The position numbers and the translations under genes are program-made. Below the pieces are notes generated by a model. The model had not been told where the DNA came from. It did no database searches and saw nothing but the letters and a program-made list of their open reading frames with translations. Shown one piece after another: positions 1-64,000 of a stretch of DNA of 64,000 nt. The DNA is from Psychrilyobacter atlanticus DSM 19335 (GTDB taxonomy: Bacteria > Fusobacteriota > Fusobacteriia > Fusobacteriales > Fusobacteriaceae). How positions within the stretch are numbered: position 1 is the stretch's first letter; each line of letters starts with the position of its first letter. Location of the stretch: contig NZ_KE384548.1 of NCBI RefSeq assembly GCF_000426625.1, positions 558,001-622,000 on the forward strand, written 5' to 3'.

Positions 1-1
1 A

Positions 2-70
2 ATTTCAAAAAAGGTTATAAAACCACCAGATATTATGAAAAATGCGATAAAAAGTTCAAAAAAAGAATAA
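2..70 (+). CDS. C-terminal end of an upstream gene (partial, uncertain)
   Basis: Reading frame 2 is open from the window edge to a stop at 68-70 and gives 22 lysine-rich residues ending KSSKKE. The position is right for the end of an upstream ICE gene. Frame 1 is also open, to 147, but it runs through the ribosome-binding site and start of the next gene, so I prefer frame 2. The fragment is too short to assign a family. Confidence 0.3.
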   Translation: MSKKVIKPPDIMKNAIKSSKKE

Positions 71-139
71 TTGTTCAACTAAATCACCTCGGTATATTAA
101 TAGTAAATAAATTCTATAACGGAAAGGAGACAAAATCAA

Positions 140-460
140 ATGAATAATATAATTTTAACTTTTTTTATTCCTGTATTTGCAGCAATTGTAGTTCTTTTAA
201 TTCTACCTATCTTAGTAATGAATTTAAAACAAATTGCAGCAAGACATACAAAAACAACAGATGAATTAATTAAAGAGTATGAACTTAAATTAAAAGACTT
301 AAAAAATACAGCTGAAGTTGAAAAAAGTAATGAAGTCATAATAAAATCATTTTCTTTTTTAATCGATCATCCACGTTTTTTACAAAAACTAAAGGATGGT
401 AAGTATGAAGAAAATTCAAGTTTTAAACAACAAATCATAGAAGTGTTAGAAAAAATTTAG
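140..460 (+). CDS. Small membrane-anchored ICE protein, copy 1
   Basis: 106 residues. Residues 5-27 are one hydrophobic transmembrane segment; the rest is a charged, helical, probably cytoplasmic tail. A GGAAAGGAG ribosome-binding site at 121-129 supports the ATG at 140. It is a paralogue of the gene at 658: from residue 28 onward the two differ at only about five positions (H/R, Y/C, D/N, R/C, I/M), while the membrane segments are unlike each other. I do not recognise the family. Its position just before the coupling protein suggests a role in conjugation or exclusion, but that is inference from context only. Confidence 0.65.
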   Translation: MNNIILTFFIPVFAAIVVLLILPILVMNLKQIAARHTKTTDELIKEYELKLKDLKNTAEVEKSNEVIIKSFSFLIDHPRFLQKLKDGKYEENSSFKQQIIEVLEKI

Positions 461-600
461 TTTGGAGGTAGTGAATAGGCAATGAAAAGAAAGAAATTAT
501 CAATATTGCTGCCTTAATAACTTTTATCTTTGATTTACAATCTGAAAGCCAAATCATAAACATAGACTGTCATATAAAAATATCATTATTAAGTATATCC
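461..600 (+). pseudogene. Broken duplicate of the start of virD4/traG
   Basis: This stretch aligns with 979-1110, the ribosome-binding site and N-terminal signal-anchor region of the intact coupling-protein gene. The TTG start at 993 corresponds to TAG here (about 475), and small indels break the frame after roughly 15 codons, so it cannot encode the protein. Shared blocks include the GGAGGTAGTGAA ribosome-binding region and a run encoding ITFIF. It marks the second half of the roughly 0.5-kb tandem duplication that also doubled the preceding small gene. Confidence 0.7.
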
Positions 601-657
601 ATCATAACATCCTCTATTTAGGTATTTATCTTAGTAATGGAAAGGAGGCAAAATCAA

Positions 658-978
658 ATGAATAATCCAGATTTTATTAGTTTTCTTTTAATGTTTACAG
701 GAGTTTTATTTCTTTTATCTATATATATTTTTGTAATAAATTTAAAACAAATTGCGGCAAGACGTACAAAAACAACAGATGAATTAATTAAAGAGTGTGA
801 ACTTAAATTAAAGAACTTAAAAAATACAGCTGAAGTTGAAAAAAGTAATGAAGTCATAATAAAATCATTTTCTTTTTTAATCGATCATCCATGCTTTTTA
901 CAAAAACTAAAGGATGGTAAGTATGAAGAAAACTCAAGTTTTAAACAACAAATCATAGAAGTGTTAGAAAAAATGTAG
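658..978 (+). CDS. Small membrane-anchored ICE protein, copy 2
   Basis: 106 residues, exactly the length of the paralogue at 140. I choose the ATG at 658 over the in-frame ATG at 637 because an AGGAGG ribosome-binding site (642-647) sits just upstream of 658 and inside the longer frame. One N-terminal transmembrane helix (residues 6-27) precedes a lysine/glutamate-rich tail almost identical to copy 1. The gene ends 14 bases before the TTG start of the coupling protein and is probably co-transcribed with it. Function unknown. Confidence 0.65.
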   Translation: MNNPDFISFLLMFTGVLFLLSIYIFVINLKQIAARRTKTTDELIKECELKLKNLKNTAEVEKSNEVIIKSFSFLIDHPCFLQKLKDGKYEENSSFKQQIIEVLEKM

Positions 979-992
979 TTGGAGGTAGTGAA

Positions 993-2903
993 TTGGCAAT
1001 AAAAAGAAAAAAATTATCAATAGCTGTTACCTTAATAACTTTTATCTTTGCTTTACAATTTGCAAGCCAAACATATGCTAAGTATACCAATTATCATAGG
1101 AGTTTAAGTAATCCTTTATTAGTTATAAAGTCAACTCCTATCTATCCTTTTTATAGTTTTTTCATATGGGGGATAAAAGGATTCTTTAAAAATACTCCCA
1201 TAGCTTTTGATAAAAGTATGAATTCTATATTTTTATCAGTTTTAGTTGGATTTATTATCCTAATCTTTTTAAATAAGAGTAAAAAACAATTAGACTCACA
1301 CGGTACTGCTAGGTGGGGAACAAAAGAAGATCTAAAAAAAGCTGAGTTATATCCAAATTTTAAAAAGATAAGAAACAGTTTGAAAAAAAGTGGAATGTGG
1401 AAGAGATACAGCAAAGTTCTCCCGAATGAAGAGTTAAAAAGGGATGGAGTAGTTTTAGGGTTAGATGATAAAAAGAATGAGATCTTAGATAGCAGTGTTA
1501 CACATATTACTCTCATGGCTCCTACAAGATCAGGGAAAGGTGTAGGTGTTATTATCCCTACACTTCTAACCTGGAAGCACTCAACTGTGGTAAATGACAT
1601 CAAAGGAGAGAACTTTCAGCTCACTGCTGCATATAGAGAAAAGGTATTAGGTCATAAATGTTTTAAGTTTGATCCAACTAATCCATATGATAGTTGTAGA
1701 TACAATCCTCTAAGAGAAATTAGAAAAGGAACAGTTTATGAATATCAAGACAGTATGGTAATAGCCGAGATAGTTTGTTCAGCAGAAAAAGAAGACCATT
1801 GGACTATATCAGCCAGAAAAATATTTTCAGGAGTATTGATGCACATTCTATATATCGAAGAGGAACCTACAATAGGTAAAGTTCTTAAGTTTCTAACTGA
1901 TCCTTCAAAAAATTTAGAAGAAAAGATGGAGGAGATAATTGAAACAAAACATACAGATGATTCTACACTTTTTGAAAAAATATATAATGATACAACAAAA
2001 GTTAAGATGGAAAACGAAGAGGGTGATATTCAAGAGGTAGCAATGAAACATACTCATCCTAAAGCTTCACGGGAAGCAGGAGATATAATCTCTAAGCCAG
2101 ATAAAGAAAGAGAAAGTATTATGTCTTCTTTAATCTCTATGCTTGGAGTATATGCAGACCCAATAATAGATAAAAACACTTCTTCATCAGATTTTTCAAT
2201 AAAAGATCTAATGAACGATGAAGTTCCTTTAAATCTATATTTAGTAACACCACCAAAGGCTATAAAGATAACAGCACCAGTATTTAGATTAATGATAGCT
2301 CAAATAATAAATGGCCTGACAGATGAAATGGATTTTTCAAGTGGGACGGAGAATAAGGGATTTAAACATAGATTATTGCTGCTGCTAGATGAGTTCCCAG
2401 CTTTAGGAAAGATTCCTATCGTAGAGACTGCATTAGCATATATTGCAGGATATGGAATGAAAGCATTAATCATTACTCAAGATATCAATCAAATCAATAG
2501 GCTATACACAAAGAATAACAGTATTTTATCAAACTGCCATATAAATATGTTTTTTACTCCAAGTAAAGGGGACTATGAGACACCAAAAATAATATCAAAT
2601 GCACTAGGAACTAAAACAATAGAATACCAAACTAAATCTTTTAAAGGAATAAAGTATTTTTCTGATTGGAACCATACAGAACACATTGCATCTAGAAATT
2701 TACTTACTGTAGGAGAAGTCGGGACCTATAGTATGGATAAAAGTTTAATTCTTGTAACAGGAGAACACCCTATTCAAGGAACTAAAGTTAGATATTTTAA
2801 AGATCCTAAGTATTTAAAAAAGATAGATAAGAAAACCTTAAATAAAATAGCTAAGGAAAAAGAAAAAGAGGTAACGGAACAACCAAAAGACATAGAAATT
2901 TAA
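993..2903 (+). CDS. traG: Type IV coupling protein (TraG/VirD4 ATPase)
   Basis: 636 residues, TTG start with GGAGG at 981-985. Hydrophobic N-terminal segments lie at about residues 10-29 and 78-95. The Walker A motif APTRSGKGVG is near residue 175 and the Walker B motif LLLLLDEFPALGK near residue 462; between them is the usual VirD4 all-alpha insertion. The family forms a hexameric inner-membrane motor that brings the relaxase-DNA complex to the type IV secretion channel. Length and motif order match TraG/VirD4. The neighbouring trb genes place it in an IncP/Trb-like conjugation system. Confidence 0.95.
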   Translation: MAIKRKKLSIAVTLITFIFALQFASQTYAKYTNYHRSLSNPLLVIKSTPIYPFYSFFIWGIKGFFKNTPIAFDKSMNSIFLSVLVGFIILIFLNKSKKQLDSHGTARWGTKEDLKKAELYPNFKKIRNSLKKSGMWKRYSKVLPNEELKRDGVVLGLDDKKNEILDSSVTHITLMAPTRSGKGVGVIIPTLLTWKHSTVVNDIKGENFQLTAAYREKVLGHKCFKFDPTNPYDSCRYNPLREIRKGTVYEYQDSMVIAEIVCSAEKEDHWTISARKIFSGVLMHILYIEEEPTIGKVLKFLTDPSKNLEEKMEEIIETKHTDDSTLFEKIYNDTTKVKMENEEGDIQEVAMKHTHPKASREAGDIISKPDKERESIMSSLISMLGVYADPIIDKNTSSSDFSIKDLMNDEVPLNLYLVTPPKAIKITAPVFRLMIAQIINGLTDEMDFSSGTENKGFKHRLLLLLDEFPALGKIPIVETALAYIAGYGMKALIITQDINQINRLYTKNNSILSNCHINMFFTPSKGDYETPKIISNALGTKTIEYQTKSFKGIKYFSDWNHTEHIASRNLLTVGEVGTYSMDKSLILVTGEHPIQGTKVRYFKDPKYLKKIDKKTLNKIAKEKEKEVTEQPKDIEI

Positions 2904-2924
2904 ATAAATAAGTAATAAAAATGA

Positions 2925-2943
2925 ATTTCGGAACTTCCGAAAT
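2925..2943. promoter_or_regulatory. 19-bp palindrome, ICE site 1
   Basis: ATTTCGGAACTTCCGAAAT is a perfect dyad with one central base. It lies 22 bases after the traG stop and directly abuts the GGAGG of the TraD-like gene. The identical sequence occurs at 7000-7018 and a one-mismatch version at 17681-17699. It could be an operator for an element-encoded regulator or an RNA hairpin controlling translation or mRNA stability. Confidence 0.7.
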
Positions 2944-2955
2944 GGAGGAAAAAAT

Positions 2956-3273
2956 ATGAAGGAAACTACTGTGGAAAAACAATTAACTCCCCTAGAAAAA
3001 TTAGAAGTTAAAGAGCAAAAGCTCTTAATTGAGAAAAAGAAAATTATCAGATTAAAAAAAGAAATATTGAAAAAGGAAGAGATTAAGCAAGAAAAGGAAT
3101 TGATAAATTTTGTTAAGAAAACTGACATATTTAAAACATTCTCAAAATCTAAGGAGAATAAAAAGATAATATTTGGAGGTATCCTCTATGCTTTCAATGC
3201 TATTAAAAACAATAATACTTCTGAAATAAATACTTTAAAAAATCTAGTGAATAATCTAGAAAAGAAAAAATAG
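2956..3273 (+). CDS. TraD-like small conjugation accessory protein
   Basis: 105 residues, mostly charged and coiled-coil-forming (residues 10-55), followed by a segment KKIIFGGILYAF near residues 68-79. That segment resembles the conserved RK-hydrophobic-G block of the small TraD family of relaxosome accessory proteins, which sit beside traG in Ti and related plasmids. The match is by eye and weak, but the position next to the coupling protein agrees. It is preceded by the 19-bp palindrome and a GGAGG site and followed by a structured motif. Confidence 0.45.
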   Translation: MKETTVEKQLTPLEKLEVKEQKLLIEKKKIIRLKKEILKKEEIKQEKELINFVKKTDIFKTFSKSKENKKIIFGGILYAFNAIKNNNTSEINTLKNLVNNLEKKK

Positions 3274-3340
3274 GGTATTAGAGTGTTCTTGTAAGAGGTT
3301 ACTCTAATATCCAACCCAACCAAAGGGCGGAAGAATAATT
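3273..3340 (+). ncRNA. Structured RNA motif candidate, copy A
   Basis: A long stem pairs 3276-3284 with 3301-3309, extendable by pairs at 3273-3275/3310-3312. Inside it a GTT/GTT internal loop leads to a 3-bp helix CTT/GAG closed by GTAA (3288-3297). The stem is followed by CCAACCCAACC, a short loop and GGGCGGAAGA, in which CCC can pair with GGG. Copy B at 13373-13440 has the same lengths and the same unpaired sequences, with changed but still pairing stem bases. It lies 30 bases upstream of trbB. I do not recognise it as a known riboswitch or ribozyme. Confidence 0.6.
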
Positions 3341-3369
3341 TGAAATAAGACAGGGTCAAGGAGAGAAAT

Positions 3370-4290
3370 ATGATTAATTTATCACTATTAAAAAGTGCTT
3401 TAGGAGATAAAATTTTAACCTATCTAGATGATAAAGATGTAATAGAAATAATGGTTAATCCAGATAAAAAGCTTTGGATAGATACTCTTTCAAAAGGAAG
3501 GATCTTTACAGGAGAAATAATCCCTTCACAAAATTCAAGAAAGATAATAAATATTGTTTCAACTAATAGTAATGAGGTTATGAATAAGTTTAGCACCATT
3601 ATTAGTGCTGAACTCCCAGGATGTGGGTCTAGATTCCAAGGAATGATTCCACCTTCAGTTATTAATCCAAGTTTTACAATTAGGAAAAAAGCTTCAATGG
3701 TCTTTTCACTAGATAGATATGTAAAAGATAAGATAATGACTCTTGAACAAATGAAAGTAATCCAAAGAGCTATTGAAGAAAGGATGAATATATTAGTTGT
3801 TGGAGGTACTTCTACAGGGAAAACAACACTAACTAATGCAATTATCAATGAGATGAAGAACTATAATAATCGAATTGTAATATTAGAAGATACACAGGAA
3901 CTTCAATGTAATAATGAAGATCATGTATTCATGAGAACTACTCCACATACAAGTATGAGAGATCTACTAAAATCAACTATGAGATTTAGACCAGATAGAA
4001 TAATAGTTGGGGAGGTAAGAGGAGGAGAAGCCCTGGACCTTTTAAAAGCATGGAATTCAGGTCATCCAGGAGGTGTTTCAACTATTCATGCTAATGACAG
4101 TAAATCTGGATTAGATAAGTTGGAACAGTATATTCAGGAGATTTCATCTACCCCTCAACAAAAAATGATTGCTGAAGCTGTTAATTTAATTATAAATATA
4201 AAAAAAGACGGACTTAAACGAAAAATACATGAAATAGTTAAAGTTAAAAAATATGAAAAGAATGAGTATATATTAGAAAAAATAAATTAA
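3370..4290 (+). CDS. trbB: Conjugal transfer ATPase TrbB/VirB11
   Basis: 306 residues. Walker A GGTSTGKTT at about residues 144-152, Asp-box/Walker B region IIVGEVRGGEALDLL near 210-224 and His box GHPGGVSTIHAND near 231-243. These identify a hexameric secretion ATPase of the VirB11/PulE superfamily. The phrase LKAWNSGHPGG is typical of the TrbB branch. It powers pilus assembly and substrate transfer at the inner membrane. It opens the trb block, 14 bases before the trbD-like gene, and its leader carries the structured motif at 3273-3340. Confidence 0.95.
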   Translation: MINLSLLKSALGDKILTYLDDKDVIEIMVNPDKKLWIDTLSKGRIFTGEIIPSQNSRKIINIVSTNSNEVMNKFSTIISAELPGCGSRFQGMIPPSVINPSFTIRKKASMVFSLDRYVKDKIMTLEQMKVIQRAIEERMNILVVGGTSTGKTTLTNAIINEMKNYNNRIVILEDTQELQCNNEDHVFMRTTPHTSMRDLLKSTMRFRPDRIIVGEVRGGEALDLLKAWNSGHPGGVSTIHANDSKSGLDKLEQYIQEISSTPQQKMIAEAVNLIINIKKDGLKRKIHEIVKVKKYEKNEYILEKIN

Positions 4291-4303
4291 GCTGGAGGTT
4301 CAA

Positions 4304-4546
4304 ATGAAAGAATACCAGGTATGTAAAGCGATAACTAAAGAACATACTCTAGCAGGTGGAGATAGAAAATTAGTTATTTTGAATTCAACATTAATAGCTA
4401 TATTTATCTTAGGTTTACAAAACATGATGGTTATACCGGTGTTTCTGGTATTCCATGTTCTAATAATTATTGCTACAAAAAAAGATAGTGATTTTTTTAA
4501 AATTTTTATGAGGTACATAAAAACTAAAAAAATTTATTACCCATAG
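4304..4546 (+). CDS. trbD: TrbD/VirB3-like inner-membrane protein
   Basis: 80 residues with a short N-terminal cytoplasmic segment containing the family pattern KAITKEHTLAGGDRK and two hydrophobic helices at about residues 25-40 and 43-57. VirB3/TrbD proteins associate with the VirB4 ATPase in the type IV secretion inner-membrane complex, and here trbE starts 14 bases downstream. GGAGG at 4293-4297 supports the start. The TrbC pilin gene that separates trbB from trbD in IncP plasmids is absent. Confidence 0.8.
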   Translation: MKEYQVCKAITKEHTLAGGDRKLVILNSTLIAIFILGLQNMMVIPVFLVFHVLIIIATKKDSDFFKIFMRYIKTKKIYYP

Positions 4547-4560
4547 GAGGAATAGAATAA

Positions 4561-7020
4561 ATGATATTTAAAGAATATTCAAATGAAGATAAATTGTTTA
4601 ATTATATCCCTTGGGGATACTTAATAAATTTAGATGTTGAAGAAGATGAGAAAAATAATCAATTAGGTCTTATGCTTAATAAAGATGGGACTTTACAGGT
4701 AACTATTAAATATAGAGGTCAGGACCTAGATTCTAGTCTTGATGATACTGTTGATCTAATATCCTATAAGATAAATGAACTAATGAAAAGGTTAGGGAGT
4801 GAATATAGTTTCTATATAGAAGCTAGAAGAAAGAAAAGTAAGGTATATGAAAGTCATATAGATAAAACCAATAAAATACCACTTTACCTAATGGAATCTA
4901 AAAGAAAAGAGAATTTTGAAAGTGGTAACCACTATGAGAGTGAATACTATTTTACCATTGTATATAGTCCTCCAAAGGATAATTCTCAAAAGATAAGTGA
5001 TCTATATATAACGAAAACTAAGGATGATGTAAAAGAAATTATTGCTAAAAAATATATAGATGATTTTATCTCAAAAATTTCATTTTTCTTTAGTGAATTT
5101 TCTACATATTTTGTTGAAGCTAAACTATTAAATCAGCAGGAATTGCTGACATACTTACATTCAACGATATCTAGACAAGATATAAATATGACAGTTCCAA
5201 CTTTAGAAACACCTATAGATTATTATTTATATGACACTGAATTAATTGGAGGTTTAGAACCTAGATTAAAAGATGAATATCTGAAAGTAATATCTATAAA
5301 TAGTTTCCCAGATACTTCTTATTCTTGTATTTTAGATGCCTTAAACAGGCTACCTATAAACTATAGATGGGTAACCAGGTTTATCCCTATAGAGAAAGAA
5401 GAAGCTCTTAAAACATTGAATTCTCAGTATAAGAAATGGTTTGGAGGAAGAAAATCTTTTTTCCAACTAATACAAGAAACTTTTACCGGGAGGGAAACCG
5501 AACATAACATCAATAGAGATTCATTATCAAAAGCTGAAGAAGTCCAGGAAGAGAAAGAACTTATCCAAGGTGAATATGCATCTTTAGGATACTATACAAA
5601 CGTATTAATCCTTCGAAATAAAGATTTTCAACTCTTAAGAGACAATAGTAATTTAATACAAAAAGTCATAAACAGTATTGGGTTTACGTGCGTAGAAGAA
5701 AGCTTAAATAGTGTTGAAGGGTATTTAGGTAGCTTACCTGGAAACTTCACATATAACGTAAGAAAGCCGCTAATAAATTCTATGTTCTTATCACATCTTT
5801 TACCACTTAGCTGCGTTTGGCAAGGAGAGCAAAGAAATAAACACCTGAAAGATACATCATTAATAGCTACTAGTACTAGTGGATCAACACCTTTTTATCT
5901 TAATTTACATCAGGGGGATGTAGGACACACAATGATTATTGGACCTACAGGAAGTGGTAAATCAGTATTATTAAATGCAATTACTAATAACTGGTTTAAG
6001 TATGAAAAATCAAAGGTATTTACTTTCGATAAGGGAGGCAGCTCTAGAGTATTAACTAAAGCACTAGATGGTATCTTTTATGATTTAGGGCATGAAGAGA
6101 ATATTATCAGCTTTCAACCATTAAAAAATATAGATAAAGATATAGAGTTTTGCCAGGAATGGTTAGAAGACATATTTATCCAGGAGAAAATAGAACTGAT
6201 TCCTGAAAAAAAGGAACATATATATAAAGCATTATTAGATTTAAAAGAAACACCAGTAGAACTAAGAACTATTTCGTCATTTGCAACATACCTTCAAGAT
6301 GAAGAGTTAAGGTTAGCTATAAAGCCTTATACGAATCAGGGAATTATGGGGAAATACTTTGATTCAAATGACGAAAATATAGATCTAAATAATTTTTATA
6401 CAGTATTTGAAATGGAAAAGATCTCAGATAATAAAACTGCCATTACACCCATACTTTCCTACCTTTTTTATAGGTTAGAACAATCTTTAGATGGAAGTCC
6501 TACCCTTATAATTCTTGATGAATGTTGGTTATTCTTTGATAATGAGCAATTTGAACAGAAAATAAGGGAATGGTTAAAAGTTCTTAGAAAGAAAAATGCC
6601 AGTGTTGTATTCGCGACTCAAGAACTATCAGATATTATTAATTCGAATATATCTAATACTATAAAAAATTCATGTAAAACAAAGATTTTACTTCCAGATC
6701 CATTAGCACGACAGAATATAGAATTATATAAAAGCTTTGGTCTTAATGATCAGGAAGTAGAGATACTATCCCAGGCAACTCAGAAAAAAGAATATTATTA
6801 TAAAAGTGAAAAGGGGAATAGGTTGTTTGAATTAGATCTATCACAAATAGAGCTTTCATATCTAGCAACCTCTAGTGAAACTGATAATAAGAAGTATCAA
6901 ACTTTAGAAAATTTAGAGAATAAAAATTTTAATATTGAGTGGCTTATGTATAAAGGTATTGAAAAACCAAATGAAGTAGTTGAGAAAGTAATAAAACGTA
7001 TTTCGGAACTTCCGAAATGA
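4561..7020 (+). CDS. trbE: Conjugal transfer ATPase TrbE/VirB4
   Basis: 819 residues, close to the usual VirB4/TrbE length. The N-terminal CagE/TrbE-type domain is followed by Walker A GPTGSGKSVLLN near residue 461 and Walker B LIILDECWLFFD near residue 650. The early phrase LGLMLNKDGTLQVTIKYRGQDLDS matches the TrbE branch. It is the largest energising ATPase of the mating channel. Its last six codons and stop lie inside the 19-bp palindrome at 7000-7018, so that palindrome must also satisfy the coding frame. Confidence 0.95.
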   Translation: MIFKEYSNEDKLFNYIPWGYLINLDVEEDEKNNQLGLMLNKDGTLQVTIKYRGQDLDSSLDDTVDLISYKINELMKRLGSEYSFYIEARRKKSKVYESHIDKTNKIPLYLMESKRKENFESGNHYESEYYFTIVYSPPKDNSQKISDLYITKTKDDVKEIIAKKYIDDFISKISFFFSEFSTYFVEAKLLNQQELLTYLHSTISRQDINMTVPTLETPIDYYLYDTELIGGLEPRLKDEYLKVISINSFPDTSYSCILDALNRLPINYRWVTRFIPIEKEEALKTLNSQYKKWFGGRKSFFQLIQETFTGRETEHNINRDSLSKAEEVQEEKELIQGEYASLGYYTNVLILRNKDFQLLRDNSNLIQKVINSIGFTCVEESLNSVEGYLGSLPGNFTYNVRKPLINSMFLSHLLPLSCVWQGEQRNKHLKDTSLIATSTSGSTPFYLNLHQGDVGHTMIIGPTGSGKSVLLNAITNNWFKYEKSKVFTFDKGGSSRVLTKALDGIFYDLGHEENIISFQPLKNIDKDIEFCQEWLEDIFIQEKIELIPEKKEHIYKALLDLKETPVELRTISSFATYLQDEELRLAIKPYTNQGIMGKYFDSNDENIDLNNFYTVFEMEKISDNKTAITPILSYLFYRLEQSLDGSPTLIILDECWLFFDNEQFEQKIREWLKVLRKKNASVVFATQELSDIINSNISNTIKNSCKTKILLPDPLARQNIELYKSFGLNDQEVEILSQATQKKEYYYKSEKGNRLFELDLSQIELSYLATSSETDNKKYQTLENLENKNFNIEWLMYKGIEKPNEVVEKVIKRISELPK
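7000..7018. promoter_or_regulatory. 19-bp palindrome, ICE site 2
   Basis: Identical to the palindrome at 2925-2943. It overlaps the last codons of trbE (encoding ISELPK) and is followed four bases later by the GAAGGAGGG ribosome-binding site of trbJ. Exact conservation inside coding sequence argues against chance. Confidence 0.7.
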
Positions 7021-7036
7021 GAAGGAGGGAAAAAGA

Positions 7037-7789
7037 GTGAATAGATTGAAAAATATTTTTCTAATGCTGATTGCTATGAATACAATAACCTTTGCTACTT
7101 TACCAGTTTATGATCCAATGAACTACTTATTGGCTGTAGAACAAAAACTAAATCAAATAAATATGATAGAAAACCAGATAAAAGGCTATCAAAATCAAAT
7201 AAAGAGTTTACAGAATGAAGCTAAACAGCTTGCAACTCTAGACAGAAGCTTAAGTGTGAATAGTTTACAAAGCTTACAACAGTCACTCCATCAAATAATA
7301 CGATTAAACAATTCTACAAAAAGTGTTATTAAGAGATCTGAAGATATGTCTAATAAATTTTTAGATCTATTTCCTCAAAATCCTGATACTTCTATGTCGG
7401 TAAATGATTTAAATAGTAAAAGCAAAGAAGTTGCTGATGAATTAAATAATAGTGTTTATGATGCACTGAATAGTTCTTTAGTAGATCCGGATAAATATAA
7501 TAATGATTATGAAAGGGTTAATGCATTAGTAGAATCTGCTGGTAATTCAGAAGGGAGTTTGCAGGCTCTGCAATCAGCCAATCAAATAGCAGGGTTAAGT
7601 GCAGGTCATTTAATGGAATTAAAGCAGTTACAAGCTCAAGAGATAAAGTTAATAGGAACTATAGAAGCAAGTAAACAAGAAAAAGAAAGAATTCGTAAAG
7701 AAACTGAAGAAAAATTAATGGATGAATATCTAACAAAAGATAGAAAAGAATCAGAAACAGGAAATCTAGAAATAGGAAAATTTAAGTAG
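7037..7789 (+). CDS. trbJ: TrbJ/VirB5-like secreted conjugation protein
   Basis: 250 residues, GTG start with GGAGGG at 7023-7028. Residues 1-21 form a signal peptide (hydrophobic core IFLMLIAMNTITFA) with probable cleavage before TLPVYDP. The mature part is almost entirely coiled coil rich in Q, N and K, including NQINMIENQIKGYQNQIKSL, which is typical of TrbJ/VirB5. These proteins are periplasmic and act at the pilus tip or in exclusion. It lies between trbE and trbL, as expected for a trb cluster lacking trbF-I. Confidence 0.85.
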   Translation: MNRLKNIFLMLIAMNTITFATLPVYDPMNYLLAVEQKLNQINMIENQIKGYQNQIKSLQNEAKQLATLDRSLSVNSLQSLQQSLHQIIRLNNSTKSVIKRSEDMSNKFLDLFPQNPDTSMSVNDLNSKSKEVADELNNSVYDALNSSLVDPDKYNNDYERVNALVESAGNSEGSLQALQSANQIAGLSAGHLMELKQLQAQEIKLIGTIEASKQEKERIRKETEEKLMDEYLTKDRKESETGNLEIGKFK

Positions 7790-7797
7790 GGGGGATT

Positions 7798-8802
7798 ATG
7801 GGAAATTTAACAGAATTAATGAAATTCTTTGAAAAAAAGTTATTAGTTATTCCAGATAATTTACAACCCTATGCATTGGGACTTTTAGCTACATTAGTTA
7901 CGATAGATCTAGGATTATTAGCTTTTCAATTAGGAGAGATAGATGTCATAAAAACATTATGTAAAAAAACTTTTAAATACGGCATGATCACATACTTTAT
8001 AACTGATTATTCTAGTTTAGTAAATGTTCTTATTGATTCATTTATTAAAATAGGAGAGGTTGCTTTAGGTGGGAAAGCAGGTATTGAATTCTTTAGAAGT
8101 CCTTCTAAAATAATTGATATAGGAGTGAATCTAACAGCTGATATATTAAGTAAAGTTAAAGATATGGGAATAACAAATATAGGAGATATAGTAGTTAGTT
8201 ATTTTTATATAGCTATTATTTTAATTATTGTATTTTTTATGGCTCTTTCAATATTCATAGCATGGATGGAGTTTTTTGCAATAGTGGGGATAGGAGTTAT
8301 CTTTTTACCATTTGCAGTGCTGAACAAAACGGCATTTTTAGCAGAAAAGGTTTTTTCTTTAGTTTTGAATTTATCAATAAAGTTAATGGTTTTATCGCTA
8401 ATTTTAAATCTATCAGTTGATTTCTTAACCTCTTTTACTACAAAGGCAGCAATACTGAATGCCCATCAAGATAGTATTTATAAAGTTTCATCTTTAGGAA
8501 CATTGATGTTTTTAATGCTTAAATGTCCTAGTCTTGTTGCTAGTATATTATCTGGCTCTCCTAATCTGAGTGGAAATGATGTTGCTACATTAGGGGGATC
8601 GACAGGAAGGTCAATCATTAATAATACTAGAGGTGGAATACAGAAAGCTGGGAATTTAAAAGAAGGGTTAAAAGGAAATGCATCTTCTAGAACATCCATG
8701 TCTAATTTAGCGGGAAGAGGAGCTAACATTATTGGAAAAGGTGGAATGGGATTAGGAAAAGCAGGTGCTAGTTTAGGTAAGAAGTTTACAGGAAAAAAAT
8801 AA
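7798..8802 (+). CDS. trbL: TrbL/VirB6-like polytopic membrane protein
   Basis: 334 residues with about five to six transmembrane helices between residues 20 and 260, including a long hydrophobic stretch near residues 130-165. The tail from residue 265 is rich in G, S, N and K (GLGKAGASLGKKFTGKK). VirB6/TrbL proteins form part of the inner-membrane channel. The start is 8 bases after the trbJ stop, so translation is probably coupled. A 112-base spacer follows before the next gene, in which I see only a weak imperfect hairpin. Confidence 0.85.
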   Translation: MGNLTELMKFFEKKLLVIPDNLQPYALGLLATLVTIDLGLLAFQLGEIDVIKTLCKKTFKYGMITYFITDYSSLVNVLIDSFIKIGEVALGGKAGIEFFRSPSKIIDIGVNLTADILSKVKDMGITNIGDIVVSYFYIAIILIIVFFMALSIFIAWMEFFAIVGIGVIFLPFAVLNKTAFLAEKVFSLVLNLSIKLMVLSLILNLSVDFLTSFTTKAAILNAHQDSIYKVSSLGTLMFLMLKCPSLVASILSGSPNLSGNDVATLGGSTGRSIINNTRGGIQKAGNLKEGLKGNASSRTSMSNLAGRGANIIGKGGMGLGKAGASLGKKFTGKK

Positions 8803-8914
8803 AAGCTATAGCATAAATCAAAACAAAAATAAAGCATCTTAGTGAAGGCTATATCTATGTTTAATTTAGTAAAATATATAGTTAATAGGAATAAACAATG
8901 AAGGAGGAATACAA

Positions 8915-9331
8915 ATGAAAAAACTATTGTTAGTATTAGGGTTAGTAGGGGTATTAATAGGGTGTGGAATGAAAACATATTCTCCAAACGAAAAGAGAGA
9001 ATTAATTTTAAAAAGTTACTCAGAGGATGAAGCAACAAGAGAAGCAGCAGCAGAGAAGTATTATAAAATACTTAGAGAATTGTCTCGATTATATGACAAA
9101 GGTAATGAAGATGCTTATGCTGAGTACAGAGAATGGGAATCAACACTCGAAGAAGTATCTAAAGAAGTTAGAATAAAAAGAAGAGCAATTTCAAGGGTGA
9201 ATTTTAGGAGAAAATATAATGATATCAATGAAGAAGAATATAAAAAAGAATTAATAGAAGCAACAAAGGATCCGGGAGCTTATTTAGAGAGAATAGACAG
9301 AGAAAAACCAGCTTTCCCACATTTTAAATAG
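8915..9331 (+). CDS. ICE lipoprotein of unknown role
   Basis: 138 residues. A lipoprotein signal peptide ends in the lipobox LIGC (Cys at about residue 17). The mature part is charged, helical and without hydrophobic segments. GAAGGAGG at 8900-8907 supports the start. In other conjugation systems a small lipoprotein here may act in entry exclusion (TrbK) or core assembly (TrbH/VirB7), but I see no specific motif for either. Confidence 0.7.
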   Translation: MKKLLLVLGLVGVLIGCGMKTYSPNEKRELILKSYSEDEATREAAAEKYYKILRELSRLYDKGNEDAYAEYREWESTLEEVSKEVRIKRRAISRVNFRRKYNDINEEEYKKELIEATKDPGAYLERIDREKPAFPHFK

Positions 9332-9343
9332 GAGGGGGTTAAA

Positions 9344-9865
9344 ATTAAGAAGAAGTTTATTATTATATTCATCTTAGGAGTGATTTTGTTATCTAGATTT
9401 TTTACATATAATATTAGTGATTCTATCCCAAAAGGTTTTTATTTTCTTTCACCAAAGGCTCAAAATATAGAAAAAGAAGATATTGTAGTTATACCTATTG
9501 ATAGGTTAGATAAAGAGATACAAAATATAATATTTGAGAGAGGTTATTTACCTAGATTTACAAAATATCTTATTAAAGAGGTTAAAGGAACATATAATGA
9601 CGATGTTTACCTAAAAGCAGATGAACTTCATATATCAGGGGAACAATTTAAAGTACAAACATACGACACATTAAAAAGACCTCTTCCGGTATTAAACAAT
9701 GATGATTTTACTCTAAAAGAAGATGAATTCCTAACTTTAGGAGTCAAAGAAAACTCTTTTGATTCTAGATATTTTGGGAAAATTAAAAAGGATCAAATTA
9801 AATATATGGCTAAAAAAGTAAATAACAAATATTTTAAAATTAAGACTAATAAAGATAGTCGTTGA
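9344..9865 (+). CDS. traF: TraF-type S26 peptidase (pilin maturation), ATT start
   Basis: 173 residues if translation starts at the ATT at 9344. A strong GGAGGGGG site (9331-9338) lies five bases before that codon, and the extra 12 residues (KKKFIIIFILG) complete a proper membrane anchor; the GTG at 9380 has no ribosome-binding site and would cut the anchor. Catalytic Ser is in SDSIPKG (about residue 27) and the Lys in KYLIKEVKG (about 75). The late block FDSRYFGKIKKDQI is the conserved S26 box. TraF processes and cyclises the TrbC pilin. The peptidase assignment is firm; the ATT start is inference. Confidence 0.85.
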   Translation: MKKKFIIIFILGVILLSRFFTYNISDSIPKGFYFLSPKAQNIEKEDIVVIPIDRLDKEIQNIIFERGYLPRFTKYLIKEVKGTYNDDVYLKADELHISGEQFKVQTYDTLKRPLPVLNNDDFTLKEDEFLTLGVKENSFDSRYFGKIKKDQIKYMAKKVNNKYFKIKTNKDSR

Positions 9866-9926
9866 TTAGGGTATCACTCTAAAATGAATTTTAAAATTAT
9901 ATTAGGTTAGTGAGCAAGAGCTCAAG

Positions 9927-9978
9927 GTCTGTTAGAAAAAGTAATCTTTGATTATTTTCTTTAACAGGCCTTTTATTT
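9927..9978 (+). terminator. Rho-independent terminator after traF
   Basis: AGGTCTGTTA pairs with TAACAGGCCT (9964-9973) across an AT-rich loop and is followed by a short T-run. It separates the trb/traF block from the autotransporter gene. Confidence 0.6.
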
Positions 9979-10002
9979 TATCAATAATTTAAGGGAGGTA
10001 AT

Positions 10003-13000
10003 ATGAAAAAAAAGATAGCAATTATAGCACTAATAGCTATATCAAACTTAGCTAATGCACAATTAAATGAAAATCAAAATGAATTCATTAAAGTAAATAA
10101 AAACAACTTATTAAATGATGAGAAAAGATTTCAAGAAAATAAGATATTAGTATTTGGAAATTTCAATTACTACAATAAGAATAGTAGACATTCTAAGAGT
10201 TATAAAAAGAAAGGAACTGTAAACCCACCATTAAGGCCAATAGGTGAATACAAGCCGTTAACCCCAGAAGTAGATCCATTAAGGCCAATAGGCGAGTATA
10301 AACCATTAACTCCAGAAGTAGATCCATTAAGACCAATAGATAAATATGAACCTATAACACCAACAGTTCCTCCAATATATAAACCAGAGATAATAATTTG
10401 GGAAGATGGAAAAGATATTACAGGAACTTCATATACACTAACGCATGATGTTACAACTAATACGAATGATGGTTTGAAAACAATAGGCGGTGAAATTATA
10501 AACGAAGCAACTATAACAGTTGCAGGAGAGTGGAAATATGGAATGAAGGTAGAAAATGGAGGGAATGGAATAAATAACGGGATTATTAATGCTTCTAAAG
10601 GTGTAAGAGCTATAGATGGTGGGAAAATAATTAATAACGGATTAATCTCTTTAACAGAACCTAATATTTCTAAAGTAGGTATGCAAGCTGATACTTCTGG
10701 AGTAGTTGTAAATGAAGAAACAGGAGTTATAGAAATAGAGAGTAACGGCGGAATTTGGGATTCTGGGATGAAAACAGTGGATGGTATAGCGAAAAACAAA
10801 GGGGAAATAATTTTAAGTGGCGGCGGCAGTATAAAAGATGGAATGTTTGCAATAGGTAACGGAACGATAATCAATGAAGAAACAGGAATAATAGAAATAA
10901 ATAGTGATGATGGTGATAGTTATGGGATGAATGCAGATGACGATAGTACAGCAGTAAATGAAGGGAAAATAACTTTAAATGGTCATGGGATAGGAATGAC
11001 TGCAGGCGATAGAGGAGTAGTAACAAATAAGGGAAGAATAATTTTAAATGGTGATGGAAATACAACATTTGGAATGTATGCAACTGGTAATGGAACAATA
11101 ATTAATGAAGAGAAAGGGATAATAGAAGTGTTAAATAGTGGTGATGATGGAAGTTACGGATTGATTGCCCATGACGATAGTACAGCTATAAATAAAGGAA
11201 CAATTAATATAAATAGTAAAAATGGAATTTATGATTCTGGAATGTATGTAGACGGTACAGGAATAGCAACGAATGAAGGAACAATTAATATGAATGGTGG
11301 AAGCTATGGAATGAATGCGAAAGATAGTGGAACGATAATCAATGAAGAAAAAGGAATAATAGAAATAAAAGATGGAATTTGGACCTATGGAATGAGTGTA
11401 GAAAATGGAATAGCAATAAATAAAGGGAAAATAGTTTTCAATGATGGTTATACAGGAAAAGTAGGAATGATTGCAATAGATAGTGGAACGGTAACTAATG
11501 AAAATATCATAGAGATTAATGCTATGAATGGTGTAGGAATGAGAGCAAATAATACATCAACAGCAATAAATAAAGGAACTATTAATATAAATGGTGATAA
11601 TGGTATCGGTATTGAAATTAATAGTGGAGCAACAGGAATAAATGATGACCTTGGAGTAATTAATCTTAATGCTAATGATGGGATAGGGATTAAAGTAGAT
11701 GGAGTAGGTAGTTCATATGTTAATAATGGTGATATAAATATTGCTTCTGGAACTACAGGAAATCAAAAGATTGTTTTATCTGGTGGTGCTACTTTTTCAA
11801 ACTCAGGATCTATAGTTACGGAAGGAGAATTTAATACAGATAAAATGGGAAATGGTCAGTTCATTATGTCTGATGGAGGGAGCCTGGAAGCAGAAACAAT
11901 AAAAGGTGATATCTATGCTAGTGGAGCTTTAGCAATGGGCGGATATGATGATATTTATAGTACATATAAGATGTTGAAGACAACAAACTTAGAAGGAGAG
12001 ATAATCTCTAATTCAGCGATGTTTAATGCTGATTTTACGGAAAATGCAGATGAAAATGGGTTTTATGATGTTGTCTTAGATAGGAAAGATTTTAATGCCA
12101 TTGTTAGCAATGAAGAGTTAGGAAAAATATTAGAAGATAACTATGAAGAAAATGGAGATAAATTCAAAGAGAACTACTATGATGCCCTAAAACTAGTGAC
12201 AACAGAAAAAGGCTTGAATAAAGCTGCTGAAGATAGTTATGGAATGTCTTACTATCCAACATTAGCTAAGCAGACTTTCGAAATAATAAACGATAGTAAT
12301 CAAGTAATAGTTAATAATGTTATAGATAACGTGAAGTATAGAGAAGTAGATGAAACTATAGCAATAGCAGGGGTTAATGTAACAAGATTAGAAAATGATT
12401 CATATAATGATATCTCAGGATATGATACTGATTTATACAGTGTTTATTTAGGAGCAGAAAAACAATTGAGTAAAAATACTCGTATTGGTGGAATTATTAC
12501 TATTGGAAAAAGTGATACAGAATCTAAAGAGAACGAGGGTGGGCCTAGAGAAGATTATTATTATCAAGGGAATTTATACCTTACATATGAAAATGATGAA
12601 AGGTTAAAGTTTACATCCATGGTTTTTGGAGGAATTACAGATACGGCATTAGAGAGAACTTTGGCATTTGGGAGCTTAAATGAAACTATGACAGATGATA
12701 TTAATAACTATTATTTAGGAATAAACAATGAAGTAAGTAAAAAATATTATTTTAACGGGAACTATATAAAGCCTAAATTTGAGATTAATTTTACATATAT
12801 GATGCAAGATGATATTTCAGAATCAGGAGATCAAGGTTTAGAAATTGATGGTGTAAATTCCATATCTCTAGAAACAGGGATAGGTTTAGCACTAGGAAGA
12901 GATTTCTATTTAGAAAACAGAAGTAAAATCAATCTTGAGGGAAGTGTAACAGGATATGCAGAGTTAGGAGACCCATATAAAGATTTAGATTCAACATTTA

Positions 13001-13185
13001 ATACTTTAAGCACAGATAAAGTTAAGATAGATGGATATAACAATGATGATTTTTATGGGGAGATCTTAATGGGAGGAAGCTACGAAACAGAAGACTTATT
13101 AACTATATATACAAAAGTAGGATATAGGATAGGGAATGACTTTGAAGGTTTTGTAGGAAATATTGGATTAAATTACTTGTTTTAA
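10003..13185 (+). CDS. Autotransporter (type V secreted surface protein)
   Basis: 1060 residues. A signal peptide (MKKKIAIIALIAISNLANA) is followed by a proline-rich stalk with three 16-residue repeats (residues 76-123). A passenger of degenerate N/G/I-rich repeats (about 150-640), full of patterns such as GTIINEEKGIIEI, suggests a right-handed beta-helix. The last 280 or so residues form an autotransporter beta-barrel ending in GNIGLNYLF with terminal Phe. Such proteins are adhesins or other surface factors in Fusobacteriota. It lies between traF and the ICE accessory genes, flanked by terminators, so it is probably cargo or a mating-contact adhesin. The target is unknown. Confidence 0.9.
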   Translation: MKKKIAIIALIAISNLANAQLNENQNEFIKVNKNNLLNDEKRFQENKILVFGNFNYYNKNSRHSKSYKKKGTVNPPLRPIGEYKPLTPEVDPLRPIGEYKPLTPEVDPLRPIDKYEPITPTVPPIYKPEIIIWEDGKDITGTSYTLTHDVTTNTNDGLKTIGGEIINEATITVAGEWKYGMKVENGGNGINNGIINASKGVRAIDGGKIINNGLISLTEPNISKVGMQADTSGVVVNEETGVIEIESNGGIWDSGMKTVDGIAKNKGEIILSGGGSIKDGMFAIGNGTIINEETGIIEINSDDGDSYGMNADDDSTAVNEGKITLNGHGIGMTAGDRGVVTNKGRIILNGDGNTTFGMYATGNGTIINEEKGIIEVLNSGDDGSYGLIAHDDSTAINKGTININSKNGIYDSGMYVDGTGIATNEGTINMNGGSYGMNAKDSGTIINEEKGIIEIKDGIWTYGMSVENGIAINKGKIVFNDGYTGKVGMIAIDSGTVTNENIIEINAMNGVGMRANNTSTAINKGTININGDNGIGIEINSGATGINDDLGVINLNANDGIGIKVDGVGSSYVNNGDINIASGTTGNQKIVLSGGATFSNSGSIVTEGEFNTDKMGNGQFIMSDGGSLEAETIKGDIYASGALAMGGYDDIYSTYKMLKTTNLEGEIISNSAMFNADFTENADENGFYDVVLDRKDFNAIVSNEELGKILEDNYEENGDKFKENYYDALKLVTTEKGLNKAAEDSYGMSYYPTLAKQTFEIINDSNQVIVNNVIDNVKYREVDETIAIAGVNVTRLENDSYNDISGYDTDLYSVYLGAEKQLSKNTRIGGIITIGKSDTESKENEGGPREDYYYQGNLYLTYENDERLKFTSMVFGGITDTALERTLAFGSLNETMTDDINNYYLGINNEVSKKYYFNGNYIKPKFEINFTYMMQDDISESGDQGLEIDGVNSISLETGIGLALGRDFYLENRSKINLEGSVTGYAELGDPYKDLDSTFNTLSTDKVKIDGYNNDDFYGEILMGGSYETEDLLTIYTKVGYRIGNDFEGFVGNIGLNYLF
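10228..10371 (+). repeat. Three 48-bp tandem repeats in the autotransporter stalk
   Basis: In-frame units at 10228-10275, 10276-10323 and 10324-10371 each encode 16 residues of the type PLRPIGEYKPLTPEVD. Units 1 and 2 encode identical peptides with synonymous differences; unit 3 is divergent. Being multiples of three, they can expand or contract without breaking the frame and would change stalk length. Confidence 0.85.
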
Positions 13186-13190
13186 TTAAA

Positions 13191-13215
13191 AACCCCACTT
13201 CTAGGAGAAGCGGGG
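13191..13215. terminator. GC-rich hairpin after the autotransporter
   Basis: CCCCACTTCT pairs with AGAAGCGGGG around a short loop, just after the autotransporter stop. There is no T-run on the plus strand; on the minus strand the hairpin is followed by TTTTTAATT. It is probably the 3' end of the autotransporter mRNA, but termination strength is uncertain. Confidence 0.5.
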
Positions 13216-13372
13216 GACAGATAAAAAACAGAGTGACAAAACTCTTTATCTAGGTTCCTAAAAATATTTACTTTAGGAATAAATGAAAGAGAAGGAACCT
13301 AAGTTAATCTTATATCAAATTTCAGCCATAGTCAAAAAATTTATAAGGATGAACTATCTATTTTAAATTTAG

Positions 13373-13440
13373 GGGATATAAGTGTTCGCGTATGTGGTTA
13401 CTTAGATCACCAACCCAACCGATAGGGCGGAAGATAAAGG
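13373..13440 (+). ncRNA. Structured RNA motif candidate, copy B
   Basis: Same architecture as copy A at 3273-3340. Stem 13375-13383 pairs with 13400-13408 with one mismatch. GTT/GTT internal-loop bases flank a 3-bp helix CGC/GTG closed by GTAT, followed by CCAACCCAACC and GGGCGGAAGA. Relative to copy A, outer-stem pairs change A-T to T-A and G-C to A-T, and inner-helix pairs change T-A to G-T and T-G to C-G, while the loops stay constant. Confidence 0.6.
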
Positions 13441-13566
13441 CTTAAAAAAATGGGGATTATATTCTTAATGTATATAAAATTCTATGGAATTTTAAGATGA
13501 ATGAAAGAATAAAAATTGCTAAATTTATTATACGAGAGAATGGAAGTTGATCGAAGAGGTGAAGGA

Positions 13567-14001
13567 ATGAAACTTTATAATCTAACAAGAGAACAATTTA
13601 TAGATCATTTAAAATATACTATAGAAAAAACCGATTATATAATTTGTAATAATGCTTATCAGCATAAGGTTTCTAAAAAGGGCGAAACTGTAAATGTACT
13701 TGCTATAAACTTTGGATTTGATACCAATAGAATTTTTATTGAAGAATATATAGGAATAAATAAAAATAATATCTATGCAAGAGAAAACTATAAAAAAACT
13801 ACATCAGATTTTATTTGTTGGGAAAATATTAATAATATTGAGTTAATCGTTGATGACGATGGTTTACCATTAAAGATTAAGTATATAACCCATGATAATA
13901 TAACAATTATAAAAATAAAACTCAATGAATTAGGGTTATTAGAGAGTTTTCAAGAAATAAAACAAGGATTAAAAACTATAAATGAAACAAGGAAGGGTTA
14001 A
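13567..14001 (+). CDS. Hypothetical ICE accessory protein
   Basis: 144 residues from the ATG at 13567, chosen because AGAGGTGAAGGA lies directly upstream; an in-frame TTG at 13516 lacks a site. No signal peptide or membrane segment. The middle (residues 30-115) alternates short hydrophobic strands with charged turns (ETVNVLAINFG, DGLPLKIKYI), suggesting a mainly beta domain ending in a helix. I do not recognise the family. It is the first of three accessory genes between the autotransporter and the topoisomerase. Confidence 0.6.
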   Translation: MKLYNLTREQFIDHLKYTIEKTDYIICNNAYQHKVSKKGETVNVLAINFGFDTNRIFIEEYIGINKNNIYARENYKKTTSDFICWENINNIELIVDDDGLPLKIKYITHDNITIIKIKLNELGLLESFQEIKQGLKTINETRKG

Positions 14002-14069
14002 TAAAATTACACTATAAATTTGGACTTTGACAATTTAATAAGGCTTAAAAAAATTAAAAGGGGGTAAAG

Positions 14070-14834
14070 ATGAAAAAATATGAATTTACAGGAAATGTAT
14101 CTTTTAGTAATTACAAAGATACTTCTGTAAGATTAAAAGAAATAATAGCATTAAAAGATTTTGGGAATATAAAAAAAGGTACAGTTGGAGGGGAAATTTC
14201 AAGTGAAGATGATCTCTCACATGATGATAATTCATGGGTCCCTTATTCTTCAAGCTTATATAAAAGTAAAATATCAGAAAATATAAATCTTGAATGTAGC
14301 GAAATTTTTGAAAGTGAAATCAAAGGGAATGGAAAGATAGATAATTCTAGAATAGAGGCTTCTTTTTTAGAATTAAGAGGTAAAAGTAAAATTATCGATT
14401 CAGAATGCATATTTAATCTAAGAGCTAAAGGAATTATTAGAATAAGAGACAGTGCTATTTTTTATCAAATTATAGAAGGTAAAATATCTATTAATGAATC
14501 GTTAATTTTAAATGAAAAACCTATATTAACCGCATCACTAAAAGGAAATATAAAAATTTCTAACAGCGATATTATTCATACAATTTTATTAGGTAAATTT
14601 AAAATATTTGGAGGATATATTCGAAATAGTAAAATTAAAGGGAAATTTCTTAAGAATAAATTTTGGGTTTTAGATAAAGCAAAAATAAACTCTCCAAAAT
14701 ATTTAAAGAGTTATAAATCAAAAGATCAGGTTATTGTTAAGTTTAAAGAGGGGGAAAAGTGGAAAGAATACAAAGGAAATCCAATTTACTACGACAGAGA
14801 AATTATTATGTCTAATAAGTTATTTTTGTGTTAA
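14070..14834 (+). CDS. Beta-helix-like protein of the LKDFG...GGEI family
   Basis: 254 residues. The N-terminal phrase LKDFGNIKKGTVGGEISSED followed by LSHDDNSWV is a signature I associate with phage- and gut-bacterium-associated proteins that continue into left-handed beta-helix repeats. Residues 75-200 here are such short repeats (SKISENINLECSEI, GKIDNSRIE and so on). A GGGGG ribosome-binding site precedes the ATG. No catalytic motif or membrane segment is visible. Function unknown; the fold suggests a structural or scaffold role. Confidence 0.6.
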   Translation: MKKYEFTGNVSFSNYKDTSVRLKEIIALKDFGNIKKGTVGGEISSEDDLSHDDNSWVPYSSSLYKSKISENINLECSEIFESEIKGNGKIDNSRIEASFLELRGKSKIIDSECIFNLRAKGIIRIRDSAIFYQIIEGKISINESLILNEKPILTASLKGNIKISNSDIIHTILLGKFKIFGGYIRNSKIKGKFLKNKFWVLDKAKINSPKYLKSYKSKDQVIVKFKEGEKWKEYKGNPIYYDREIIMSNKLFLC

Positions 14835-14861
14835 AATACCTCTAAAAGATGGAGGTATTTT
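14833..14861 (+). promoter_or_regulatory. Perfect hairpin sequestering the next gene's ribosome-binding site
   Basis: AAAATACCTC (14833-14842) and GAGGTATTTT (14852-14861) form a 10-bp perfect stem with a 9-base loop. The GGAGG ribosome-binding site lies in the loop edge and 3' arm, and the ATG at 14862 begins on the next base. The stop codon of the preceding gene overlaps the 5' arm. Ribosomes finishing the upstream gene could melt the stem, giving translational coupling. Confidence 0.65.
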
Positions 14862-15566
14862 ATGGGAATGATAGGTTTTTACAGTAAAAAAGATAATAGA
14901 GAATACGATCTTAAATTTTTTATTGAAAATTATAGGAACTATAAAAATGATGCTTATTGTATGGGGTGTAGGAAGCCTAGAGTAATAGGGGTTTTTAATG
15001 TGATTAATAGAATACCCCATATTCGTAAAGAACCTCGTATTTTACATCGACAGGGTTGTCCTTTAAAAAATAAACGAATTTCTATTAAATTTTTTCAGGA
15101 GATTAAAAAATCTCCTGAAAATACAGAAAGAATAAAACAGCTTTTAGTAGGAGTTTTTAATGATAATTTTCTTCCTAATAGAGAAAATGATGAGTTCGAT
15201 ATTATAAATGATAATACAATATTTGAAGTATTTTCTCTTCAAAATAAAACTGAGCATCAAGTGAGGTATTATTTACCGAGAAAAAAAATAAGTATGAATA
15301 AAAAATATATAGACGATGAATTGAGAATTTTTTATGGTGAAATAACGATTAACTCATATACTAAATATGATAAAGATCAAAAAGTTGTTTTGAGAACAAA
15401 TCGTGATTCAAATATTCCAAATATTTTAATACCTTTAAATTTATTTTTTAAATTGAAGGTAAAAGAAAGTTATAATATTGTTTTTATTGGTTCGAATGTT
15501 CATTTTAACCATGGTGTTTATTTAGAAATAAAAGATATTAATTTTTGTAAAATTGAAAAAATATAA
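14862..15566 (+). CDS. Hypothetical protein with a Cys/His zinc-site candidate
   Basis: 234 residues, no signal or membrane segment. Residues 32-68 contain YCMGCRKP and LHRQGCPL, a C-x2-C...H-x3-C arrangement that could bind zinc, somewhat like the N-terminal finger of CoiA-type nuclease-associated proteins. The remainder (120-234) is rich in short beta strands. I cannot name the family. Translation is probably controlled by the hairpin at 14833-14861, and the gene ends before a strong terminator, so it likely forms a unit with the gene at 14070. Confidence 0.55.
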   Translation: MGMIGFYSKKDNREYDLKFFIENYRNYKNDAYCMGCRKPRVIGVFNVINRIPHIRKEPRILHRQGCPLKNKRISIKFFQEIKKSPENTERIKQLLVGVFNDNFLPNRENDEFDIINDNTIFEVFSLQNKTEHQVRYYLPRKKISMNKKYIDDELRIFYGEITINSYTKYDKDQKVVLRTNRDSNIPNILIPLNLFFKLKVKESYNIVFIGSNVHFNHGVYLEIKDINFCKIEKI

Positions 15567-15576
15567 AATACATACT

Positions 15577-15608
15577 AAAAGCCTATGAATTATCATAGGC
15601 TTTTTTTA
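15577..15608 (+). terminator. Rho-independent terminator
   Basis: AAAAGCCTATGA and TCATAGGCTTTT form a 12-bp stem with a 3-base loop followed by more T residues. It ends the accessory-gene unit before the topoisomerase gene. Confidence 0.85.
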
Positions 15609-15630
15609 TTATAAAAAAGGAGAGTATAAA

Positions 15631-17664
15631 ATGAAGTTAATAATATGTGAAAAACCAAGTTTGGCTCTAAACATAGCTAAAGCATTAGGAAAATTTGATA
15701 AAAAAGATGGATATTTTATTGTGAATGATTATATTGTTACTTTTGCCTTTGGCCATTTATTTGAATTGAAAAATGTTACAGACTATCTAGGAGAAAAAAT
15801 AAAATGGTCAGACATTAAATTGCCATTTATACCAAAAGAATTTGAATTCCGAATAAAAAATGATGAAGGGGTAAAGAAACAATTCAAAGTAATTAAAGAT
15901 ATTATTGAAAAAAATCAAATAGAAAAAATAATAAATTGTGGAGACGCAGATCGTGAGGGACAGATAATCATAGACACGATAATCGAGCAATTGGAGTATG
16001 ACGGTCACGTAGGGAGAATGTGGTTGCCGGAACAAACAAAAGAAACTATAATGTTGAAATTACAAAATACAAAAGATAATAAAAAATATCTTTCGTTAGC
16101 TAATGAAGGCTATGCCAGAACTTATATGGATTGGCTTTTAGGAATTAACTTTACAATTTATTGTACAGTAAAAAAAGGGACATTATTAAAGGTTGGAAGA
16201 GTGATGACTCCAATTATAAAGTATATTCATGAAAGGGATTTAAAAATAAAAAAATTTAAATCTGAAAAATATATTCAATTAGTTTCTGAAGAAGATATAA
16301 AGTTAAATCTTAAACAAAAATTTTCTCCTGAAGAAAAAAATTATATTGAAGAGGTAAAGGATAAATTAAATAAGTCGGAAGCTATAGTTGTAAAAGTGAA
16401 AAAAGAAAATATAAAAAGAGTTCCTAAAAAATTATTTTCATTATCAAAACTGCAATCAGAACTTTCAAAATCTCATAAGATTAGTTTTGAAAATTCATTA
16501 AAGACTATTCAGAGTCTTTACGAGAAACAACTTATTACTTATCCAAGAACTAATACAGAGTATCTTGCTGAAAATGAGATTGAAAAAATTGAAGAGATAA
16601 TTAAAAATTATTCAGAAATTAATTTAAAAGTAGAAAAGAAAAAATCAATATTTGATGATTCTAAGATTGAAAGTCATAGTGCGATTATAGTAACAAATAA
16701 AAAAATAGATGATGTAAATCTTAATAAAGTTGAAAGTATTGTATATGACACTATACTAAATAGATTTATTTCTAATTTTTTAAATGAAGAAACTGTTATA
16801 TCTAAAACAACTTTAGAAATTAAAATTGCAGATGAAATTTTTAATTTAAAAGGAGAAGTAATAGACCAGGAAGGTTTTTTGAAATATGAACCTGAAAAAA
16901 TAACAGACAACCTTCCAAAGTTAAAAGAAGGAGATAGAATTAAAATTAATTTTAAAGAAGTTGAAAAAGAGACTATTCCGCCAAAGAAAATTAATGAGAG
17001 TAGTTTAGCTGCCTTTTTAAAGAATCCGTTTAAAACAGAAAAAACAACAGAGGATGAAGAGTATAGAGCAATTCTTGAAGGTGTTGAAATAGGTACTGAA
17101 GCTACAAGGACAGGTGTAATCACCAAATGTTTAAAAGAGGGATATATAAGTAGGCAAGGTCAAAATTTTTCTATAGAACCGAAAGGTGAGATTCTAATAG
17201 AGACCTTAAAGATATTAGAGGTAGATCTATTTAAAGAAAGAAATATTGAATTTTCAAAAAAATTGAAACGAATCAATAAAGGAGAATTATCTTTAAAAAC
17301 CCTAATTGATGAAATTTCTAAAGAATTAATAGAAACTTTATCAAAAGTTATTGAGGTTGATAAAGTCGAAGCTAATGCTGAAAAAGAGATTATAGGAAAA
17401 TGTCCAAAGTGTGGAAAGAATATTTATCAAGGAAAGACGAAAACAGATAAATTAAATTACTATTGTGAAGGATATAAAGACGGTTGTAAGTTTACTTTAT
17501 GGGAAGAAGCAAAGCATTATAAGAATTCAATAAAAATTACTAAAGCAAAAGCAAAATTATTGTTAAAGAAAAATGGAACAGCTAAATTTATGGTAGGAAA
17601 AAGTGTAAAGAAATTAAAAATAAAACTTAATGGTGATTGGGTTAATTTTGAAGAAAAATTATAG
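15631..17664 (+). CDS. topB: DNA topoisomerase III (type IA), ICE-encoded
   Basis: 677 residues. The TOPRIM domain starts at LIICEKPSLA (residues 3-12), with the acidic metal motif DADREGQ near residue 105. The active-site region LITYPRTNTEYL is near residues 302-313 with the catalytic Tyr in TYPRT. A C-terminal zinc ribbon has CPKC at about 590 and paired Cys near 610-618. Conjugative plasmids and ICEs often carry such an enzyme (TraE/TopB-like) to resolve single-strand intermediates. The start has AGGAGAG upstream. It is separated from the recombination genes by the third palindrome. Confidence 0.93.
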   Translation: MKLIICEKPSLALNIAKALGKFDKKDGYFIVNDYIVTFAFGHLFELKNVTDYLGEKIKWSDIKLPFIPKEFEFRIKNDEGVKKQFKVIKDIIEKNQIEKIINCGDADREGQIIIDTIIEQLEYDGHVGRMWLPEQTKETIMLKLQNTKDNKKYLSLANEGYARTYMDWLLGINFTIYCTVKKGTLLKVGRVMTPIIKYIHERDLKIKKFKSEKYIQLVSEEDIKLNLKQKFSPEEKNYIEEVKDKLNKSEAIVVKVKKENIKRVPKKLFSLSKLQSELSKSHKISFENSLKTIQSLYEKQLITYPRTNTEYLAENEIEKIEEIIKNYSEINLKVEKKKSIFDDSKIESHSAIIVTNKKIDDVNLNKVESIVYDTILNRFISNFLNEETVISKTTLEIKIADEIFNLKGEVIDQEGFLKYEPEKITDNLPKLKEGDRIKINFKEVEKETIPPKKINESSLAAFLKNPFKTEKTTEDEEYRAILEGVEIGTEATRTGVITKCLKEGYISRQGQNFSIEPKGEILIETLKILEVDLFKERNIEFSKKLKRINKGELSLKTLIDEISKELIETLSKVIEVDKVEANAEKEIIGKCPKCGKNIYQGKTKTDKLNYYCEGYKDGCKFTLWEEAKHYKNSIKITKAKAKLLLKKNGTAKFMVGKSVKKLKIKLNGDWVNFEEKL

Positions 17665-17680
17665 ATTTTTATGAATTTTC

Positions 17681-17699
17681 ATTTCGGAAGTTACGAAAT
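17681..17699. promoter_or_regulatory. 19-bp palindrome, ICE site 3 (one mismatch)
   Basis: ATTTCGGAAGTTACGAAAT. Its reverse complement matches sites 1 and 2 at 18 of 19 bases. It lies 17 bases after the topoisomerase stop and about 100 bases before the excisionase-like gene. Weaker dyad symmetry extends outward on both sides (TATGA left, TCATA right). The position suits control of excision/integration genes. Confidence 0.6.
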
Positions 17700-17797
17700 T
17701 GAAAAAAGATCATAGAGGGGGGGATTAAAGAGTTGTCAAAGATAAAGAAAAGGGATGGTGAAATAAAGATAATTTAAAATTAGTATAGGAGGTAGAG

Positions 17798-17968
17798 ATG
17801 AAGGATTTCTATAGAAAAGAAGATTTAATGAAGATTTTAGATATATCGGAAAATACAGCGTATAAGATAATAAGAGAGTTAAATGCAGAGCTAAAAGAGC
17901 AGGGGTATAAAACTATTTGTGGCAGGTTGCATAGAAAATACTTTGATAAACGTTATAGGAATAATTAG
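17798..17968 (+). CDS. Excisionase-like small helix-turn-helix protein
   Basis: 56 residues starting MKDFYRKEDLMKILDISENT and ending KRYRNN. The pattern (Tyr, K-x-D/E-L, a short helix, I-S-x-x-T-A-Y-K-I-I-R-x-L) is that of winged-helix Xis/MerR-like DNA-binding proteins, with a basic C-terminus. AGGAGG at 17787-17792 supports the ATG. It is four bases upstream of the integrase start, the usual xis-int arrangement. Excisionases bend DNA at att sites to favour excision. Confidence 0.75.
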   Translation: MKDFYRKEDLMKILDISENTAYKIIRELNAELKEQGYKTICGRLHRKYFDKRYRNN

Positions 17969-17971
17969 TTT

Positions 17972-19048
17972 ATGAGTGTATATAAAGATAAGATAAGGAA
18001 TAGCTGGTATGTAGAAATAAGGTATAAAACCTATAATAATGAACATAAAAAAAAGAAAAAAAGAGGCTTTAAAACAAAAAAGGAAGCCAAGGAGTGGGAA
18101 ATTAAATTTATTTCTCAAGAAAAAGAGACAAGCTCAATGTTAGGTTTTAAACAATTAGCAGAAATTTATTTAGAAGATATAGAGGTAAGGGTAAAAGCTA
18201 GTACATTTGCAAGAAAAAAAAGAGTATTTAACGGGAAGCTTATACCGTATTTCAAAGATAAATTAATCCAGGATATAACACCTGCAGCTATAAAAAAATG
18301 GCAAAACCACGAATTAAAAAATGAATATACAAAAAGTTATTTTAAAACCTTACAAAAAGAATTGAGTGCAATATTTAATTATGCGGTTAAATTTTATGGA
18401 GTCAAAGAAAATCCTGTTAGAGTAACCGGAGGAGTCCAGGAGTCACCTTTATTAAAAGATAAAAAAGCAACCAATATAATAACTCCTGAAATATACAAAA
18501 GGTTTATAAGGGAGATTAAAACATTTGATAATAGTGAAATTTCACTTATATTTTCTCTACTGTATTACACTGGTTGTCGGATAGGTGAAGTATTGGCTCT
18601 AAATAGAAAAGATATAAATTTTAATGATGGAAGTATAAAGATAAATAAGACATATTCAAAAATTGATAAAAAAGGGTATATTACAAAACCAAAAACTAAA
18701 TCATCAGTTAGAGTTATAAAAGTTCCAGATTTTTTGATGGATGATTTAAAGGTATATATAGATACTCTGTATGACAAGGAAATAAAAAGAATTTTTCAAG
18801 TTAGTAGAACCAATTTACATAGACGTAAAAATTTGACAATAAAAAAATTGAAACTAAAACAATTCAGCCTACATGATTTTAGGCATAGCCACGCTTCAAT
18901 ACTTTTTCAAAGCGGAGTAAACATTGTTAAAATTTCAAAAAGATTAGGTCATGAAAGTATAAAGATGACCTTAGATACATATTCACATTTAGTAGATACT
19001 GATGAAGATAAGGTGTTAGAAGTTTTAAATAAATTAAACAATATTTAA
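17972..19048 (+). CDS. int: Tyrosine recombinase (ICE integrase)
   Basis: 358 residues. An N-terminal arm-binding domain (SVYKDKIRNSWYVEIRYKTY, residues 2-50) precedes a SAM-like core-binding domain (about 55-150) and a catalytic domain. Catalytic residues visible are Arg in TGCRIGEVLAL (near 200), His-x-x-Arg in HDFRHSHAS (near 300), His in RLGHESIKMT and the nucleophile Tyr in LDTYSHL (near 336). This Tn916/phage-like integrase would recombine at the adjacent tRNA-Arg 3' end, 67 bases beyond its stop. Confidence 0.95.
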   Translation: MSVYKDKIRNSWYVEIRYKTYNNEHKKKKKRGFKTKKEAKEWEIKFISQEKETSSMLGFKQLAEIYLEDIEVRVKASTFARKKRVFNGKLIPYFKDKLIQDITPAAIKKWQNHELKNEYTKSYFKTLQKELSAIFNYAVKFYGVKENPVRVTGGVQESPLLKDKKATNIITPEIYKRFIREIKTFDNSEISLIFSLLYYTGCRIGEVLALNRKDINFNDGSIKINKTYSKIDKKGYITKPKTKSSVRVIKVPDFLMDDLKVYIDTLYDKEIKRIFQVSRTNLHRRKNLTIKKLKLKQFSLHDFRHSHASILFQSGVNIVKISKRLGHESIKMTLDTYSHLVDTDEDKVLEVLNKLNNI

Positions 19049-19140
19049 ACTTTTGTCCCCAAATTGTCTCCACAGATTTATAAGCTCAATAAACGCAATT
19101 GTTAAAATCAAAAATGGCGCACCTAATAGGAATCGAACCC
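19049..19140. other. Candidate ICE attachment site (right junction)
   Basis: The interval contains the end of the integrase region and the 3' end of the tRNA-Arg gene, which faces the element. Integrases of this type recombine within the tRNA 3' half, which restores an intact gene on the side with the promoter, as seen here. The core sequence cannot be defined because the opposite junction lies outside the window. Confidence 0.55.
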
Positions 19141-19191
19141 ATAACCCTCTGATCCGAAGTCAGATGCTCTATCCAATTGAGCTATAGATGC
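19115..19191 (-). tRNA. tRNA-Arg (anticodon TCG)
   Basis: The minus strand gives a full cloverleaf: acceptor stem GCATCTA/TAGGTGC (with a G-T pair), D arm AGCTCAATTGGATAGAGC, anticodon stem TCTGA/TCAGA with loop CTTCGGA (anticodon TCG), T arm containing GGGTTCGATTCC, and an encoded CCA end at 19115-19117. The 5' end is at 19191. It serves as the integration target of the ICE. Confidence 0.95.
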
Positions 19192-19206
19192 AAACCAAGT
19201 AGGGTT

Positions 19207-19235
19207 AGTTTACCTTAATTACAGTGTTATGTCAA
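19207..19235 (-). promoter_or_regulatory. Promoter of tRNA-Arg
   Basis: On the minus strand, TTGACA (19235-19230), a 17-base spacer and TAAACT (19212-19207) lie 15 bases before the tRNA 5' end. It is a consensus sigma-70-type -35 box with an acceptable -10 box. Confidence 0.75.
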
Positions 19236-19273
19236 CCAGAATTATTAATGAGGTTTAAGATTGGAGGGGAAAT

Positions 19274-20587
19274 ATGAAAAAACTATATATAATATTAATT
19301 ATAATAGCATCTCTCTATGGTTGTAGTGCTAAAGAGGTAGTTCTTCCTGTAGAGATAAAATTAACAGTAATAGAAAATACAGAGACGGAGGAGAGTATAC
19401 CTGTAGAATTAAAAACATTACCACTATATCAAAAAAAAATTGAATATACTGGAGAGTTACCACCAGTAGATTATTTGTTCACTAACTCCAAAGTTAATAT
19501 AAGGAGTGAGGCATCGATAAATGGAAGGATCTTAGGTAGGACAAAGGTCAAAGAAAAAATAGAGGTTTTAGGAAGGGTAAACGGAGACAGGATTAGAAAT
19601 AATAGGTTATGGTATAAGGTAAGATATAAAAATTATAGTGGATATCTCCATTCTTCTGTAATTGTGAAAAGAGAGTTTAGGTTCGAAGAGATGGCAAAAA
19701 GAGCAAGAAATTTAGATCTTTTTATTGCAGAAGCCGAGGTAAATAACTGGAGTACTGAAAGAATCATCCAGTACGCTCCGGGTTCTAGTGAGGAAGAGGG
19801 AACTCCTGTAGATGAGTACGGAAATAGGGGAGAGCAGAGTATTATAGGTATCTATACAAATCCAAGTGGGAAAAATTCTTTGAGACATCTTTCAGATGGA
19901 AGAATTATTGCTATAAAGGGGAAAGTTCAAGGAAAAGATCTTATAAGAATTCCAGATTCAATGAGAAAATATAGAATAGAGAGCGGGAACACTCGAAAGA
20001 TTAATTTAGATAAAGGTATAAATAGAATTATAGTGATTGATTTGAAGAATCAAAATCAAGGTATCTTTTTAAAAGAAGATGACGTGTGGCAGCTAATCTC
20101 ATATTCGTTGATTACAAGCGGTATAAATAATAATCGTGATTCGTATGAAACTCCAAAAGGTTATTTTTTAGTCGGAAACACAGTGAGACAAGTTATTTTT
20201 CCCTATGAAGAAAAAGTAAAAAAAGAAGATCTTGGTGAGGGAGTTGTTGAAAATATAACAGAAGAAGGGTTAAATGAAGATGATTATGAAGTAGTAAAAA
20301 AATATTCTAGAGCTAACTACGGAATAAGGTTTAGTGGAGGTGGTTATATTCATGGGATCCCGTTAAAGGATGATATAGTGGAGGAACTTGGGAATGAAAA
20401 AGCTGTAAAAGAAAGAAAAGAAAGAGCAATAATCACGTTGGGAACATATAAAAGGTCCCATAAATGCGTTAGGAGTCCAGAGGAACACGAAAGTTTTTTA
20501 TACCATGACTTTGTAGGTTATGATCCAAAATATGAGGGGAAGTGGTGGAGAATTCCGAGGCAGAATGTAGCAGTTATTGTATTTTAA
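19274..20587 (+). CDS. Lipoprotein with SH3b and L,D-transpeptidase (YkuD) domains
   Basis: 437 residues. The lipobox SLYGC places the lipidated Cys near residue 17. An SH3b domain spans about 73-120 (SKVNIRSEASINGRILG ... GYLHSSVIV) and probably binds peptidoglycan. The C-terminal third is YkuD-like: IIVIDLKNQNQGIFL near 255, GGGYIHGIPL near 355 and the catalytic SHKCVR near 395, in place of the usual SHGC[VI]R. L,D-transpeptidases cross-link peptidoglycan or attach proteins to it. It stands alone downstream of the tRNA. Gly-to-Lys in the catalytic motif is unusual but His, Cys and Arg are kept. Confidence 0.85.
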   Translation: MKKLYIILIIIASLYGCSAKEVVLPVEIKLTVIENTETEESIPVELKTLPLYQKKIEYTGELPPVDYLFTNSKVNIRSEASINGRILGRTKVKEKIEVLGRVNGDRIRNNRLWYKVRYKNYSGYLHSSVIVKREFRFEEMAKRARNLDLFIAEAEVNNWSTERIIQYAPGSSEEEGTPVDEYGNRGEQSIIGIYTNPSGKNSLRHLSDGRIIAIKGKVQGKDLIRIPDSMRKYRIESGNTRKINLDKGINRIIVIDLKNQNQGIFLKEDDVWQLISYSLITSGINNNRDSYETPKGYFLVGNTVRQVIFPYEEKVKKEDLGEGVVENITEEGLNEDDYEVVKKYSRANYGIRFSGGGYIHGIPLKDDIVEELGNEKAVKERKERAIITLGTYKRSHKCVRSPEEHESFLYHDFVGYDPKYEGKWWRIPRQNVAVIVF

Positions 20588-20657
20588 AGATAAAAATTCT
20601 AATTTAAAAATAATGTCAGTAGAATATCATTGATTATTAAGATATGGAGGGGATAGG

Positions 20658-22715
20658 ATGAAAAATTATGATATTGATAAGATAAGAAATATTATATTTT
20701 TAGGACATGGGGGAAGCGGTAAAACCACTATTACTGAAGCTCTTTTAAATGTAGCTGGAGTGACCAATAGAATGGGAAATATTGAGGAAGGAAATACGAT
20801 TTCAGATTTTGAAAAGGAGGAGATCCACAGAGGTTTTTCTATAAATACGTCTGTTATACCTATAGAATATTGTGGAAACAAATATAATATCTTAGACACA
20901 CCTGGCCACTTTGATTTTAAAGGGGAAGTCAGTGCTGCACTCAGAGTAGCTGGAGGAGCAGTTCTTGTGGTAGATGCCACTTCTGGAATTGAGGTAGGAA
21001 CAGAAAAAGCTAATAAAGTATTGGAAGAGAAAAAAATTCCAAGGGTAATCTTCATAAATAAGATGGATAAAGGATTCATTCAATACACTAAAATATTGGA
21101 GGAGCTAAAGGATACTTTTGGAAAAAAAATAGCGCCATTTTGTGTACCTATAGGTGAGAAGGAGAGCTTTGAAGGATTTGTAAATGTAGTAGATCTAAAG
21201 GGAAGAAAATTTGATGGAAAAGCCTGTGTAGATTCAGAAATTCCTGAAGGGATGCAGATTTCTTCCATAAGGGAGATGTTAGTAGAAGCTGTAGCAGAAT
21301 CTAATGAAGAGCTAATGGAGAAATTCTTTAATGGGGAGGAGTTTACAGAAGAAGAGATTCACACTGGTCTTCATGCAGGTATTGTAAATGGAGACATAAT
21401 ACCGGTATTAGTAGGATCAGCTGTTAATTCTATAGGTATTCATACTCTATTTGATACATTTTTAAATTACATGCCTACTCCAAACGAGATGCAAGATGGA
21501 GAGAGAGTAGGGGAAGATCCTAAAACGTCTGAACTTAAAATTAAAAAGGTAGCTGTTGATGATACATTTTCTGCTATTGTATTTAAGACAATAGTAGATC
21601 CATTTGTAGGGAGGATATCGTTATTTAAGGTAAATTCTGGAGTATTAAAAACAGATATGGAAATATTTAATACAAATAAGAATAAGAAAGAAAAAATATC
21701 TAATTTGTTTTTTCTCAGGGGAATAAATCAAATAAATATTGATGAAATAAGAGCTGGAGATATTGGTGGGACTACCAAGCTGCAGCACACTCAAACAGGG
21801 GATACACTCTGTGATCTAAAGGATCCTATCCTCTATCCTGCTATTGATTTTCCTGAACCATGTCTCTATCTGGCTGTAGAACCGATCAATAAAAGTGATG
21901 ATGAGAAGATAAGTACCCTCCTACAAAAACTGACTGATGAGGATCCGACTTTTAAAGTCGAAAGAAATTATGAAACTAAACAGTTGTTGATAGGAGGACA
22001 GGGGGAGAAACATCTCCAAGTTATAACTCATAAACTACAAAATAAATTTGGAGTAAACAGTGCCACGTCTGAACCTAAGATAAGTTACAGGGAGACTATT
22101 AAGGGTATGATAGAGGTTCAGGGGAAACATAAAAAACAAACTGGTGGATCGGGTCAATATGGAGATGTACATATAAGATTTGAACCGAGTAATGAAAAAT
22201 TTGAATTTGTAGATAAGGTAAAAGGTGGGACGGTTCCAAAACAGTATATACCAGCAGTAGAAAAAGGTATCGTCGAAGCAAGTCAAAAGGGAATTTTGGC
22301 AGGGTACCCATTGATTAACTTTAAAGCTACTCTTTTAGATGGTTCTTACCATTCTGTAGATTCAAATGAACTTTCTTTTAAAATGGCAGCGATGCTTGCT
22401 TACAGGCTGGGGATGCCTAAAGCTAAACCTGTAATTTTAGAACCAATAATGCAGGTAGAAGTCTTAGTACCCAATGATTATTTAGGAGATGTAATAGGTG
22501 ACTTAAACAAAAGAAGAGGTAAAATACTTGGAATAATACCCCTTGGAGATCAACAGAGGATAAGTGTAGAGGCTCCTCAGAGAGAGATGCTAAAGTATAC
22601 TACCGATCTGAGAGCTCTTACTCAGGCTAAGGGAGAATTTACTCTGGAATTTAAAAACTTTGAGGAACTACCAGAAAAGATCAGTGAAAAAATAATTTTA
22701 CAAAATAAAGCATAA
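20658..22715 (+). CDS. Elongation factor G-like GTPase (EF-G paralogue)
   Basis: 685 residues, similar in length to EF-G. G1 is GHGGSGKTT (about 16-24) instead of AHIDAGKTT, with DTPGHFDF near 79 and NKMDK near 133. EF-G domains II-V follow, including GGSGQYGDVHIRFEP in domain IV (near 497) and the C-terminal PNDYLGDVIGDLNKRRGKI. The variant G1 and divergent sequence suggest the EF-G-like paralogue group often present beside a canonical fusA, rather than the main translocase. A terminator follows, so it is probably a single-gene unit. Confidence 0.88.
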   Translation: MKNYDIDKIRNIIFLGHGGSGKTTITEALLNVAGVTNRMGNIEEGNTISDFEKEEIHRGFSINTSVIPIEYCGNKYNILDTPGHFDFKGEVSAALRVAGGAVLVVDATSGIEVGTEKANKVLEEKKIPRVIFINKMDKGFIQYTKILEELKDTFGKKIAPFCVPIGEKESFEGFVNVVDLKGRKFDGKACVDSEIPEGMQISSIREMLVEAVAESNEELMEKFFNGEEFTEEEIHTGLHAGIVNGDIIPVLVGSAVNSIGIHTLFDTFLNYMPTPNEMQDGERVGEDPKTSELKIKKVAVDDTFSAIVFKTIVDPFVGRISLFKVNSGVLKTDMEIFNTNKNKKEKISNLFFLRGINQINIDEIRAGDIGGTTKLQHTQTGDTLCDLKDPILYPAIDFPEPCLYLAVEPINKSDDEKISTLLQKLTDEDPTFKVERNYETKQLLIGGQGEKHLQVITHKLQNKFGVNSATSEPKISYRETIKGMIEVQGKHKKQTGGSGQYGDVHIRFEPSNEKFEFVDKVKGGTVPKQYIPAVEKGIVEASQKGILAGYPLINFKATLLDGSYHSVDSNELSFKMAAMLAYRLGMPKAKPVILEPIMQVEVLVPNDYLGDVIGDLNKRRGKILGIIPLGDQQRISVEAPQREMLKYTTDLRALTQAKGEFTLEFKNFEELPEKISEKIILQNKA

Positions 22716-22732
22716 AACATAGACAAAAAAAT

Positions 22733-22779
22733 AAAAACCTGTGAAACTGGCACTAAAAAGTGTTTTCACAGGTTTTTTT
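22733..22779 (+). terminator. Rho-independent terminator
   Basis: AAAACCTGTGAAA pairs with TTTCACAGGTTTT around a loop that itself contains a small CACT/AGTG hairpin, followed by seven T residues. It ends the EF-G-like gene. Confidence 0.88.
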
Positions 22780-22816
22780 ATACTCTAAAAATAAAAAGCA
22801 GGTTTAATTTAAAAGA

Positions 22817-23260
22817 TTAAAAATCATTGTTTGATTCTAGGTGAATATATTCAAAAATTTTATCTATTAATTTCCTTCCTTTTAGAATGAATAAAAATCC
22901 AGCGAATAACCCTAATAGGTCTATAAAAATATCAAAAAAATTAGAATCTCTCCCTAAATTAAAACTTTGTAAATACTCATCTAAAAATGGAATAAAAATA
23001 GACAAAATAAGGAGTTTTTTGTCAAGTTTCGTGCCTATGACTCCCAAACAGAAATATAGTGTAAAATGTGCTATTTTTCTTATAAAATTATGAAAGAAAA
23101 AATAATTTTCAGTTTGATAAATAATGTCATGTTTTGTTATTATTCCTATCCATATGAGTATATTATCTGAAATAGTTGAAGAATCAGATTTTGATTGAGA
23201 TGAGAATAAAAAAATTATAATAATAAATGAAATAAATAGTAATTTTGTGATTTTTTTCAT
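22817..23260 (-). CDS. VanZ-like membrane protein
   Basis: 147 residues, with four hydrophobic segments and the VanZ-family motifs RKIAHFTLYFCLG (about 61-73) and DEYLQSFNLGRDSNFFDIFIDLLG (about 94-117). VanZ proteins are small membrane proteins of uncertain biochemical role, first known from teicoplanin resistance clusters. The gene is divergent from the exopolysaccharide operon, with GGAGAA upstream of the start. No other resistance gene is near. Confidence 0.8.
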   Translation of the reverse strand: MKKITKLLFISFIIIIFLFSSQSKSDSSTISDNILIWIGIITKHDIIYQTENYFFFHNFIRKIAHFTLYFCLGVIGTKLDKKLLILSIFIPFLDEYLQSFNLGRDSNFFDIFIDLLGLFAGFLFILKGRKLIDKIFEYIHLESNNDF

Positions 23261-23299
23261 AGTTTTCTCCTTTTAATAACTTTTAGTATATAGACACTG

Positions 23300-23305
23300 T
23301 ATAAT
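23300..23305 (+). promoter_or_regulatory. -10 box of the exopolysaccharide operon promoter
   Basis: A perfect TATAAT preceded by TG lies about 120 bases upstream of the first glycosyltransferase gene. The -35 region is poor. A transcript from here would start just ahead of the leader hairpin at 23323-23360. Confidence 0.45.
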
Positions 23306-23322
23306 ATTTTCGAAAAAAGCTA

Positions 23323-23360
23323 TAAAATCCTTTTATATTGATCTTTATAAAAGGATTTTA
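23323..23360. promoter_or_regulatory. Leader hairpin of the exopolysaccharide operon
   Basis: TAAAATCCTTTTATA (23323-23337) and its exact inverse (23346-23360) form a 15-bp stem with an 8-base loop in the presumed 5' leader. No T-run follows on the plus strand, so it is not a standard terminator there. It could be an operator, a stabilising 5' hairpin or a terminator for the opposite-strand side. Confidence 0.5.
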
Positions 23361-23425
23361 CACCTAACTAAGGTAAATAATGGAAAGAAAGATTTTAAAA
23401 GATATTTTATATGGCAGGTGACAAT

Positions 23426-24385
23426 ATGGAGATAGATTTTGTATTAATAGGTTTAAATAGTGAAAAAACAATTGAAAGTTGTGTTAAGAGTATTAAAGAA
23501 GTAAGTGAATTTTTAAACAGATATACCCTTAAATATGTAGACGGAGGATCTACAGATAATACATTAACCTTGGTAAATAAAATTGATAATTTAAAAATAT
23601 TGCATTCTATGGGAGATCCGACACCGGGGAAACAGCGAAATATAGGTTTTAAAGATGGATCATTGGAATATGTTATGTTTTTAGATTCAGATACACTTTT
23701 AATGGAGGGTTTTTTAGAAAGAGCATTGGATAGTATAAAAAAATCAGAAATAGCTGCAGTTTGCGGTAGGAGGGATGAGATATATCCAAATAAGACAAAG
23801 TATAACTATATCTCTAACATTGACTGGAACCCTTCCTTTGGGGAAGTAGAAGCTTTTGGAGGAGATGTATTGATGAAAAGATCAGTGCTATCTAAACTAG
23901 GGGGATATGATGAAGTCTTGGTAGGAGGAGAAGATCCAGAATTCTCTCGACGAATTTTAAAAGATAGATATAAAATAATTCGATTAGATATACCCATGAC
24001 AAAACACGACATAGATATGCATACTCTTAAACAGTATTTTAAAAGAGGATATCGTACTGGATATGGATATGCTGCAGTGAATAAAATACATCCAGAATTT
24101 TGGGGTCATGAAATTAAAAGAATTTTAATCAGGGGAGGACTTAGTTTTATGTTTTTGTCCCTCATACCCTATAACTCTATTTTTTTGGTGTTTTTATTAT
24201 TAATCTTATTTCGGCCTAGATTATCACTAGTTAAATACTTTGAGGAAAATCTAAACTTAGATAAAGAGAGTGCAACGTTATATTCACTTCATGCATCGGT
24301 TATTGTAATCCCAGAATTTCTAGGACTTGTAAGGTTTTATTTAGGACAAGTCTTAAGTAGACCACTAAAAAACAAAAGGAAGTGA
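23426..24385 (+). CDS. Family 2 glycosyltransferase
   Basis: 319 residues from the ATG at 23426, which has AGGTG six bases upstream; the ATG at 23411 lacks a site. A GT-A fold begins IDFVLIGLNSEKTIESCV, with VDGGSTDNT near residue 45, FLDSDT (DxD motif) near 90 and GGYDEVLVGGEDPEFSRR near 165. One or two C-terminal hydrophobic segments (about 230-260) suggest membrane association. It transfers a sugar to a lipid-linked repeat unit; donor and acceptor are unknown. First gene of the exopolysaccharide operon. Confidence 0.88.
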   Translation: MEIDFVLIGLNSEKTIESCVKSIKEVSEFLNRYTLKYVDGGSTDNTLTLVNKIDNLKILHSMGDPTPGKQRNIGFKDGSLEYVMFLDSDTLLMEGFLERALDSIKKSEIAAVCGRRDEIYPNKTKYNYISNIDWNPSFGEVEAFGGDVLMKRSVLSKLGGYDEVLVGGEDPEFSRRILKDRYKIIRLDIPMTKHDIDMHTLKQYFKRGYRTGYGYAAVNKIHPEFWGHEIKRILIRGGLSFMFLSLIPYNSIFLVFLLLILFRPRLSLVKYFEENLNLDKESATLYSLHASVIVIPEFLGLVRFYLGQVLSRPLKNKRK

Positions 24386-24389
24386 AAAA

Positions 24390-25439
24390 ATGAAAATTAT
24401 TATTTTATTTATTATGTTTAACCTTTTGATAGGTTGTAATAATATAAAACCAAATCAAGAGCTGGTAAATTCAGGAGAAAATATGGATTTTAAAGTAGAT
24501 GCAGCTAAAGGAAGTAAATTTACTACTCCAGAGGCGGTAGAAATCCTGTCCAATGATATCTCCGATAATTACTTACTAGGACCAGGAGATGTTTTAATCC
24601 TCAATGTTTGGAATAGATCAGATGTCTCCAAAGAAGATATAATAGTAGGGCCTGATGGAATTATTAATATAATTAGGATAGGTATAATCCATGTAAATGG
24701 AAGAACTAGAGTAGACGTCCAAAATGAAATTTCTGAGAAATTAGCAAAATTTTATGTCGGACCAGAAGTAACTCTAGAGATAAAAGAATATACCAATAAT
24801 CGTGCTTTTGTTCTAGGGCGGGTAAGTAAACCAGGTATAGTTAAGTTCCCAGGACAGGGGACGCTCTTAGAGGCACTTTCATTAGCAGGAGGGCTCCCTA
24901 TCTTAGATGATGCTAAAGCACCATTGACACAATGTGCCATATTGAGGGGAAAAGATAAAATTATATGGATAGATTTAAAAGATCTTTTAAATAACGGGAA
25001 TATGCTTTTAAATGCAAGGATTAAAAATAATGATGTTATCTTTATTCCTGAGAGTGGTGAGAGTGAATATGTATATGTCATGGGAGAAGCCAAGAAAACA
25101 GGGGTAGTAAAATTAACAAGTCAATTGACAGTTTTGGATGCTCTTATGCAGGTTGGAGGAGTAAGTAAGGATGCAAATACTAAAAAGATCTACTTAATTC
25201 GATTAGGAGTCGAGGGTCAGAGCCAGGCTAGAGAAGTTAATTTAAAAAACATGTTAGAGACGGGAGATATCAGACAAAATTATGTGTTAAACAGCAAAGA
25301 TGTAATCTTTGTAAGTGAAAAAGGGATATCTAGCTGGAACTATATCATGAATAATATTATGCCGACACTTGAAGTTTTAGATCTTGGAAACAGTGTACTA
25401 AATGGAACTATTAGTTTAGATGATGTAAAAGTTAAATAA
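24390..25439 (+). CDS. wza: Polysaccharide export outer-membrane lipoprotein (Wza-like)
   Basis: 349 residues. Lipoprotein signal with lipobox LLIGC (Cys about residue 16). The Poly_export domain starts at YLLGPGDVLILNVWNR (about 61-76) and is followed by SLBB beta-grasp domains beginning near AFVLGRVSKPGIVKFPGQGTLLEA and YVYVMGEAKKTGVVKL. Wza-type proteins form the octameric outer-membrane channel for capsule or exopolysaccharide. It starts 4 bases after the preceding stop. No Wzb phosphatase gene is nearby. Confidence 0.92.
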   Translation: MKIIILFIMFNLLIGCNNIKPNQELVNSGENMDFKVDAAKGSKFTTPEAVEILSNDISDNYLLGPGDVLILNVWNRSDVSKEDIIVGPDGIINIIRIGIIHVNGRTRVDVQNEISEKLAKFYVGPEVTLEIKEYTNNRAFVLGRVSKPGIVKFPGQGTLLEALSLAGGLPILDDAKAPLTQCAILRGKDKIIWIDLKDLLNNGNMLLNARIKNNDVIFIPESGESEYVYVMGEAKKTGVVKLTSQLTVLDALMQVGGVSKDANTKKIYLIRLGVEGQSQAREVNLKNMLETGDIRQNYVLNSKDVIFVSEKGISSWNYIMNNIMPTLEVLDLGNSVLNGTISLDDVKVK

Positions 25440-25493
25440 TCTATCTTTATGGAGAAGCAATAAAACTAAATTTTTTATAATAAGGGGGAATAG

Positions 25494-27275
25494 ATGAATA
25501 AAGTACTGAAGAATTCCATCATGGGAATGGGAACAAATATGATTTATTTAATAACTCGATTACTTATAACCCCTATTATACTAAGCTTTATAAGTTTAGA
25601 AGAATTTGGTCTATGGTCTATATGTTTTGTAATCATAAGTTATATTGGTTTAACAGGAAGTGGGATAGGAAATGCTTATATTACGTATACAGCTAAATTT
25701 TATGCAAATGGAAATAAGGAGAAAATTAATCAATTAATCAGTAGTGGGACTGTATTTTTAAGTGTGACCTCTATTGTCTTATATTCACTGGTTTATTTTT
25801 ATATTGATCTAATTCTCTCATTTTTTAAAATAGAGAACTTAGAATTTTACAACACAGCTAAGGTCTTAATCTTAGGATCTGTTATTGCTTTTTTGATAGA
25901 ACTTACTTTTGAGGGATTTGAGAATTTTTTTGAGGGAATTCAAGAGTTTGTTACAACAAGAACAATTTGGATTGCAACAAATTTTTTAGAGATTTTTTTG
26001 AGTATTATATTTTTGTTTAATGGGTTTGGAGTTAAAAGTCTTTTGTATGCTTATCTTATAAAAGCCATAGTCAAGGTAAGTTTGCACTATATCTATATGC
26101 ATAAATACATCAAGCCAAAATTTATATTTAATTTTAATATACTTAAAGAAATTTTTAAATTTGCCAGCAAGATACAAATTTTAAGTATTATTGGGATTTT
26201 TATGACTACATTTAATCAATTGGTAGTGGCTAATATTTTAGGACTAAAACAGACAGGGTTATTTGAGTTAGGACGTAAATTGCCTCAAAAGGGAGCATCT
26301 ATAGCTGGAGGCGCCTTTATATCTTTTATGCCTGCTGCAGCTGAAATTTTAAAAAATAACACCACTAAAAATGAAAATCATAATAATACCGATGAAAGAA
26401 GGACTAAAATTTATATAAAATTAGTGGGGTTAGGGATATATATAGGAGCTTTAACAGTCTTCTTTCATCTAATTTATACAGAAGCATATAAATTCAAGAA
26501 CATAAGAATTAGTGGCTATTCATTTATTTTATTATCTGGAGTCAGCTTATTTTTTATGGCTTCAGGATTTGTTGGATTTAGAAATTATCTTTTGAAAGGT
26601 GATAGTGAACATATTGAAAATATAAAACTAAAAAAATTATATTTAAATGGGAATAGATATATATCACTTTTAACTTTTTACCTCTTTGTATTTTTAATTT
26701 TCTTTGCCCATGAAATATTATACGTTTGGATAGGAAGAAATGATTGGATGATTACAGCAACTATGATAATCTTTTCTTTTTCCATTATGACTAATTTAAA
26801 TACTGGGGTAGGTAGTTCTATTATGAGAGGAGTGAATAAACCAGAATATGAGATAGAGTACGCAGTATTGAATTTTGTTTTAGCTATTTTTTGGATCATT
26901 TCTTTTACACTTTTATTTGGAATAGTAGGAGCAGCTATGGGGACAGCATTGAGTACTATAGTATCAAGCATTTATTTTATCTTAAGAATAAATAGGAATT
27001 TTAAAATAGAAATTACCGAATACTATGAAAAAACTTTGAAATACCCTCTTGTAATTTTCTTAATAGGGGGAGTATTATCTCTGTTATTATCTCTATTTAG
27101 AGTAGAAAATAGATGGATTGGTTTAGCTGTTTTAGGAAGTAAATTTTTAATTTATACTGTGGTGATTTATCTGACTCTTAAATATTACTTTAAATTAGAG
27201 GAAATAAGCCGATTAGAGAGAAAAATAAGGAAACTACTGGGAAAGGAGAAAATTTATGAAGGGGAAAAAAAATAA
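25494..27275 (+). CDS. wzx: Lipid-linked repeat-unit flippase (Wzx/MATE-type)
   Basis: 593 residues with about 12-14 predicted transmembrane helices, beginning NKVLKNSIMGMGTNMIYLITR, typical of polysaccharide-biosynthesis flippases. It is longer than most Wzx proteins (400-500) because of a hydrophilic loop near residues 285-308 (NNTTKNENHNNTDE) and a second near 365-380. It would flip undecaprenyl-linked oligosaccharide across the inner membrane. A GGGGGAA ribosome-binding site precedes the ATG. Its 3' end overlaps the next gene by 20 bases. Confidence 0.88.
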   Translation: MNKVLKNSIMGMGTNMIYLITRLLITPIILSFISLEEFGLWSICFVIISYIGLTGSGIGNAYITYTAKFYANGNKEKINQLISSGTVFLSVTSIVLYSLVYFYIDLILSFFKIENLEFYNTAKVLILGSVIAFLIELTFEGFENFFEGIQEFVTTRTIWIATNFLEIFLSIIFLFNGFGVKSLLYAYLIKAIVKVSLHYIYMHKYIKPKFIFNFNILKEIFKFASKIQILSIIGIFMTTFNQLVVANILGLKQTGLFELGRKLPQKGASIAGGAFISFMPAAAEILKNNTTKNENHNNTDERRTKIYIKLVGLGIYIGALTVFFHLIYTEAYKFKNIRISGYSFILLSGVSLFFMASGFVGFRNYLLKGDSEHIENIKLKKLYLNGNRYISLLTFYLFVFLIFFAHEILYVWIGRNDWMITATMIIFSFSIMTNLNTGVGSSIMRGVNKPEYEIEYAVLNFVLAIFWIISFTLLFGIVGAAMGTALSTIVSSIYFILRINRNFKIEITEYYEKTLKYPLVIFLIGGVLSLLLSLFRVENRWIGLAVLGSKFLIYTVVIYLTLKYYFKLEEISRLERKIRKLLGKEKIYEGEKK

Positions 27276-29280
27276 ACCCATTGATATTATTACAACAATA
27301 ACCAGATATATAAAAAGGGTCATTATAATTGGGACTGCTACTTTTTTAATCCTAAGCCCCTTAGCTTTTTTGATGAATAAATTAACTTATTTAACATCAG
27401 GAACCATAAAAATAGAACCTGTAGCTATGACAACATTATCTGGGTATGAAAATTCAATCACTAGTTATTACAAAGATTTTATCCAGACACAAATTTTTAA
27501 AATTCATAGTAAAGAAATTATTGAAAAAGCACTAAATTCCCTTCCAGAAGAAAAGAGAAAATTGTTTATAAAGGGCGAATTGCCATATAATAAAGAGTTG
27601 GAAATTATATGGAGGAGTATAGGGGTAAAAGCTGTGAGGGATTCACATCTTATTAATATAAATTTTACTTGGGAAACATCACAGGGGATGGATGAACTGG
27701 TCAATGCAATAATGAAATGTTACTTTACAAGCGTAGAAGAGGAGATTGGAAATAAGAATAATAAGAGGTTAAACTATCTAAAGACTGAACTTCAAAGGTT
27801 AGATAAGGAGATTAAAGTTGAATTTGACAAATTAAAGGATATAACCGATAAGACTAATACTTCTACATTTTCAGAGCAATTTAATCCGTATAATAGTCGG
27901 ATAGCTTATTTAAATGAAGCTTATATAAGAGCATATGATGCCAAACTTCAAAGTGAAAATCGTTATTTAGAGGTTATGAATGAAATAGAAAATATAAAGG
28001 CTGTTCCTTTAACGGCTTTAATAGATGAGATGGTAGAAAAAGATCAATCTCTTTGGGATCTAGGATTTTGGACATATAAGACCTTGCAGGAGATGAGAGC
28101 TAGTCTAGATGGGATGACTTTACAAAATACAGATAGAAAATATGTAGAAGATAGAATGAAAAATATGTCTGAACATCTAGAACAACTTAGAGAAGATGTT
28201 AGGAAAAGAGCTACTAAAGTTATTACAAATAAAAGAGATTACACTTTAAAATTAAAAGAAATAGATTCTCTAAGTTTGCATCAATCTACAGCAAGGACAG
28301 AAAATCAGTTATGGGAAGATCTAACAGAGGAAAAACTTAAAGCTGCAGAAGTGTCTAAATTGATGCTTATAGGTGCAAGGATAGAAACAAATTTAAAAAA
28401 TTTAAGAACAACATATGATCAAGTTACAGAAAGAATATATTACCTTACTGCAGAATCTATGGCGCCTAGTAGATTGAGCTTGGTAAAATCAGCAGACTAT
28501 CCATTTGAACCATCAGGAGCTACAAAAAGTAAGTTATTAGCATTAATATTTATGGTATCTTATGGTTGGATTGGAGGGCTATGTATATTTATAGATCTTG
28601 TGGACAATAGGATAAGAAAAAGTAAGGATATTGAGAGTGCATTAGGGTTTAAATCTAATTGGCCGATTTCAGCTTTAGAGGATGGAGATTTTTTAAAAAC
28701 AAGTCTAGTATATAAAAAAAGTCAGCCATATCAGGCTATGGAGTCCATAGCTGTACGGTTAAATAGAGATCATTTTTTGAATAAATCAAAAATAGTGACT
28801 TTTATTCCTACTGATTTGGGAATTGGAACTACGGAGATCATAGTAAATTTAGCAGATCTACTGTCTAAAACAATACCTAGGGTATTAGTAGTAGAGATAA
28901 AGTCTTCTGGCTGTTCCTTAGGAGAAAAATTAAAAATTACTGTAGAAGATGAAATCCCATACTACGAAAAAGAAAGAAATATTTATATCTATCCTAAGTT
29001 AGACGATGAAATAATGGAAACAACTAAAATATTAGAGATATTAAATAAGCATAGAGATGAGTTTGATTTAATTCTTATAGATAGTGAACCAATTTTAAGT
29101 TCTGGTATTACTGAATTTGCTGCTATCAATTCAGATATTGTTTATATTGTAACTCATGGAGACTACAGCCGATATAGAGACCTAAGAGCAGCAGTAGAGA
29201 TAATAGAAAAACTAAAAATTGAAGCTCTTTCAGTAATTTTAAATTGGGGAAGTAAGGGTATTATAAAAAGACGAAGATAA
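27256..29280 (+). CDS. Wzc-like chain-length regulator with a degenerate kinase domain
   Basis: 674 residues. Two transmembrane segments (about 16-38 and 427-447) flank a periplasmic Wzz-like region with long coiled coils (about 165-390). The cytoplasmic C-terminal domain has the BY-kinase fold order, but its motifs are eroded. Walker A reads PTDLGIGTTE rather than a P-x-E-GKS/T loop, Walker A' reads VLVVEIKSSG without the DxDxR, Walker B is LILIDSEP, and there is no C-terminal tyrosine cluster. I infer a structural co-polymerase without autokinase activity. It pairs with Wza to span the envelope. Confidence 0.82.
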   Translation: MKGKKNKPIDIITTITRYIKRVIIIGTATFLILSPLAFLMNKLTYLTSGTIKIEPVAMTTLSGYENSITSYYKDFIQTQIFKIHSKEIIEKALNSLPEEKRKLFIKGELPYNKELEIIWRSIGVKAVRDSHLININFTWETSQGMDELVNAIMKCYFTSVEEEIGNKNNKRLNYLKTELQRLDKEIKVEFDKLKDITDKTNTSTFSEQFNPYNSRIAYLNEAYIRAYDAKLQSENRYLEVMNEIENIKAVPLTALIDEMVEKDQSLWDLGFWTYKTLQEMRASLDGMTLQNTDRKYVEDRMKNMSEHLEQLREDVRKRATKVITNKRDYTLKLKEIDSLSLHQSTARTENQLWEDLTEEKLKAAEVSKLMLIGARIETNLKNLRTTYDQVTERIYYLTAESMAPSRLSLVKSADYPFEPSGATKSKLLALIFMVSYGWIGGLCIFIDLVDNRIRKSKDIESALGFKSNWPISALEDGDFLKTSLVYKKSQPYQAMESIAVRLNRDHFLNKSKIVTFIPTDLGIGTTEIIVNLADLLSKTIPRVLVVEIKSSGCSLGEKLKITVEDEIPYYEKERNIYIYPKLDDEIMETTKILEILNKHRDEFDLILIDSEPILSSGITEFAAINSDIVYIVTHGDYSRYRDLRAAVEIIEKLKIEALSVILNWGSKGIIKRRR

Positions 29281-29291
29281 GGGGGAATACA

Positions 29292-30284
29292 TTGAATATA
29301 TTTTATTTAACTCCTAAAATAAAAAAGATTGTAAGGTATGAAGATGATACTACTATATTAAAAAAATTAAAAAGAATATTTTTTAATGATAGAAAAGCTT
29401 CTGGAGGAATTCAGGTAATCTATGAACATGCTGATATTTTAAATGAAAATAATATTACAACTAAGGTAGTAAGTTTAGGAGGGAGATATAATAGTATCAA
29501 TGCCGATTGGTTCGAGCATAAGACAACTATCTCATACTTAAAAGGAGAATTAAAAGGAATAGAAGAAGGGGATCTTATCATCTGTCCTGAGGTCATACCC
29601 CAAGAAATTTTACAGTTTAAAAAAGGAAAAAAACTTCTTTTTGTACAAAATTGGGCTTTATATAGGGAGGGAAGTGCTGAAAAATATGGATTTGATGGGA
29701 TAATAACTCTAGAAGGGTATTGTACTGAGTATATGAAGGAGCGGTCAAATCTGCCTATTTTTAGTGTCTTAAATGGGCTAGACTTAGATAAATTTAGTTA
29801 TACAAAAGAATTGAAAACTCCTAATACAATGCTAATTTTATATAGAAAGAATCAAAAAGATATAGATGAGTTTATTGAGAAGTTTCCAGATGATTTAAAA
29901 GATACTTTTGAATTTGAGGTTATATATGAACACTTAGAAAAAGATGAGTTGATAAAAAGATATGAAAAAAATGATATCTACCTGTCTTTTGGTTACCCAG
30001 AGGGATTTGCATTACCTCCCTTGGAAGCTATGGGGTGTGGATGTGTAGTCATAGGTTTTACAGGCCGTGGGGGAGATATTCATATGATACACAATAAGAC
30101 TGCTCTTACAAGCATGGATGGAGATGTAGAAAGCTTGTATACCCATCTTTATAGATTAAAAAATGAACCTAGACTCAAAGAAGAATTGAGATTTAATGGG
30201 ACAGAGAAGATAAAAGAGTTCAGTAAACAAAATATGGAAAGCAGTGTACTGAAATTATTTAAGGAGGTAGAAGATGTACTATAA
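29292..30284 (+). CDS. Family 4 glycosyltransferase-like protein
   Basis: 330 residues, TTG start after GGGGG. The C-terminal GT-B nucleotide-binding half shows YLSFGYPEGFALPPLEAMGCGCVVIGF (about residues 232-258), with the E-x7-E-like motif. The N-terminal half contains KASGGIQVIYEHADIL, typical of GT4 acceptor domains. Probably adds one sugar of the repeat unit. The last 11 bases overlap the next gene. Specific linkage cannot be read from sequence. Confidence 0.82.
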   Translation: MNIFYLTPKIKKIVRYEDDTTILKKLKRIFFNDRKASGGIQVIYEHADILNENNITTKVVSLGGRYNSINADWFEHKTTISYLKGELKGIEEGDLIICPEVIPQEILQFKKGKKLLFVQNWALYREGSAEKYGFDGIITLEGYCTEYMKERSNLPIFSVLNGLDLDKFSYTKELKTPNTMLILYRKNQKDIDEFIEKFPDDLKDTFEFEVIYEHLEKDELIKRYEKNDIYLSFGYPEGFALPPLEAMGCGCVVIGFTGRGGDIHMIHNKTALTSMDGDVESLYTHLYRLKNEPRLKEELRFNGTEKIKEFSKQNMESSVLKLFKEVEDVL

Positions 30285-31485
30285 CTATTTAATTCAACTA
30301 CCTGTTATGATAAAGGAAGATAAAATCTATATGGGGAAACTACCTGCGATAGATATAAACCTTCATATAGATCTATTGCCTAAAGGTGTAAAATTAAGGT
30401 TGATAGCTCCTTTAGTTTTAGATTTAAACGAAGATTATATTTCATTAAACGAGAATATGGAGTTTATCCCCCTTGAATATGAAAATTCATTTAGAGAGGG
30501 CCTTAGAGTCTATCGAAAGAATAAAAAAATAATTAACAACGCTCTCTTAGAGGGAGGAGTGCTTCATACTGGAGGAGGAGGATATCCATATATGATCTCC
30601 TCTTGTTACACAGGAATTAGAGATTCTCAAAAATATGATATAAAGAAATTATTTATAATGGATTGTGATCTTGTAGGGAAATTAAAAGCAGATCAAGTAG
30701 ATAGGAGTAAAAATATTTTAAAAAAAATATTTTGGACAGGGTTTATGCATTATTCTAAACACTTATATGAAAAGAGCATAGGAATCGGAGACACTGCCTT
30801 TATGTTAGGGGAAGGTGTTTACCAAAAATACTCTAAATTTAGTAAAAATCCATTTAAAATTTACCAACCTATTGTAGGGGAAGATCAAATAATTGAGGAA
30901 TCAGCTTTGGAGAAAAAGTTGAATTCTATAGATGAAGATTTCGATAAAATCAAATTTTTTTATATAGGCAGGCTAGCCTATGAAAAGGGGTTAGATACAT
31001 TAATAAATGGATTCATAGGGATTTCTAAAGAAAAATATGAAATTAATATAATTGGTGATGGAGATGAGATGGATAGGTTAAAAAAGTTAGCTGAAGACCT
31101 GGATATCGATGTTAAATTTTGGGGATGGGTACCTTGGGGTGAACAGCTATTTTCTATTATTTCAAAACAGCATATAATAATAATACCACATAGAACAGAA
31201 GAGATGACTCGTACAGTATTTGATAGTATGGCCCAAGGTGTCGGTTTTATAACAACAAAAACTATTGCACTATGTGATGTAATTACTAAAGTAAAAAATG
31301 GGATAACATTTGATATCGATGATACAAATGAACTAAATAAACATATTAAAAGGGTAATAGAAGATACAGATTTGATAAAAAAATGGTCTATGAATTCTTT
31401 TAATTATATAAAAACACATAATAATAGGAGTTATATTATTGAAAGGATTAAGAAATTAGAAAAAGATGGTTTTTTTAAAATATAA
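30274..31485 (+). CDS. Family 4 glycosyltransferase
   Basis: 403 residues. The C-terminal GT1/GT4 domain starts FFYIGRLAYEKGLDTLINGF (about 229-248) and has the late motif EEMTRTVFDSMAQGVGFITT (about 309-328). The N-terminal half is divergent. It overlaps the preceding gene by 11 bases, and AAGGAGG upstream supports the start. It belongs to the repeat-unit assembly set; donor sugar unknown. Confidence 0.85.
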   Translation: MYYNYLIQLPVMIKEDKIYMGKLPAIDINLHIDLLPKGVKLRLIAPLVLDLNEDYISLNENMEFIPLEYENSFREGLRVYRKNKKIINNALLEGGVLHTGGGGYPYMISSCYTGIRDSQKYDIKKLFIMDCDLVGKLKADQVDRSKNILKKIFWTGFMHYSKHLYEKSIGIGDTAFMLGEGVYQKYSKFSKNPFKIYQPIVGEDQIIEESALEKKLNSIDEDFDKIKFFYIGRLAYEKGLDTLINGFIGISKEKYEINIIGDGDEMDRLKKLAEDLDIDVKFWGWVPWGEQLFSIISKQHIIIIPHRTEEMTRTVFDSMAQGVGFITTKTIALCDVITKVKNGITFDIDDTNELNKHIKRVIEDTDLIKKWSMNSFNYIKTHNNRSYIIERIKKLEKDGFFKI

Positions 31486-31503
31486 TTTAAAGGAATGATG
31501 ATT

Positions 31504-32823
31504 ATGAAGGCATTAGCACTTTTTCCATTGATTATAAATATAATAGTTTTGATGACAAAGGGTGAAAAAGCTGCTTTTAAAGTAGTTTTATTTTGCCTTT
31601 TTGCAATACCTAGCTATTATTATTTTCCCACTCCAGGTCTTCCAGATTTTAATTTTTTTCACTTTTCATTGTTCCCACTATTTGGTTGGTGGGTCATGAA
31701 TAGAGCGAGTGAGTTTAAAATTGAATTTTTAGATATTTTGGTTTTTCTCTATGTTTTAATCTCTATTATGAGTGAATTTACTACAATGGGGTTTGCTGAT
31801 GGGAGAAACCTTTTAATAGATAGAACAGTACAAATAATAATGCCTTATATTTTAGCTAAAGAATTTCTATCTACTTTAGAAGATAAGATTGAATTTGCAA
31901 AATTTATTACGGTTGTAGGGGCTATTTTGGCTTTTTTCTCACCCCTTGAGTTCAAATTTGATTTAGCAGTTGTAGATGTTTTGCAATTTGTCTGGCCAGA
32001 GTATCTTAGGTGGCCGGGCTGGGCAAGATATGGATATGTAAGAGCAGCAGCTGTATATGCACACCCAATTTTGGCTGGGATGATGTGGGCTTTTTATTCC
32101 TTGTTTGCTATTTGGTTACGAAGGAGAAAAGTTTGGAAAAATGACAATATTGCAAAACTAATAATACTTTTAAATGTTGCAGGGATGTTAATGTCGATAT
32201 CTAAAGGACCTATTTTAGGATTTATTGCTGGAGGAGTCCTTTTGGTTATTGGCTGGACAAAGAAGAGATTTATGGCTTTTACATTGGTAGCTATAATTTT
32301 AGCTATCGGTCTACCCCCTGCAAGTATAAAATTTATACAGTATGCATCTGTAAATAGATTTAATGCTCAAAATGAAACTCAGGAAAACATAGCATACAGA
32401 AAAGAGCTCATAGATAATTATGTTGTTGAGGTAAAAAAACAACCTTTATTGGGATATGGAAGGAATGGAATGCCAGTAGTCAATGGGCAGGTAAGTATAG
32501 ACAATCAGTATCTTTTCATTGCTCTTCTACATGGGGTAATTGCTATGTACCTTTTTTTAGGAATGACATTTTATAGTATGTTTAAGTGCTTGAGAATTGG
32601 ATTAAATACATCATTTGATAACCCCTACGGGGAGTTATCCTGGCTTATAGTAGCTTGTGCATTTACATGGTTTGTTACTTTGGCAACTGTCTGGATGGGG
32701 GCTCAGAGCGAGCAGATTGTATTTGTATTTATTGCTTTTGCTAGTACAATGAAAGCTGGATCTTTTGTTGAAGAATCCAAAACAGAAGATATCTCTTCAG
32801 AGTGGAACTTTAGACAGATATAA
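31504..32823 (+). CDS. O-antigen polymerase/ligase-like membrane protein (Wzy candidate)
   Basis: 439 residues from the ATG at 31504; in-frame ATGs at 31495 and 31498 lie too close to the AAAGGA site. About 10-12 transmembrane helices. A periplasmic loop near residues 285-325 contains the O-antigen ligase-type pattern YRKELIDNYVVEVKKQPLLG followed by GYGRNG. In a Wzx/Wza/Wzc setting the polymerase Wzy is the expected role; a WaaL-type ligase cannot be excluded from sequence alone. Confidence 0.82.
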   Translation: MKALALFPLIINIIVLMTKGEKAAFKVVLFCLFAIPSYYYFPTPGLPDFNFFHFSLFPLFGWWVMNRASEFKIEFLDILVFLYVLISIMSEFTTMGFADGRNLLIDRTVQIIMPYILAKEFLSTLEDKIEFAKFITVVGAILAFFSPLEFKFDLAVVDVLQFVWPEYLRWPGWARYGYVRAAAVYAHPILAGMMWAFYSLFAIWLRRRKVWKNDNIAKLIILLNVAGMLMSISKGPILGFIAGGVLLVIGWTKKRFMAFTLVAIILAIGLPPASIKFIQYASVNRFNAQNETQENIAYRKELIDNYVVEVKKQPLLGYGRNGMPVVNGQVSIDNQYLFIALLHGVIAMYLFLGMTFYSMFKCLRIGLNTSFDNPYGELSWLIVACAFTWFVTLATVWMGAQSEQIVFVFIAFASTMKAGSFVEESKTEDISSEWNFRQI

Positions 32824-32836
32824 AAGGGGGAGTTTT

Positions 32837-34030
32837 ATGAAGATAGCTTATTTAGTAAGTGAGTTTCCGGGGATATCTCATACATTTATCCTACGAGAAA
32901 TAGAGGAACTAAAAAATAATAATGTAGAAGTAGTAACAGTCTCTATAAATAGTCCTCAAAATTTAGAAAAAATGGACGAAAAAGAAAAATTATATTATGA
33001 CACGACTTTGTATCTAAAGAGGGAATTAAAAAAAAATCTTTTTAAATATTTTTTTAAGATGTTTACACCGCAAGGGATAAATATATTTTTTTCAACGGTT
33101 AGATTAAATTATTTTAAAGGGCCTAAAAGTCTTATAAAAACTGTTGGATATTTTTTAGAGGAATTGGTTCTCTTAGCTCATTTAAAAAAATTAGAAGTAG
33201 ATCATATTCATATTCATTTTGCCAACCCAGCTGCATCTTTGGTCCTGCCAATAAATAAACACACCGATATAAATTATAGTCTTAGTGTACATGGACCAGA
33301 AATTTTTTATAACACTGATAAAAATTTATTGGAGGAAAAATTCAGAGGTGCTGTTTTTATACGAGGAATAGGATTTTTTTGTAGGAGTCAAATTATGAGA
33401 TTTTTAGACCCCAAACAATGGGAGAAAATTCATATGGTCCCATGTGGAGTAGACCCAGAGATTTATAGGAGATCTGAGCTGCCTAGAAATGAAACAGTTA
33501 ATATAGTATCGGTAGGAAGGCTTACACCTAGTAAAGGGCAGATTATAATCTTGAAAGCGTTGAACAGATTGGCTAAAAAAGGGTTGAATTTTAAGCTTAA
33601 TATAATAGGTGGAGGGATTGATGATTCCCTTTTAAAATCTTATACAAAAGAGAATAATTTAGAGACACATGTAAAATTTTTAGGAGTGAAGTCAAGAGAG
33701 GAAACTAAAGAATTTTTAAAAAAAATGGATATATTTACATTGCCATCTTTTGCCGAAGGAATTCCAGTCTCTTTAATGGAAGCTATGTCTATGGAAATAC
33801 CAGTTGTAAGTACCATAATAAATGGGATACCGGAATTAATTCAAGATGGTAAAAATGGATTTTTGGTTATGCCAAGTGATATAGAAGGCCTTTCAGAAAT
33901 ATTTGAAAAATTGATTCTAGATGATGTTCTTCGAAAAAAGATTGGAGAAGAAGGAAGGAAAATTATAAAGAATAAATATAATATCTATAAGTCTGCTGAT
34001 AAAATGGTAGAACTTTTTAAAACTTATTGA
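32837..34030 (+). CDS. Family 4 glycosyltransferase (colanic-acid WcaL-like)
   Basis: 397 residues from the ATG at 32837, which follows AAAAGGGGGAG; a longer in-frame start would overlap the upstream gene by 59 bases and lacks a site. It begins MKIAYLVSEFPGISHTFILR, a pattern typical of the WcaL-like GT4 group. The GT-B C-terminal half has VGRLTPSKGQIIILKAL (near 230) and FAEGIPVSLMEAMSMEIPVV (near 315). Probably a repeat-unit transferase. Confidence 0.9.
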   Translation: MKIAYLVSEFPGISHTFILREIEELKNNNVEVVTVSINSPQNLEKMDEKEKLYYDTTLYLKRELKKNLFKYFFKMFTPQGINIFFSTVRLNYFKGPKSLIKTVGYFLEELVLLAHLKKLEVDHIHIHFANPAASLVLPINKHTDINYSLSVHGPEIFYNTDKNLLEEKFRGAVFIRGIGFFCRSQIMRFLDPKQWEKIHMVPCGVDPEIYRRSELPRNETVNIVSVGRLTPSKGQIIILKALNRLAKKGLNFKLNIIGGGIDDSLLKSYTKENNLETHVKFLGVKSREETKEFLKKMDIFTLPSFAEGIPVSLMEAMSMEIPVVSTIINGIPELIQDGKNGFLVMPSDIEGLSEIFEKLILDDVLRKKIGEEGRKIIKNKYNIYKSADKMVELFKTY

Positions 34031-34044
34031 GCTAGGAGGGTTTT

Positions 34045-35196
34045 ATGATTTTTATTTTCTGGTTACTTTATATAGCTAATATTTTTTCTATATTTTATTT
34101 GAGTATTTTACTGTTTTCTTATCTTTTTATAAAACAGAAAACTTATCCCATTGTAAATACACAGAAATCTTTTAAATTGGCTGTCTTGATTCCTGCACAT
34201 AATGAGGAGCTCTACATAGAAAAATGTTTAAACTCCCTTCAGAGAGCTTCTAAGGGTGGTAATTTAGTAAAGTTTTATGTTATTGCTGATAACTGTACAG
34301 ATAGTACTGCTGATCTTGCATCAAAATGTGGAGCAGAAGTGATGGAAAGGAAGGACACTAAGAAAAAAGGTAAGGGATATGCTTTAGAATATGCATTTGA
34401 TAAATTAAAAGATTATGATTATGACCTCTATCTTATTGTGGATGCTGATAGTGTGGTAGAAGAAAGTTATTTTCTTTCAATCTTTGATGGATATAGAAAA
34501 GGCTTCGAAGTGATGCAAGGAGGATATTTTGTAAAAAATAGGGTAAATAATAAAAATAAACTGATGAATTTAGCACTTTTAGTATTTCATGGGATTAGAC
34601 CCTATGCTAGGGAAAAATTAGGTGCATCTGTGGGTCTCTTTGGAAATGGATTTGCTGTAAGTAAAGAAGTGATTACTGAAATACCATATAGAGCTTACTC
34701 TATAGTAGAAGATGTTGAATACCATTTGAAATTAATAGATAAAAATAAAAAAGTACACTATATTAAAGAGGCTAAATTATATGCTGATTTCCCCATATCC
34801 AAAGAAGGAGCGAGTACTCAAAGAGCAAGATGGGAAGGGGGAAGATTACTAATAATTAAGACCTACCTTCCAAAGTTAATTATTAAATTTTTAAAAGGTA
34901 GAGTTAATTTTATAGAGCCGATATTGGAATTGGTTACTCTACCTATGGCATATATAGTTTTGATTCTTTCGTTGCTGCTTTTATCTGGATTACCGTTTTT
35001 TATGATATTTTCTATTTACGGTTTTTTACTCATAGGAGTTTATGTTATTGTTGCGGTAAAGAGATTTGGCGATAGAACTGATTTTATATCTCTTAGAGGA
35101 GTTCCTTCCTATGTATTTTGGAAGATAATAAAACTACCACTTATCTTTAAAAATAGTAAAAAAAATACAAATTGGAAAAGGACTAAAAGAGATTAG
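34045..35196 (+). CDS. Membrane-bound family 2 glycosyltransferase
   Basis: 383 residues. An N-terminal transmembrane helix (5-30) precedes a GT-A domain with LAVLIPAHNEELYIEKCL (about 46-63), the DxD motif VDADS near 133, SIVEDVEYHLK near 220 and QRARWEGGR near 260. These residues (D, DxD, ED, Q-x-x-RW) define processive or CESA-like GT2 enzymes. Two more helices lie near 305-345. It could form a beta-linkage in the repeat unit or act as a small synthase. Confidence 0.87.
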   Translation: MIFIFWLLYIANIFSIFYLSILLFSYLFIKQKTYPIVNTQKSFKLAVLIPAHNEELYIEKCLNSLQRASKGGNLVKFYVIADNCTDSTADLASKCGAEVMERKDTKKKGKGYALEYAFDKLKDYDYDLYLIVDADSVVEESYFLSIFDGYRKGFEVMQGGYFVKNRVNNKNKLMNLALLVFHGIRPYAREKLGASVGLFGNGFAVSKEVITEIPYRAYSIVEDVEYHLKLIDKNKKVHYIKEAKLYADFPISKEGASTQRARWEGGRLLIIKTYLPKLIIKFLKGRVNFIEPILELVTLPMAYIVLILSLLLLSGLPFFMIFSIYGFLLIGVYVIVAVKRFGDRTDFISLRGVPSYVFWKIIKLPLIFKNSKKNTNWKRTKRD

Positions 35197-35204
35197 GAGG
35201 TATT

Positions 35205-36188
35205 ATGGATATTTCGATTATTATAGTTTCATTTAATACAAAAAATTTACTTATTGACTGTATTGAGAGTCTGAAGAAAGAAATAAAAAAATTAAAAAAT
35301 AAATATCCTGTGATAAAAACAGAGATAATTATTGTAGAAAATGGTTCACATGATGGCAGTGATATTATGTTGAAAGAACAATATTCAAATTTAGAACTTT
35401 ATTTTTCAAAAGTCAATTTAGGTTTTGGTGAAGGAAACAATGTGGGAATGAGAGTTGCCAAGGGAGAATTTGTAATTTTATTAAATTCTGATGCTTTTTT
35501 TGAAGAAAATTCATTGTTAAAATCGTATGAATTGATGTTAAATAATCCAAAAGTAGGAGTAGGAGTAGGGAAATTAATAGGTCGTGACCAAATATTTCAA
35601 CCTTCTAAAAGGTCTTTTCCCAGTGTTTTTAATGACTTTTTCAAATTGAGTGGTTTAGAAAATAAATATCCTACTTCTAAATTATTTGGTCGGGGTGACT
35701 ATCTCTATGAATCACCTGATTTAGAAAGGGAATGTGACTGGGGTCCAGGGGCATTTAATATCATAAGAAATGAAGTTTTAAAGGAAGTTGGATTATTTGA
35801 TTCTGCTTTTTTTCTCTACTATGAAGAGGTAGATTTGGCTAAAAGAATAAAAAAAGCAGGCTATAAGGTCTATTACTGGCCTCAAATAGAGGTAGTTCAT
35901 ATAGGAGGGGAATCGGCTAAATCTTTAGATAAAAAAAGAGTAGCAAAATCAGGAAATCAGTTAACTCTTTGGAGACTTCAGAGTCAGTATATCTATTATA
36001 AGAAGCATCATGGAGCTTTTACAGCGTATTGCTCAAAATTTGTAGAATCCAGCTGGAGTAGATTGAGGATTCTTAAATCTTCAGATCAAGTAAAGAAAGA
36101 TCAGTTATTGAACCACATAGAAACAATTTCGGAAGCGTGGGATAACACCGAAGGGGGAAAAATATCTCCTCCTAAACCTTGGAAGTAG
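35205..36188 (+). CDS. Family 2 glycosyltransferase (rhamnosyltransferase-like)
   Basis: 327 residues beginning MDISIIIVSFNTKNLLIDCI, with VENGSHDGS near 46, LNLGFGEGNN-like VNLGFGEGNNVGM near 73, the metal motif LLNSDAF near 96, and WGPGAFNIIRNEVLKEVGLFD (about 178-198) then YYEEVDLAKRIK. This is the WbbL/rhamnosyltransferase-like layout of GT2. The nearby rmlACD genes make rhamnose a reasonable donor, but that is inference. Confidence 0.87.
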   Translation: MDISIIIVSFNTKNLLIDCIESLKKEIKKLKNKYPVIKTEIIIVENGSHDGSDIMLKEQYSNLELYFSKVNLGFGEGNNVGMRVAKGEFVILLNSDAFFEENSLLKSYELMLNNPKVGVGVGKLIGRDQIFQPSKRSFPSVFNDFFKLSGLENKYPTSKLFGRGDYLYESPDLERECDWGPGAFNIIRNEVLKEVGLFDSAFFLYYEEVDLAKRIKKAGYKVYYWPQIEVVHIGGESAKSLDKKRVAKSGNQLTLWRLQSQYIYYKKHHGAFTAYCSKFVESSWSRLRILKSSDQVKKDQLLNHIETISEAWDNTEGGKISPPKPWK

Positions 36189-36197
36189 GTGAATATT

Positions 36198-36698
36198 ATG
36201 TTTGGAAATATAAAAAAAGATTATATAAATCACAATAAAGAGTTTTTAAATGTTGGTTTCTTTGCTATGGTTGTCTATCGTTTCGGACGTTGGAGATACG
36301 GTATTAAAAATAAATTTATTAGAAAACCTTTTTCTCTCATCTATAAACTCCTTTATTTTAATATAAAAAGTCGTGGAATTGAACTCCCATGCGAAGTTAT
36401 TTTAGGAGAGAACTTTCAAATTCACCATAATGGAGGGATAGTGGTGAGTGGCTACACTCAATTTGGGAATAATTGTATTGTAAGAAATGGAGTAACTATA
36501 GGTACGGCACGAATTGATAAGATTGAAGCTCCAAGGATAGGGGACAATGTAAATATAGGTACTGGGGCAAAAATTTTAGGTGGTATTGTAATAGGAAATA
36601 ATGTTGATATTGGTGCTAATGCTGTTGTTTTAAAAGATATACCAAATGATTGTATAGCTGTTGGAATTCCAGCTAGAATAATAAAAAAAGACAAATAA
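36198..36698 (+). CDS. Hexapeptide-repeat acyltransferase (serine acetyltransferase-like)
   Basis: 166 residues from the ATG at 36198, preceded by AGGTG six bases upstream; an in-frame GTG at 36189 abuts the previous stop. The left-handed beta-helix starts near residue 65 (EVILGENFQIHHNGGIVV), with GDNVNIGTGAKILGGIVIGNNVDIGANAVVLKDIP and the closing GIPARII. In such clusters these enzymes O- or N-acetylate a sugar residue of the polysaccharide. Confidence 0.85.
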   Translation: MFGNIKKDYINHNKEFLNVGFFAMVVYRFGRWRYGIKNKFIRKPFSLIYKLLYFNIKSRGIELPCEVILGENFQIHHNGGIVVSGYTQFGNNCIVRNGVTIGTARIDKIEAPRIGDNVNIGTGAKILGGIVIGNNVDIGANAVVLKDIPNDCIAVGIPARIIKKDK

Positions 36699-36846
36699 AT
36701 ACTAATTCCATGAATACTGATATTTTGCAGTAAATAAAGGTTGACTAAAATTAAATGATGTTTTTTCGTTCTAATGAATTTATTAGTTAAAAAAAGCATC
36801 TAAATATTGTAAAAGTTCAGATAATAATTATCAAGGTAGGTGTTTT
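36699..36846. other. 148-base spacer with imperfect inverted repeat
   Basis: Between the acyltransferase and the fusion gene lies an imperfect inverted repeat, GATGTTTTTT with AAAAAAAGCATC, enclosing CTAATGAATTTATTAG. It may weakly terminate or stabilise the upstream mRNA. No open frame is visible. Confidence 0.35.
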
Positions 36847-38652
36847 ATGATGAAGAATAGTGTAGTTTCTGTATTTGGTTATTTATTTAATAACTATAGT
36901 ACGCCTGAATTAGCTGCAAAGATAATGGAACATGTAAAAAAAGATAATAAAATACTTTGGCAGATAGTTACTGTAAATATGGATTTTATTGACCGAGCCA
37001 AGAGGGATGAAGAGCTGAGATATATAATAAAATCATCTAATATAGTTACTGCAGATGGGATGCCTATTATCTGGGTCTCCAAACTATTTGGGAAACCTTT
37101 AAAAGAAAGGGTTACAGGTTCAGATCTGACGCCAATACTGATAAAAGAAGCTGAAAAAAATGAAGTACCACTATTTTTTTTAGGAGGAACCATAAAAGAA
37201 AATGAAATAGCGATAAAAAATCTTAAAAGAGACTATCCAAAGTTAAAAACAGGAAATTTTTCACCGGAAGTAAAACCCCTTTTAGCTATGGAAAATGAAG
37301 AAATCTTAGAAAAAATAGCAGAAATAAAGCCTAAAATATTATTTTTATCTTTGGGTAGCAAAGCTGAAAAATGGGCTAGAATGAATAGAGATCAGTTAGA
37401 AGAGATAGGAGTAAAAGCCGTAATAGGTGTAGGAGCGACTATTAAATTTTTAGCTGGAACGGTCAACAGAGCACCATTGTGGATGCAGAAAAATGGTTTG
37501 GAGTGGTTTTATAGACTGATGCAGGAACCGACCCATCTGTATAAAAGATATTCTAGAAATTTTGTAGCATTGGTGGCTGAGGTTGTCCATGAATTATGGA
37601 GGAGTTCAGAACAGGAATTCAATGGGATTATCTATAATCGAAGAATCTTTGCTTCACCTATAGTTGAGGACTTAAAAATTCCTGAAAAAGGGGTTTTACA
37701 ACTGAAGTTAAAAAATAAAATACAGGTTTATCACCTGAATAAATATAAAAAAAGGCTTCATAAAGTCATATATGGAGATGAAATTCAAAAAGTTGAGATA
37801 GATTTTTTAAGAGTAACATTTTTAGACTCAGCAGCTCTAGGTTACCTTTTAAGGATGAACCAAGAGATGACTATGCTGGGAAAAGAACTGAAAATTTTAA
37901 GGATTTCACCACAATTATATAACTTGTTTAAATTTAGAAAATTAGATGATTTTCTAGACATGGATTTTTATGTTCAGAGAAAACCGCCAGAACTGGATAT
38001 AAAATATTTGGAAGAATATAAAAATAAAGAAATTTTAAATGATGGATTATATTTTTTCAATAAAAGAATTATAGATTTAGCCGGAACCACTGTAGGTTTA
38101 GCTTTATCTGCACCTATAGTACTGTTAGCAGGGTTAGCTATAAAACTAGAGGATGGAGGACCAATCTTTTTCAAACAAGTCCGTGTTGGTAAGGGAGGGA
38201 AACCATTTTATATTTATAAACTCAGATCAATGGTTTTAAACGCCGAAGAATTAAAGGTGCAGCTGGAAGATAAGGCGGAGATAAAGGGAAAAATATTTAA
38301 GATGAAAAATGATCCTAGAATCACAAAAGTTGGTAAATTTTTAAGAAAAACCTCTATTGACGAGATGCCGCAATTTTATAATGTGTTCAGGGGAGAGATG
38401 AGTTTGGTAGGACCTAGACCAGCCATAGATCATGAAGTTGGAAAATACAGTTATGAAGAATGTGGAAGAGTAGTAAAAGTAAAGCCTGGTATTACTGGTA
38501 TTACTCAAATCAGAGAAAGATTAGATGGGAAATTAAATTTTGAAGAACAGATTAAATATGATTTTGAATATATTGAAAAAAGAAATAGTCTTCTTGACCT
38601 TTGGATATTATTTAAAACTGTATATGCTGTTTTAAAAGGATCTGGTGAATAA
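36847..38652 (+). CDS. Three-domain fusion: WecG/TagA glycosyltransferase, STAS, phosphoglycosyltransferase
   Basis: 601 residues. Residues 1-235 are a GT26 (WecG/TagA/CpsF) transferase with VTADGMPIIWVSKLFG near 67 and FLSLGSKAEKWARMN near 170. Residues about 275-375 form a STAS-like domain with VEIDFLRVTFLDSAALGYLL, the region that carries the phosphorylatable Ser in anti-sigma antagonists. Residues 400-601 are a WbaP/WcaJ-type initiating transferase: membrane segment near 408-430, FFKQVRVGKGGKPFYIYKLRSM near 441 and SLVGPRPAIDHEV near 520. It could start the repeat unit on undecaprenyl phosphate and add the second sugar in one polypeptide. The STAS insertion may be regulatory. Confidence 0.88.
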   Translation: MMKNSVVSVFGYLFNNYSTPELAAKIMEHVKKDNKILWQIVTVNMDFIDRAKRDEELRYIIKSSNIVTADGMPIIWVSKLFGKPLKERVTGSDLTPILIKEAEKNEVPLFFLGGTIKENEIAIKNLKRDYPKLKTGNFSPEVKPLLAMENEEILEKIAEIKPKILFLSLGSKAEKWARMNRDQLEEIGVKAVIGVGATIKFLAGTVNRAPLWMQKNGLEWFYRLMQEPTHLYKRYSRNFVALVAEVVHELWRSSEQEFNGIIYNRRIFASPIVEDLKIPEKGVLQLKLKNKIQVYHLNKYKKRLHKVIYGDEIQKVEIDFLRVTFLDSAALGYLLRMNQEMTMLGKELKILRISPQLYNLFKFRKLDDFLDMDFYVQRKPPELDIKYLEEYKNKEILNDGLYFFNKRIIDLAGTTVGLALSAPIVLLAGLAIKLEDGGPIFFKQVRVGKGGKPFYIYKLRSMVLNAEELKVQLEDKAEIKGKIFKMKNDPRITKVGKFLRKTSIDEMPQFYNVFRGEMSLVGPRPAIDHEVGKYSYEECGRVVKVKPGITGITQIRERLDGKLNFEEQIKYDFEYIEKRNSLLDLWILFKTVYAVLKGSGE

Positions 38653-38653
38653 A

Positions 38654-38866
38654 ATGGAATATACAGCAAGGGTAAAGATAAATTTAAAAGAAGTAAAATT
38701 AATTGAAGAGTTACTCAAAATAGAGATTAATAAGAATAAATTGACTATTGAATCTCACAATTTAATTGAATACAATGAAGTTTTAAAACGCTTATTGAAA
38801 AAAATTCAAATGGGACAAATTCATATTTTAGAGGATATTTTAGAGCATTCAGAGGAGAATAAGTGA
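38654..38866 (+). CDS. Small hypothetical protein after the fusion gene
   Basis: 70 residues from the ATG at 38654, with GGTG six bases upstream, two bases after the fusion gene stop; a GTG at 38645 would overlap that gene. Predicted mostly helical and charged (EVKLIEELLKIEI, EVLKRLLKKIQ). No membrane segment. Family not recognised. Tight coupling to a STAS-containing enzyme makes a binding or regulatory partner plausible. Last gene of the operon. Confidence 0.55.
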   Translation: MEYTARVKINLKEVKLIEELLKIEINKNKLTIESHNLIEYNEVLKRLLKKIQMGQIHILEDILEHSEENK

Positions 38867-38892
38867 AGTATCCAATGTATATTATTTAAATT

Positions 38893-38929
38893 TAAAGACC
38901 TAGTAAGCTACCTTACTAGGTCTTTTTTT
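38893..38929. terminator. Terminator between converging operons
   Basis: AAAGACCTAGTAAG pairs with CTTACTAGGTCTTT around a 4-base loop, with T-rich tracts on the plus strand and A-rich bases before the stem, so it may work in both directions. It separates the exopolysaccharide operon from rmlD. Confidence 0.88.
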
Positions 38930-38930
38930 G

Positions 38931-39773
38931 CTAATAATTAAATTCTTTTAAAAATCTGTCTATTCCGTCTTGCCAGGCAGGCATCTTTATTCCTAGTGTT
39001 TTTTCAACTTTTTCATTTGAAAGTTTTGAATATTTAGATCTTTTAGCTGCTAAATTAAAATCACTTGTTTTAGCCCTTTCTAGTTTTCCTTTCCATCCAA
39101 TAGAATTTAAGATATATTCGGCTTGGTCAAATTTACTGGCTTCCCCGCTATTCGTTATATGATATAATCCATATTTATTAGTTTGAATTAATTTCCATGA
39201 AAATAGTGCCAGATCATAAGAATATGTAGGAGAAGATGTTTGATCATCTACAATACTTAATTTTTCATTGTTCTTTGACCAATTAATCACTTGCTTATTG
39301 AAGTTGTTATTTCCTACACCGAAAACCCAAGAAGTTCTTATAATATAAGATTTATTGTGTGTAGTTGATACTAGTTTCTCCCCTTGAGCTTTGGTTTTTC
39401 CATAGATAGATAATGGAGAGACTTCATCTGTTTCAACATAGGGAATACTCTTATTTTCTCCAAAAACAAAATCACTGGAATAAGTGACGTATATCGCATC
39501 TATTTTGTTAGCTATTTCAGCTAACATGTTTGGTGCAATTGTATTTAGTTGATAACAGAAGTCTTTTTCTATCTCAGCTTTGTCGACATTATTATAAGCA
39601 GCACAATTAATAATATGAGTAAATTTTTTATTTTTTATAAATGCTTCAACATTAATTTTATTGGTAATATCAAGCTCTTTATGATCAGTAGCAATATATT
39701 CAATGTTCAAATCAGTAAATAGTTTTTGAAAATCTTGGCCTAACTGCCCATTAGCTCCTGTAATTAATATCAT
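38931..39773 (-). CDS. rmlD: dTDP-4-dehydrorhamnose reductase
   Basis: 280 residues. N-terminal Rossmann motif ITGANGQLGQDF (3-14), catalytic YGKTKAQGEK (Y-x3-K, near 128) and WVFG near 149. RmlD reduces dTDP-4-keto-rhamnose to dTDP-rhamnose, the last step of the pathway. It overlaps rmlC by 4 bases, indicating translational coupling in an rmlA-rmlC-rmlD operon on the minus strand. Confidence 0.95.
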   Translation of the reverse strand: MILITGANGQLGQDFQKLFTDLNIEYIATDHKELDITNKINVEAFIKNKKFTHIINCAAYNNVDKAEIEKDFCYQLNTIAPNMLAEIANKIDAIYVTYSSDFVFGENKSIPYVETDEVSPLSIYGKTKAQGEKLVSTTHNKSYIIRTSWVFGVGNNNFNKQVINWSKNNEKLSIVDDQTSSPTYSYDLALFSWKLIQTNKYGLYHITNSGEASKFDQAEYILNSIGWKGKLERAKTSDFNLAAKRSKYSKLSNEKVEKTLGIKMPAWQDGIDRFLKEFNY

Positions 39774-40348
39774 AATTTAACTCCTTTGTTTAAAAATTCT
39801 TTTAATGATTGCTGGATTTTATCTTTCTCTGAAAGTAATAACTCACTTTCATTTATTTCATATTTTTCAAAATCCCAGTTGATATTGATATCTTTATCAT
39901 TCCAAAGTATTCCTGAATCAAATTCAGGAGCATAATAGTCTGTACATTTATATTGAAATTCGGTATTATCTTCTAAAGTTAAAAAACCATGTGCAAACCC
40001 TTTGGGGATATAATACATCTTTTTATTTTCTGCACTTAAGAGAACTTTATACCACTGACCGAAAGTTTTACTTCCATGGCGAAGATCTACTCCGACGTCT
40101 AAAACAGATCCAGAAATCACCCTTACTAATTTACCTTGGGCATTTTGGGTTTGAAAATGTAAGCCACGGAGAACACCTTTTTTAGATTTAGAGTGATTGT
40201 ATTGTACAAATTCATCATTTATCCCCAGAGCGTCAAAATCTCTTTTAGAATAACTTTCTAAAAAAAATCCTCTATCATCTCCAAATACAGTAGGTTCAAT
40301 GATTATAAGTTCATCTATTCCTGTTTTTATTTTTTTAAATTTATTCAT
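39770..40348 (-). CDS. rmlC: dTDP-4-dehydrorhamnose 3,5-epimerase
   Basis: 192 residues with the cupin signatures DDRGFFLESYSKRDF (about 24-38), KGVLRGLHFQ (about 57-66, catalytic His), GSVLDVGVDLR (near 80) and PKGFAHGFLTL (near 115). It epimerises the 4-keto-6-deoxy sugar at C3 and C5. Start with GGAGGG upstream on the minus strand, eight bases from the rmlA stop. Confidence 0.95.
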   Translation of the reverse strand: MNKFKKIKTGIDELIIIEPTVFGDDRGFFLESYSKRDFDALGINDEFVQYNHSKSKKGVLRGLHFQTQNAQGKLVRVISGSVLDVGVDLRHGSKTFGQWYKVLLSAENKKMYYIPKGFAHGFLTLEDNTEFQYKCTDYYAPEFDSGILWNDKDININWDFEKYEINESELLLSEKDKIQQSLKEFLNKGVKL

Positions 40349-40356
40349 ATACCCTC

Positions 40357-41220
40357 CTACTTGATTAAATTCATGAGATATCTTCCGTAATTTGACTTCA
40401 ATAATGGTTTTGCTAATTCTTCTACTTTTCCTTTATCTATCCATCCCTTTAAATATGCTATCTCCTCCAAGCAGCTAACCATAATTCCCTGTCTCTTCTG
40501 GACTGTAGAAACAAAGTTAGCAGCATCTAATAAGCCTTCCTGAGTCCCTGTATCCAGCCATGCCATACCACGACCTAAGTTGATTACGCTTAAGCTCCCT
40601 TCATCTAAGTAAATTTGATTTAAGGAGGTTATTTCTAATTCACCTCGAGGAGATGGCTTAACTTTTTTAGCTTTTTCTATAACTGTATTGTCGTAAAAAT
40701 ATAGTCCTGGTATAGCAAAATTTGATTTAGGATTTTTTGGCTTTTCCTCTAAAGAAATAGCCTCACCGTTTTCATTAAACTCAACAACACCAAAGTCTTC
40801 TGGATTATTTACTGGATATCCAAATATTGTGGCTCCTTTTCTTTTTTCAAAAGCACCTTTAAGTTTACCAGTTAATCCATGACCATAAAACACATTGTCT
40901 CCCAGTACGAGAGCACATGGGCTGTCCCCAAGAAACTCTTCTCCTATTATAAAAGCTTCAGCTAAACCATTTGGAGATTCTTGTATAGCATACTCTAATT
41001 TTATTCCATAATCAGATCCACTTCCTAGTAACTCCTCAAAGACACTTATATCACGAGGTGTAGAAATTATTAATATCTCTTTAATCCCTGCTAACATGAG
41101 CATAGAAAGGGGATAGTAGATCATAGGTTTATCATATATGGGATTTATTTGTTTGCTGATTGCTTTAGTTATAGGGTAGAGCCTCGTTCCAGATCCACCT
41201 GCTAATACGATTCCTTTCAT
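40357..41220 (-). CDS. rmlA: Glucose-1-phosphate thymidylyltransferase
   Basis: 287 residues starting [18 protein letters not shown], with the nucleotidyltransferase motif [17 protein letters not shown] near 110 and [10 protein letters not shown] near 157. RmlA makes dTDP-glucose, the first step toward dTDP-rhamnose. It starts the rmlACD set, with GGAGG before the ATG. The dehydratase rmlB, which acts between RmlA and RmlC, is not in the window. Confidence 0.95.
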
Positions 41221-41238
41221 AAATTGACCTCCATATGT

Positions 41239-43191
41239 TTAATAAATTTTAGTATTTAATTCTTTTAATTTTATCAAATAGATATCATTTTTTAATTTAT
41301 CTAAAACAGTTTCTAATCTTTCAGGTTTACCAAGATAGTATCCTTGGAAAATAGAGACTCCTAATTCCATTAAAAAGTTAATTTCCTTTAGTTCTTCTAC
41401 ACCTTCGACTACAATTTTCAGGTTTAAATTTTTCCCCAGCTGAATTATTGTTTTGATAACATTCATATCTCTATGAGTTTTAAACATATTTACTACAAAA
41501 GATCGATCGATTTTAAGGGTTGTTACGGGCAATTTAGCCAGTGAAGATAGAGATGAATATCCAGTTCCGAAATCATCGATAAGAAAATTTACTCCCCTGT
41601 CTTTTAAAGTTTCAATTTTTATTATAGAATTATCGACCTCGTCTATAAAATTGTCTTCTGTTAACTCAAATTCTATGTCATCTAGATTGTCATATTTTTC
41701 AAGCATTTCCTCTAGGAAAAATTCTCTATTAAAATGAACGGGAGATATATTTAAAGATACCTTTGTTTTTAAAAGCTCAATATCTTTTTTTACCTGTTTT
41801 ATTAAAAACTCAGTAAGGGAGATTATCAAGGAGGATCTCTCGGCTATAGGTATAAAATTCATAGGAGAAATCATCCCTTTTTCCTTATGATTCCATCTCA
41901 TAAGTGCTTCAAATTCAACGTTTTTTGTCAAGACATCTATTTTAGGCTGATAGTAAACTTCAAATTCATTGTTATGAAGACCTCTTTGAATATCTAATTC
42001 CATCAAAGCAGTTTCTTTTTCACTATTTCCTTTTATAAATCTCAATTTTTCAAATAAAACTCTTAACATAGGGTTTAAGTTAGTTTCTCGGTCCCATTTT
42101 AAGAAGACTTTACGAACGGTCATGTGTAGCTCTCTTTTTTTCATAAAATCATATTTTTTTAAAAATAATTCAAATCTCTTTTCTAATTCTTCGATTGTTC
42201 CACCAGAGAGGGGTTCTTTGATAGCTACTAAAAACTGATCTCCATTTAACCTTATTATTTCATCTGTTTCTCTAAAAGCCATTTTTAAGACCTCAGCAAG
42301 TTTTTTTATCATATCATCGCCTACTTTTGTTCCAAATTCTTCATTTATATAGGTCATGTCCATGATGTCAAACAATCCCACAAACATTTTTTTATCTTCA
42401 AATGGTAGATCTTTTATTATTTGATTCATCCTTTCTATCCCTTTTTCTCTTTTTAAAACCCCAGTGAGGCCATCATAACTGATATTTTTGATGAAATTTT
42501 CTCTAATTTTTTTCTGTTCTTTCATATTTTTAGATATTATTAATATAAATAATAATAATATTAATAACATCAGCAATGTATGTAATATCTGATAAGAAAT
42601 CTTTTTAAAGATAATTTTATTTAAATTAGTTATTGTCATGTCAGCACCAGATATATATTTTCTACCGTCTTCAGCAGTTGAGATGATATATATCGATCTA
42701 TACTTACCTAGGTTATCAGAACTGTTGATATATATGATATCCCGATTGTTAAACATATCGATAGTTTCTTCAATTGAATCATCCTCAACATCCTCAAAAG
42801 TAAACCAATAAAATTGAGAGAGATCTTTATCTTTAAAATACTCAAGGTATTCCTCACTAGATCCACCAATAGAAGTATATGTAGGCATATTATCTTTAAT
42901 TATAATGGTATATAGATAGTCAATTTCGTTTATATGGGCTATCTCTATAAGTTTTTCTGATGTTTCTAGAATTTGCTTTTCATCATATGACTTTTTGTTC
43001 ATGCCATGAAAATTGTAATCATCTCCTATATAAAAAGGCATATTTTTTGCAGTTTTATAAAGGTTTTTATCTATTCTTTGAAGTTCTTCGTGGTATAGGG
43101 TGTTAGTTTCATAGTATATATCCAGCAATACTCCCGCCAATAAAATCAGAAAAACATATGTACTATTCACTTTAATTTTTTTTAATTTCAT
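41239..43191 (-). CDS. Membrane GGDEF-EAL protein, probable c-di-GMP phosphodiesterase
   Basis: 650 residues. Transmembrane segments at about 8-25 and 205-222 flank a periplasmic sensor region. The GGDEF domain (about 235-365) has a changed signature, RLNGDQF in place of R-x-GGDEF, so cyclase activity is unlikely. The EAL domain (about 395-640) keeps FEALMRWN, FELTED, DDFGTGYSSL, KIDRSFV and EGVEE with QGYYLGKP, the metal and substrate residues of active phosphodiesterases. It is on the same strand and 18 bases upstream of rmlA, so it may be co-transcribed and link c-di-GMP to surface polysaccharide. Confidence 0.88.
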   Translation of the reverse strand: MKLKKIKVNSTYVFLILLAGVLLDIYYETNTLYHEELQRIDKNLYKTAKNMPFYIGDDYNFHGMNKKSYDEKQILETSEKLIEIAHINEIDYLYTIIIKDNMPTYTSIGGSSEEYLEYFKDKDLSQFYWFTFEDVEDDSIEETIDMFNNRDIIYINSSDNLGKYRSIYIISTAEDGRKYISGADMTITNLNKIIFKKISYQILHTLLMLLILLLFILIISKNMKEQKKIRENFIKNISYDGLTGVLKREKGIERMNQIIKDLPFEDKKMFVGLFDIMDMTYINEEFGTKVGDDMIKKLAEVLKMAFRETDEIIRLNGDQFLVAIKEPLSGGTIEELEKRFELFLKKYDFMKKRELHMTVRKVFLKWDRETNLNPMLRVLFEKLRFIKGNSEKETALMELDIQRGLHNNEFEVYYQPKIDVLTKNVEFEALMRWNHKEKGMISPMNFIPIAERSSLIISLTEFLIKQVKKDIELLKTKVSLNISPVHFNREFFLEEMLEKYDNLDDIEFELTEDNFIDEVDNSIIKIETLKDRGVNFLIDDFGTGYSSLSSLAKLPVTTLKIDRSFVVNMFKTHRDMNVIKTIIQLGKNLNLKIVVEGVEELKEINFLMELGVSIFQGYYLGKPERLETVLDKLKNDIYLIKLKELNTKIY

Positions 43192-43712
43192 AAGAACTCT
43201 CCTTAAAATCAGAGATATAAGAACCTTGATTTTCCCTTTGTTTTATTTGAATCGCAGTAAAATGTTAAAACCTTAATAATTATTTATACAGATATATATT
43301 TTTTTTCCTTTTATTATAATAAGAGAAAATATAAACTAAATATAATTTATGGGGGGGAATAAGAATGCACAGTCGAATTTCTTATAAAGCTCTAAGAAAT
43401 AAAATGATAAATTAAAATAAATTTTGAATTTATTTTATTTAGAGGTAGACTTTATTATAGATAGCTTTTTTCTTAGAAAAATAATATTTTTTTTAAATTT
43501 GATCTCCCAATAAAAATTTAATTTTATTTGTTGGAGGATTACGAGTGTTATTTTTTTAGTATTTACTGTATATCAGTTATAAATATTCGGTAATTATACA
43601 AAAAATAAGGAAATAGTACACTTGTTTATTTTTTTTGTTGACAAATAAGAAAAAATGAAGTAATATTATCTTAGAAAGAGCTTAAAAAAATAAGAGGAAA
43701 TAGGGAGGAAAT
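43192..43712. other. 521-base intergenic region
   Basis: Between the divergent GGDEF-EAL and substrate-binding-protein genes. It holds the minus-strand GGAGAG ribosome-binding site near 43197-43202, a GGGGGGG followed by a 16-codon frame at 43365-43415, an AT-rich inverted repeat near 43418-43440, another inverted repeat around 43502-43545 that includes GGAGG, and the promoter at 43638-43666. I see no tRNA or c-di-GMP riboswitch consensus. Confidence 0.5.
43638..43666 (+). promoter_or_regulatory. Consensus promoter of the oligopeptide operon
   Basis: TTGACA (43638-43643), a 17-base spacer and TAATAT (43661-43666) lie 46 bases before the start codon, preceded by an A/T-rich upstream tract. 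Near-perfect sigma-70 promoter, consistent with high expression of a binding protein. Confidence 0.85.
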
Positions 43713-45236
43713 ATGAAAAAAGTTTTATTATTGATTTCATCATTGGTTGTCTTATTAACACTAACAGCCTGTGGTGGCGGGGAAAAAGAAACTAAGGTAA
43801 AAGATACATTGGTGGTAGCTCAAGGGGCTGACGCTAAATCATTGGATCCACATGCATCAAATGACCAACCATCATCTAGAGTATCGGCACAAATTTATAA
43901 TGGTTTGGTATCGACTGATGGAGATATGAATATTGTACCTGCACTTGCTGAATCATGGGATCAACCAGATCCGAAAACAACTATCTTTCATTTAAGAAAG
44001 GGAGTAAAATTCCACAATGGAGAGGAATTAAAAGCATCAGATGTTAAATTTACAATTGAAGGGATGTTAGCTTCACCAACAATTCATCACATTATAGAAG
44101 CTGTAGATAAAGTTGAAGTAATAGACGATTATACAGTTAAGATCATTACAAAAGAACCATTTGGACCATTATTACATCATTTAGCACATACAGCATCTTC
44201 TATCTTAAACGAAAAAGCTGTTACTGAAGCTGGAGACGACTATGGACAAAATCCAGTAGGAACAGGACCATATGCATTTGTAAAATGGGATTCTGGAGAT
44301 AAAATTGTGTTAAAAGCAAATAAAGATTACTTCTTAGGAGCTCCTAAAGTTGAAAATGTAATCTTTAGAAATATAACTGAAGGAACAAACAGAACTATTA
44401 GTTTAGAAACTGGAGAAGTAGATATCGCATATGATATTGAACCTATTGACAAAAATCAAGTTAAAGGTAATGAAAATTTAGACTTAATAGAAGAAGAGTC
44501 GTTATCTATGGCATATATCGGATTTAACTTCGATAAAGCTCCATTTGATAATAAATTAGTTAGACAAGCTATTGGACATGCAATAGATGTAGATATCATC
44601 ATCGATGTAGTATTAGATGGTGCTGGATCAAAAGCAAATTCACCTATCGGACCAAAAGTATTTGGATATGATAAAGATGCAAAATCATATGATTATAATC
44701 CAGAATTAGCTAAGAAATTATTAGCAGAAGCAGGATATGCAGATGGCTTCAAAACTACAATCTGGACAAATGATAACCCAGTAAGATTACAAATTGCAAC
44801 TATTGTACAGGATCAATTAAAACAAGTAGGAATAGAGATGGCAGTAGAACCAGTAGAATGGGGAGCTTATTTAGATGGAACTGCAAGAGGAGATCATGAG
44901 ATGTTTATCTTAGGTTGGGTTACTACAACAGGAGATGCTGACTATGGATTAAATGCCTTATTTAATAGTGCTAACATCGGTGGAGCTGGAAACAGATCTT
45001 TCTATGCGAACAAAGATGTAGACAAGTGGTTAGATGAAGCAAAATCATCTACAGACCCACAAGAAAGATTAGAATTATATGCTAAAATTCAAAAGCAAAT
45101 CATGGAAGACTTACCAGTAGATCCATTATATTACCAAACAATGAATGCTGGTATTAATAAAGATGTAAAAGGATTTAAATTAAATCCAGCAGGACATCAT
45201 AAGATCTACGGAGTATATTTTGATCAACAAAAATAA
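43713..45236 (+). CDS. dppA: ABC transporter peptide-binding lipoprotein (DppA/OppA-like)
   Basis: 507 residues. Lipobox LLTLTAC with Cys near residue 20. Family SBP_bac_5 features: DTLVVAQGADAKSLDPHASND near 31, KGVKFHNGEELKASDVKFTIE near 95 and VGTGPYAFVKWDSGDKIVLKAN near 180. The protein sits at the outer face of the inner membrane and delivers dipeptides or oligopeptides, or possibly glutathione, to the permease. AGGGAGG precedes the ATG. A terminator after it would give more binding protein than permease. Confidence 0.92.
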   Translation: MKKVLLLISSLVVLLTLTACGGGEKETKVKDTLVVAQGADAKSLDPHASNDQPSSRVSAQIYNGLVSTDGDMNIVPALAESWDQPDPKTTIFHLRKGVKFHNGEELKASDVKFTIEGMLASPTIHHIIEAVDKVEVIDDYTVKIITKEPFGPLLHHLAHTASSILNEKAVTEAGDDYGQNPVGTGPYAFVKWDSGDKIVLKANKDYFLGAPKVENVIFRNITEGTNRTISLETGEVDIAYDIEPIDKNQVKGNENLDLIEEESLSMAYIGFNFDKAPFDNKLVRQAIGHAIDVDIIIDVVLDGAGSKANSPIGPKVFGYDKDAKSYDYNPELAKKLLAEAGYADGFKTTIWTNDNPVRLQIATIVQDQLKQVGIEMAVEPVEWGAYLDGTARGDHEMFILGWVTTTGDADYGLNALFNSANIGGAGNRSFYANKDVDKWLDEAKSSTDPQERLELYAKIQKQIMEDLPVDPLYYQTMNAGINKDVKGFKLNPAGHHKIYGVYFDQQK

Positions 45237-45241
45237 TCTTA

Positions 45242-45283
45242 ATTGCCCTCTGAAATAATTAATTTTAGAGGGTAATTTTTTTA
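45242..45283 (+). terminator. Attenuating terminator between binding protein and permease genes
   Basis: ATTGCCCTCTGAAA pairs with TTTTAGAGGGTAAT, followed by a T-run. Partial read-through here is a common way to express the binding protein above the membrane components. Confidence 0.8.
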
Positions 45284-45313
45284 AGAAATAAATGTAAAAA
45301 TCAGGGAGGGAAC

Positions 45314-46240
45314 ATGCATAAGTATATATTTAAAAGATTATTATTATTGATACCTGTTTTATTAGGTGTATCATTTTTAGTATTTTCAATAATGTCATTT
45401 ACACCTGGAGACCCAGCTCAACTTATTTTAGGAGAAAGTGCTCCTGAGGCACAGGTTTTAGCATTAAGAGAGGAAATGGGATTGAATGATCCATTCATAA
45501 TGCAGTATGGAAGATTTGTTCTAAACGCAGTACAAGGCGATTTTGGAAGATCATATACAAGTGGTAGAGAGGTATTTGGTGAGATATTCCAAAGATTTCC
45601 AAACACATTGATCTTAGCAATAATTGGTGTAATAATAGCAATATTAATTGGTATACCAGTAGGGATTATATCAGCGACAAAACAATATTCTATAATGGAT
45701 AGTACCAGTATGATTGCAGCACTTTTAGGTGTAGCAATGCCAAACTTCTGGTTAGGACTTATGTTGATCTTATTTTTCTCAGTAGGATTGGGATGGCTAC
45801 CATCAGGTGGATTTGGTGGCTGGAAGAGTTTGATCCTTCCGTCAATTACATTAGGAACAGGAGCAGCAGCAATAATTACTCGTATGACTAGATCGTCGAT
45901 GTTAGAAGTAATTAGACAAGATTACATTAGAACAGCTAGAGCCAAGGGAGTTACTGAGAAAAAAGTTATAAATAAGCATGCTTTGAAAAATGCATTAATT
46001 CCAGTAATCACAGTTGTAGGATTACAATTTGGATACCTATTAGGTGGAGCTGTACTTACAGAAACTGTTTATTCTTGGCCGGGAGTAGGAAGAATGATGG
46101 TAGAAGCTATTAGAAGTAAAGATACACCAGTTGTATTAGCAGCGGTTTTATTCCTTGCGACAACGTTCTCAATAGTAAATTTATTTGTAGATATATTATA
46201 TGGATTTGTAGACCCTAGGGTAAAATCTCAATATAAATAA
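45314..46240 (+). CDS. dppB: Peptide ABC transporter permease (DppB-like)
   Basis: 308 residues with six transmembrane helices. Begins MHKYIFKRLLLLIPVLLGVS, typical of DppB/OppB. The ATPase-contact EAA-type loop is around RTARAKGVTEKKVINKHALKNALIPV (about 210-236). It forms the membrane channel with the next gene product. GGGAGGG upstream of the ATG. Confidence 0.93.
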   Translation: MHKYIFKRLLLLIPVLLGVSFLVFSIMSFTPGDPAQLILGESAPEAQVLALREEMGLNDPFIMQYGRFVLNAVQGDFGRSYTSGREVFGEIFQRFPNTLILAIIGVIIAILIGIPVGIISATKQYSIMDSTSMIAALLGVAMPNFWLGLMLILFFSVGLGWLPSGGFGGWKSLILPSITLGTGAAAIITRMTRSSMLEVIRQDYIRTARAKGVTEKKVINKHALKNALIPVITVVGLQFGYLLGGAVLTETVYSWPGVGRMMVEAIRSKDTPVVLAAVLFLATTFSIVNLFVDILYGFVDPRVKSQYK

Positions 46241-46255
46241 AAGGAGGATTTAATT

Positions 46256-47167
46256 ATGTCAGAAGTACTAAGCAGTGAAAATATAGAGAAAAATTCTTCT
46301 GTTGAAACTGTAAATAAAAAAAGAAGTCAAATGGCTGAAGTGTGGAGAAGGTTGAAAAAAAATAATATGGCTATGGCCGGTCTTGCAATCTTAGGAGTAA
46401 TAGTATTGTTAGCAATTTTTGCTGATGTTATTGCACCATACGACAGTGTAGCAATAAAGCAAAATTTAAAAGATAGATTACAAAGCCCAAGTGGAGCACA
46501 TATTTTTGGAACAGATGAATATGGTAGGGACATGTTTGCCAGACTTATTCATGGTGCTCGTGTATCACTACAAGTTGGTATTTTAGCTGTGGGAATCTCT
46601 ATCGTTATTGGTGGAACATTAGGAGCAGTAGCTGGTTATTATGGTGGTAAACTAGATAACGTTGTCATGAGAATCATGGATGTTTTCCTTGCAGTACCTA
46701 GTATCTTATTAGCTATTGCCATCGTTTCGGCATTGGGGCCAAACTTATTTAATCTTATGCTTGCAATCAGTATATCTTCAGTTCCAGGGTATGCAAGAAT
46801 TGTAAGAGCATCTGTAATCTCAATAAGAGACCAGGAATTTGTAGAAGCTGCAAAAGCCATTGGGGCAGATGATTTTAGAATTATATTTAAACATATCATA
46901 CCAAATGCACTTGCTCCAGTAATCGTTCAAGGAACACTAGGAGTAGCAGGGGCAATACTTTCTACAGCTGGACTTAGTTTTATAGGAATGGGAATTCAAC
47001 CACCCGCACCAGAATGGGGAGCAATGCTTTCTGGAGGTAGACAATACCTTAGATATGCACCTCATGTAACGACTATTCCAGGTATAGCAATAGTAATTAC
47101 TATCTTAGCTTTAAACTTAGTTGGAGATGGACTTAGAGATGCATTGGATCCAAGATTAAAATCTTAA
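46256..47167 (+). CDS. dppC: Peptide ABC transporter permease (DppC-like)
   Basis: 303 residues. A hydrophilic N-terminus with RSQMAEVWRRLKKN is followed by six helices. The segment HIFGTDEYGRDMFARLIHGARVSLQVG (about 81-107) and the EAA loop EFVEAAKAIGADDFRIIFKHIIPNAL (about 195-220) are diagnostic of DppC/OppC. Second permease subunit; starts 15 bases after dppB. Confidence 0.93.
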   Translation: MSEVLSSENIEKNSSVETVNKKRSQMAEVWRRLKKNNMAMAGLAILGVIVLLAIFADVIAPYDSVAIKQNLKDRLQSPSGAHIFGTDEYGRDMFARLIHGARVSLQVGILAVGISIVIGGTLGAVAGYYGGKLDNVVMRIMDVFLAVPSILLAIAIVSALGPNLFNLMLAISISSVPGYARIVRASVISIRDQEFVEAAKAIGADDFRIIFKHIIPNALAPVIVQGTLGVAGAILSTAGLSFIGMGIQPPAPEWGAMLSGGRQYLRYAPHVTTIPGIAIVITILALNLVGDGLRDALDPRLKS

Positions 47168-47192
47168 TTAAATAAAAAAGGAGACACACCTT

Positions 47193-48176
47193 ATGAGTGA
47201 TAAATTATTAAATATAAAAGATCTTACTATTCAATATAAGACTGAAGACGGAGTAGTAAAAGCAGTAAATGGTATAAATTTAGATTTAAAAGAGGGAGAA
47301 ACATTAGGTCTAGTAGGAGAAACTGGAGCAGGAAAAACTACAACAGCTTTAGGAATGATGAGATTGATCCCAAATCCTCCAGGAGAAATAATGAGTGGAA
47401 ATATTGAATTTGAAGGAAGGGATTTATTGTCACTTTCTGAAGATGATATGAGAGGAATTAGAGGAAACAAGATCTCTATGATATTTCAAGATCCAATGAC
47501 ATCATTAAATCCAGTATTGAGTGTTGGGGAGCAAATATCAGAAGTAATCTTAATTCATCAGGATATAAATGTTGAAACAGCAGTTGATAAAGCTAAAGAA
47601 ATGCTGGAGTTAGTAGGTATTCCAGGAGCAAGATATAATGACTATCCCCATCAATTTTCTGGTGGAATGAAACAAAGGGTGGTAATTGCCATTGCACTTG
47701 CGTGTAATCCAAAGTTGCTTATAGCGGATGAGCCTACAACAGCTTTAGATGTTACTATCCAAGCTCAAGTATTGGATCTTATGAACAATTTGAAAGAAAA
47801 GTTTAAAACAGCTATGCTTATGATTACACATGATCTAGGTGTAGTAGCTCAAGTTTGTGATAAAGTAGCTATAATGTATGGTGGAGAAATTATAGAGTAT
47901 GGAAAGATAGAGGATATATTTGAATCTACAAAACATCCATATACAATGGGATTATTTGGTTCTATACCAAGTTTAGATAGTGATGTTACTAGACTTAACC
48001 CAATCAAGGGAAGTATGCCGGATCCAACAAATCTACCTTCTGGATGTCCATTTCATCCTAGATGCGATAAAGCAAGAGATATTTGTTCTAGCAGAGTACC
48101 TAAACATACAAATGTTGATGGACACAGAATTAAGTGTCTAATGTTTGAAGAAGATATTAAACAAGAATGGATATAG
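47193..48176 (+). CDS. dppD: Peptide ABC transporter ATPase (DppD-like)
   Basis: 327 residues. Walker [10 protein letters not shown] (near 43), Q-loop [10 protein letters not shown], signature FSGGMKQR (near 154), Walker [13 protein letters not shown] (near 174) and H-loop [10 protein letters not shown]. The C-terminal oligopeptide-transporter extension has the Cys cluster [14 protein letters not shown] (near 285-298), which can hold an iron-sulfur cluster in this family. Pairs with the next gene as a heterodimer. Confidence 0.93.
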
Positions 48177-48188
48177 GGAGGAATAAAG

Positions 48189-49157
48189 GTGGCAGATAAA
48201 ATATTAGAAGTAAGAAATTTAAAAAAACATTTTAAAACTCCTAAAGGGATGCTGCATGCAGTAGACGGGGTAAATTTTTCTATAGAAAAAGGTAAGACTC
48301 TAGGGATAGTAGGAGAATCTGGGTGTGGTAAATCTACAACTGGAAGAGTAATTCTTAGACTTTTAGAAGCTACAGATGGAGAGATATTTTTCGAAGGTCA
48401 AAGTATAAGGGAATTTGATAAAAATCAAATGAGAAAATTAAGAGAAGATATGCAAATAATATTCCAAGATCCATTTGCCTCTCTAAACCCAAGAATGACT
48501 GTAAGTGAGATTATAGGAGAACCATTAATTATACATAAATTAGTTAGCAACAAAAAAGAGTTAAGTAGTAAAGTGAAGGAATTGATGGACTTAGTAGGAT
48601 TAAGTCAAAGATTATTAAATACATATCCCCATGAATTAGATGGTGGAAGAAGACAAAGAATTGGTATAGCTCGTGCATTGTCATTAAATCCAAAGTTTAT
48701 TGTCTGTGATGAACCTGTATCAGCATTAGATGTATCTATCCAAGCTCAAGTTTTGAACCTTATGCAGGATCTACAACAAAAATTGGGATTAACTTTTATG
48801 TTTATCACTCATGATTTGTCTGTAGTTAAGCATTTTTCAGATGATATTGCAGTAATGTATTTGGGTCAATTAGTAGAGAAAGCACCATCTGCTGTATTGT
48901 TTAAAAATCCAAGACATCCATATACAAAAGCTCTACTCTCTGCGATACCAGTAGCAAGCCTAAAGCATAAGATGGATAGGATTGAGTTACACGGAGAGAT
49001 AACTTCTCCGATAAATCCAGAAGAGGGGTGCAGGTTTGCAAAGAGATGTGCATATGTTAGACCTGAATGTAGTCACGGAGATCCTGTATTAAATGAAATT
49101 TCAGATGGACATTTTGTAGCATGTCATCTAGTAGATAATTTAGTACAAAATAGATAG
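48189..49157 (+). CDS. dppF: Peptide ABC transporter ATPase (DppF-like)
   Basis: 322 residues, GTG start after GGGAGGA. Walker A GESGCGKST (near 43), Q-loop FQDPFASLNP, Walker B FIVCDEPVSALD (near 170) and H-loop FITHDLSVVK. The signature reads LDGGRRQR rather than LSGGQRQR; I recall this variant from other DppF-like ATPases. C-terminal Cys residues (CRFAKRCAYVRPEC) match the OppF-type extension. Last gene of the operon, before a terminator. Confidence 0.92.
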   Translation: MADKILEVRNLKKHFKTPKGMLHAVDGVNFSIEKGKTLGIVGESGCGKSTTGRVILRLLEATDGEIFFEGQSIREFDKNQMRKLREDMQIIFQDPFASLNPRMTVSEIIGEPLIIHKLVSNKKELSSKVKELMDLVGLSQRLLNTYPHELDGGRRQRIGIARALSLNPKFIVCDEPVSALDVSIQAQVLNLMQDLQQKLGLTFMFITHDLSVVKHFSDDIAVMYLGQLVEKAPSAVLFKNPRHPYTKALLSAIPVASLKHKMDRIELHGEITSPINPEEGCRFAKRCAYVRPECSHGDPVLNEISDGHFVACHLVDNLVQNR

Positions 49158-49169
49158 AATTAAAATTTA

Positions 49170-49201
49170 AAAAATCAGGAGAATTTTTTCCTGATTTTTT
49201 A
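49170..49201 (+). terminator. Rho-independent terminator of the oligopeptide operon
   Basis: AAAAATCAGGAGAA pairs with TTTTCCTGATTTTT and runs into further T residues, 13 bases after the dppF stop. Confidence 0.85.
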
Positions 49202-49297
49202 ATGTGAATAATTTTGTATTTTCCAGTCTTCTTTCAAAGGTCTTAATAGGATAGAAGTAATTGTAGAATAAGTTCTATTCTATATTTTACTTTTTTA

Positions 49298-49326
49298 TTG
49301 AACTTTTTCTTAGATTAAAGTATAAT
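49298..49326 (+). promoter_or_regulatory. Promoter of the alpha/beta hydrolase gene
   Basis: TTGAAC (49298-49303), a 17-base spacer and TATAAT (49321-49326) lie 38 bases before the start codon. Good sigma-70 match. Confidence 0.75.
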
Positions 49327-49364
49327 TATAGTTGATTTTTGGACAATTAAATAGGAGGAACAAG

Positions 49365-50240
49365 ATGATAAAAGAATTAGAATTTTATTCAGATGGATAT
49401 AAACTTAAAGGAAACCTCTATCTTCCAGAGGGGTATAATGAAGAGAACCCTCTTCCGCTCATCCTCCTGTGTCATGGTTTTGCAGGAGTAAAAGAACTTC
49501 TTCTTCCCAACTATGCACTAAAATTTGCAGACAAAGGATATGCCGCTTTTACATTTGATTACAGAGGCTTTGGAGGCAGTGAGGGGCCAGCGGGACAGAT
49601 TATTCCAGAGGAACAGGTTAGAGATATAAGAAATGCAATAACATTTATCAGTTCTCAGTCAGAAATCGACTGCGACAAGATCGGATTGTGGGGAACATCT
49701 TTAGGAGGAGCCAACGCTCTTATGACCTCTGCTGTGGATGACAGAATAAAAGCACTTAGTGTACAGATAACATTTGGAGACGGTGAAAGAAACAACACCT
49801 ATAACCTCTCAAAAGAGGATAAAGAAAAAAGAGCACACTCTCTGAATAAATCTTTACTGGCTGCTGCAACGAAGAATAAAGTTATGAAGCTGCCATTAAA
49901 AAAGATTCTTTCAGATACACAGTCTAAAAAGTTTTTTGAGGAGTACAGTCCTTTATTTCCAGAGGCTCTCAAAGCAAAAATACCTTTTATTACCACTAAG
50001 TATATCGATGAGTGGAAACCTGAAAACTACCTTCATAAGATAGATATTCCTGTATTAGTGGTAGGAGCTACCAATGACATGGTAAATCGTCCTGAGGAAT
50101 CTAAAGAGATATTCAATAAGCTTTCTACTAAAAAGAAAAAACTTCTTATGGTAGATTCTACTCATTATGACATCTATATCGATGAAGATCTGGATAAAGT
50201 AAGCTGTGAGCAGCTTAAATGGTATGAGGAGAATCTATAA
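49365..50240 (+). CDS. Alpha/beta hydrolase
   Basis: 291 residues from the ATG at 49365, which follows AGGAGG; a longer in-frame start lacks a site. The fold is clear: oxyanion region LLCHGFAGVKELL (near 36), YRGFGGSEGP (near 67), nucleophile elbow GTSLGG (Ser near 107), acid Asp in VGATNDMVNRP (near 235) and His in DSTHYDIY (near 266). It resembles dienelactone hydrolase/X-Pro peptidase-like esterases. Substrate unknown. Its stop codon is inside the first direct repeat at 50237. Confidence 0.85.
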   Translation: MIKELEFYSDGYKLKGNLYLPEGYNEENPLPLILLCHGFAGVKELLLPNYALKFADKGYAAFTFDYRGFGGSEGPAGQIIPEEQVRDIRNAITFISSQSEIDCDKIGLWGTSLGGANALMTSAVDDRIKALSVQITFGDGERNNTYNLSKEDKEKRAHSLNKSLLAAATKNKVMKLPLKKILSDTQSKKFFEEYSPLFPEALKAKIPFITTKYIDEWKPENYLHKIDIPVLVVGATNDMVNRPEESKEIFNKLSTKKKKLLMVDSTHYDIYIDEDLDKVSCEQLKWYEENL

Positions 50241-50303
50241 TTTTTTAAACTTAGTTAATATAATGTAGGTTTGAAAAATTATATAAAAAGAGAGAGTTTA
50301 ATT
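50237..50303 (+). repeat. Direct repeat, left copy
   Basis: Begins ATAATTTTTTAAACTTAGTT and matches 56051-56118. The first 32 bases are identical and the next 18 or so differ at a few positions; both copies then run into an A-rich, GAG-rich stretch and GTTTAATTTA. The copies flank 5.8 kb with an IS remnant, a plasmid-type initiator, a PTS operon and a porin. Confidence 0.75.
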
Positions 50304-50328
50304 TAAACTGAACCCTTTGTCAAGAACA

Positions 50329-50472
50329 CTAAAAAAGATGGTTATATATTCTTAAAAGATGATTTCTGTATTGTGCAGGAGTCATCTTTTTTAAGTTTCG
50401 TTGATACCTATAGTTAGAATAGTAATACATATATTTAGGTAGTTCTTTCTTTATATAATGTTTTTTAAAGGC
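50329..50472 (-). pseudogene. IS3-family transposase C-terminal remnant
   Basis: The minus strand encodes about 47 residues ending at a TAG, including KKELPKYMYYYSNYRYQ and LKKMTPAQYRNHLL, the typical end of IS3-family (IS150-like) OrfB. The DDE catalytic core is absent. The frame starts only two bases from the stop of the rep gene at 50474. Bases 50307-50328 (TGAACCCTTTGTCAAGAACA) look like the IS terminus. The other end of the element is missing. Confidence 0.75.
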
Positions 50473-50473
50473 T

Positions 50474-51616
50474 TTAAACTTCTTCTTTTAAATTCATATA
50501 TATTTTTATACTAGACTTTTCTTTGGAATTAAATCTGACTTTTATTTTCCATGGGAATATATTGTAGTTAAAAATTCCATTCATCCTTAGATGTTGCAAT
50601 TCTTTCAAAAAATAGTAGTTATAACTGAAATTAAAAATAGAAAGTTCCTTATATAATCGCCCTTCAATCTTAAAACAAGAGGTGAAATTTTCAGAGATAT
50701 CTATAATTTTTACAGTTTCATCTTTTAATCTGTAGTGACTTTTTAATGCGGCCTCTAAAAAAACATCAATAGGGGGAGCAAAATTTAATTTAATTTTATC
50801 AATTAATTTTAAAATTATTTGTGGTTCTCCTTCATCTAGAGAAGATTCAATTAATTTACTTATTTTAGGTATATCATGGATCTTATTTTTAATTGAATGT
50901 ATGGTTATATTTGTATTTTTTAAAATTTCATCTTTTTCACTATCGATAAATGAAAACTTTAAACATGTTATTTTATTTGTTTTTCCTTGACCATTTTTAA
51001 TTTTTTCATAATGGATATGGATTTTAGAAGACTTATTTATATCGTTGATAATAGGTTTTATAATATTTTTTTCAAAATCATAAAATCTTTCATAATAATC
51101 ATCTTCAACTCCTAGGATTTCTTTTAATTGAGTTATATTATACTCAAATTTTTTAGAGTCATAGTTTTCAATTATTTTGGGGTAAAAATTAAATGTATGT
51201 TTTTCTTTAAACCTTATGAACGTTGATAGATCTATTCTATGAAAGATAGATTTTTTATCCAATGAGTAGATCAGCTCCAAAGGAGGAGTGACATATACTC
51301 CATCATTTTTAAGGTAGATAGAGTTCAAAAGATAAAATTCTCCTTGAATAGTTTCTTTCTCTAAATTTATCAATGTAAAAAACATTTTTTTCTTACTCAG
51401 TCTCAAAATATTTTTCTTTATTTCTAAAATATCTTTAGATTTATATATTCCATATAGTTCACCTAAAGAAAAAAAAGCTATATGAGAATTAATTGATATT
51501 TTTTTTATCAATTTATCCAAAAATATTTTTTCTTTTGATTTTAATTTAGGTTCGATTTTTAGAGAAAATGATTTCTCAAATGATTCTGCATCTAAAAAAA
51601 TAGAATTTTTTGACAT
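50474..51616 (-). CDS. Rep_3-family (RepB-like) plasmid replication initiator
   Basis: 380 residues. The segment FEYNITQLKEILGVEDDYYERFYDFEKNIIKPIINDIN (about residues 157-194) followed by KIHIHYEKIKNG and CLKFSFID is the second winged-helix part of Rep_3 initiators. The N-terminal half contains a matching first domain. Such proteins bind iterons to start theta replication. AGGAGG precedes the ATG. No clear iterons are seen in the 270 bases upstream. A plasmid-type initiator here suggests a former integrated plasmid. The C-terminal 130 residues are divergent, so the family call is moderate. Confidence 0.65.
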   Translation of the reverse strand: MSKNSIFLDAESFEKSFSLKIEPKLKSKEKIFLDKLIKKISINSHIAFFSLGELYGIYKSKDILEIKKNILRLSKKKMFFTLINLEKETIQGEFYLLNSIYLKNDGVYVTPPLELIYSLDKKSIFHRIDLSTFIRFKEKHTFNFYPKIIENYDSKKFEYNITQLKEILGVEDDYYERFYDFEKNIIKPIINDINKSSKIHIHYEKIKNGQGKTNKITCLKFSFIDSEKDEILKNTNITIHSIKNKIHDIPKISKLIESSLDEGEPQIILKLIDKIKLNFAPPIDVFLEAALKSHYRLKDETVKIIDISENFTSCFKIEGRLYKELSIFNFSYNYYFLKELQHLRMNGIFNYNIFPWKIKVRFNSKEKSSIKIYMNLKEEV

Positions 51617-51886
51617 TTTTTACAACCTCCTAAAATTATTTTGTGGATTCTAAGGGTTAAATCTTTAATATTTGACGAAATAAATATAAAAGTTAATCGT
51701 TATATACTGATTATACTTTGAAAAAAAGTAAAAGTATATATTTTATCAACTAAATTAGACGAAAAAAACTTTTTTTTTGAGGGATTTGCTTTTGAATAGT
51801 TCATAATATACACTTGCAGTATAGAAGATGGTTAAAAGAAATTTATTTTAATTTGAAAAAAGAATGGATTCTTAGGAGGGGTAAAA

Positions 51887-52195
51887 ATGAAAAAAATATT
51901 ATTATTATGTAGTGCAGGAATGTCGACAAGTATAGTAGTAAAAAAAATGAGAGAGGCTGCAGAGTTAAAAGGAATTGAGTGTGAAATAGAAGCAATGGGG
52001 TTGGAACAATTTCATTTGAATTTAGATGAGTATGATGTCTTCTTATTAGGTCCACAAGTAAGATTTAAAAAAGATGAGTTAAATAAAATAGCTAATGAAG
52101 TTAATAAAACTGTAGAAGTTATCAACAGTATGGACTATGGAATGATGAAAGGGGAAAAAATATTAGATTTTGCTCTAGAGCTAATAGGGAAATAA
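51887..52195 (+). CDS. PTS IIB component, lactose/chitobiose class
   Basis: 102 residues. Starts KKILLLCSAGMSTSIVV with the phosphocysteine in LLCSAGMSTS near residue 8, the typical IIB-cellobiose/chitobiose P-loop, and has FLLGPQVRFKKDEL near 53. It transfers phosphate from IIA to the incoming sugar at IIC. AGGAGGGG precedes the ATG. First gene of a IIB-IIA-IIC-muramidase-porin cluster. Confidence 0.93.
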   Translation: MKKILLLCSAGMSTSIVVKKMREAAELKGIECEIEAMGLEQFHLNLDEYDVFLLGPQVRFKKDELNKIANEVNKTVEVINSMDYGMMKGEKILDFALELIGK

Positions 52196-52205
52196 GGAGG
52201 CTATC

Positions 52206-52505
52206 ATGAATAAATTTACAAAAGAAGAACTTATAGAGGGATTTATGCCAATAATTGCAATGGCAGGAACAGCTAAAAGTATAGCTCTAGAAGCTCTTCG
52301 AAATAAGGATAAAAGAGGATTATTAGAGGCGAGACAACTATTATTAGAAGCCCATGGGGTACATCATAAATATGTAACAGCAGAATGTGAAGATGATGAT
52401 AATGTGGTAGTGGAGTTAAATCTAATAATTGCCCATGCTGAAGATCAATATATGTCAGCTGAGACGATTATTTCGTTAGTAGAAATATTATTAGAAGTTA
52501 TTTAA
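52206..52505 (+). CDS. PTS IIA component, lactose/chitobiose class
   Basis: 99 residues, all helical, as in the trimeric IIA-Lac fold. The likely phosphorylated His is in IIAHAEDQYMSAET (about 76-89); EAHGVHHKYV lies near 50-59. It passes phosphate from HPr to IIB. Begins 10 bases after IIB with AAGGAGG. Confidence 0.9.
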   Translation: MNKFTKEELIEGFMPIIAMAGTAKSIALEALRNKDKRGLLEARQLLLEAHGVHHKYVTAECEDDDNVVVELNLIIAHAEDQYMSAETIISLVEILLEVI

Positions 52506-52558
52506 TCTTAAATAAAATATATTTAAAAAGAATTTTTAATTAGTATAGGGGGAGAATA

Positions 52559-53893
52559 ATGAATAAATTTATGACTAAGTTTACAAATTTTACAGAAAAG
52601 CATTTGATGCCATTAGCATCTAAGATGGCTAACCAAAAACATCTTACAGCACTAAAAGATGGATTTGTATTTGCCATGCCATTTTTAATAGTAGGATCTT
52701 TTATATTACTTTTAGTTAACTTACCTTTTACGGATAAAGCGTCGCCATTATATATGCAGTGGTATGTTGATTTGATGAGTGCTCATAAAGCTAATTGGGT
52801 TCAGCCGTTTTATGTCAGTATGGGAGTTATGTCTTTATTTGTGTCTTTTGGAATTGGATACAGTTTATCTAATCAATATAAGTTAAATGGTATTACAGGT
52901 GGTTTTTTAACATTATTTACATTTCTTATGACATCGGCAAAACTAGACTGGGTTCCTATGGCAAAAGATCCACAAGTAATTAATGTATTTCATGTAGATG
53001 GCGGGTGGATGCCAGTAATGGACGCTAGATATTTAGATGCAAACGGTTTATTTACAGCAATAATAGGTTCATTTATAGCAATTGAGATATATAGGTTTAT
53101 GGCTACAAAAAAAATGGTGATAAAGTTACCTGATTCTGTTCCCCCAGCAATTGCAAAGTCATTTGAATTATTGACACCAATTATTGCGATAATAATAATT
53201 CTTCAACCTATTAATAATTGGGTTCAAAGTACAGGGAAAATGATTCCTAAATTAATAATGGATACTTTTGCACCACTTATTTCTGCATCGGATAGTCTAC
53301 CAGCAGTTTTATTAATTATTTTAATCGTCCATATACTATGGTTTGCTGGGCTACATGGGGTAAATGTAGTGGTAGCGATCATAAATCCGATTATTTTATC
53401 TAATTTAGCAGTCAATCAAGCTGCACTTCAAGCCGGAGATAAAATTCCTAAGATACTAGCCGGTGGTTTTTTAGATGCCTTTGTATACTTAGGAGGTGCT
53501 GGTGCAACGTTAGGACTTGCAATTGCCATGTCTAGAAGTAAAACAGATCACTTAAGGTCTATAGGGAAACTTGGGACAATTCCAGGGCTCTTCAATATAA
53601 ATGAACCCATAATATTTGGAGCTCCTGTAGTTATGAACCCGATATTGTTTATACCGTTCTTAGGAGTTCCAATAATTAATGCAACTATAGCTTGGTATGC
53701 TGTAAAAACAGGTTTAGTAGGTAAAATTGTAAGTTTAGTACCGTGGACAACACCAGGACCAGTAGCTGCATTATTAGCGACAAATTTTAGTGTTGGAGCA
53801 TTGATTTTGAGTGTTGGACTGGTTATATTATCTTACTTTATATACACACCTTTTGTGAAAGTATATGAAAAATCTTTAGAGTTAGAAAATTAA
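52559..53893 (+). CDS. PTS IIC permease, cellobiose/chitobiose class
   Basis: 444 residues with about ten helices. The segments DGFVFAMPFLIVGSFILLL (about 30-48), WFAGLHGVNVVVAIINPI near 261 and LFNINEPIIFGAPVVMNPI near 344 are standard IIC-Cel landmarks; the last contains the substrate-contact Asn-Glu. It takes up and presents a disaccharide or related glycoside for phosphorylation. The specific sugar is not readable, but the next gene suggests a muramic acid-containing substrate. Confidence 0.92.
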   Translation: MNKFMTKFTNFTEKHLMPLASKMANQKHLTALKDGFVFAMPFLIVGSFILLLVNLPFTDKASPLYMQWYVDLMSAHKANWVQPFYVSMGVMSLFVSFGIGYSLSNQYKLNGITGGFLTLFTFLMTSAKLDWVPMAKDPQVINVFHVDGGWMPVMDARYLDANGLFTAIIGSFIAIEIYRFMATKKMVIKLPDSVPPAIAKSFELLTPIIAIIIILQPINNWVQSTGKMIPKLIMDTFAPLISASDSLPAVLLIILIVHILWFAGLHGVNVVVAIINPIILSNLAVNQAALQAGDKIPKILAGGFLDAFVYLGGAGATLGLAIAMSRSKTDHLRSIGKLGTIPGLFNINEPIIFGAPVVMNPILFIPFLGVPIINATIAWYAVKTGLVGKIVSLVPWTTPGPVAALLATNFSVGALILSVGLVILSYFIYTPFVKVYEKSLELEN

Positions 53894-53916
53894 AGATTAA
53901 AAAGGAGACTTATAAT

Positions 53917-54999
53917 ATGAGAAGATTAGGAATTTCAGTATATCCTGAACATGCTGGTTTAGAAGAAAATAAAAATTATATAGCAATGGCAGCAAAATAT
54001 GGGTTTGATAGGATATTTACTTGTTTATTGTCTGTAAAAGGCGATCAAGAATCCATAGTTAGAGAGTTTAAAGAGATAATTACATATGCTAAAAGTTATA
54101 ACTTTGAAGTAATAGTAGATGTAGCACCATGTATATTTAAAGAATTAAAAATATCCTATGATGACTTATCATTTTTCCGTGAAATAGGGGTAGATGGATT
54201 AAGGCTAGATGAGGGCTTTTCTGGAGTAGAAGAAGCAATGATGACTTACAATAAAGAAAATTTGATGATTGAGTTAAATATAAGTCAACCAAATAAATAT
54301 CTTGAGAACATACTATCATATTGTGCTGATATCCATAATATTTTAGGATGTCATAATTTTTATCCTAAAAAAAGAAGTGGTTTAAAGAGGGAATTGTTTT
54401 TAGAAACTTCTAAAAACTACAAAAATAATGGAATAAGAGTAGCTGCATTTATAAACTCTACAGTTGCTACCTTTGGCCCTTGGTCGGTTTCTGAGGGGCT
54501 ATGTACATTAGAGGACCATAGGTATATAGAGGATATTACAGTCCAAGCAAGAGATCTTTGGAATACTGATGTTGTAGATGATGTTATTATAGCTAATTGC
54601 TTTGCTTCAGAGGATGAATTAAGGGCATTAGGGGAGCTTAGGAGGGGATTATTGACCTTAGATATAGACTTAGAGGTTGAAGTCTCTGAAATAGAAGCTA
54701 AAATTTTATACGATGAACTTCATTTTTACAGAGGGGATGCTAGTGAATATACTATAAGATCTACTATGCCCAGAGTAAAATATAAAGATTATGAAATATC
54801 TTCTAAAAATACAAGGAATATAAAAAGAGGAGATGTGATTATTGAGAATTCAAATTATGATAGATATAAAGGGGAATTACATATAGCCTTAAAAGATTAT
54901 GAAAATGAAGGGAATAGCAATGTAGTCGGTAGGGTTCGTGAAGATAATCTCATTTTCATAGATAAGATTAAATCATGGCAAAAATTTAAATTAAAATAA
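53917..54999 (+). CDS. mupG: DUF871 glycosidase, MupG-like 6-phospho-muramidase
   Basis: 360 residues. Starts MRRLGISVYPEHAGLEENKN and contains IFTCLLSV near 34, DGLRLDEGFSG near 91, HNFYPKKRSGL near 146 and a C-terminal cyclophilin-like domain (about 240-360). These are features of DUF871, whose characterised member MupG of Staphylococcus aureus hydrolyses GlcNAc-MurNAc-6-phosphate. Placed just after a PTS permease that would produce the 6-phosphorylated disaccharide. Substrate identity here is inference. Start has AAAGGAG upstream. Confidence 0.82.
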   Translation: MRRLGISVYPEHAGLEENKNYIAMAAKYGFDRIFTCLLSVKGDQESIVREFKEIITYAKSYNFEVIVDVAPCIFKELKISYDDLSFFREIGVDGLRLDEGFSGVEEAMMTYNKENLMIELNISQPNKYLENILSYCADIHNILGCHNFYPKKRSGLKRELFLETSKNYKNNGIRVAAFINSTVATFGPWSVSEGLCTLEDHRYIEDITVQARDLWNTDVVDDVIIANCFASEDELRALGELRRGLLTLDIDLEVEVSEIEAKILYDELHFYRGDASEYTIRSTMPRVKYKDYEISSKNTRNIKRGDVIIENSNYDRYKGELHIALKDYENEGNSNVVGRVREDNLIFIDKIKSWQKFKLK

Positions 55000-55026
55000 T
55001 ATATTAATTAAATTATGGAGGGGAAG

Positions 55027-56049
55027 ATGAAAAAAAAATTATCGATATTAGGATTAATTGTATTTTTAGGTACTAATACTTTTGCAGAGGAGGCACCTCA
55101 GACATTAGAACAGTTAAAGGCAGAAAATTTAAGTTTGAAAGAAAAATTAGCAAATACAGTACTTGTAGTAGAAGATAGTGGAAAAGCAGAAATAATAAAA
55201 CAGGGAAATCAAGGAGAAGAATGGCAAATCTCAGCTAGAACTTATATAGAAAAAGAAAAGTATGATCTAGGATCTAAGGATTTTGGAGAAAGTGAAAATA
55301 TTTTGATGTTTGGGACAGGAATTAATGCTGTTAAGGGGAATTGGGGTTATCACTTAAATGTAGAGCAGAGAGGAACTGGACATATTAATTCTGATGGAGC
55401 AGATAATCAAAATACAAGAGTAGATTATAAAATTAGATATCAAGCTACACCAAAAATTGGGGTTGCTTTTAAGTATAGAAGTGAAAGGGGAACAAAAAAA
55501 AGAGATGCATATGCAGCAGAACAAAATAGAAATAGAGACAGGGTAGAGTTAGGATTAGACTCTTCATATCAATATGTTTCTGGTTGGTTTGTAGTAGGAC
55601 ATGATGTAGATAGTACTAATGGAGCTAAAAATAAAGGTAATTATTATGAGGGAGATTTAGGTCCAACATTTTCAATCACAGATAATTTTGCATTAAGACC
55701 AACGGTCTATTCAACAGGAGAATTTTATAATAATAATGATGAAACTATGTATGATCATCAAGTTAGGTTAATGGGGATTTATCAAGCGACAGATAAGTTA
55801 ACAATTATGCCTAGAGTTAGATATTCATTACTAAGAGATCTATCAGAAACATCTAAAACTTATGATTATACAAGTGACTATAGAGTAAGAGCAGAATTGT
55901 TAGCAGCTTATAAAATTAACGATCAATGGTCGATAGATGGTGGTATAGCTTATGACTGGCAGGATAGAGAATATGATAGAGGAACATATAAAGAGAATAA
56001 AAATATAGATATGTTTTGGTATACGGCAGGAGTTAATTACAAATTCTAA
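55027..56049 (+). CDS. Outer-membrane porin-like beta-barrel protein
   Basis: 340 residues from the ATG at 55027; GGAGGGG lies inside the longer frame that starts at 55015. Signal peptide KKKLSILGLIVFLGTNTFA, then a short coiled coil (TLEQLKAENLSLKEKLA) seen in many fusobacterial outer-membrane proteins. About 12-14 amphipathic strands follow, ending WYTAGVNYKF with terminal Phe. It resembles KdgM-type oligosaccharide porins. Its position after the PTS and muramidase genes suggests a channel for their substrate. Confidence 0.8.
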   Translation: MKKKLSILGLIVFLGTNTFAEEAPQTLEQLKAENLSLKEKLANTVLVVEDSGKAEIIKQGNQGEEWQISARTYIEKEKYDLGSKDFGESENILMFGTGINAVKGNWGYHLNVEQRGTGHINSDGADNQNTRVDYKIRYQATPKIGVAFKYRSERGTKKRDAYAAEQNRNRDRVELGLDSSYQYVSGWFVVGHDVDSTNGAKNKGNYYEGDLGPTFSITDNFALRPTVYSTGEFYNNNDETMYDHQVRLMGIYQATDKLTIMPRVRYSLLRDLSETSKTYDYTSDYRVRAELLAAYKINDQWSIDGGIAYDWQDREYDRGTYKENKNIDMFWYTAGVNYKF

Positions 56050-56050
56050 A

Positions 56051-56118
56051 ATAATTTTTTAAACTTAGTTAATATAATGTAGATTTGAAAAATCACATGA
56101 AAAAAGAGTGTTTAATTT
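56051..56118 (+). repeat. Direct repeat, right copy
   Basis: Near-identical to 50237-50303 and in the same orientation. It starts just after the porin stop and ends in the terminator hairpin, as the left copy ends in a similar A- and G-rich stretch. Confidence 0.75.
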
Positions 56119-56134
56119 AACACTCTTTTTTTAT
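56103..56134. terminator. Bidirectional terminator between porin and marR
   Basis: AAAAGAGTGT and ACACTCTTTT form a 10-bp stem around TTAATTTA, with A- and T-tracts on either side. It overlaps the marR stop codon. Confidence 0.8.
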
Positions 56135-56566
56135 TTCATTGTGCATATCTTTTATATTTTTAAGAACTTGATCCAATGTGTTTATTGTTTGAAGATACTC
56201 TTCTTCTGGGATCTCTTTTACCATATCTTTCAAAAAATCAGCCGCTTCAACTTTAATTACTTTATAAGCTTTCTCTCCTTTAGGTGTCAAATAGAGATTA
56301 AAAGCTCTCTTGTCTTTAGCATCGGGTATTTTTTCTATTAATCCGCTCTTCAAAAGCTTAGTAACAGCTTTAGTCGTAGTAGCTCTATCTATCACTAAAT
56401 ATTTACTGAGTGTCATTAGAGAAAGGCCTGGATCTCTTTTTATGGATACAAGAAATGGATATGTTCCTGCTGTTATCCCAGACTCTGTAAGATTATGATT
56501 CAATACTGTCATTTGGTGCCTGTAGATTGCTGCTATATATTGCATAATTTCAAATTTTTTTTTCAA
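56117..56566 (-). CDS. MarR-family transcriptional regulator
   Basis: 149 residues, TTG start. The winged helix spans about 40-100: SLMTLSKYLVIDRATTTKAV (recognition helix) and wing DAKDKRAFNLYLTPKG with the D-x-R-D/K-R motif. MarR dimers repress nearby genes and release DNA on binding small phenolic or lipophilic ligands. It is the last gene of the efflux operon, 60 bases after the DUF2955 gene, and probably binds the palindromes at 58724-58768. Confidence 0.88.
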   Translation of the reverse strand: MKKKFEIMQYIAAIYRHQMTVLNHNLTESGITAGTYPFLVSIKRDPGLSLMTLSKYLVIDRATTTKAVTKLLKSGLIEKIPDAKDKRAFNLYLTPKGEKAYKVIKVEAADFLKDMVKEIPEEEYLQTINTLDQVLKNIKDMHNEIKKEC

Positions 56567-56626
56567 AATATTCCACCTCTTTTTAGTTAATCCTTATAAC
56601 TATTGTATAGGTAATAAATAAATAAA

Positions 56627-57604
56627 TCAATCCTTTTGAAATAATCCAAAAATAAAGATCATAAACAACATAGCACTGCTCAATAAAAATGCTCTCAGTG
56701 TAGACTTATACAATGCAGCACCATCTGTTGATAAATAAAGTGTTAATGGAACAATAATCCCTGTAACCATTTTCATATTATGATATGTTTTTTTAGGATG
56801 ATTAGGACATATTGCCCTTTTAATTATAGGTATAAAGATTAAAAACAGCCCTGATACTAATAAAAAAATATTTTCATTCATTCCAAAAATAAGCAGACTA
56901 AAAATGGTCGTTATAATACAGGCTTTGGTGTATGCTTTGATATTTTCTTTTGCTTTAAATTTTGCTTTTTTTATATCAAAATCTCTAAAGAGAGAGATAA
57001 TAATAATATAAGGAAAAAATGCAAACCGCAGTTCAAATAGCATAAAACACTCCCAAATAATGAGGAGTATAAAAGCATAAAAAATAATTTCTTTATCTGT
57101 CATCTTAGCCACTTCACAGGGAAGAGGTTCATCACTTTTTCCCCTGCCTGGAAAAAGAAAAAAGCCCGCTGTCACAATGATAAATACCCATAAAGCTTGA
57201 AACCAATATTGATAAACTAATATTTCATAGGAAGATTCAATATAACTTCCAAAAATAGATGACAAATTAAAAGTCATAATAAACATAAGGGCATTCCCGC
57301 AATTATGTTTATGTGCAAACAATTTTAATACAGTGATAAATATAGCATATGCTGCTATACTCTGCAAAAAAGGAAATCCATCAAATATTTGGCCATTTAA
57401 CATTCCTATATAAAATCCTAAACAAATTATCTTAATTTTAAAAAATAACTCCTTAAAATTATATTTTTTCATTCCCAAAGTTATAATTAAAGGAAAGATA
57501 CATAAAACCATGGGGTTGATAAAATGAAATAATTTAGAAAGGGTAATACCTGATACAGAGGTAAAGAGAAGTCTTCTATATAAATTTTTCAATTCTTTTT
57601 CCAT
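56627..57604 (-). CDS. DUF2955-type membrane protein (FUSC-like efflux component)
   Basis: 325 residues with about ten hydrophobic helices arranged as two halves around a hydrophilic linker (PGRGKSDEPLPCEVAKMTDKE, near 148-170), as in FUSC/AaeB-like and DUF2955 proteins. These inner-membrane proteins are encoded beside HlyD-family adaptors and are thought to export aromatic or lipophilic compounds. It starts 9 bases after the adaptor gene, with GGAGG upstream. Confidence 0.72.
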   Translation of the reverse strand: MEKELKNLYRRLLFTSVSGITLSKLFHFINPMVLCIFPLIITLGMKKYNFKELFFKIKIICLGFYIGMLNGQIFDGFPFLQSIAAYAIFITVLKLFAHKHNCGNALMFIMTFNLSSIFGSYIESSYEILVYQYWFQALWVFIIVTAGFFLFPGRGKSDEPLPCEVAKMTDKEIIFYAFILLIIWECFMLFELRFAFFPYIIIISLFRDFDIKKAKFKAKENIKAYTKACIITTIFSLLIFGMNENIFLLVSGLFLIFIPIIKRAICPNHPKKTYHNMKMVTGIIVPLTLYLSTDGAALYKSTLRAFLLSSAMLFMIFIFGLFQKD

Positions 57605-57613
57605 AGCACCCTC

Positions 57614-58681
57614 CTAATAAATATAATTAGCAAAACTCATTAGTTTTATCCATACCCACGCTATTTTTGATAAAATCTTATGGTTGGAGTTTATAATGGT
57701 TACTGCTCCTTTTGAACCAGAACTTATATTTATACCTTCTGAAAGTTCTTCATTTAAAACTATTTTTACCCTTACCCGTCCGGAAGCTCTGATCCACCTG
57801 GTGTCTTTTTCTATTGTGTAAAGTTTATCAGGAGAGGTATAACCTGATTGCATTATTGAGACTGTTTTATCGATAGACCCCTTAAATATTTTTCCAGGAA
57901 CAGAATCAAAAATGATAAGAGCCTCTTGTCCGGATTTAAAATTATTTAGACTTTTCTCCATATAGTCTACATAAATATTTAAATTATCTTTATTATAGAT
58001 ATAACCGTAACTGGTACTTGTATTTACCATCTGACCTTTAAAAAGCTGATGCATTGATAGATAACCTGAAAAATGAGATCTTACCACTGTATCCTTTAAA
58101 TCCTTTTTTACTAATTCAATTTGAGTTTTAATAGATTTAAGTATTTCATTGTCTGAAGATTTTTCTCCCCTTTTTTCAATTAAAGAATTAACCATAAACT
58201 CAACTGCTTCGACTTTTTTCTGGGATAGTTTATATTTTAGCTGCCAATCCTCAAATTCAACTTTAGCTATTAGTTCTTCTAAATAGAGTTCTTTATATCT
58301 GACATAATTGATCTTTGTATAATGTAAGGTGATTTTAGCTTCTAGAAGTTGTTTTTTAGCCTCCATTATCTTATAATCCATAGCTTTTAATTGATTTTGC
58401 TGATCTTTATATTGATATGTCAATTCTTCCAATTTCAATTTTAATTTTTTATCATCTACTTTAAATAGAGGAGCTCCTGGTTCCACCCATTCTCCATCAT
58501 CTATTAAAATTTCAGTTATTTTCCCGTTAACTTCACTATAGATAGGATAAAGGCTGTATTCAATACTTGCTCTTGCTGAATAGGGAGTATAGTAAGCCAA
58601 AGCTGCAGATATAATAAAGGTCAATATAAAAACTCCAAGTATTATAAAATAAATATTTTTTAGTTGTTTTAAATATTTCAT
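57614..58681 (-). CDS. HlyD/EmrA-family membrane fusion protein
   Basis: 355 residues from the ATG at 58681, which follows GGAGG; the longer frame from the TTG at 58696 contains that site. An N-terminal transmembrane anchor (about 8-28) precedes the split biotinyl-lipoyl domain (GKITEILIDDGEWVEPGAPLFKVDD, near 45-70), a long alpha-helical hairpin (70-195) and the second lipoyl half (VRSHFSGYLSMHQLFKGQMV). It bridges the inner-membrane exporter to the outer envelope. No TolC-like gene is in the window. Confidence 0.88.
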   Translation of the reverse strand: MKYLKQLKNIYFIILGVFILTFIISAALAYYTPYSARASIEYSLYPIYSEVNGKITEILIDDGEWVEPGAPLFKVDDKKLKLKLEELTYQYKDQQNQLKAMDYKIMEAKKQLLEAKITLHYTKINYVRYKELYLEELIAKVEFEDWQLKYKLSQKKVEAVEFMVNSLIEKRGEKSSDNEILKSIKTQIELVKKDLKDTVVRSHFSGYLSMHQLFKGQMVNTSTSYGYIYNKDNLNIYVDYMEKSLNNFKSGQEALIIFDSVPGKIFKGSIDKTVSIMQSGYTSPDKLYTIEKDTRWIRASGRVRVKIVLNEELSEGINISSGSKGAVTIINSNHKILSKIAWVWIKLMSFANYIY

Positions 58682-58717
58682 GATAAGTTCCTCCAATTAA
58701 TTTTTTACTGTTTTAAT

Positions 58718-58746
58718 ATAGTACAACAATATTGTTGCAATTGCAA
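58718..58746 (-). promoter_or_regulatory. Promoter of the efflux operon
   Basis: On the minus strand TTGCAA, a 17-base spacer and TACTAT lie about 40 bases before the adaptor start. The -35 box and spacer coincide with the palindromes at 58724-58747, so a bound repressor would block RNA polymerase. Confidence 0.55.
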
Positions 58747-58768
58747 CTTTATTTGTTGCGGCCGCAAC
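58724..58768. promoter_or_regulatory. MarR operator candidates: overlapping and paired 14-bp palindromes
   Basis: Three perfect 14-bp palindromes: CAACAATATTGTTG (58724-58737), GTTGCAATTGCAAC (58734-58747) and GTTGCGGCCGCAAC (58755-58768). The last two share GTTGC arms and have centres 21 bp apart, two helical turns, the layout expected for two dimers on one face of DNA. They cover the efflux promoter. Confidence 0.75.
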
Positions 58769-58847
58769 TTTATTTTGATGTGTTAAAAATTTTATGTTTC
58801 TATTCCTTTAAACTGCAGTCATTATATTTTCAAAATCTATTTTTTTA

Positions 58848-58876
58848 TTCAATTTTGAAAAAATAAGTAGTATACT
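58848..58876 (+). promoter_or_regulatory. Possible promoter of the CHASE4-GGDEF gene
   Basis: TTCAAT (58848-58853), a 17-base spacer and TATACT (58871-58876). The -35 box is weak; assignment rests on spacing and the -10 box. Confidence 0.4.
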
Positions 58877-58992
58877 AATAATAAGTACAGTATTAAATAT
58901 AAAATAAATAAAGATTTATAGCTATTTACTTCTGATAAAACCTTATATTTGGAGATTTTAAATATTTATATAAAAAATAATGGAGGATTTCA

Positions 58993-60585
58993 TTGAAAAA
59001 AAATCTAGAAAATTCTATGAAAAAATATTTCTTTTCTCTCGTATGCATAATGACCTTTACCTATATAAGTTCTTATATTTTGGTTGTTATTCCTGCTCTT
59101 AAAAGGGCTACCAGAGAAAAACATAAGCAGGATATAAATAAATTATTTTCAGTTACATCACAACAATTTGATCATCTTTCCTCAATCCTAAAGGATAACT
59201 CAGAATGGGATACACTATATGAAAGTATGGATGGAACTATGAGTAGGAAGGAAAAAGAAATTTTTTTAAATGACCTTTTTGCAGAGGATTCCTTAAAACT
59301 TTTTGGATTAGATTATATTGCTATCTATGATGAGAAGCAAAACGAAGTTATCAATTATTCTATCTCCAAAACAAATATAAAAAACGCCATCTCATTGAAG
59401 GGAAAAAAATATTTTCTCAGCAGCCAGCCCAGCGGTAAAAATAGAGTCAAAACAGTATCAGGGTATATGGATATAGCTGGAAAAGCCTATATGTTTTTTT
59501 CTCATGTTATTTTACATAACGATGGTACCGGCAGATCCATTGGACATCTTTTATTTATTAAGGAAATAGATGAAGACTACATATTTGATTTAAAGATAAA
59601 AAATAATTTATTGTTGCAAATTTATATCCCCAATGAAAATGATGAAAAACTTATAAAGAAAATTATTGATTCAAAAAAAGAATTAGATTTTTATTCTCAC
59701 CGAATAGAAGGCGGTAAGAGGTTATATTACGTCCCTTATATGAAAAGTGTTCACAATATAGCCTACATCATAAAGGTGACAGTAGATGACAGTATCTCCA
59801 AGGGAGCCCTATTAAATTTTTGGATAGGTATGACCCCGATTATTCTTTCGTTCTTTTTTATTTTCTTTGTAAGAAATAGATTAAATGAAAAATTAATTGC
59901 TCCTCTTGTATCACTTTATAGCCATATTATCTCTATAAAAGAAAATCAAAAATATAAGCTCCTTGTATATCCTGAGGTAGGGAATGAGATGGATGAAGTT
60001 CTCAGAGCATTTAATAACTTCATGGTTAAAGTAGAAGAGCAAAAAAATGATATAAAAAATAAAAAAATTGCACTAGAAAAGCTGGCATACACAGATTATT
60101 TAACAGGTCTGGCTACCAGAAGATTTCTAGATGAGGGGTATGACCTTTTATTTAAAAGTGCTAAAAGATCTGACAGTGTATTAACACTCATTATGATGGA
60201 TATAGATTTTTTTAAAAAATATAATGATAGGTATGGCCACCCTGAAGGTGATCGGATTTTAAAAATAATTGGAAAACTTCTAAAAAAAGTTTTTAAAAGA
60301 GAGGGAGACATAGCCGGCAGGTACGGAGGGGAGGAGTTTTTAATAATTTTATATCAGACCCCTTTAAAAGAAACTATACGTCTGGTAAATGAATTCCAAA
60401 ATAAATTAGAGATGTGCAATCTAAAACACGAAGATTCTTATTTTGGAAAAGTAACAGTTAGTATGGGCATAAAAAGTTCTAAGATAGTTAAAAATCAAAA
60501 TTCTCATTTATTTTTAAAAGAAGCTGATAAAGCTCTCTACAAAGCTAAGGAAAGCGGCAGAAATAAATATATATTTGAACTTTAA
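58993..60585 (+). CDS. CHASE4-GGDEF diguanylate cyclase
   Basis: 530 residues, TTG start with TGGAGG upstream. Two transmembrane helices (about 13-35 and 276-295) flank a periplasmic CHASE4-like sensor (residues 40-270) with the typical FDHLSSILKDNSEWDTLYESM start. A HAMP-like linker (295-350) leads to a GGDEF domain with DYLTGLATRR, DIDFFKKYNDRYGHPEGD and the intact active site RYGGEEF (near 438). It makes c-di-GMP in response to an extracytoplasmic signal. The RxxD inhibitory site is not obvious. Confidence 0.9.
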   Translation: MKKNLENSMKKYFFSLVCIMTFTYISSYILVVIPALKRATREKHKQDINKLFSVTSQQFDHLSSILKDNSEWDTLYESMDGTMSRKEKEIFLNDLFAEDSLKLFGLDYIAIYDEKQNEVINYSISKTNIKNAISLKGKKYFLSSQPSGKNRVKTVSGYMDIAGKAYMFFSHVILHNDGTGRSIGHLLFIKEIDEDYIFDLKIKNNLLLQIYIPNENDEKLIKKIIDSKKELDFYSHRIEGGKRLYYVPYMKSVHNIAYIIKVTVDDSISKGALLNFWIGMTPIILSFFFIFFVRNRLNEKLIAPLVSLYSHIISIKENQKYKLLVYPEVGNEMDEVLRAFNNFMVKVEEQKNDIKNKKIALEKLAYTDYLTGLATRRFLDEGYDLLFKSAKRSDSVLTLIMMDIDFFKKYNDRYGHPEGDRILKIIGKLLKKVFKREGDIAGRYGGEEFLIILYQTPLKETIRLVNEFQNKLEMCNLKHEDSYFGKVTVSMGIKSSKIVKNQNSHLFLKEADKALYKAKESGRNKYIFEL

Positions 60586-60634
60586 TAAAAACATTTAAAC
60601 TATTTCTCGCCTAACTGACCTAAGTTTTTTTCTT

Positions 60635-60680
60635 AAATATAAATAAAGACCTCCCAGCTGGGAGGTCTTTATTTATATTT
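60635..60680. terminator. Perfect 46-bp palindromic bidirectional terminator
   Basis: The two 23-base halves are exact inverses, centred on the CCCAGCTGGG core, with A-rich 5' and T-rich 3' ends in both directions. It lies between two converging genes and overlaps the reductase stop codon. Confidence 0.88.
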
Positions 60681-61668
60681 ATTTTGAATGTTTTAAAATT
60701 ACCCTTCCAATCAGCCTTGAATTTAGCATGTCCTGCACTTTTCCTAATATCTCATTCAATTGAACTTCTTCAATTCCATTTTCTAACTGACTTCCTTTCC
60801 AAGACTCAGCTAACAACCTCCATACTTCCTCTCTCTTTTCTTGAGGACATTGTACAGAATCAATTCCAATGAGACGTACTCCCCTTAAAATAAAAGGATA
60901 AACATTCATATTGTCAATATTTCCTCCTGCTATATTCCCGCAAGTAGTGACAACACCACCATATTTTAAGGTTCTGATAGCAGTCGACAAAGGATCTCCT
61001 CCTACTGTATCAATAACTCCTGCCCAAGTTTGTTTCAACATTGCTTTATTAGATGTATCTTTAAATTCATCTCTGGTAAGGGTATCACTAGCTCCTAATT
61101 CCAATAAAAAATTTCTTTTTTCTTCATTTTGAACAACACCTACTACTTCATAGCCTAATTTAACCAAAAACTTAACTGTGTGACTTCCTACTCCTCCAGA
61201 AGCTCCTGTTACAAGTATTGGTCCGTCTTCAGGATCTACTATTGAAATTAACTCATAGACAGACAATGCTGAGGTAAATCCAGCTGTCCCATAGATCATT
61301 GCCTCTTTTAAAGTTAAATTTTTAGGTTTTTTTACTATCCAGCTAGAAGGGATTCTTATATATTCACCAAATCCTCCATCTGTATTCATCCCTAGATCAT
61401 ATCCAGTGATAAAAACTTCCTCACCTGCTTTAAAAGCAGGGTTTTCAGATGAATAAACAATACCTGCAGCATCTATTCCCGGTGTATGTGGAAAATTTCT
61501 CGTTACCCCTTTATTTCCTGTACAAGATAGTGCATCTTTATAATTTAAAGACGAATACAAAACCTTAATAACTACATCTCCTTCTGGAAGATTTTCTATC
61601 TTTCTTTCTACAATTTTTGGGATATACTGACCCTCTTCTTCAAAAATTCTTACAGCTTTAAAATTCAT
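60679..61668 (-). CDS. YhdH/AcuI-family NADPH-dependent reductase
   Basis: 329 residues of the medium-chain dehydrogenase/reductase superfamily without zinc ligands. Landmarks: YSSLNYKDALSCTGNKGV (near 39), PHTPGIDAAGIV (near 61), GTAGFTSALSVYEL (near 127), GASGGVGS (Rossmann, near 156) and GVIDTVGGDPL (near 215). The YhdH/AcuI group reduces acrylyl-CoA or small quinones and enals. Stands alone with its own promoter and operator-like repeat. Confidence 0.87.
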   Translation of the reverse strand: MNFKAVRIFEEEGQYIPKIVERKIENLPEGDVVIKVLYSSLNYKDALSCTGNKGVTRNFPHTPGIDAAGIVYSSENPAFKAGEEVFITGYDLGMNTDGGFGEYIRIPSSWIVKKPKNLTLKEAMIYGTAGFTSALSVYELISIVDPEDGPILVTGASGGVGSHTVKFLVKLGYEVVGVVQNEEKRNFLLELGASDTLTRDEFKDTSNKAMLKQTWAGVIDTVGGDPLSTAIRTLKYGGVVTTCGNIAGGNIDNMNVYPFILRGVRLIGIDSVQCPQEKREEVWRLLAESWKGSQLENGIEEVQLNEILGKVQDMLNSRLIGRVILKHSK

Positions 61669-61768
61669 CTCTCCAACTCCTCTTATCTAAATATTTAATT
61701 TTTATTGATTAAAACTTCCATAGTAATTTCTTTTGAAATTCTCAATTGAACTACCTCTAATCCAAATG

Positions 61769-61782
61769 GTACGATACCGTAC
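61769..61782. promoter_or_regulatory. Operator-like inverted repeat near the reductase promoter
   Basis: GTACG (61769-61773) and CGTAC (61778-61782) with a 4-base spacer, starting about 12 bases downstream of the -10 box on the minus strand. GTAC-ended dyads of this kind are bound by HxlR-type redox regulators in other bacteria, but no regulator gene is adjacent. Confidence 0.45.
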
Positions 61783-61793
61783 TATTTTGTTTA

Positions 61794-61822
61794 ATGATAT
61801 AATAAATGATAACAAATGTCAA
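61794..61822 (-). promoter_or_regulatory. Promoter of the reductase gene
   Basis: On the minus strand TTGACA (61822-61817), a 17-base spacer and TATCAT (61799-61794). Consensus -35 and good -10. Confidence 0.75.
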
Positions 61823-61930
61823 GAATTATTAATTTTGACTTTATATATTAAATATTTGAATAATAATATTCTATAAAAATTTACTTCAAAAGTATTACTC
61901 CTCCTTTATTATTTTTAATTTTTTTGTAAA

Positions 61931-61965
61931 TAAAAAAACCTGACTTTAATACTGTTAAAGTCAGG
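61931..61965 (-). terminator. Terminator of the MFS transporter gene
   Basis: CCTGACTTTAA and TTAAAGTCAGG form an 11-bp stem; on the minus strand it is followed by seven T residues. Confidence 0.85.
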
Positions 61966-62030
61966 AGTTCTTCTATAAAAATAAAACTCTTTTTCAAGTT
62001 TTTTACTCTGTGATTCTATCCTTTTTCTTT

Positions 62031-63242
62031 TTAATCCCTCTTAAATTTTCTTTGAAGGATGTTCCCTAGTAATAGAGATGAAATAACAATGCCTATTAAA
62101 AATGAACTGTTAAATCCACTTTTTTCGATAATATACCCTAAAATAATCTGAATAAAAAAAGTTGCTATAGTTGCTATACTGCTCACTAAAGAAAAAATTG
62201 AAGCTTTATACTTTGAAGGTGCATAGTTATTAATATATGTTGAATTCAGGATATACCCTAGTCCGCTTGCCAGACCAAAAAAAATCAATGCTAATATAAG
62301 TGGAACTATACTCTGTACAGTATTGGATATCCTGAAAAAAACAAAGGATAAAGCCATATTAAAAAATATAAAAAAACTAATTTTTTCGGTATTTTCATGA
62401 AATAATTTAATAAAATAAGAACCAAAACTCAAAAAAATAGAATATATTCCAAAAAGTACAGGGATATACTTTATATCTCCTAAAATATTTTTTGCAATGG
62501 GCTGCCAGGTAAATATAAAAATTGTAAAAAATGTATATATGGCAATATTAATCCATATAATATACCTCAACTTACCCTCCTTTAAGGTCAGCTTGATCAC
62601 ATTCATATATATTTTCCTTAACTTATCCGAACTTCCATAATTTTCTTTAAAAAATATGATTACGAAGATAGATATAATTATATCCACTATGGCTGTTAAT
62701 AATATTAAATAGCCTATATTTTTAAGTTTCAGATAGATAAATATAATGGGAACAATTAACTTAATAACACTAGAAATTAATTTTGTTCTTAAAAGTGTAT
62801 TTTTATAAGCCTCTTTATCCTCTGTATCTCCAAGCCAGGTTATAAGTGAACCGCTGAGCTGGGAACTCCCGATGCCCTTTAAAACATAGGAAAAAATAAG
62901 TGACTCAAAAGAAATACCAAAAAACAATATAAAATATGACAAACTGGTGAAAAGTTTCCCCACGATATATATATTTCTTCTCCCATATTTATCCGCCAAT
63001 CCTCCTGTGGGATAATCCAATACAGCTGTTGTTCCTAAATACACTGAAAACAGCAGCCCTATTTGAGAAAAACTCAATCCTTTTTCAATCAGATATAGTG
63101 TTAAAAATGAATTTAACAGGACTCCTAATATTCCTGAAACTCCTACCAAAGTTATATATTTTTTATTCACCCTCTCCAGTGAAAACCTGAATTTCTTCTC
63201 TTTAAAATTTCGACTTATTGACTCTCCGACTGCCCTAATCAT
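62031..63242 (-). CDS. MFS transporter
   Basis: 403 residues from the ATG at 63242, preceded by GAAGGAG; an earlier in-frame start at 63269 contains that site. Twelve hydrophobic helices. The loop 2-3 signature reads DYPTGGLADKYGRRN (near 75-89), the standard MFS G-x-L-x-D-x-x-G-R-R. Likely a proton-coupled drug or metabolite exporter; substrate not readable. It follows a second MFS gene on the same strand. Confidence 0.85.
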   Translation of the reverse strand: MIRAVGESISRNFKEKKFRFSLERVNKKYITLVGVSGILGVLLNSFLTLYLIEKGLSFSQIGLLFSVYLGTTAVLDYPTGGLADKYGRRNIYIVGKLFTSLSYFILFFGISFESLIFSYVLKGIGSSQLSGSLITWLGDTEDKEAYKNTLLRTKLISSVIKLIVPIIFIYLKLKNIGYLILLTAIVDIIISIFVIIFFKENYGSSDKLRKIYMNVIKLTLKEGKLRYIIWINIAIYTFFTIFIFTWQPIAKNILGDIKYIPVLFGIYSIFLSFGSYFIKLFHENTEKISFFIFFNMALSFVFFRISNTVQSIVPLILALIFFGLASGLGYILNSTYINNYAPSKYKASIFSLVSSIATIATFFIQIILGYIIEKSGFNSSFLIGIVISSLLLGNILQRKFKRD

Positions 63243-63304
63243 GATCCATACTCCTTCTATAAATATCAAGTTTTTTTATAAATTCAGTGATATTATCCTT
63301 TCTT

Positions 63305-63334
63305 CAAAAAAAGAGAGTATCCCACTCTCTTTAC
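63305..63334 (-). terminator. Terminator between the two MFS genes
   Basis: AAAGAGAGT and ACTCTCTTT form a 9-bp stem; the minus strand continues into seven T residues. It ends the gene at 63454. Confidence 0.8.
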
Positions 63335-63453
63335 TTAAAGAGTATCCTATTTTATTAATTTCAACTAATTTCTTTGTAAAACATTAAACTTTGGAATTTT
63401 AATTCATTGTTTTTTCCAAGAGATATAAGAAATTCTTTTCAATGAAAACTCCC

Positions 63454-64000
63454 CTATTTGAAAATTGCCCCTACATTCCCCTCCTCTATACCTATTTCTT
63501 TTTGAGGAGTTAACAGTAAAAATACCAATGATACTGCTATGGGAATTACCCCTAAAATTATACTGTAACTTGGTGTACTCATATCGATGATTTTCCCAGA
63601 TAATAATAGTGCTATAGGCATTATTGTTTTTATAATTCCAATGAACAGACCTATTACCTGTCCTCTGATATTATCCGGTATCTCCTGCTGAAAATAAGTC
63701 AATAAGGGGATATCTACCAAAGCAATCACTCCTCCTGTGAGGAACATTCCAATGGCATAGATTGTTGTTGTTCCCATCTGCTCTAAACTCACAGATATTG
63801 GAATTAAGAATAAAATATTTACTCCTATAAATCCAATAAATAATACTTTTATTAGTTTAAGTGTCAATTTGAGGTTAAATTTCCCCATTATCATAGCTAC
63901 AATTATCAATCCTATGGAAAACATAGACTGTATCCCACCTAAGACCTTACTTCCATATTGAAAATAATTTGTAATGAGATATGGAATAGGAACTATTATT
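63454..64000 (-). CDS. MFS transporter, C-terminal part (cut by window edge)
   Basis: The frame stays open to the window end, adding about 25 residues (IPYLITNYFQYGSKVLGG) before the methionine at 63924, so this is an incomplete gene and not a short one. At least 181 residues with five to six helices. DIPLLTYFQQEIPDNIRGQVIGL (about 70 residues before the midpoint of the C-terminal half) is the pattern of the macrolide-efflux/enterobactin-exporter MFS_3 group. Confidence 0.8.
   Translation of the reverse strand, partial: IIVPIPYLITNYFQYGSKVLGGIQSMFSIGLIIVAMIMGKFNLKLTLKLIKVLFIGFIGVNILFLIPISVSLEQMGTTTIYAIGMFLTGGVIALVDIPLLTYFQQEIPDNIRGQVIGLFIGIIKTIMPIALLLSGKIIDMSTPSYSIILGVIPIAVSLVFLLLTPQKEIGIEEGNVGAIFK

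Follow-up and report, generated by a model that had tools for sequence, protein, structure and literature searches.

Among the described systems that come closest to the element reported here are the REP hairpins, which bear a tetranucleotide at their 5' foot and, in E. coli, a required irregularity in the stem, and of which only one strand is recognised, in its folded single-stranded form (PMC8266576). Miniature elements derived from the IS200/IS605 family have a hairpin near one end, fold in a strand-specific manner and carry no terminal inverted repeats. On conjugative plasmids, single-strand initiation (ssi) sites and single-stranded DNA promoters are further examples of folded, strand-specific sites (PMC11541004; PMC5714925). 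Integron attC sites are also folded single-strand sites, which serve in recombination and are associated with small genes, toxin-antitoxin pairs among them.

The window analysed here is a stretch of 64,000 nt from Psychrilyobacter atlanticus DSM 19335, part of a 1.15-Mb contig in a 3.54-Mb genome. It includes the right end of an ICE, where a tyrosine integrase gene (17972-19048) adjoins a tRNA-Arg gene. The original prediction, made from the letters of the window, described two copies of a structured motif with a common architecture inside this ICE, and both were found where it had placed them, on the + strand of the same element (copies A and B, Table 1). Their common tail, CCAACCCAACC-N3/4-GGGCGGAAGA, is found nowhere else in the 3.54-Mb genome, and the form with a 4-nt spacer has an expectation of zero in shuffled windows. 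On the 5' side of copy A is an open reading frame of 105 aa (2956-3273) that stops with TAG at 3271-3273, and on its 3' side come the ribosome-binding site of trbB and trbB itself (3370), whereas the gene that precedes copy B encodes an autotransporter of 1060 aa.

Table 1. Coordinates of the hairpin copies and of other features of the elements that carry them (positions without a prefix are those of the window).
Feature	Position	Strand	Evidence or remark
Copy A, core (TAGG + hairpin + CAACCCAACC + GGGCGGAAGA)	3271..3334	+	covariance model, 91 bits
Copy A, hairpin stem-loop	3273..3312	+	pairing alignment, folding energy
Copy A, 80-bp unit, absent from congener G001	3272..3351	+	AGGGT at 3272-3276 and 3352-3356
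Copy B, core, 3' of autotransporter gene (10003-13185)	13370..13434	+	covariance model, 93 bits
Copy B, hairpin stem-loop	13372..13411	+	pairing alignment, folding energy
Copy B, putative 80-bp unit	13372..13451	+	GGGGAT direct repeat at 13372-13377 and 13452-13457; no empty site seen
Copy D	CP102408.1:60037-60108		
Second repeated leader	9910-9985; L181:14330-14420; L233:11255-11375	+; +; -	
ICE relaxase gene, MobA/MobL type	G000:C3:458.7-461.2 kb		about 100 kb left of copy A
Nested inverted repeat upstream of relaxase gene	L233:11480-11620; L235:6600-6750	-; +	nearly invariant between G000 (genome of the window) and G001
Tandem duplication	117-558 and 635-1075		89% identical
Defence-like cargo	L182:13202-19496; L181:566-1366		
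Kinase similar to PD-T4-6	L181:7914-9395		

Other features of the ICE deserve a brief record. A second repeated leader, TTAGTGAGCAAGAGCTCAAAGTCTGTTAGAAAAAGCAAT...ATTGCTTTCTTTAACAGGCTTTTTTT with an intrinsic terminator, stands upstream of the autotransporter, trbC and relaxase genes, and it looks like a shared attenuation or antitermination control. The tandem duplication affects a small gene upstream of the coupling-protein gene. To the left of the transfer genes lies a defence-like cargo with several Thoeris-like TIR (ThsB) and SLOG/STALD proteins, and there is also a kinase resembling PD-T4-6.

Two further copies, C and D, extend the family. The first came from a comparison of the window's ICE with that of its closest relative, the congeneric genome G001, whose TrbB is 97% identical; it lies near the integrase, just 3' of the same autotransporter gene. 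The second was recovered in genome G005 with a covariance model built from A, B and C, and is found with the same sequence and position on plasmid pZRK30-3 of the cold-seep isolate Fusobacteria bacterium ZRK30. There it is flanked by a hypothetical gene on one side and by yefM/yoeB on the other, runs antisense to both, and lies just past the -35 of what looks like a yefM promoter. On the plasmid it also lies about 1.6 kb from the maximum of the cumulative GC skew, nearly opposite the rep gene; a terminus-like position was considered as an explanation for D and set aside, as A and B do not fit such a position.

The conserved sequence of the family spans about 65 nt and forms a hairpin on one strand. 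An invariant TAGG marks the 5' foot in 4/4 copies, with its GG paired within the stem, and is followed by a 13-bp outer stem, an invariant G.T/T.T/T.G irregularity, a 4-bp inner stem and a small loop; 3' of the hairpin come an unpaired CAACCCAA and a CGGAAG tail. The irregularity is located where the original prediction had drawn a symmetric GTT/GTT internal loop, although, read as RNA (G.U, U.U, U.G), it amounts to a single U.U mismatch flanked on either side by an invariant wobble pair. The base changes that the prediction listed for the stem are real, and B has two imperfect stem positions.

In the four-copy alignment, standard pairs are formed by 94% of the cells in the 17 pairs, and both sides change in 6/17 pairs. 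When the partner is slid by one to three columns, pairing drops to 39-44% and double-sided changes to 0-1 pairs, and between 0 and 14 of 500 shuffles reach the observed values. The six covarying pairs across the four copies thus support the view that the hairpin has been kept by selection, as had been proposed from two copies, and the additional homologues with covariation that this proposal called for are provided by C and D. Covariation over four sequences gives good support to the main hairpin and is of little help in judging whether the tail forms a three-pair mini-hairpin (CCG/CGG).

Folded as RNA, the + strand of A reaches -24.3 kcal/mol (z -4.7 against shuffles) and that of B a weaker -18.2 kcal/mol (z -1.3), while C and D have z values of -3.0 and -1.75. 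This strand folds clearly better than its complement in A, B and C, and only slightly better in D; when D is folded as DNA, the complement is the better strand. RNA energies are set apart from those of shuffles more than DNA energies are. Pair usage also suggests that the + strand is the one that folds: two positions have invariant G.U pairs, and the variable cells, read on this strand, contain four G.U and a single C.A.

All four copies reside on mobile DNA, either ICE or plasmid, of a single marine Fusobacteriota genus among the genomes searched. Of the eight congeneric genomes, that of the window has two copies and G001 and G005 have one each, with no convincing copy in the other five or elsewhere in the eight. 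When the four-copy model was run on 98 Fusobacteriota genomes, on about 290 from other families and on another class comprising 63, no additional convincing copy was returned; these large searches used stricter filters, and the genomes of the genus were rerun with laxer ones. Weak matches in other genomes (14-26 bits) were chance-like by eye where shown. Two model searches in the classes around genomes that share the type of T4SS, which hold few genomes, gave nothing. Motif searches of viral contigs, phages and plasmids yielded no further convincing copy, and neither four stricter viral scans nor the phage collection gave any match. Over genome and viral contigs, the loose pattern CCAACCCAACC-N2,7-GGGCGG gave only chance matches, mostly in GC-rich coding DNA; for the broad scan of genome contigs this pattern was too loose, and copies beyond the sampled genomes may have been missed. 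In Rfam, no family matches the motif at the gathering score and a permissive search gave chance-level matches only, so that the claim of no known riboswitch or ribozyme family holds for that database.

Evidence on how the element may have arrived comes from the sister ICE. At the site of copy A, next to the 97% identical TrbB, G001 reads ...AAACTAGGGTCGAGGAGAGAAATATG and the element is absent; the window has AGGGT at both 3272 and 3352 where G001 has a single AGGGT, so that the two ICEs differ here by exactly 80 bp. The other trb operons examined in Fusobacteriaceae leave no gap at this point, trbB directly following or overlapping the gene before it. This makes an insertion in the lineage of the window the simpler reading, and copy A is best read, on this comparison, as an 80-bp insertion. 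A deletion in G001 is also possible, since G001 is shorter than the window's genome at two other intergenic sites. Copy B shows GGGGAT at 13372 and 13452, the same 80-bp spacing as the repeat of A; short direct repeats somewhere in wide windows around B are common, and the chance of a run that long at that one register is about 1%, as estimated from base composition. No flanking direct repeat was found around C or D. An empty site and a direct repeat go together in A, B has the repeat at the 80-bp spacing, and C and D have none; we infer that B, C and D are mobile too.

Our best explanation, a tentative one that draws on analogy with REP or IS200/IS605-derived elements, is that the motif is a low-copy, non-autonomous hairpin carried by mobile DNA. 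The conserved sequence would sit inside an insertion unit of about 80 bp that has spread at very low copy number on ICE and plasmid, and the hairpin would offer a folded single-strand substrate to a strand-specific DNA-processing enzyme acting in trans, the fold being kept on one strand independently of the neighbouring genes. Both the action at the level of single-stranded DNA and the processing enzyme are things we infer. In favour of such a mobile hairpin are the four copies with six covarying pairs, all on mobile DNA and indifferent to the genes beside them. The likeness to REP and IS200/IS605 elements lies in insertion as a unit, the absence of a promoter of its own, of terminal inverted repeats and of a gene, the one-strand hairpin, and the invariant foot and stem irregularity.

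The comparison can be drawn more closely. Like the elements of the REP/TnpA-REP (RAYT) system, the motif is a short intergenic hairpin with an invariant 5'-foot tetranucleotide, a stem irregularity and a favoured strand, and like them (PMC8266576) it would be a non-autonomous mobile unit. However, its foot is TAGG and not the GTAG of REP, its GG is paired in the stem, it has a conserved unpaired 3' tail, and it occurs at no more than two copies per genome, far below the high copy number of REP families, which also counts against the mobile hairpin itself. The Y1 transposase (PF01797) was found in none of the carrier genomes (G000, G001 and G005), while control genomes gave matches, and G003 has one copy with stops. 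Copy number and lack of transposase therefore exclude the motif from REP proper. With IS200/IS605-derived miniature elements it has in common the hairpin near one end, the lack of terminal inverted repeats and the strand-specific fold, but neither a transposase nor a parent element was found for it. The IS200/IS605 family is not known to make a flanking direct repeat, whereas A and B have a possible one. A DDE-type miniature element was discarded, as inspection of A and B revealed no terminal inverted repeats; C and D are each enclosed by outer inverted repeats (TTTAATTC/GAATTAAA and TTTAGGC/GCCTAAA, respectively), which A and B lack and which are probably due to chance. An attC site was discarded as well, with no RYYYAAC...GTTRRRY pair at the motif ends and no cassette array seen by inspection.

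Besides copy number, the mobile hairpin has against it that neither a Y1 transposase in the three carrier genomes nor a parent element was found, that C and D lack the direct repeat, and that RNA energies fit better than DNA energies. The foremost alternative is a structured RNA, either part of the ICE transcripts or a small RNA, in which the hairpin together with CAACCCAA/CGGAAG would bind a protein or another RNA and so affect processing, stability or translation. We regard this as possible, if somewhat unlikely. The + strand RNA fold beats the complement in A, B and C (slightly in D) and most shuffles, G.U is used on that strand by invariant and variable pairs, and A, B and C run in the same sense as the ICE genes. 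Yet D runs opposite to its two neighbours, lies immediately outside the yefM promoter and has no promoter-like site near it on its own strand; within the 80-bp unit there is neither a terminator nor, 5' of the hairpin, a promoter; G001 does without copy A; and no downstream gene is common to the copies.

A single-strand initiation site of the ssi, sso or primosome-assembly type, which would start complementary-strand synthesis on the single-stranded ICE or plasmid, is a less probable reading by analogy. It would account for a fold on one strand regardless of gene direction and for the restriction of the copies, among the genomes searched, to a conjugative element and a plasmid; provided that the relaxase gene is the last to enter, A, B and C would also be on the strand presumed to be transferred. 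Like ssi, sso and Frpo sites, the motif is folded on one strand, sits on transferable DNA and may recur within an element. It is, however, shorter than Frpo, shows no recognisable sequence relation to these sites, lacks promoter-like elements in its core (by inspection of A and B, the -35/-10 layout of the Frpo promoter is absent) and, in A and B, lies far from the presumed leading region. Besides, the insertion of A as an 80-bp unit would be left unexplained.

B and C occupy comparable places in two ICEs, beside a gene that is about 85% identical, and have kept their pairing through compensatory changes. If the two are orthologous, this suggests a local function and a fold still in use, not a dead insertion; an RNA or single-strand initiation function is a possible explanation too. 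Going beyond known families, the motif might represent a new class of hairpin without promoter or transposase that spreads between conjugative elements and plasmids, is moved by the relaxase or another single-strand enzyme of the ICE, and is kept because the hairpin serves the element when single-stranded. We give this idea little weight.

The notion of an origin of transfer, copied within the ICE and mimicked on the plasmid, had also been raised by the original prediction and now appears very unlikely. The usual oriT layout is indeed a hairpin followed by a conserved unpaired region, and C and B, near the right end of the ICE, would be brought towards the relaxase end if the ICE, whose left end was not located, were circular. 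Nevertheless, the relaxase gene, which is followed by TraD-like and ArdC-like genes, is distant from the motif and has directly upstream, in both ICEs, a nested inverted repeat of its own (GCACG-catac-GCATAAC-TAAA-GTTATGC-CGTGC). The alignment around this block is 86% identical between G000 and G001 and the block itself is nearly invariant, which makes it the probable oriT candidate. Moreover, for a relaxase of the MobA/MobL type, what we take to be the MOBQ nick sequence is not conserved in C or D, and a conjugative element has no need of two oriTs. Finally, a cis-regulatory leader of trbB, which the place of copy A, after one stop codon and ahead of the ribosome-binding site of trbB, might suggest, is highly improbable, and a tie to conjugation genes is not supported, because the element is absent upstream of the 97% identical G001 trbB, as of the other trbB genes examined, because B has its repeat at the 80-bp spacing, and because the other copies precede unrelated genes or none (C following the autotransporter gene, D antisense to both neighbours beside yefM/yoeB).

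A covarying structure beside a conjugation gene need not, then, regulate that gene, and here a mobile hairpin and a riboswitch-like leader are told apart by the empty site of a sister element. Should enzymes of the ICE or plasmid move the hairpin by acting on single-stranded DNA, it would stand as the fusobacterial equivalent of the REP or IS200/IS605 hairpins without a resident transposase, and would provide a handle on the enzyme.
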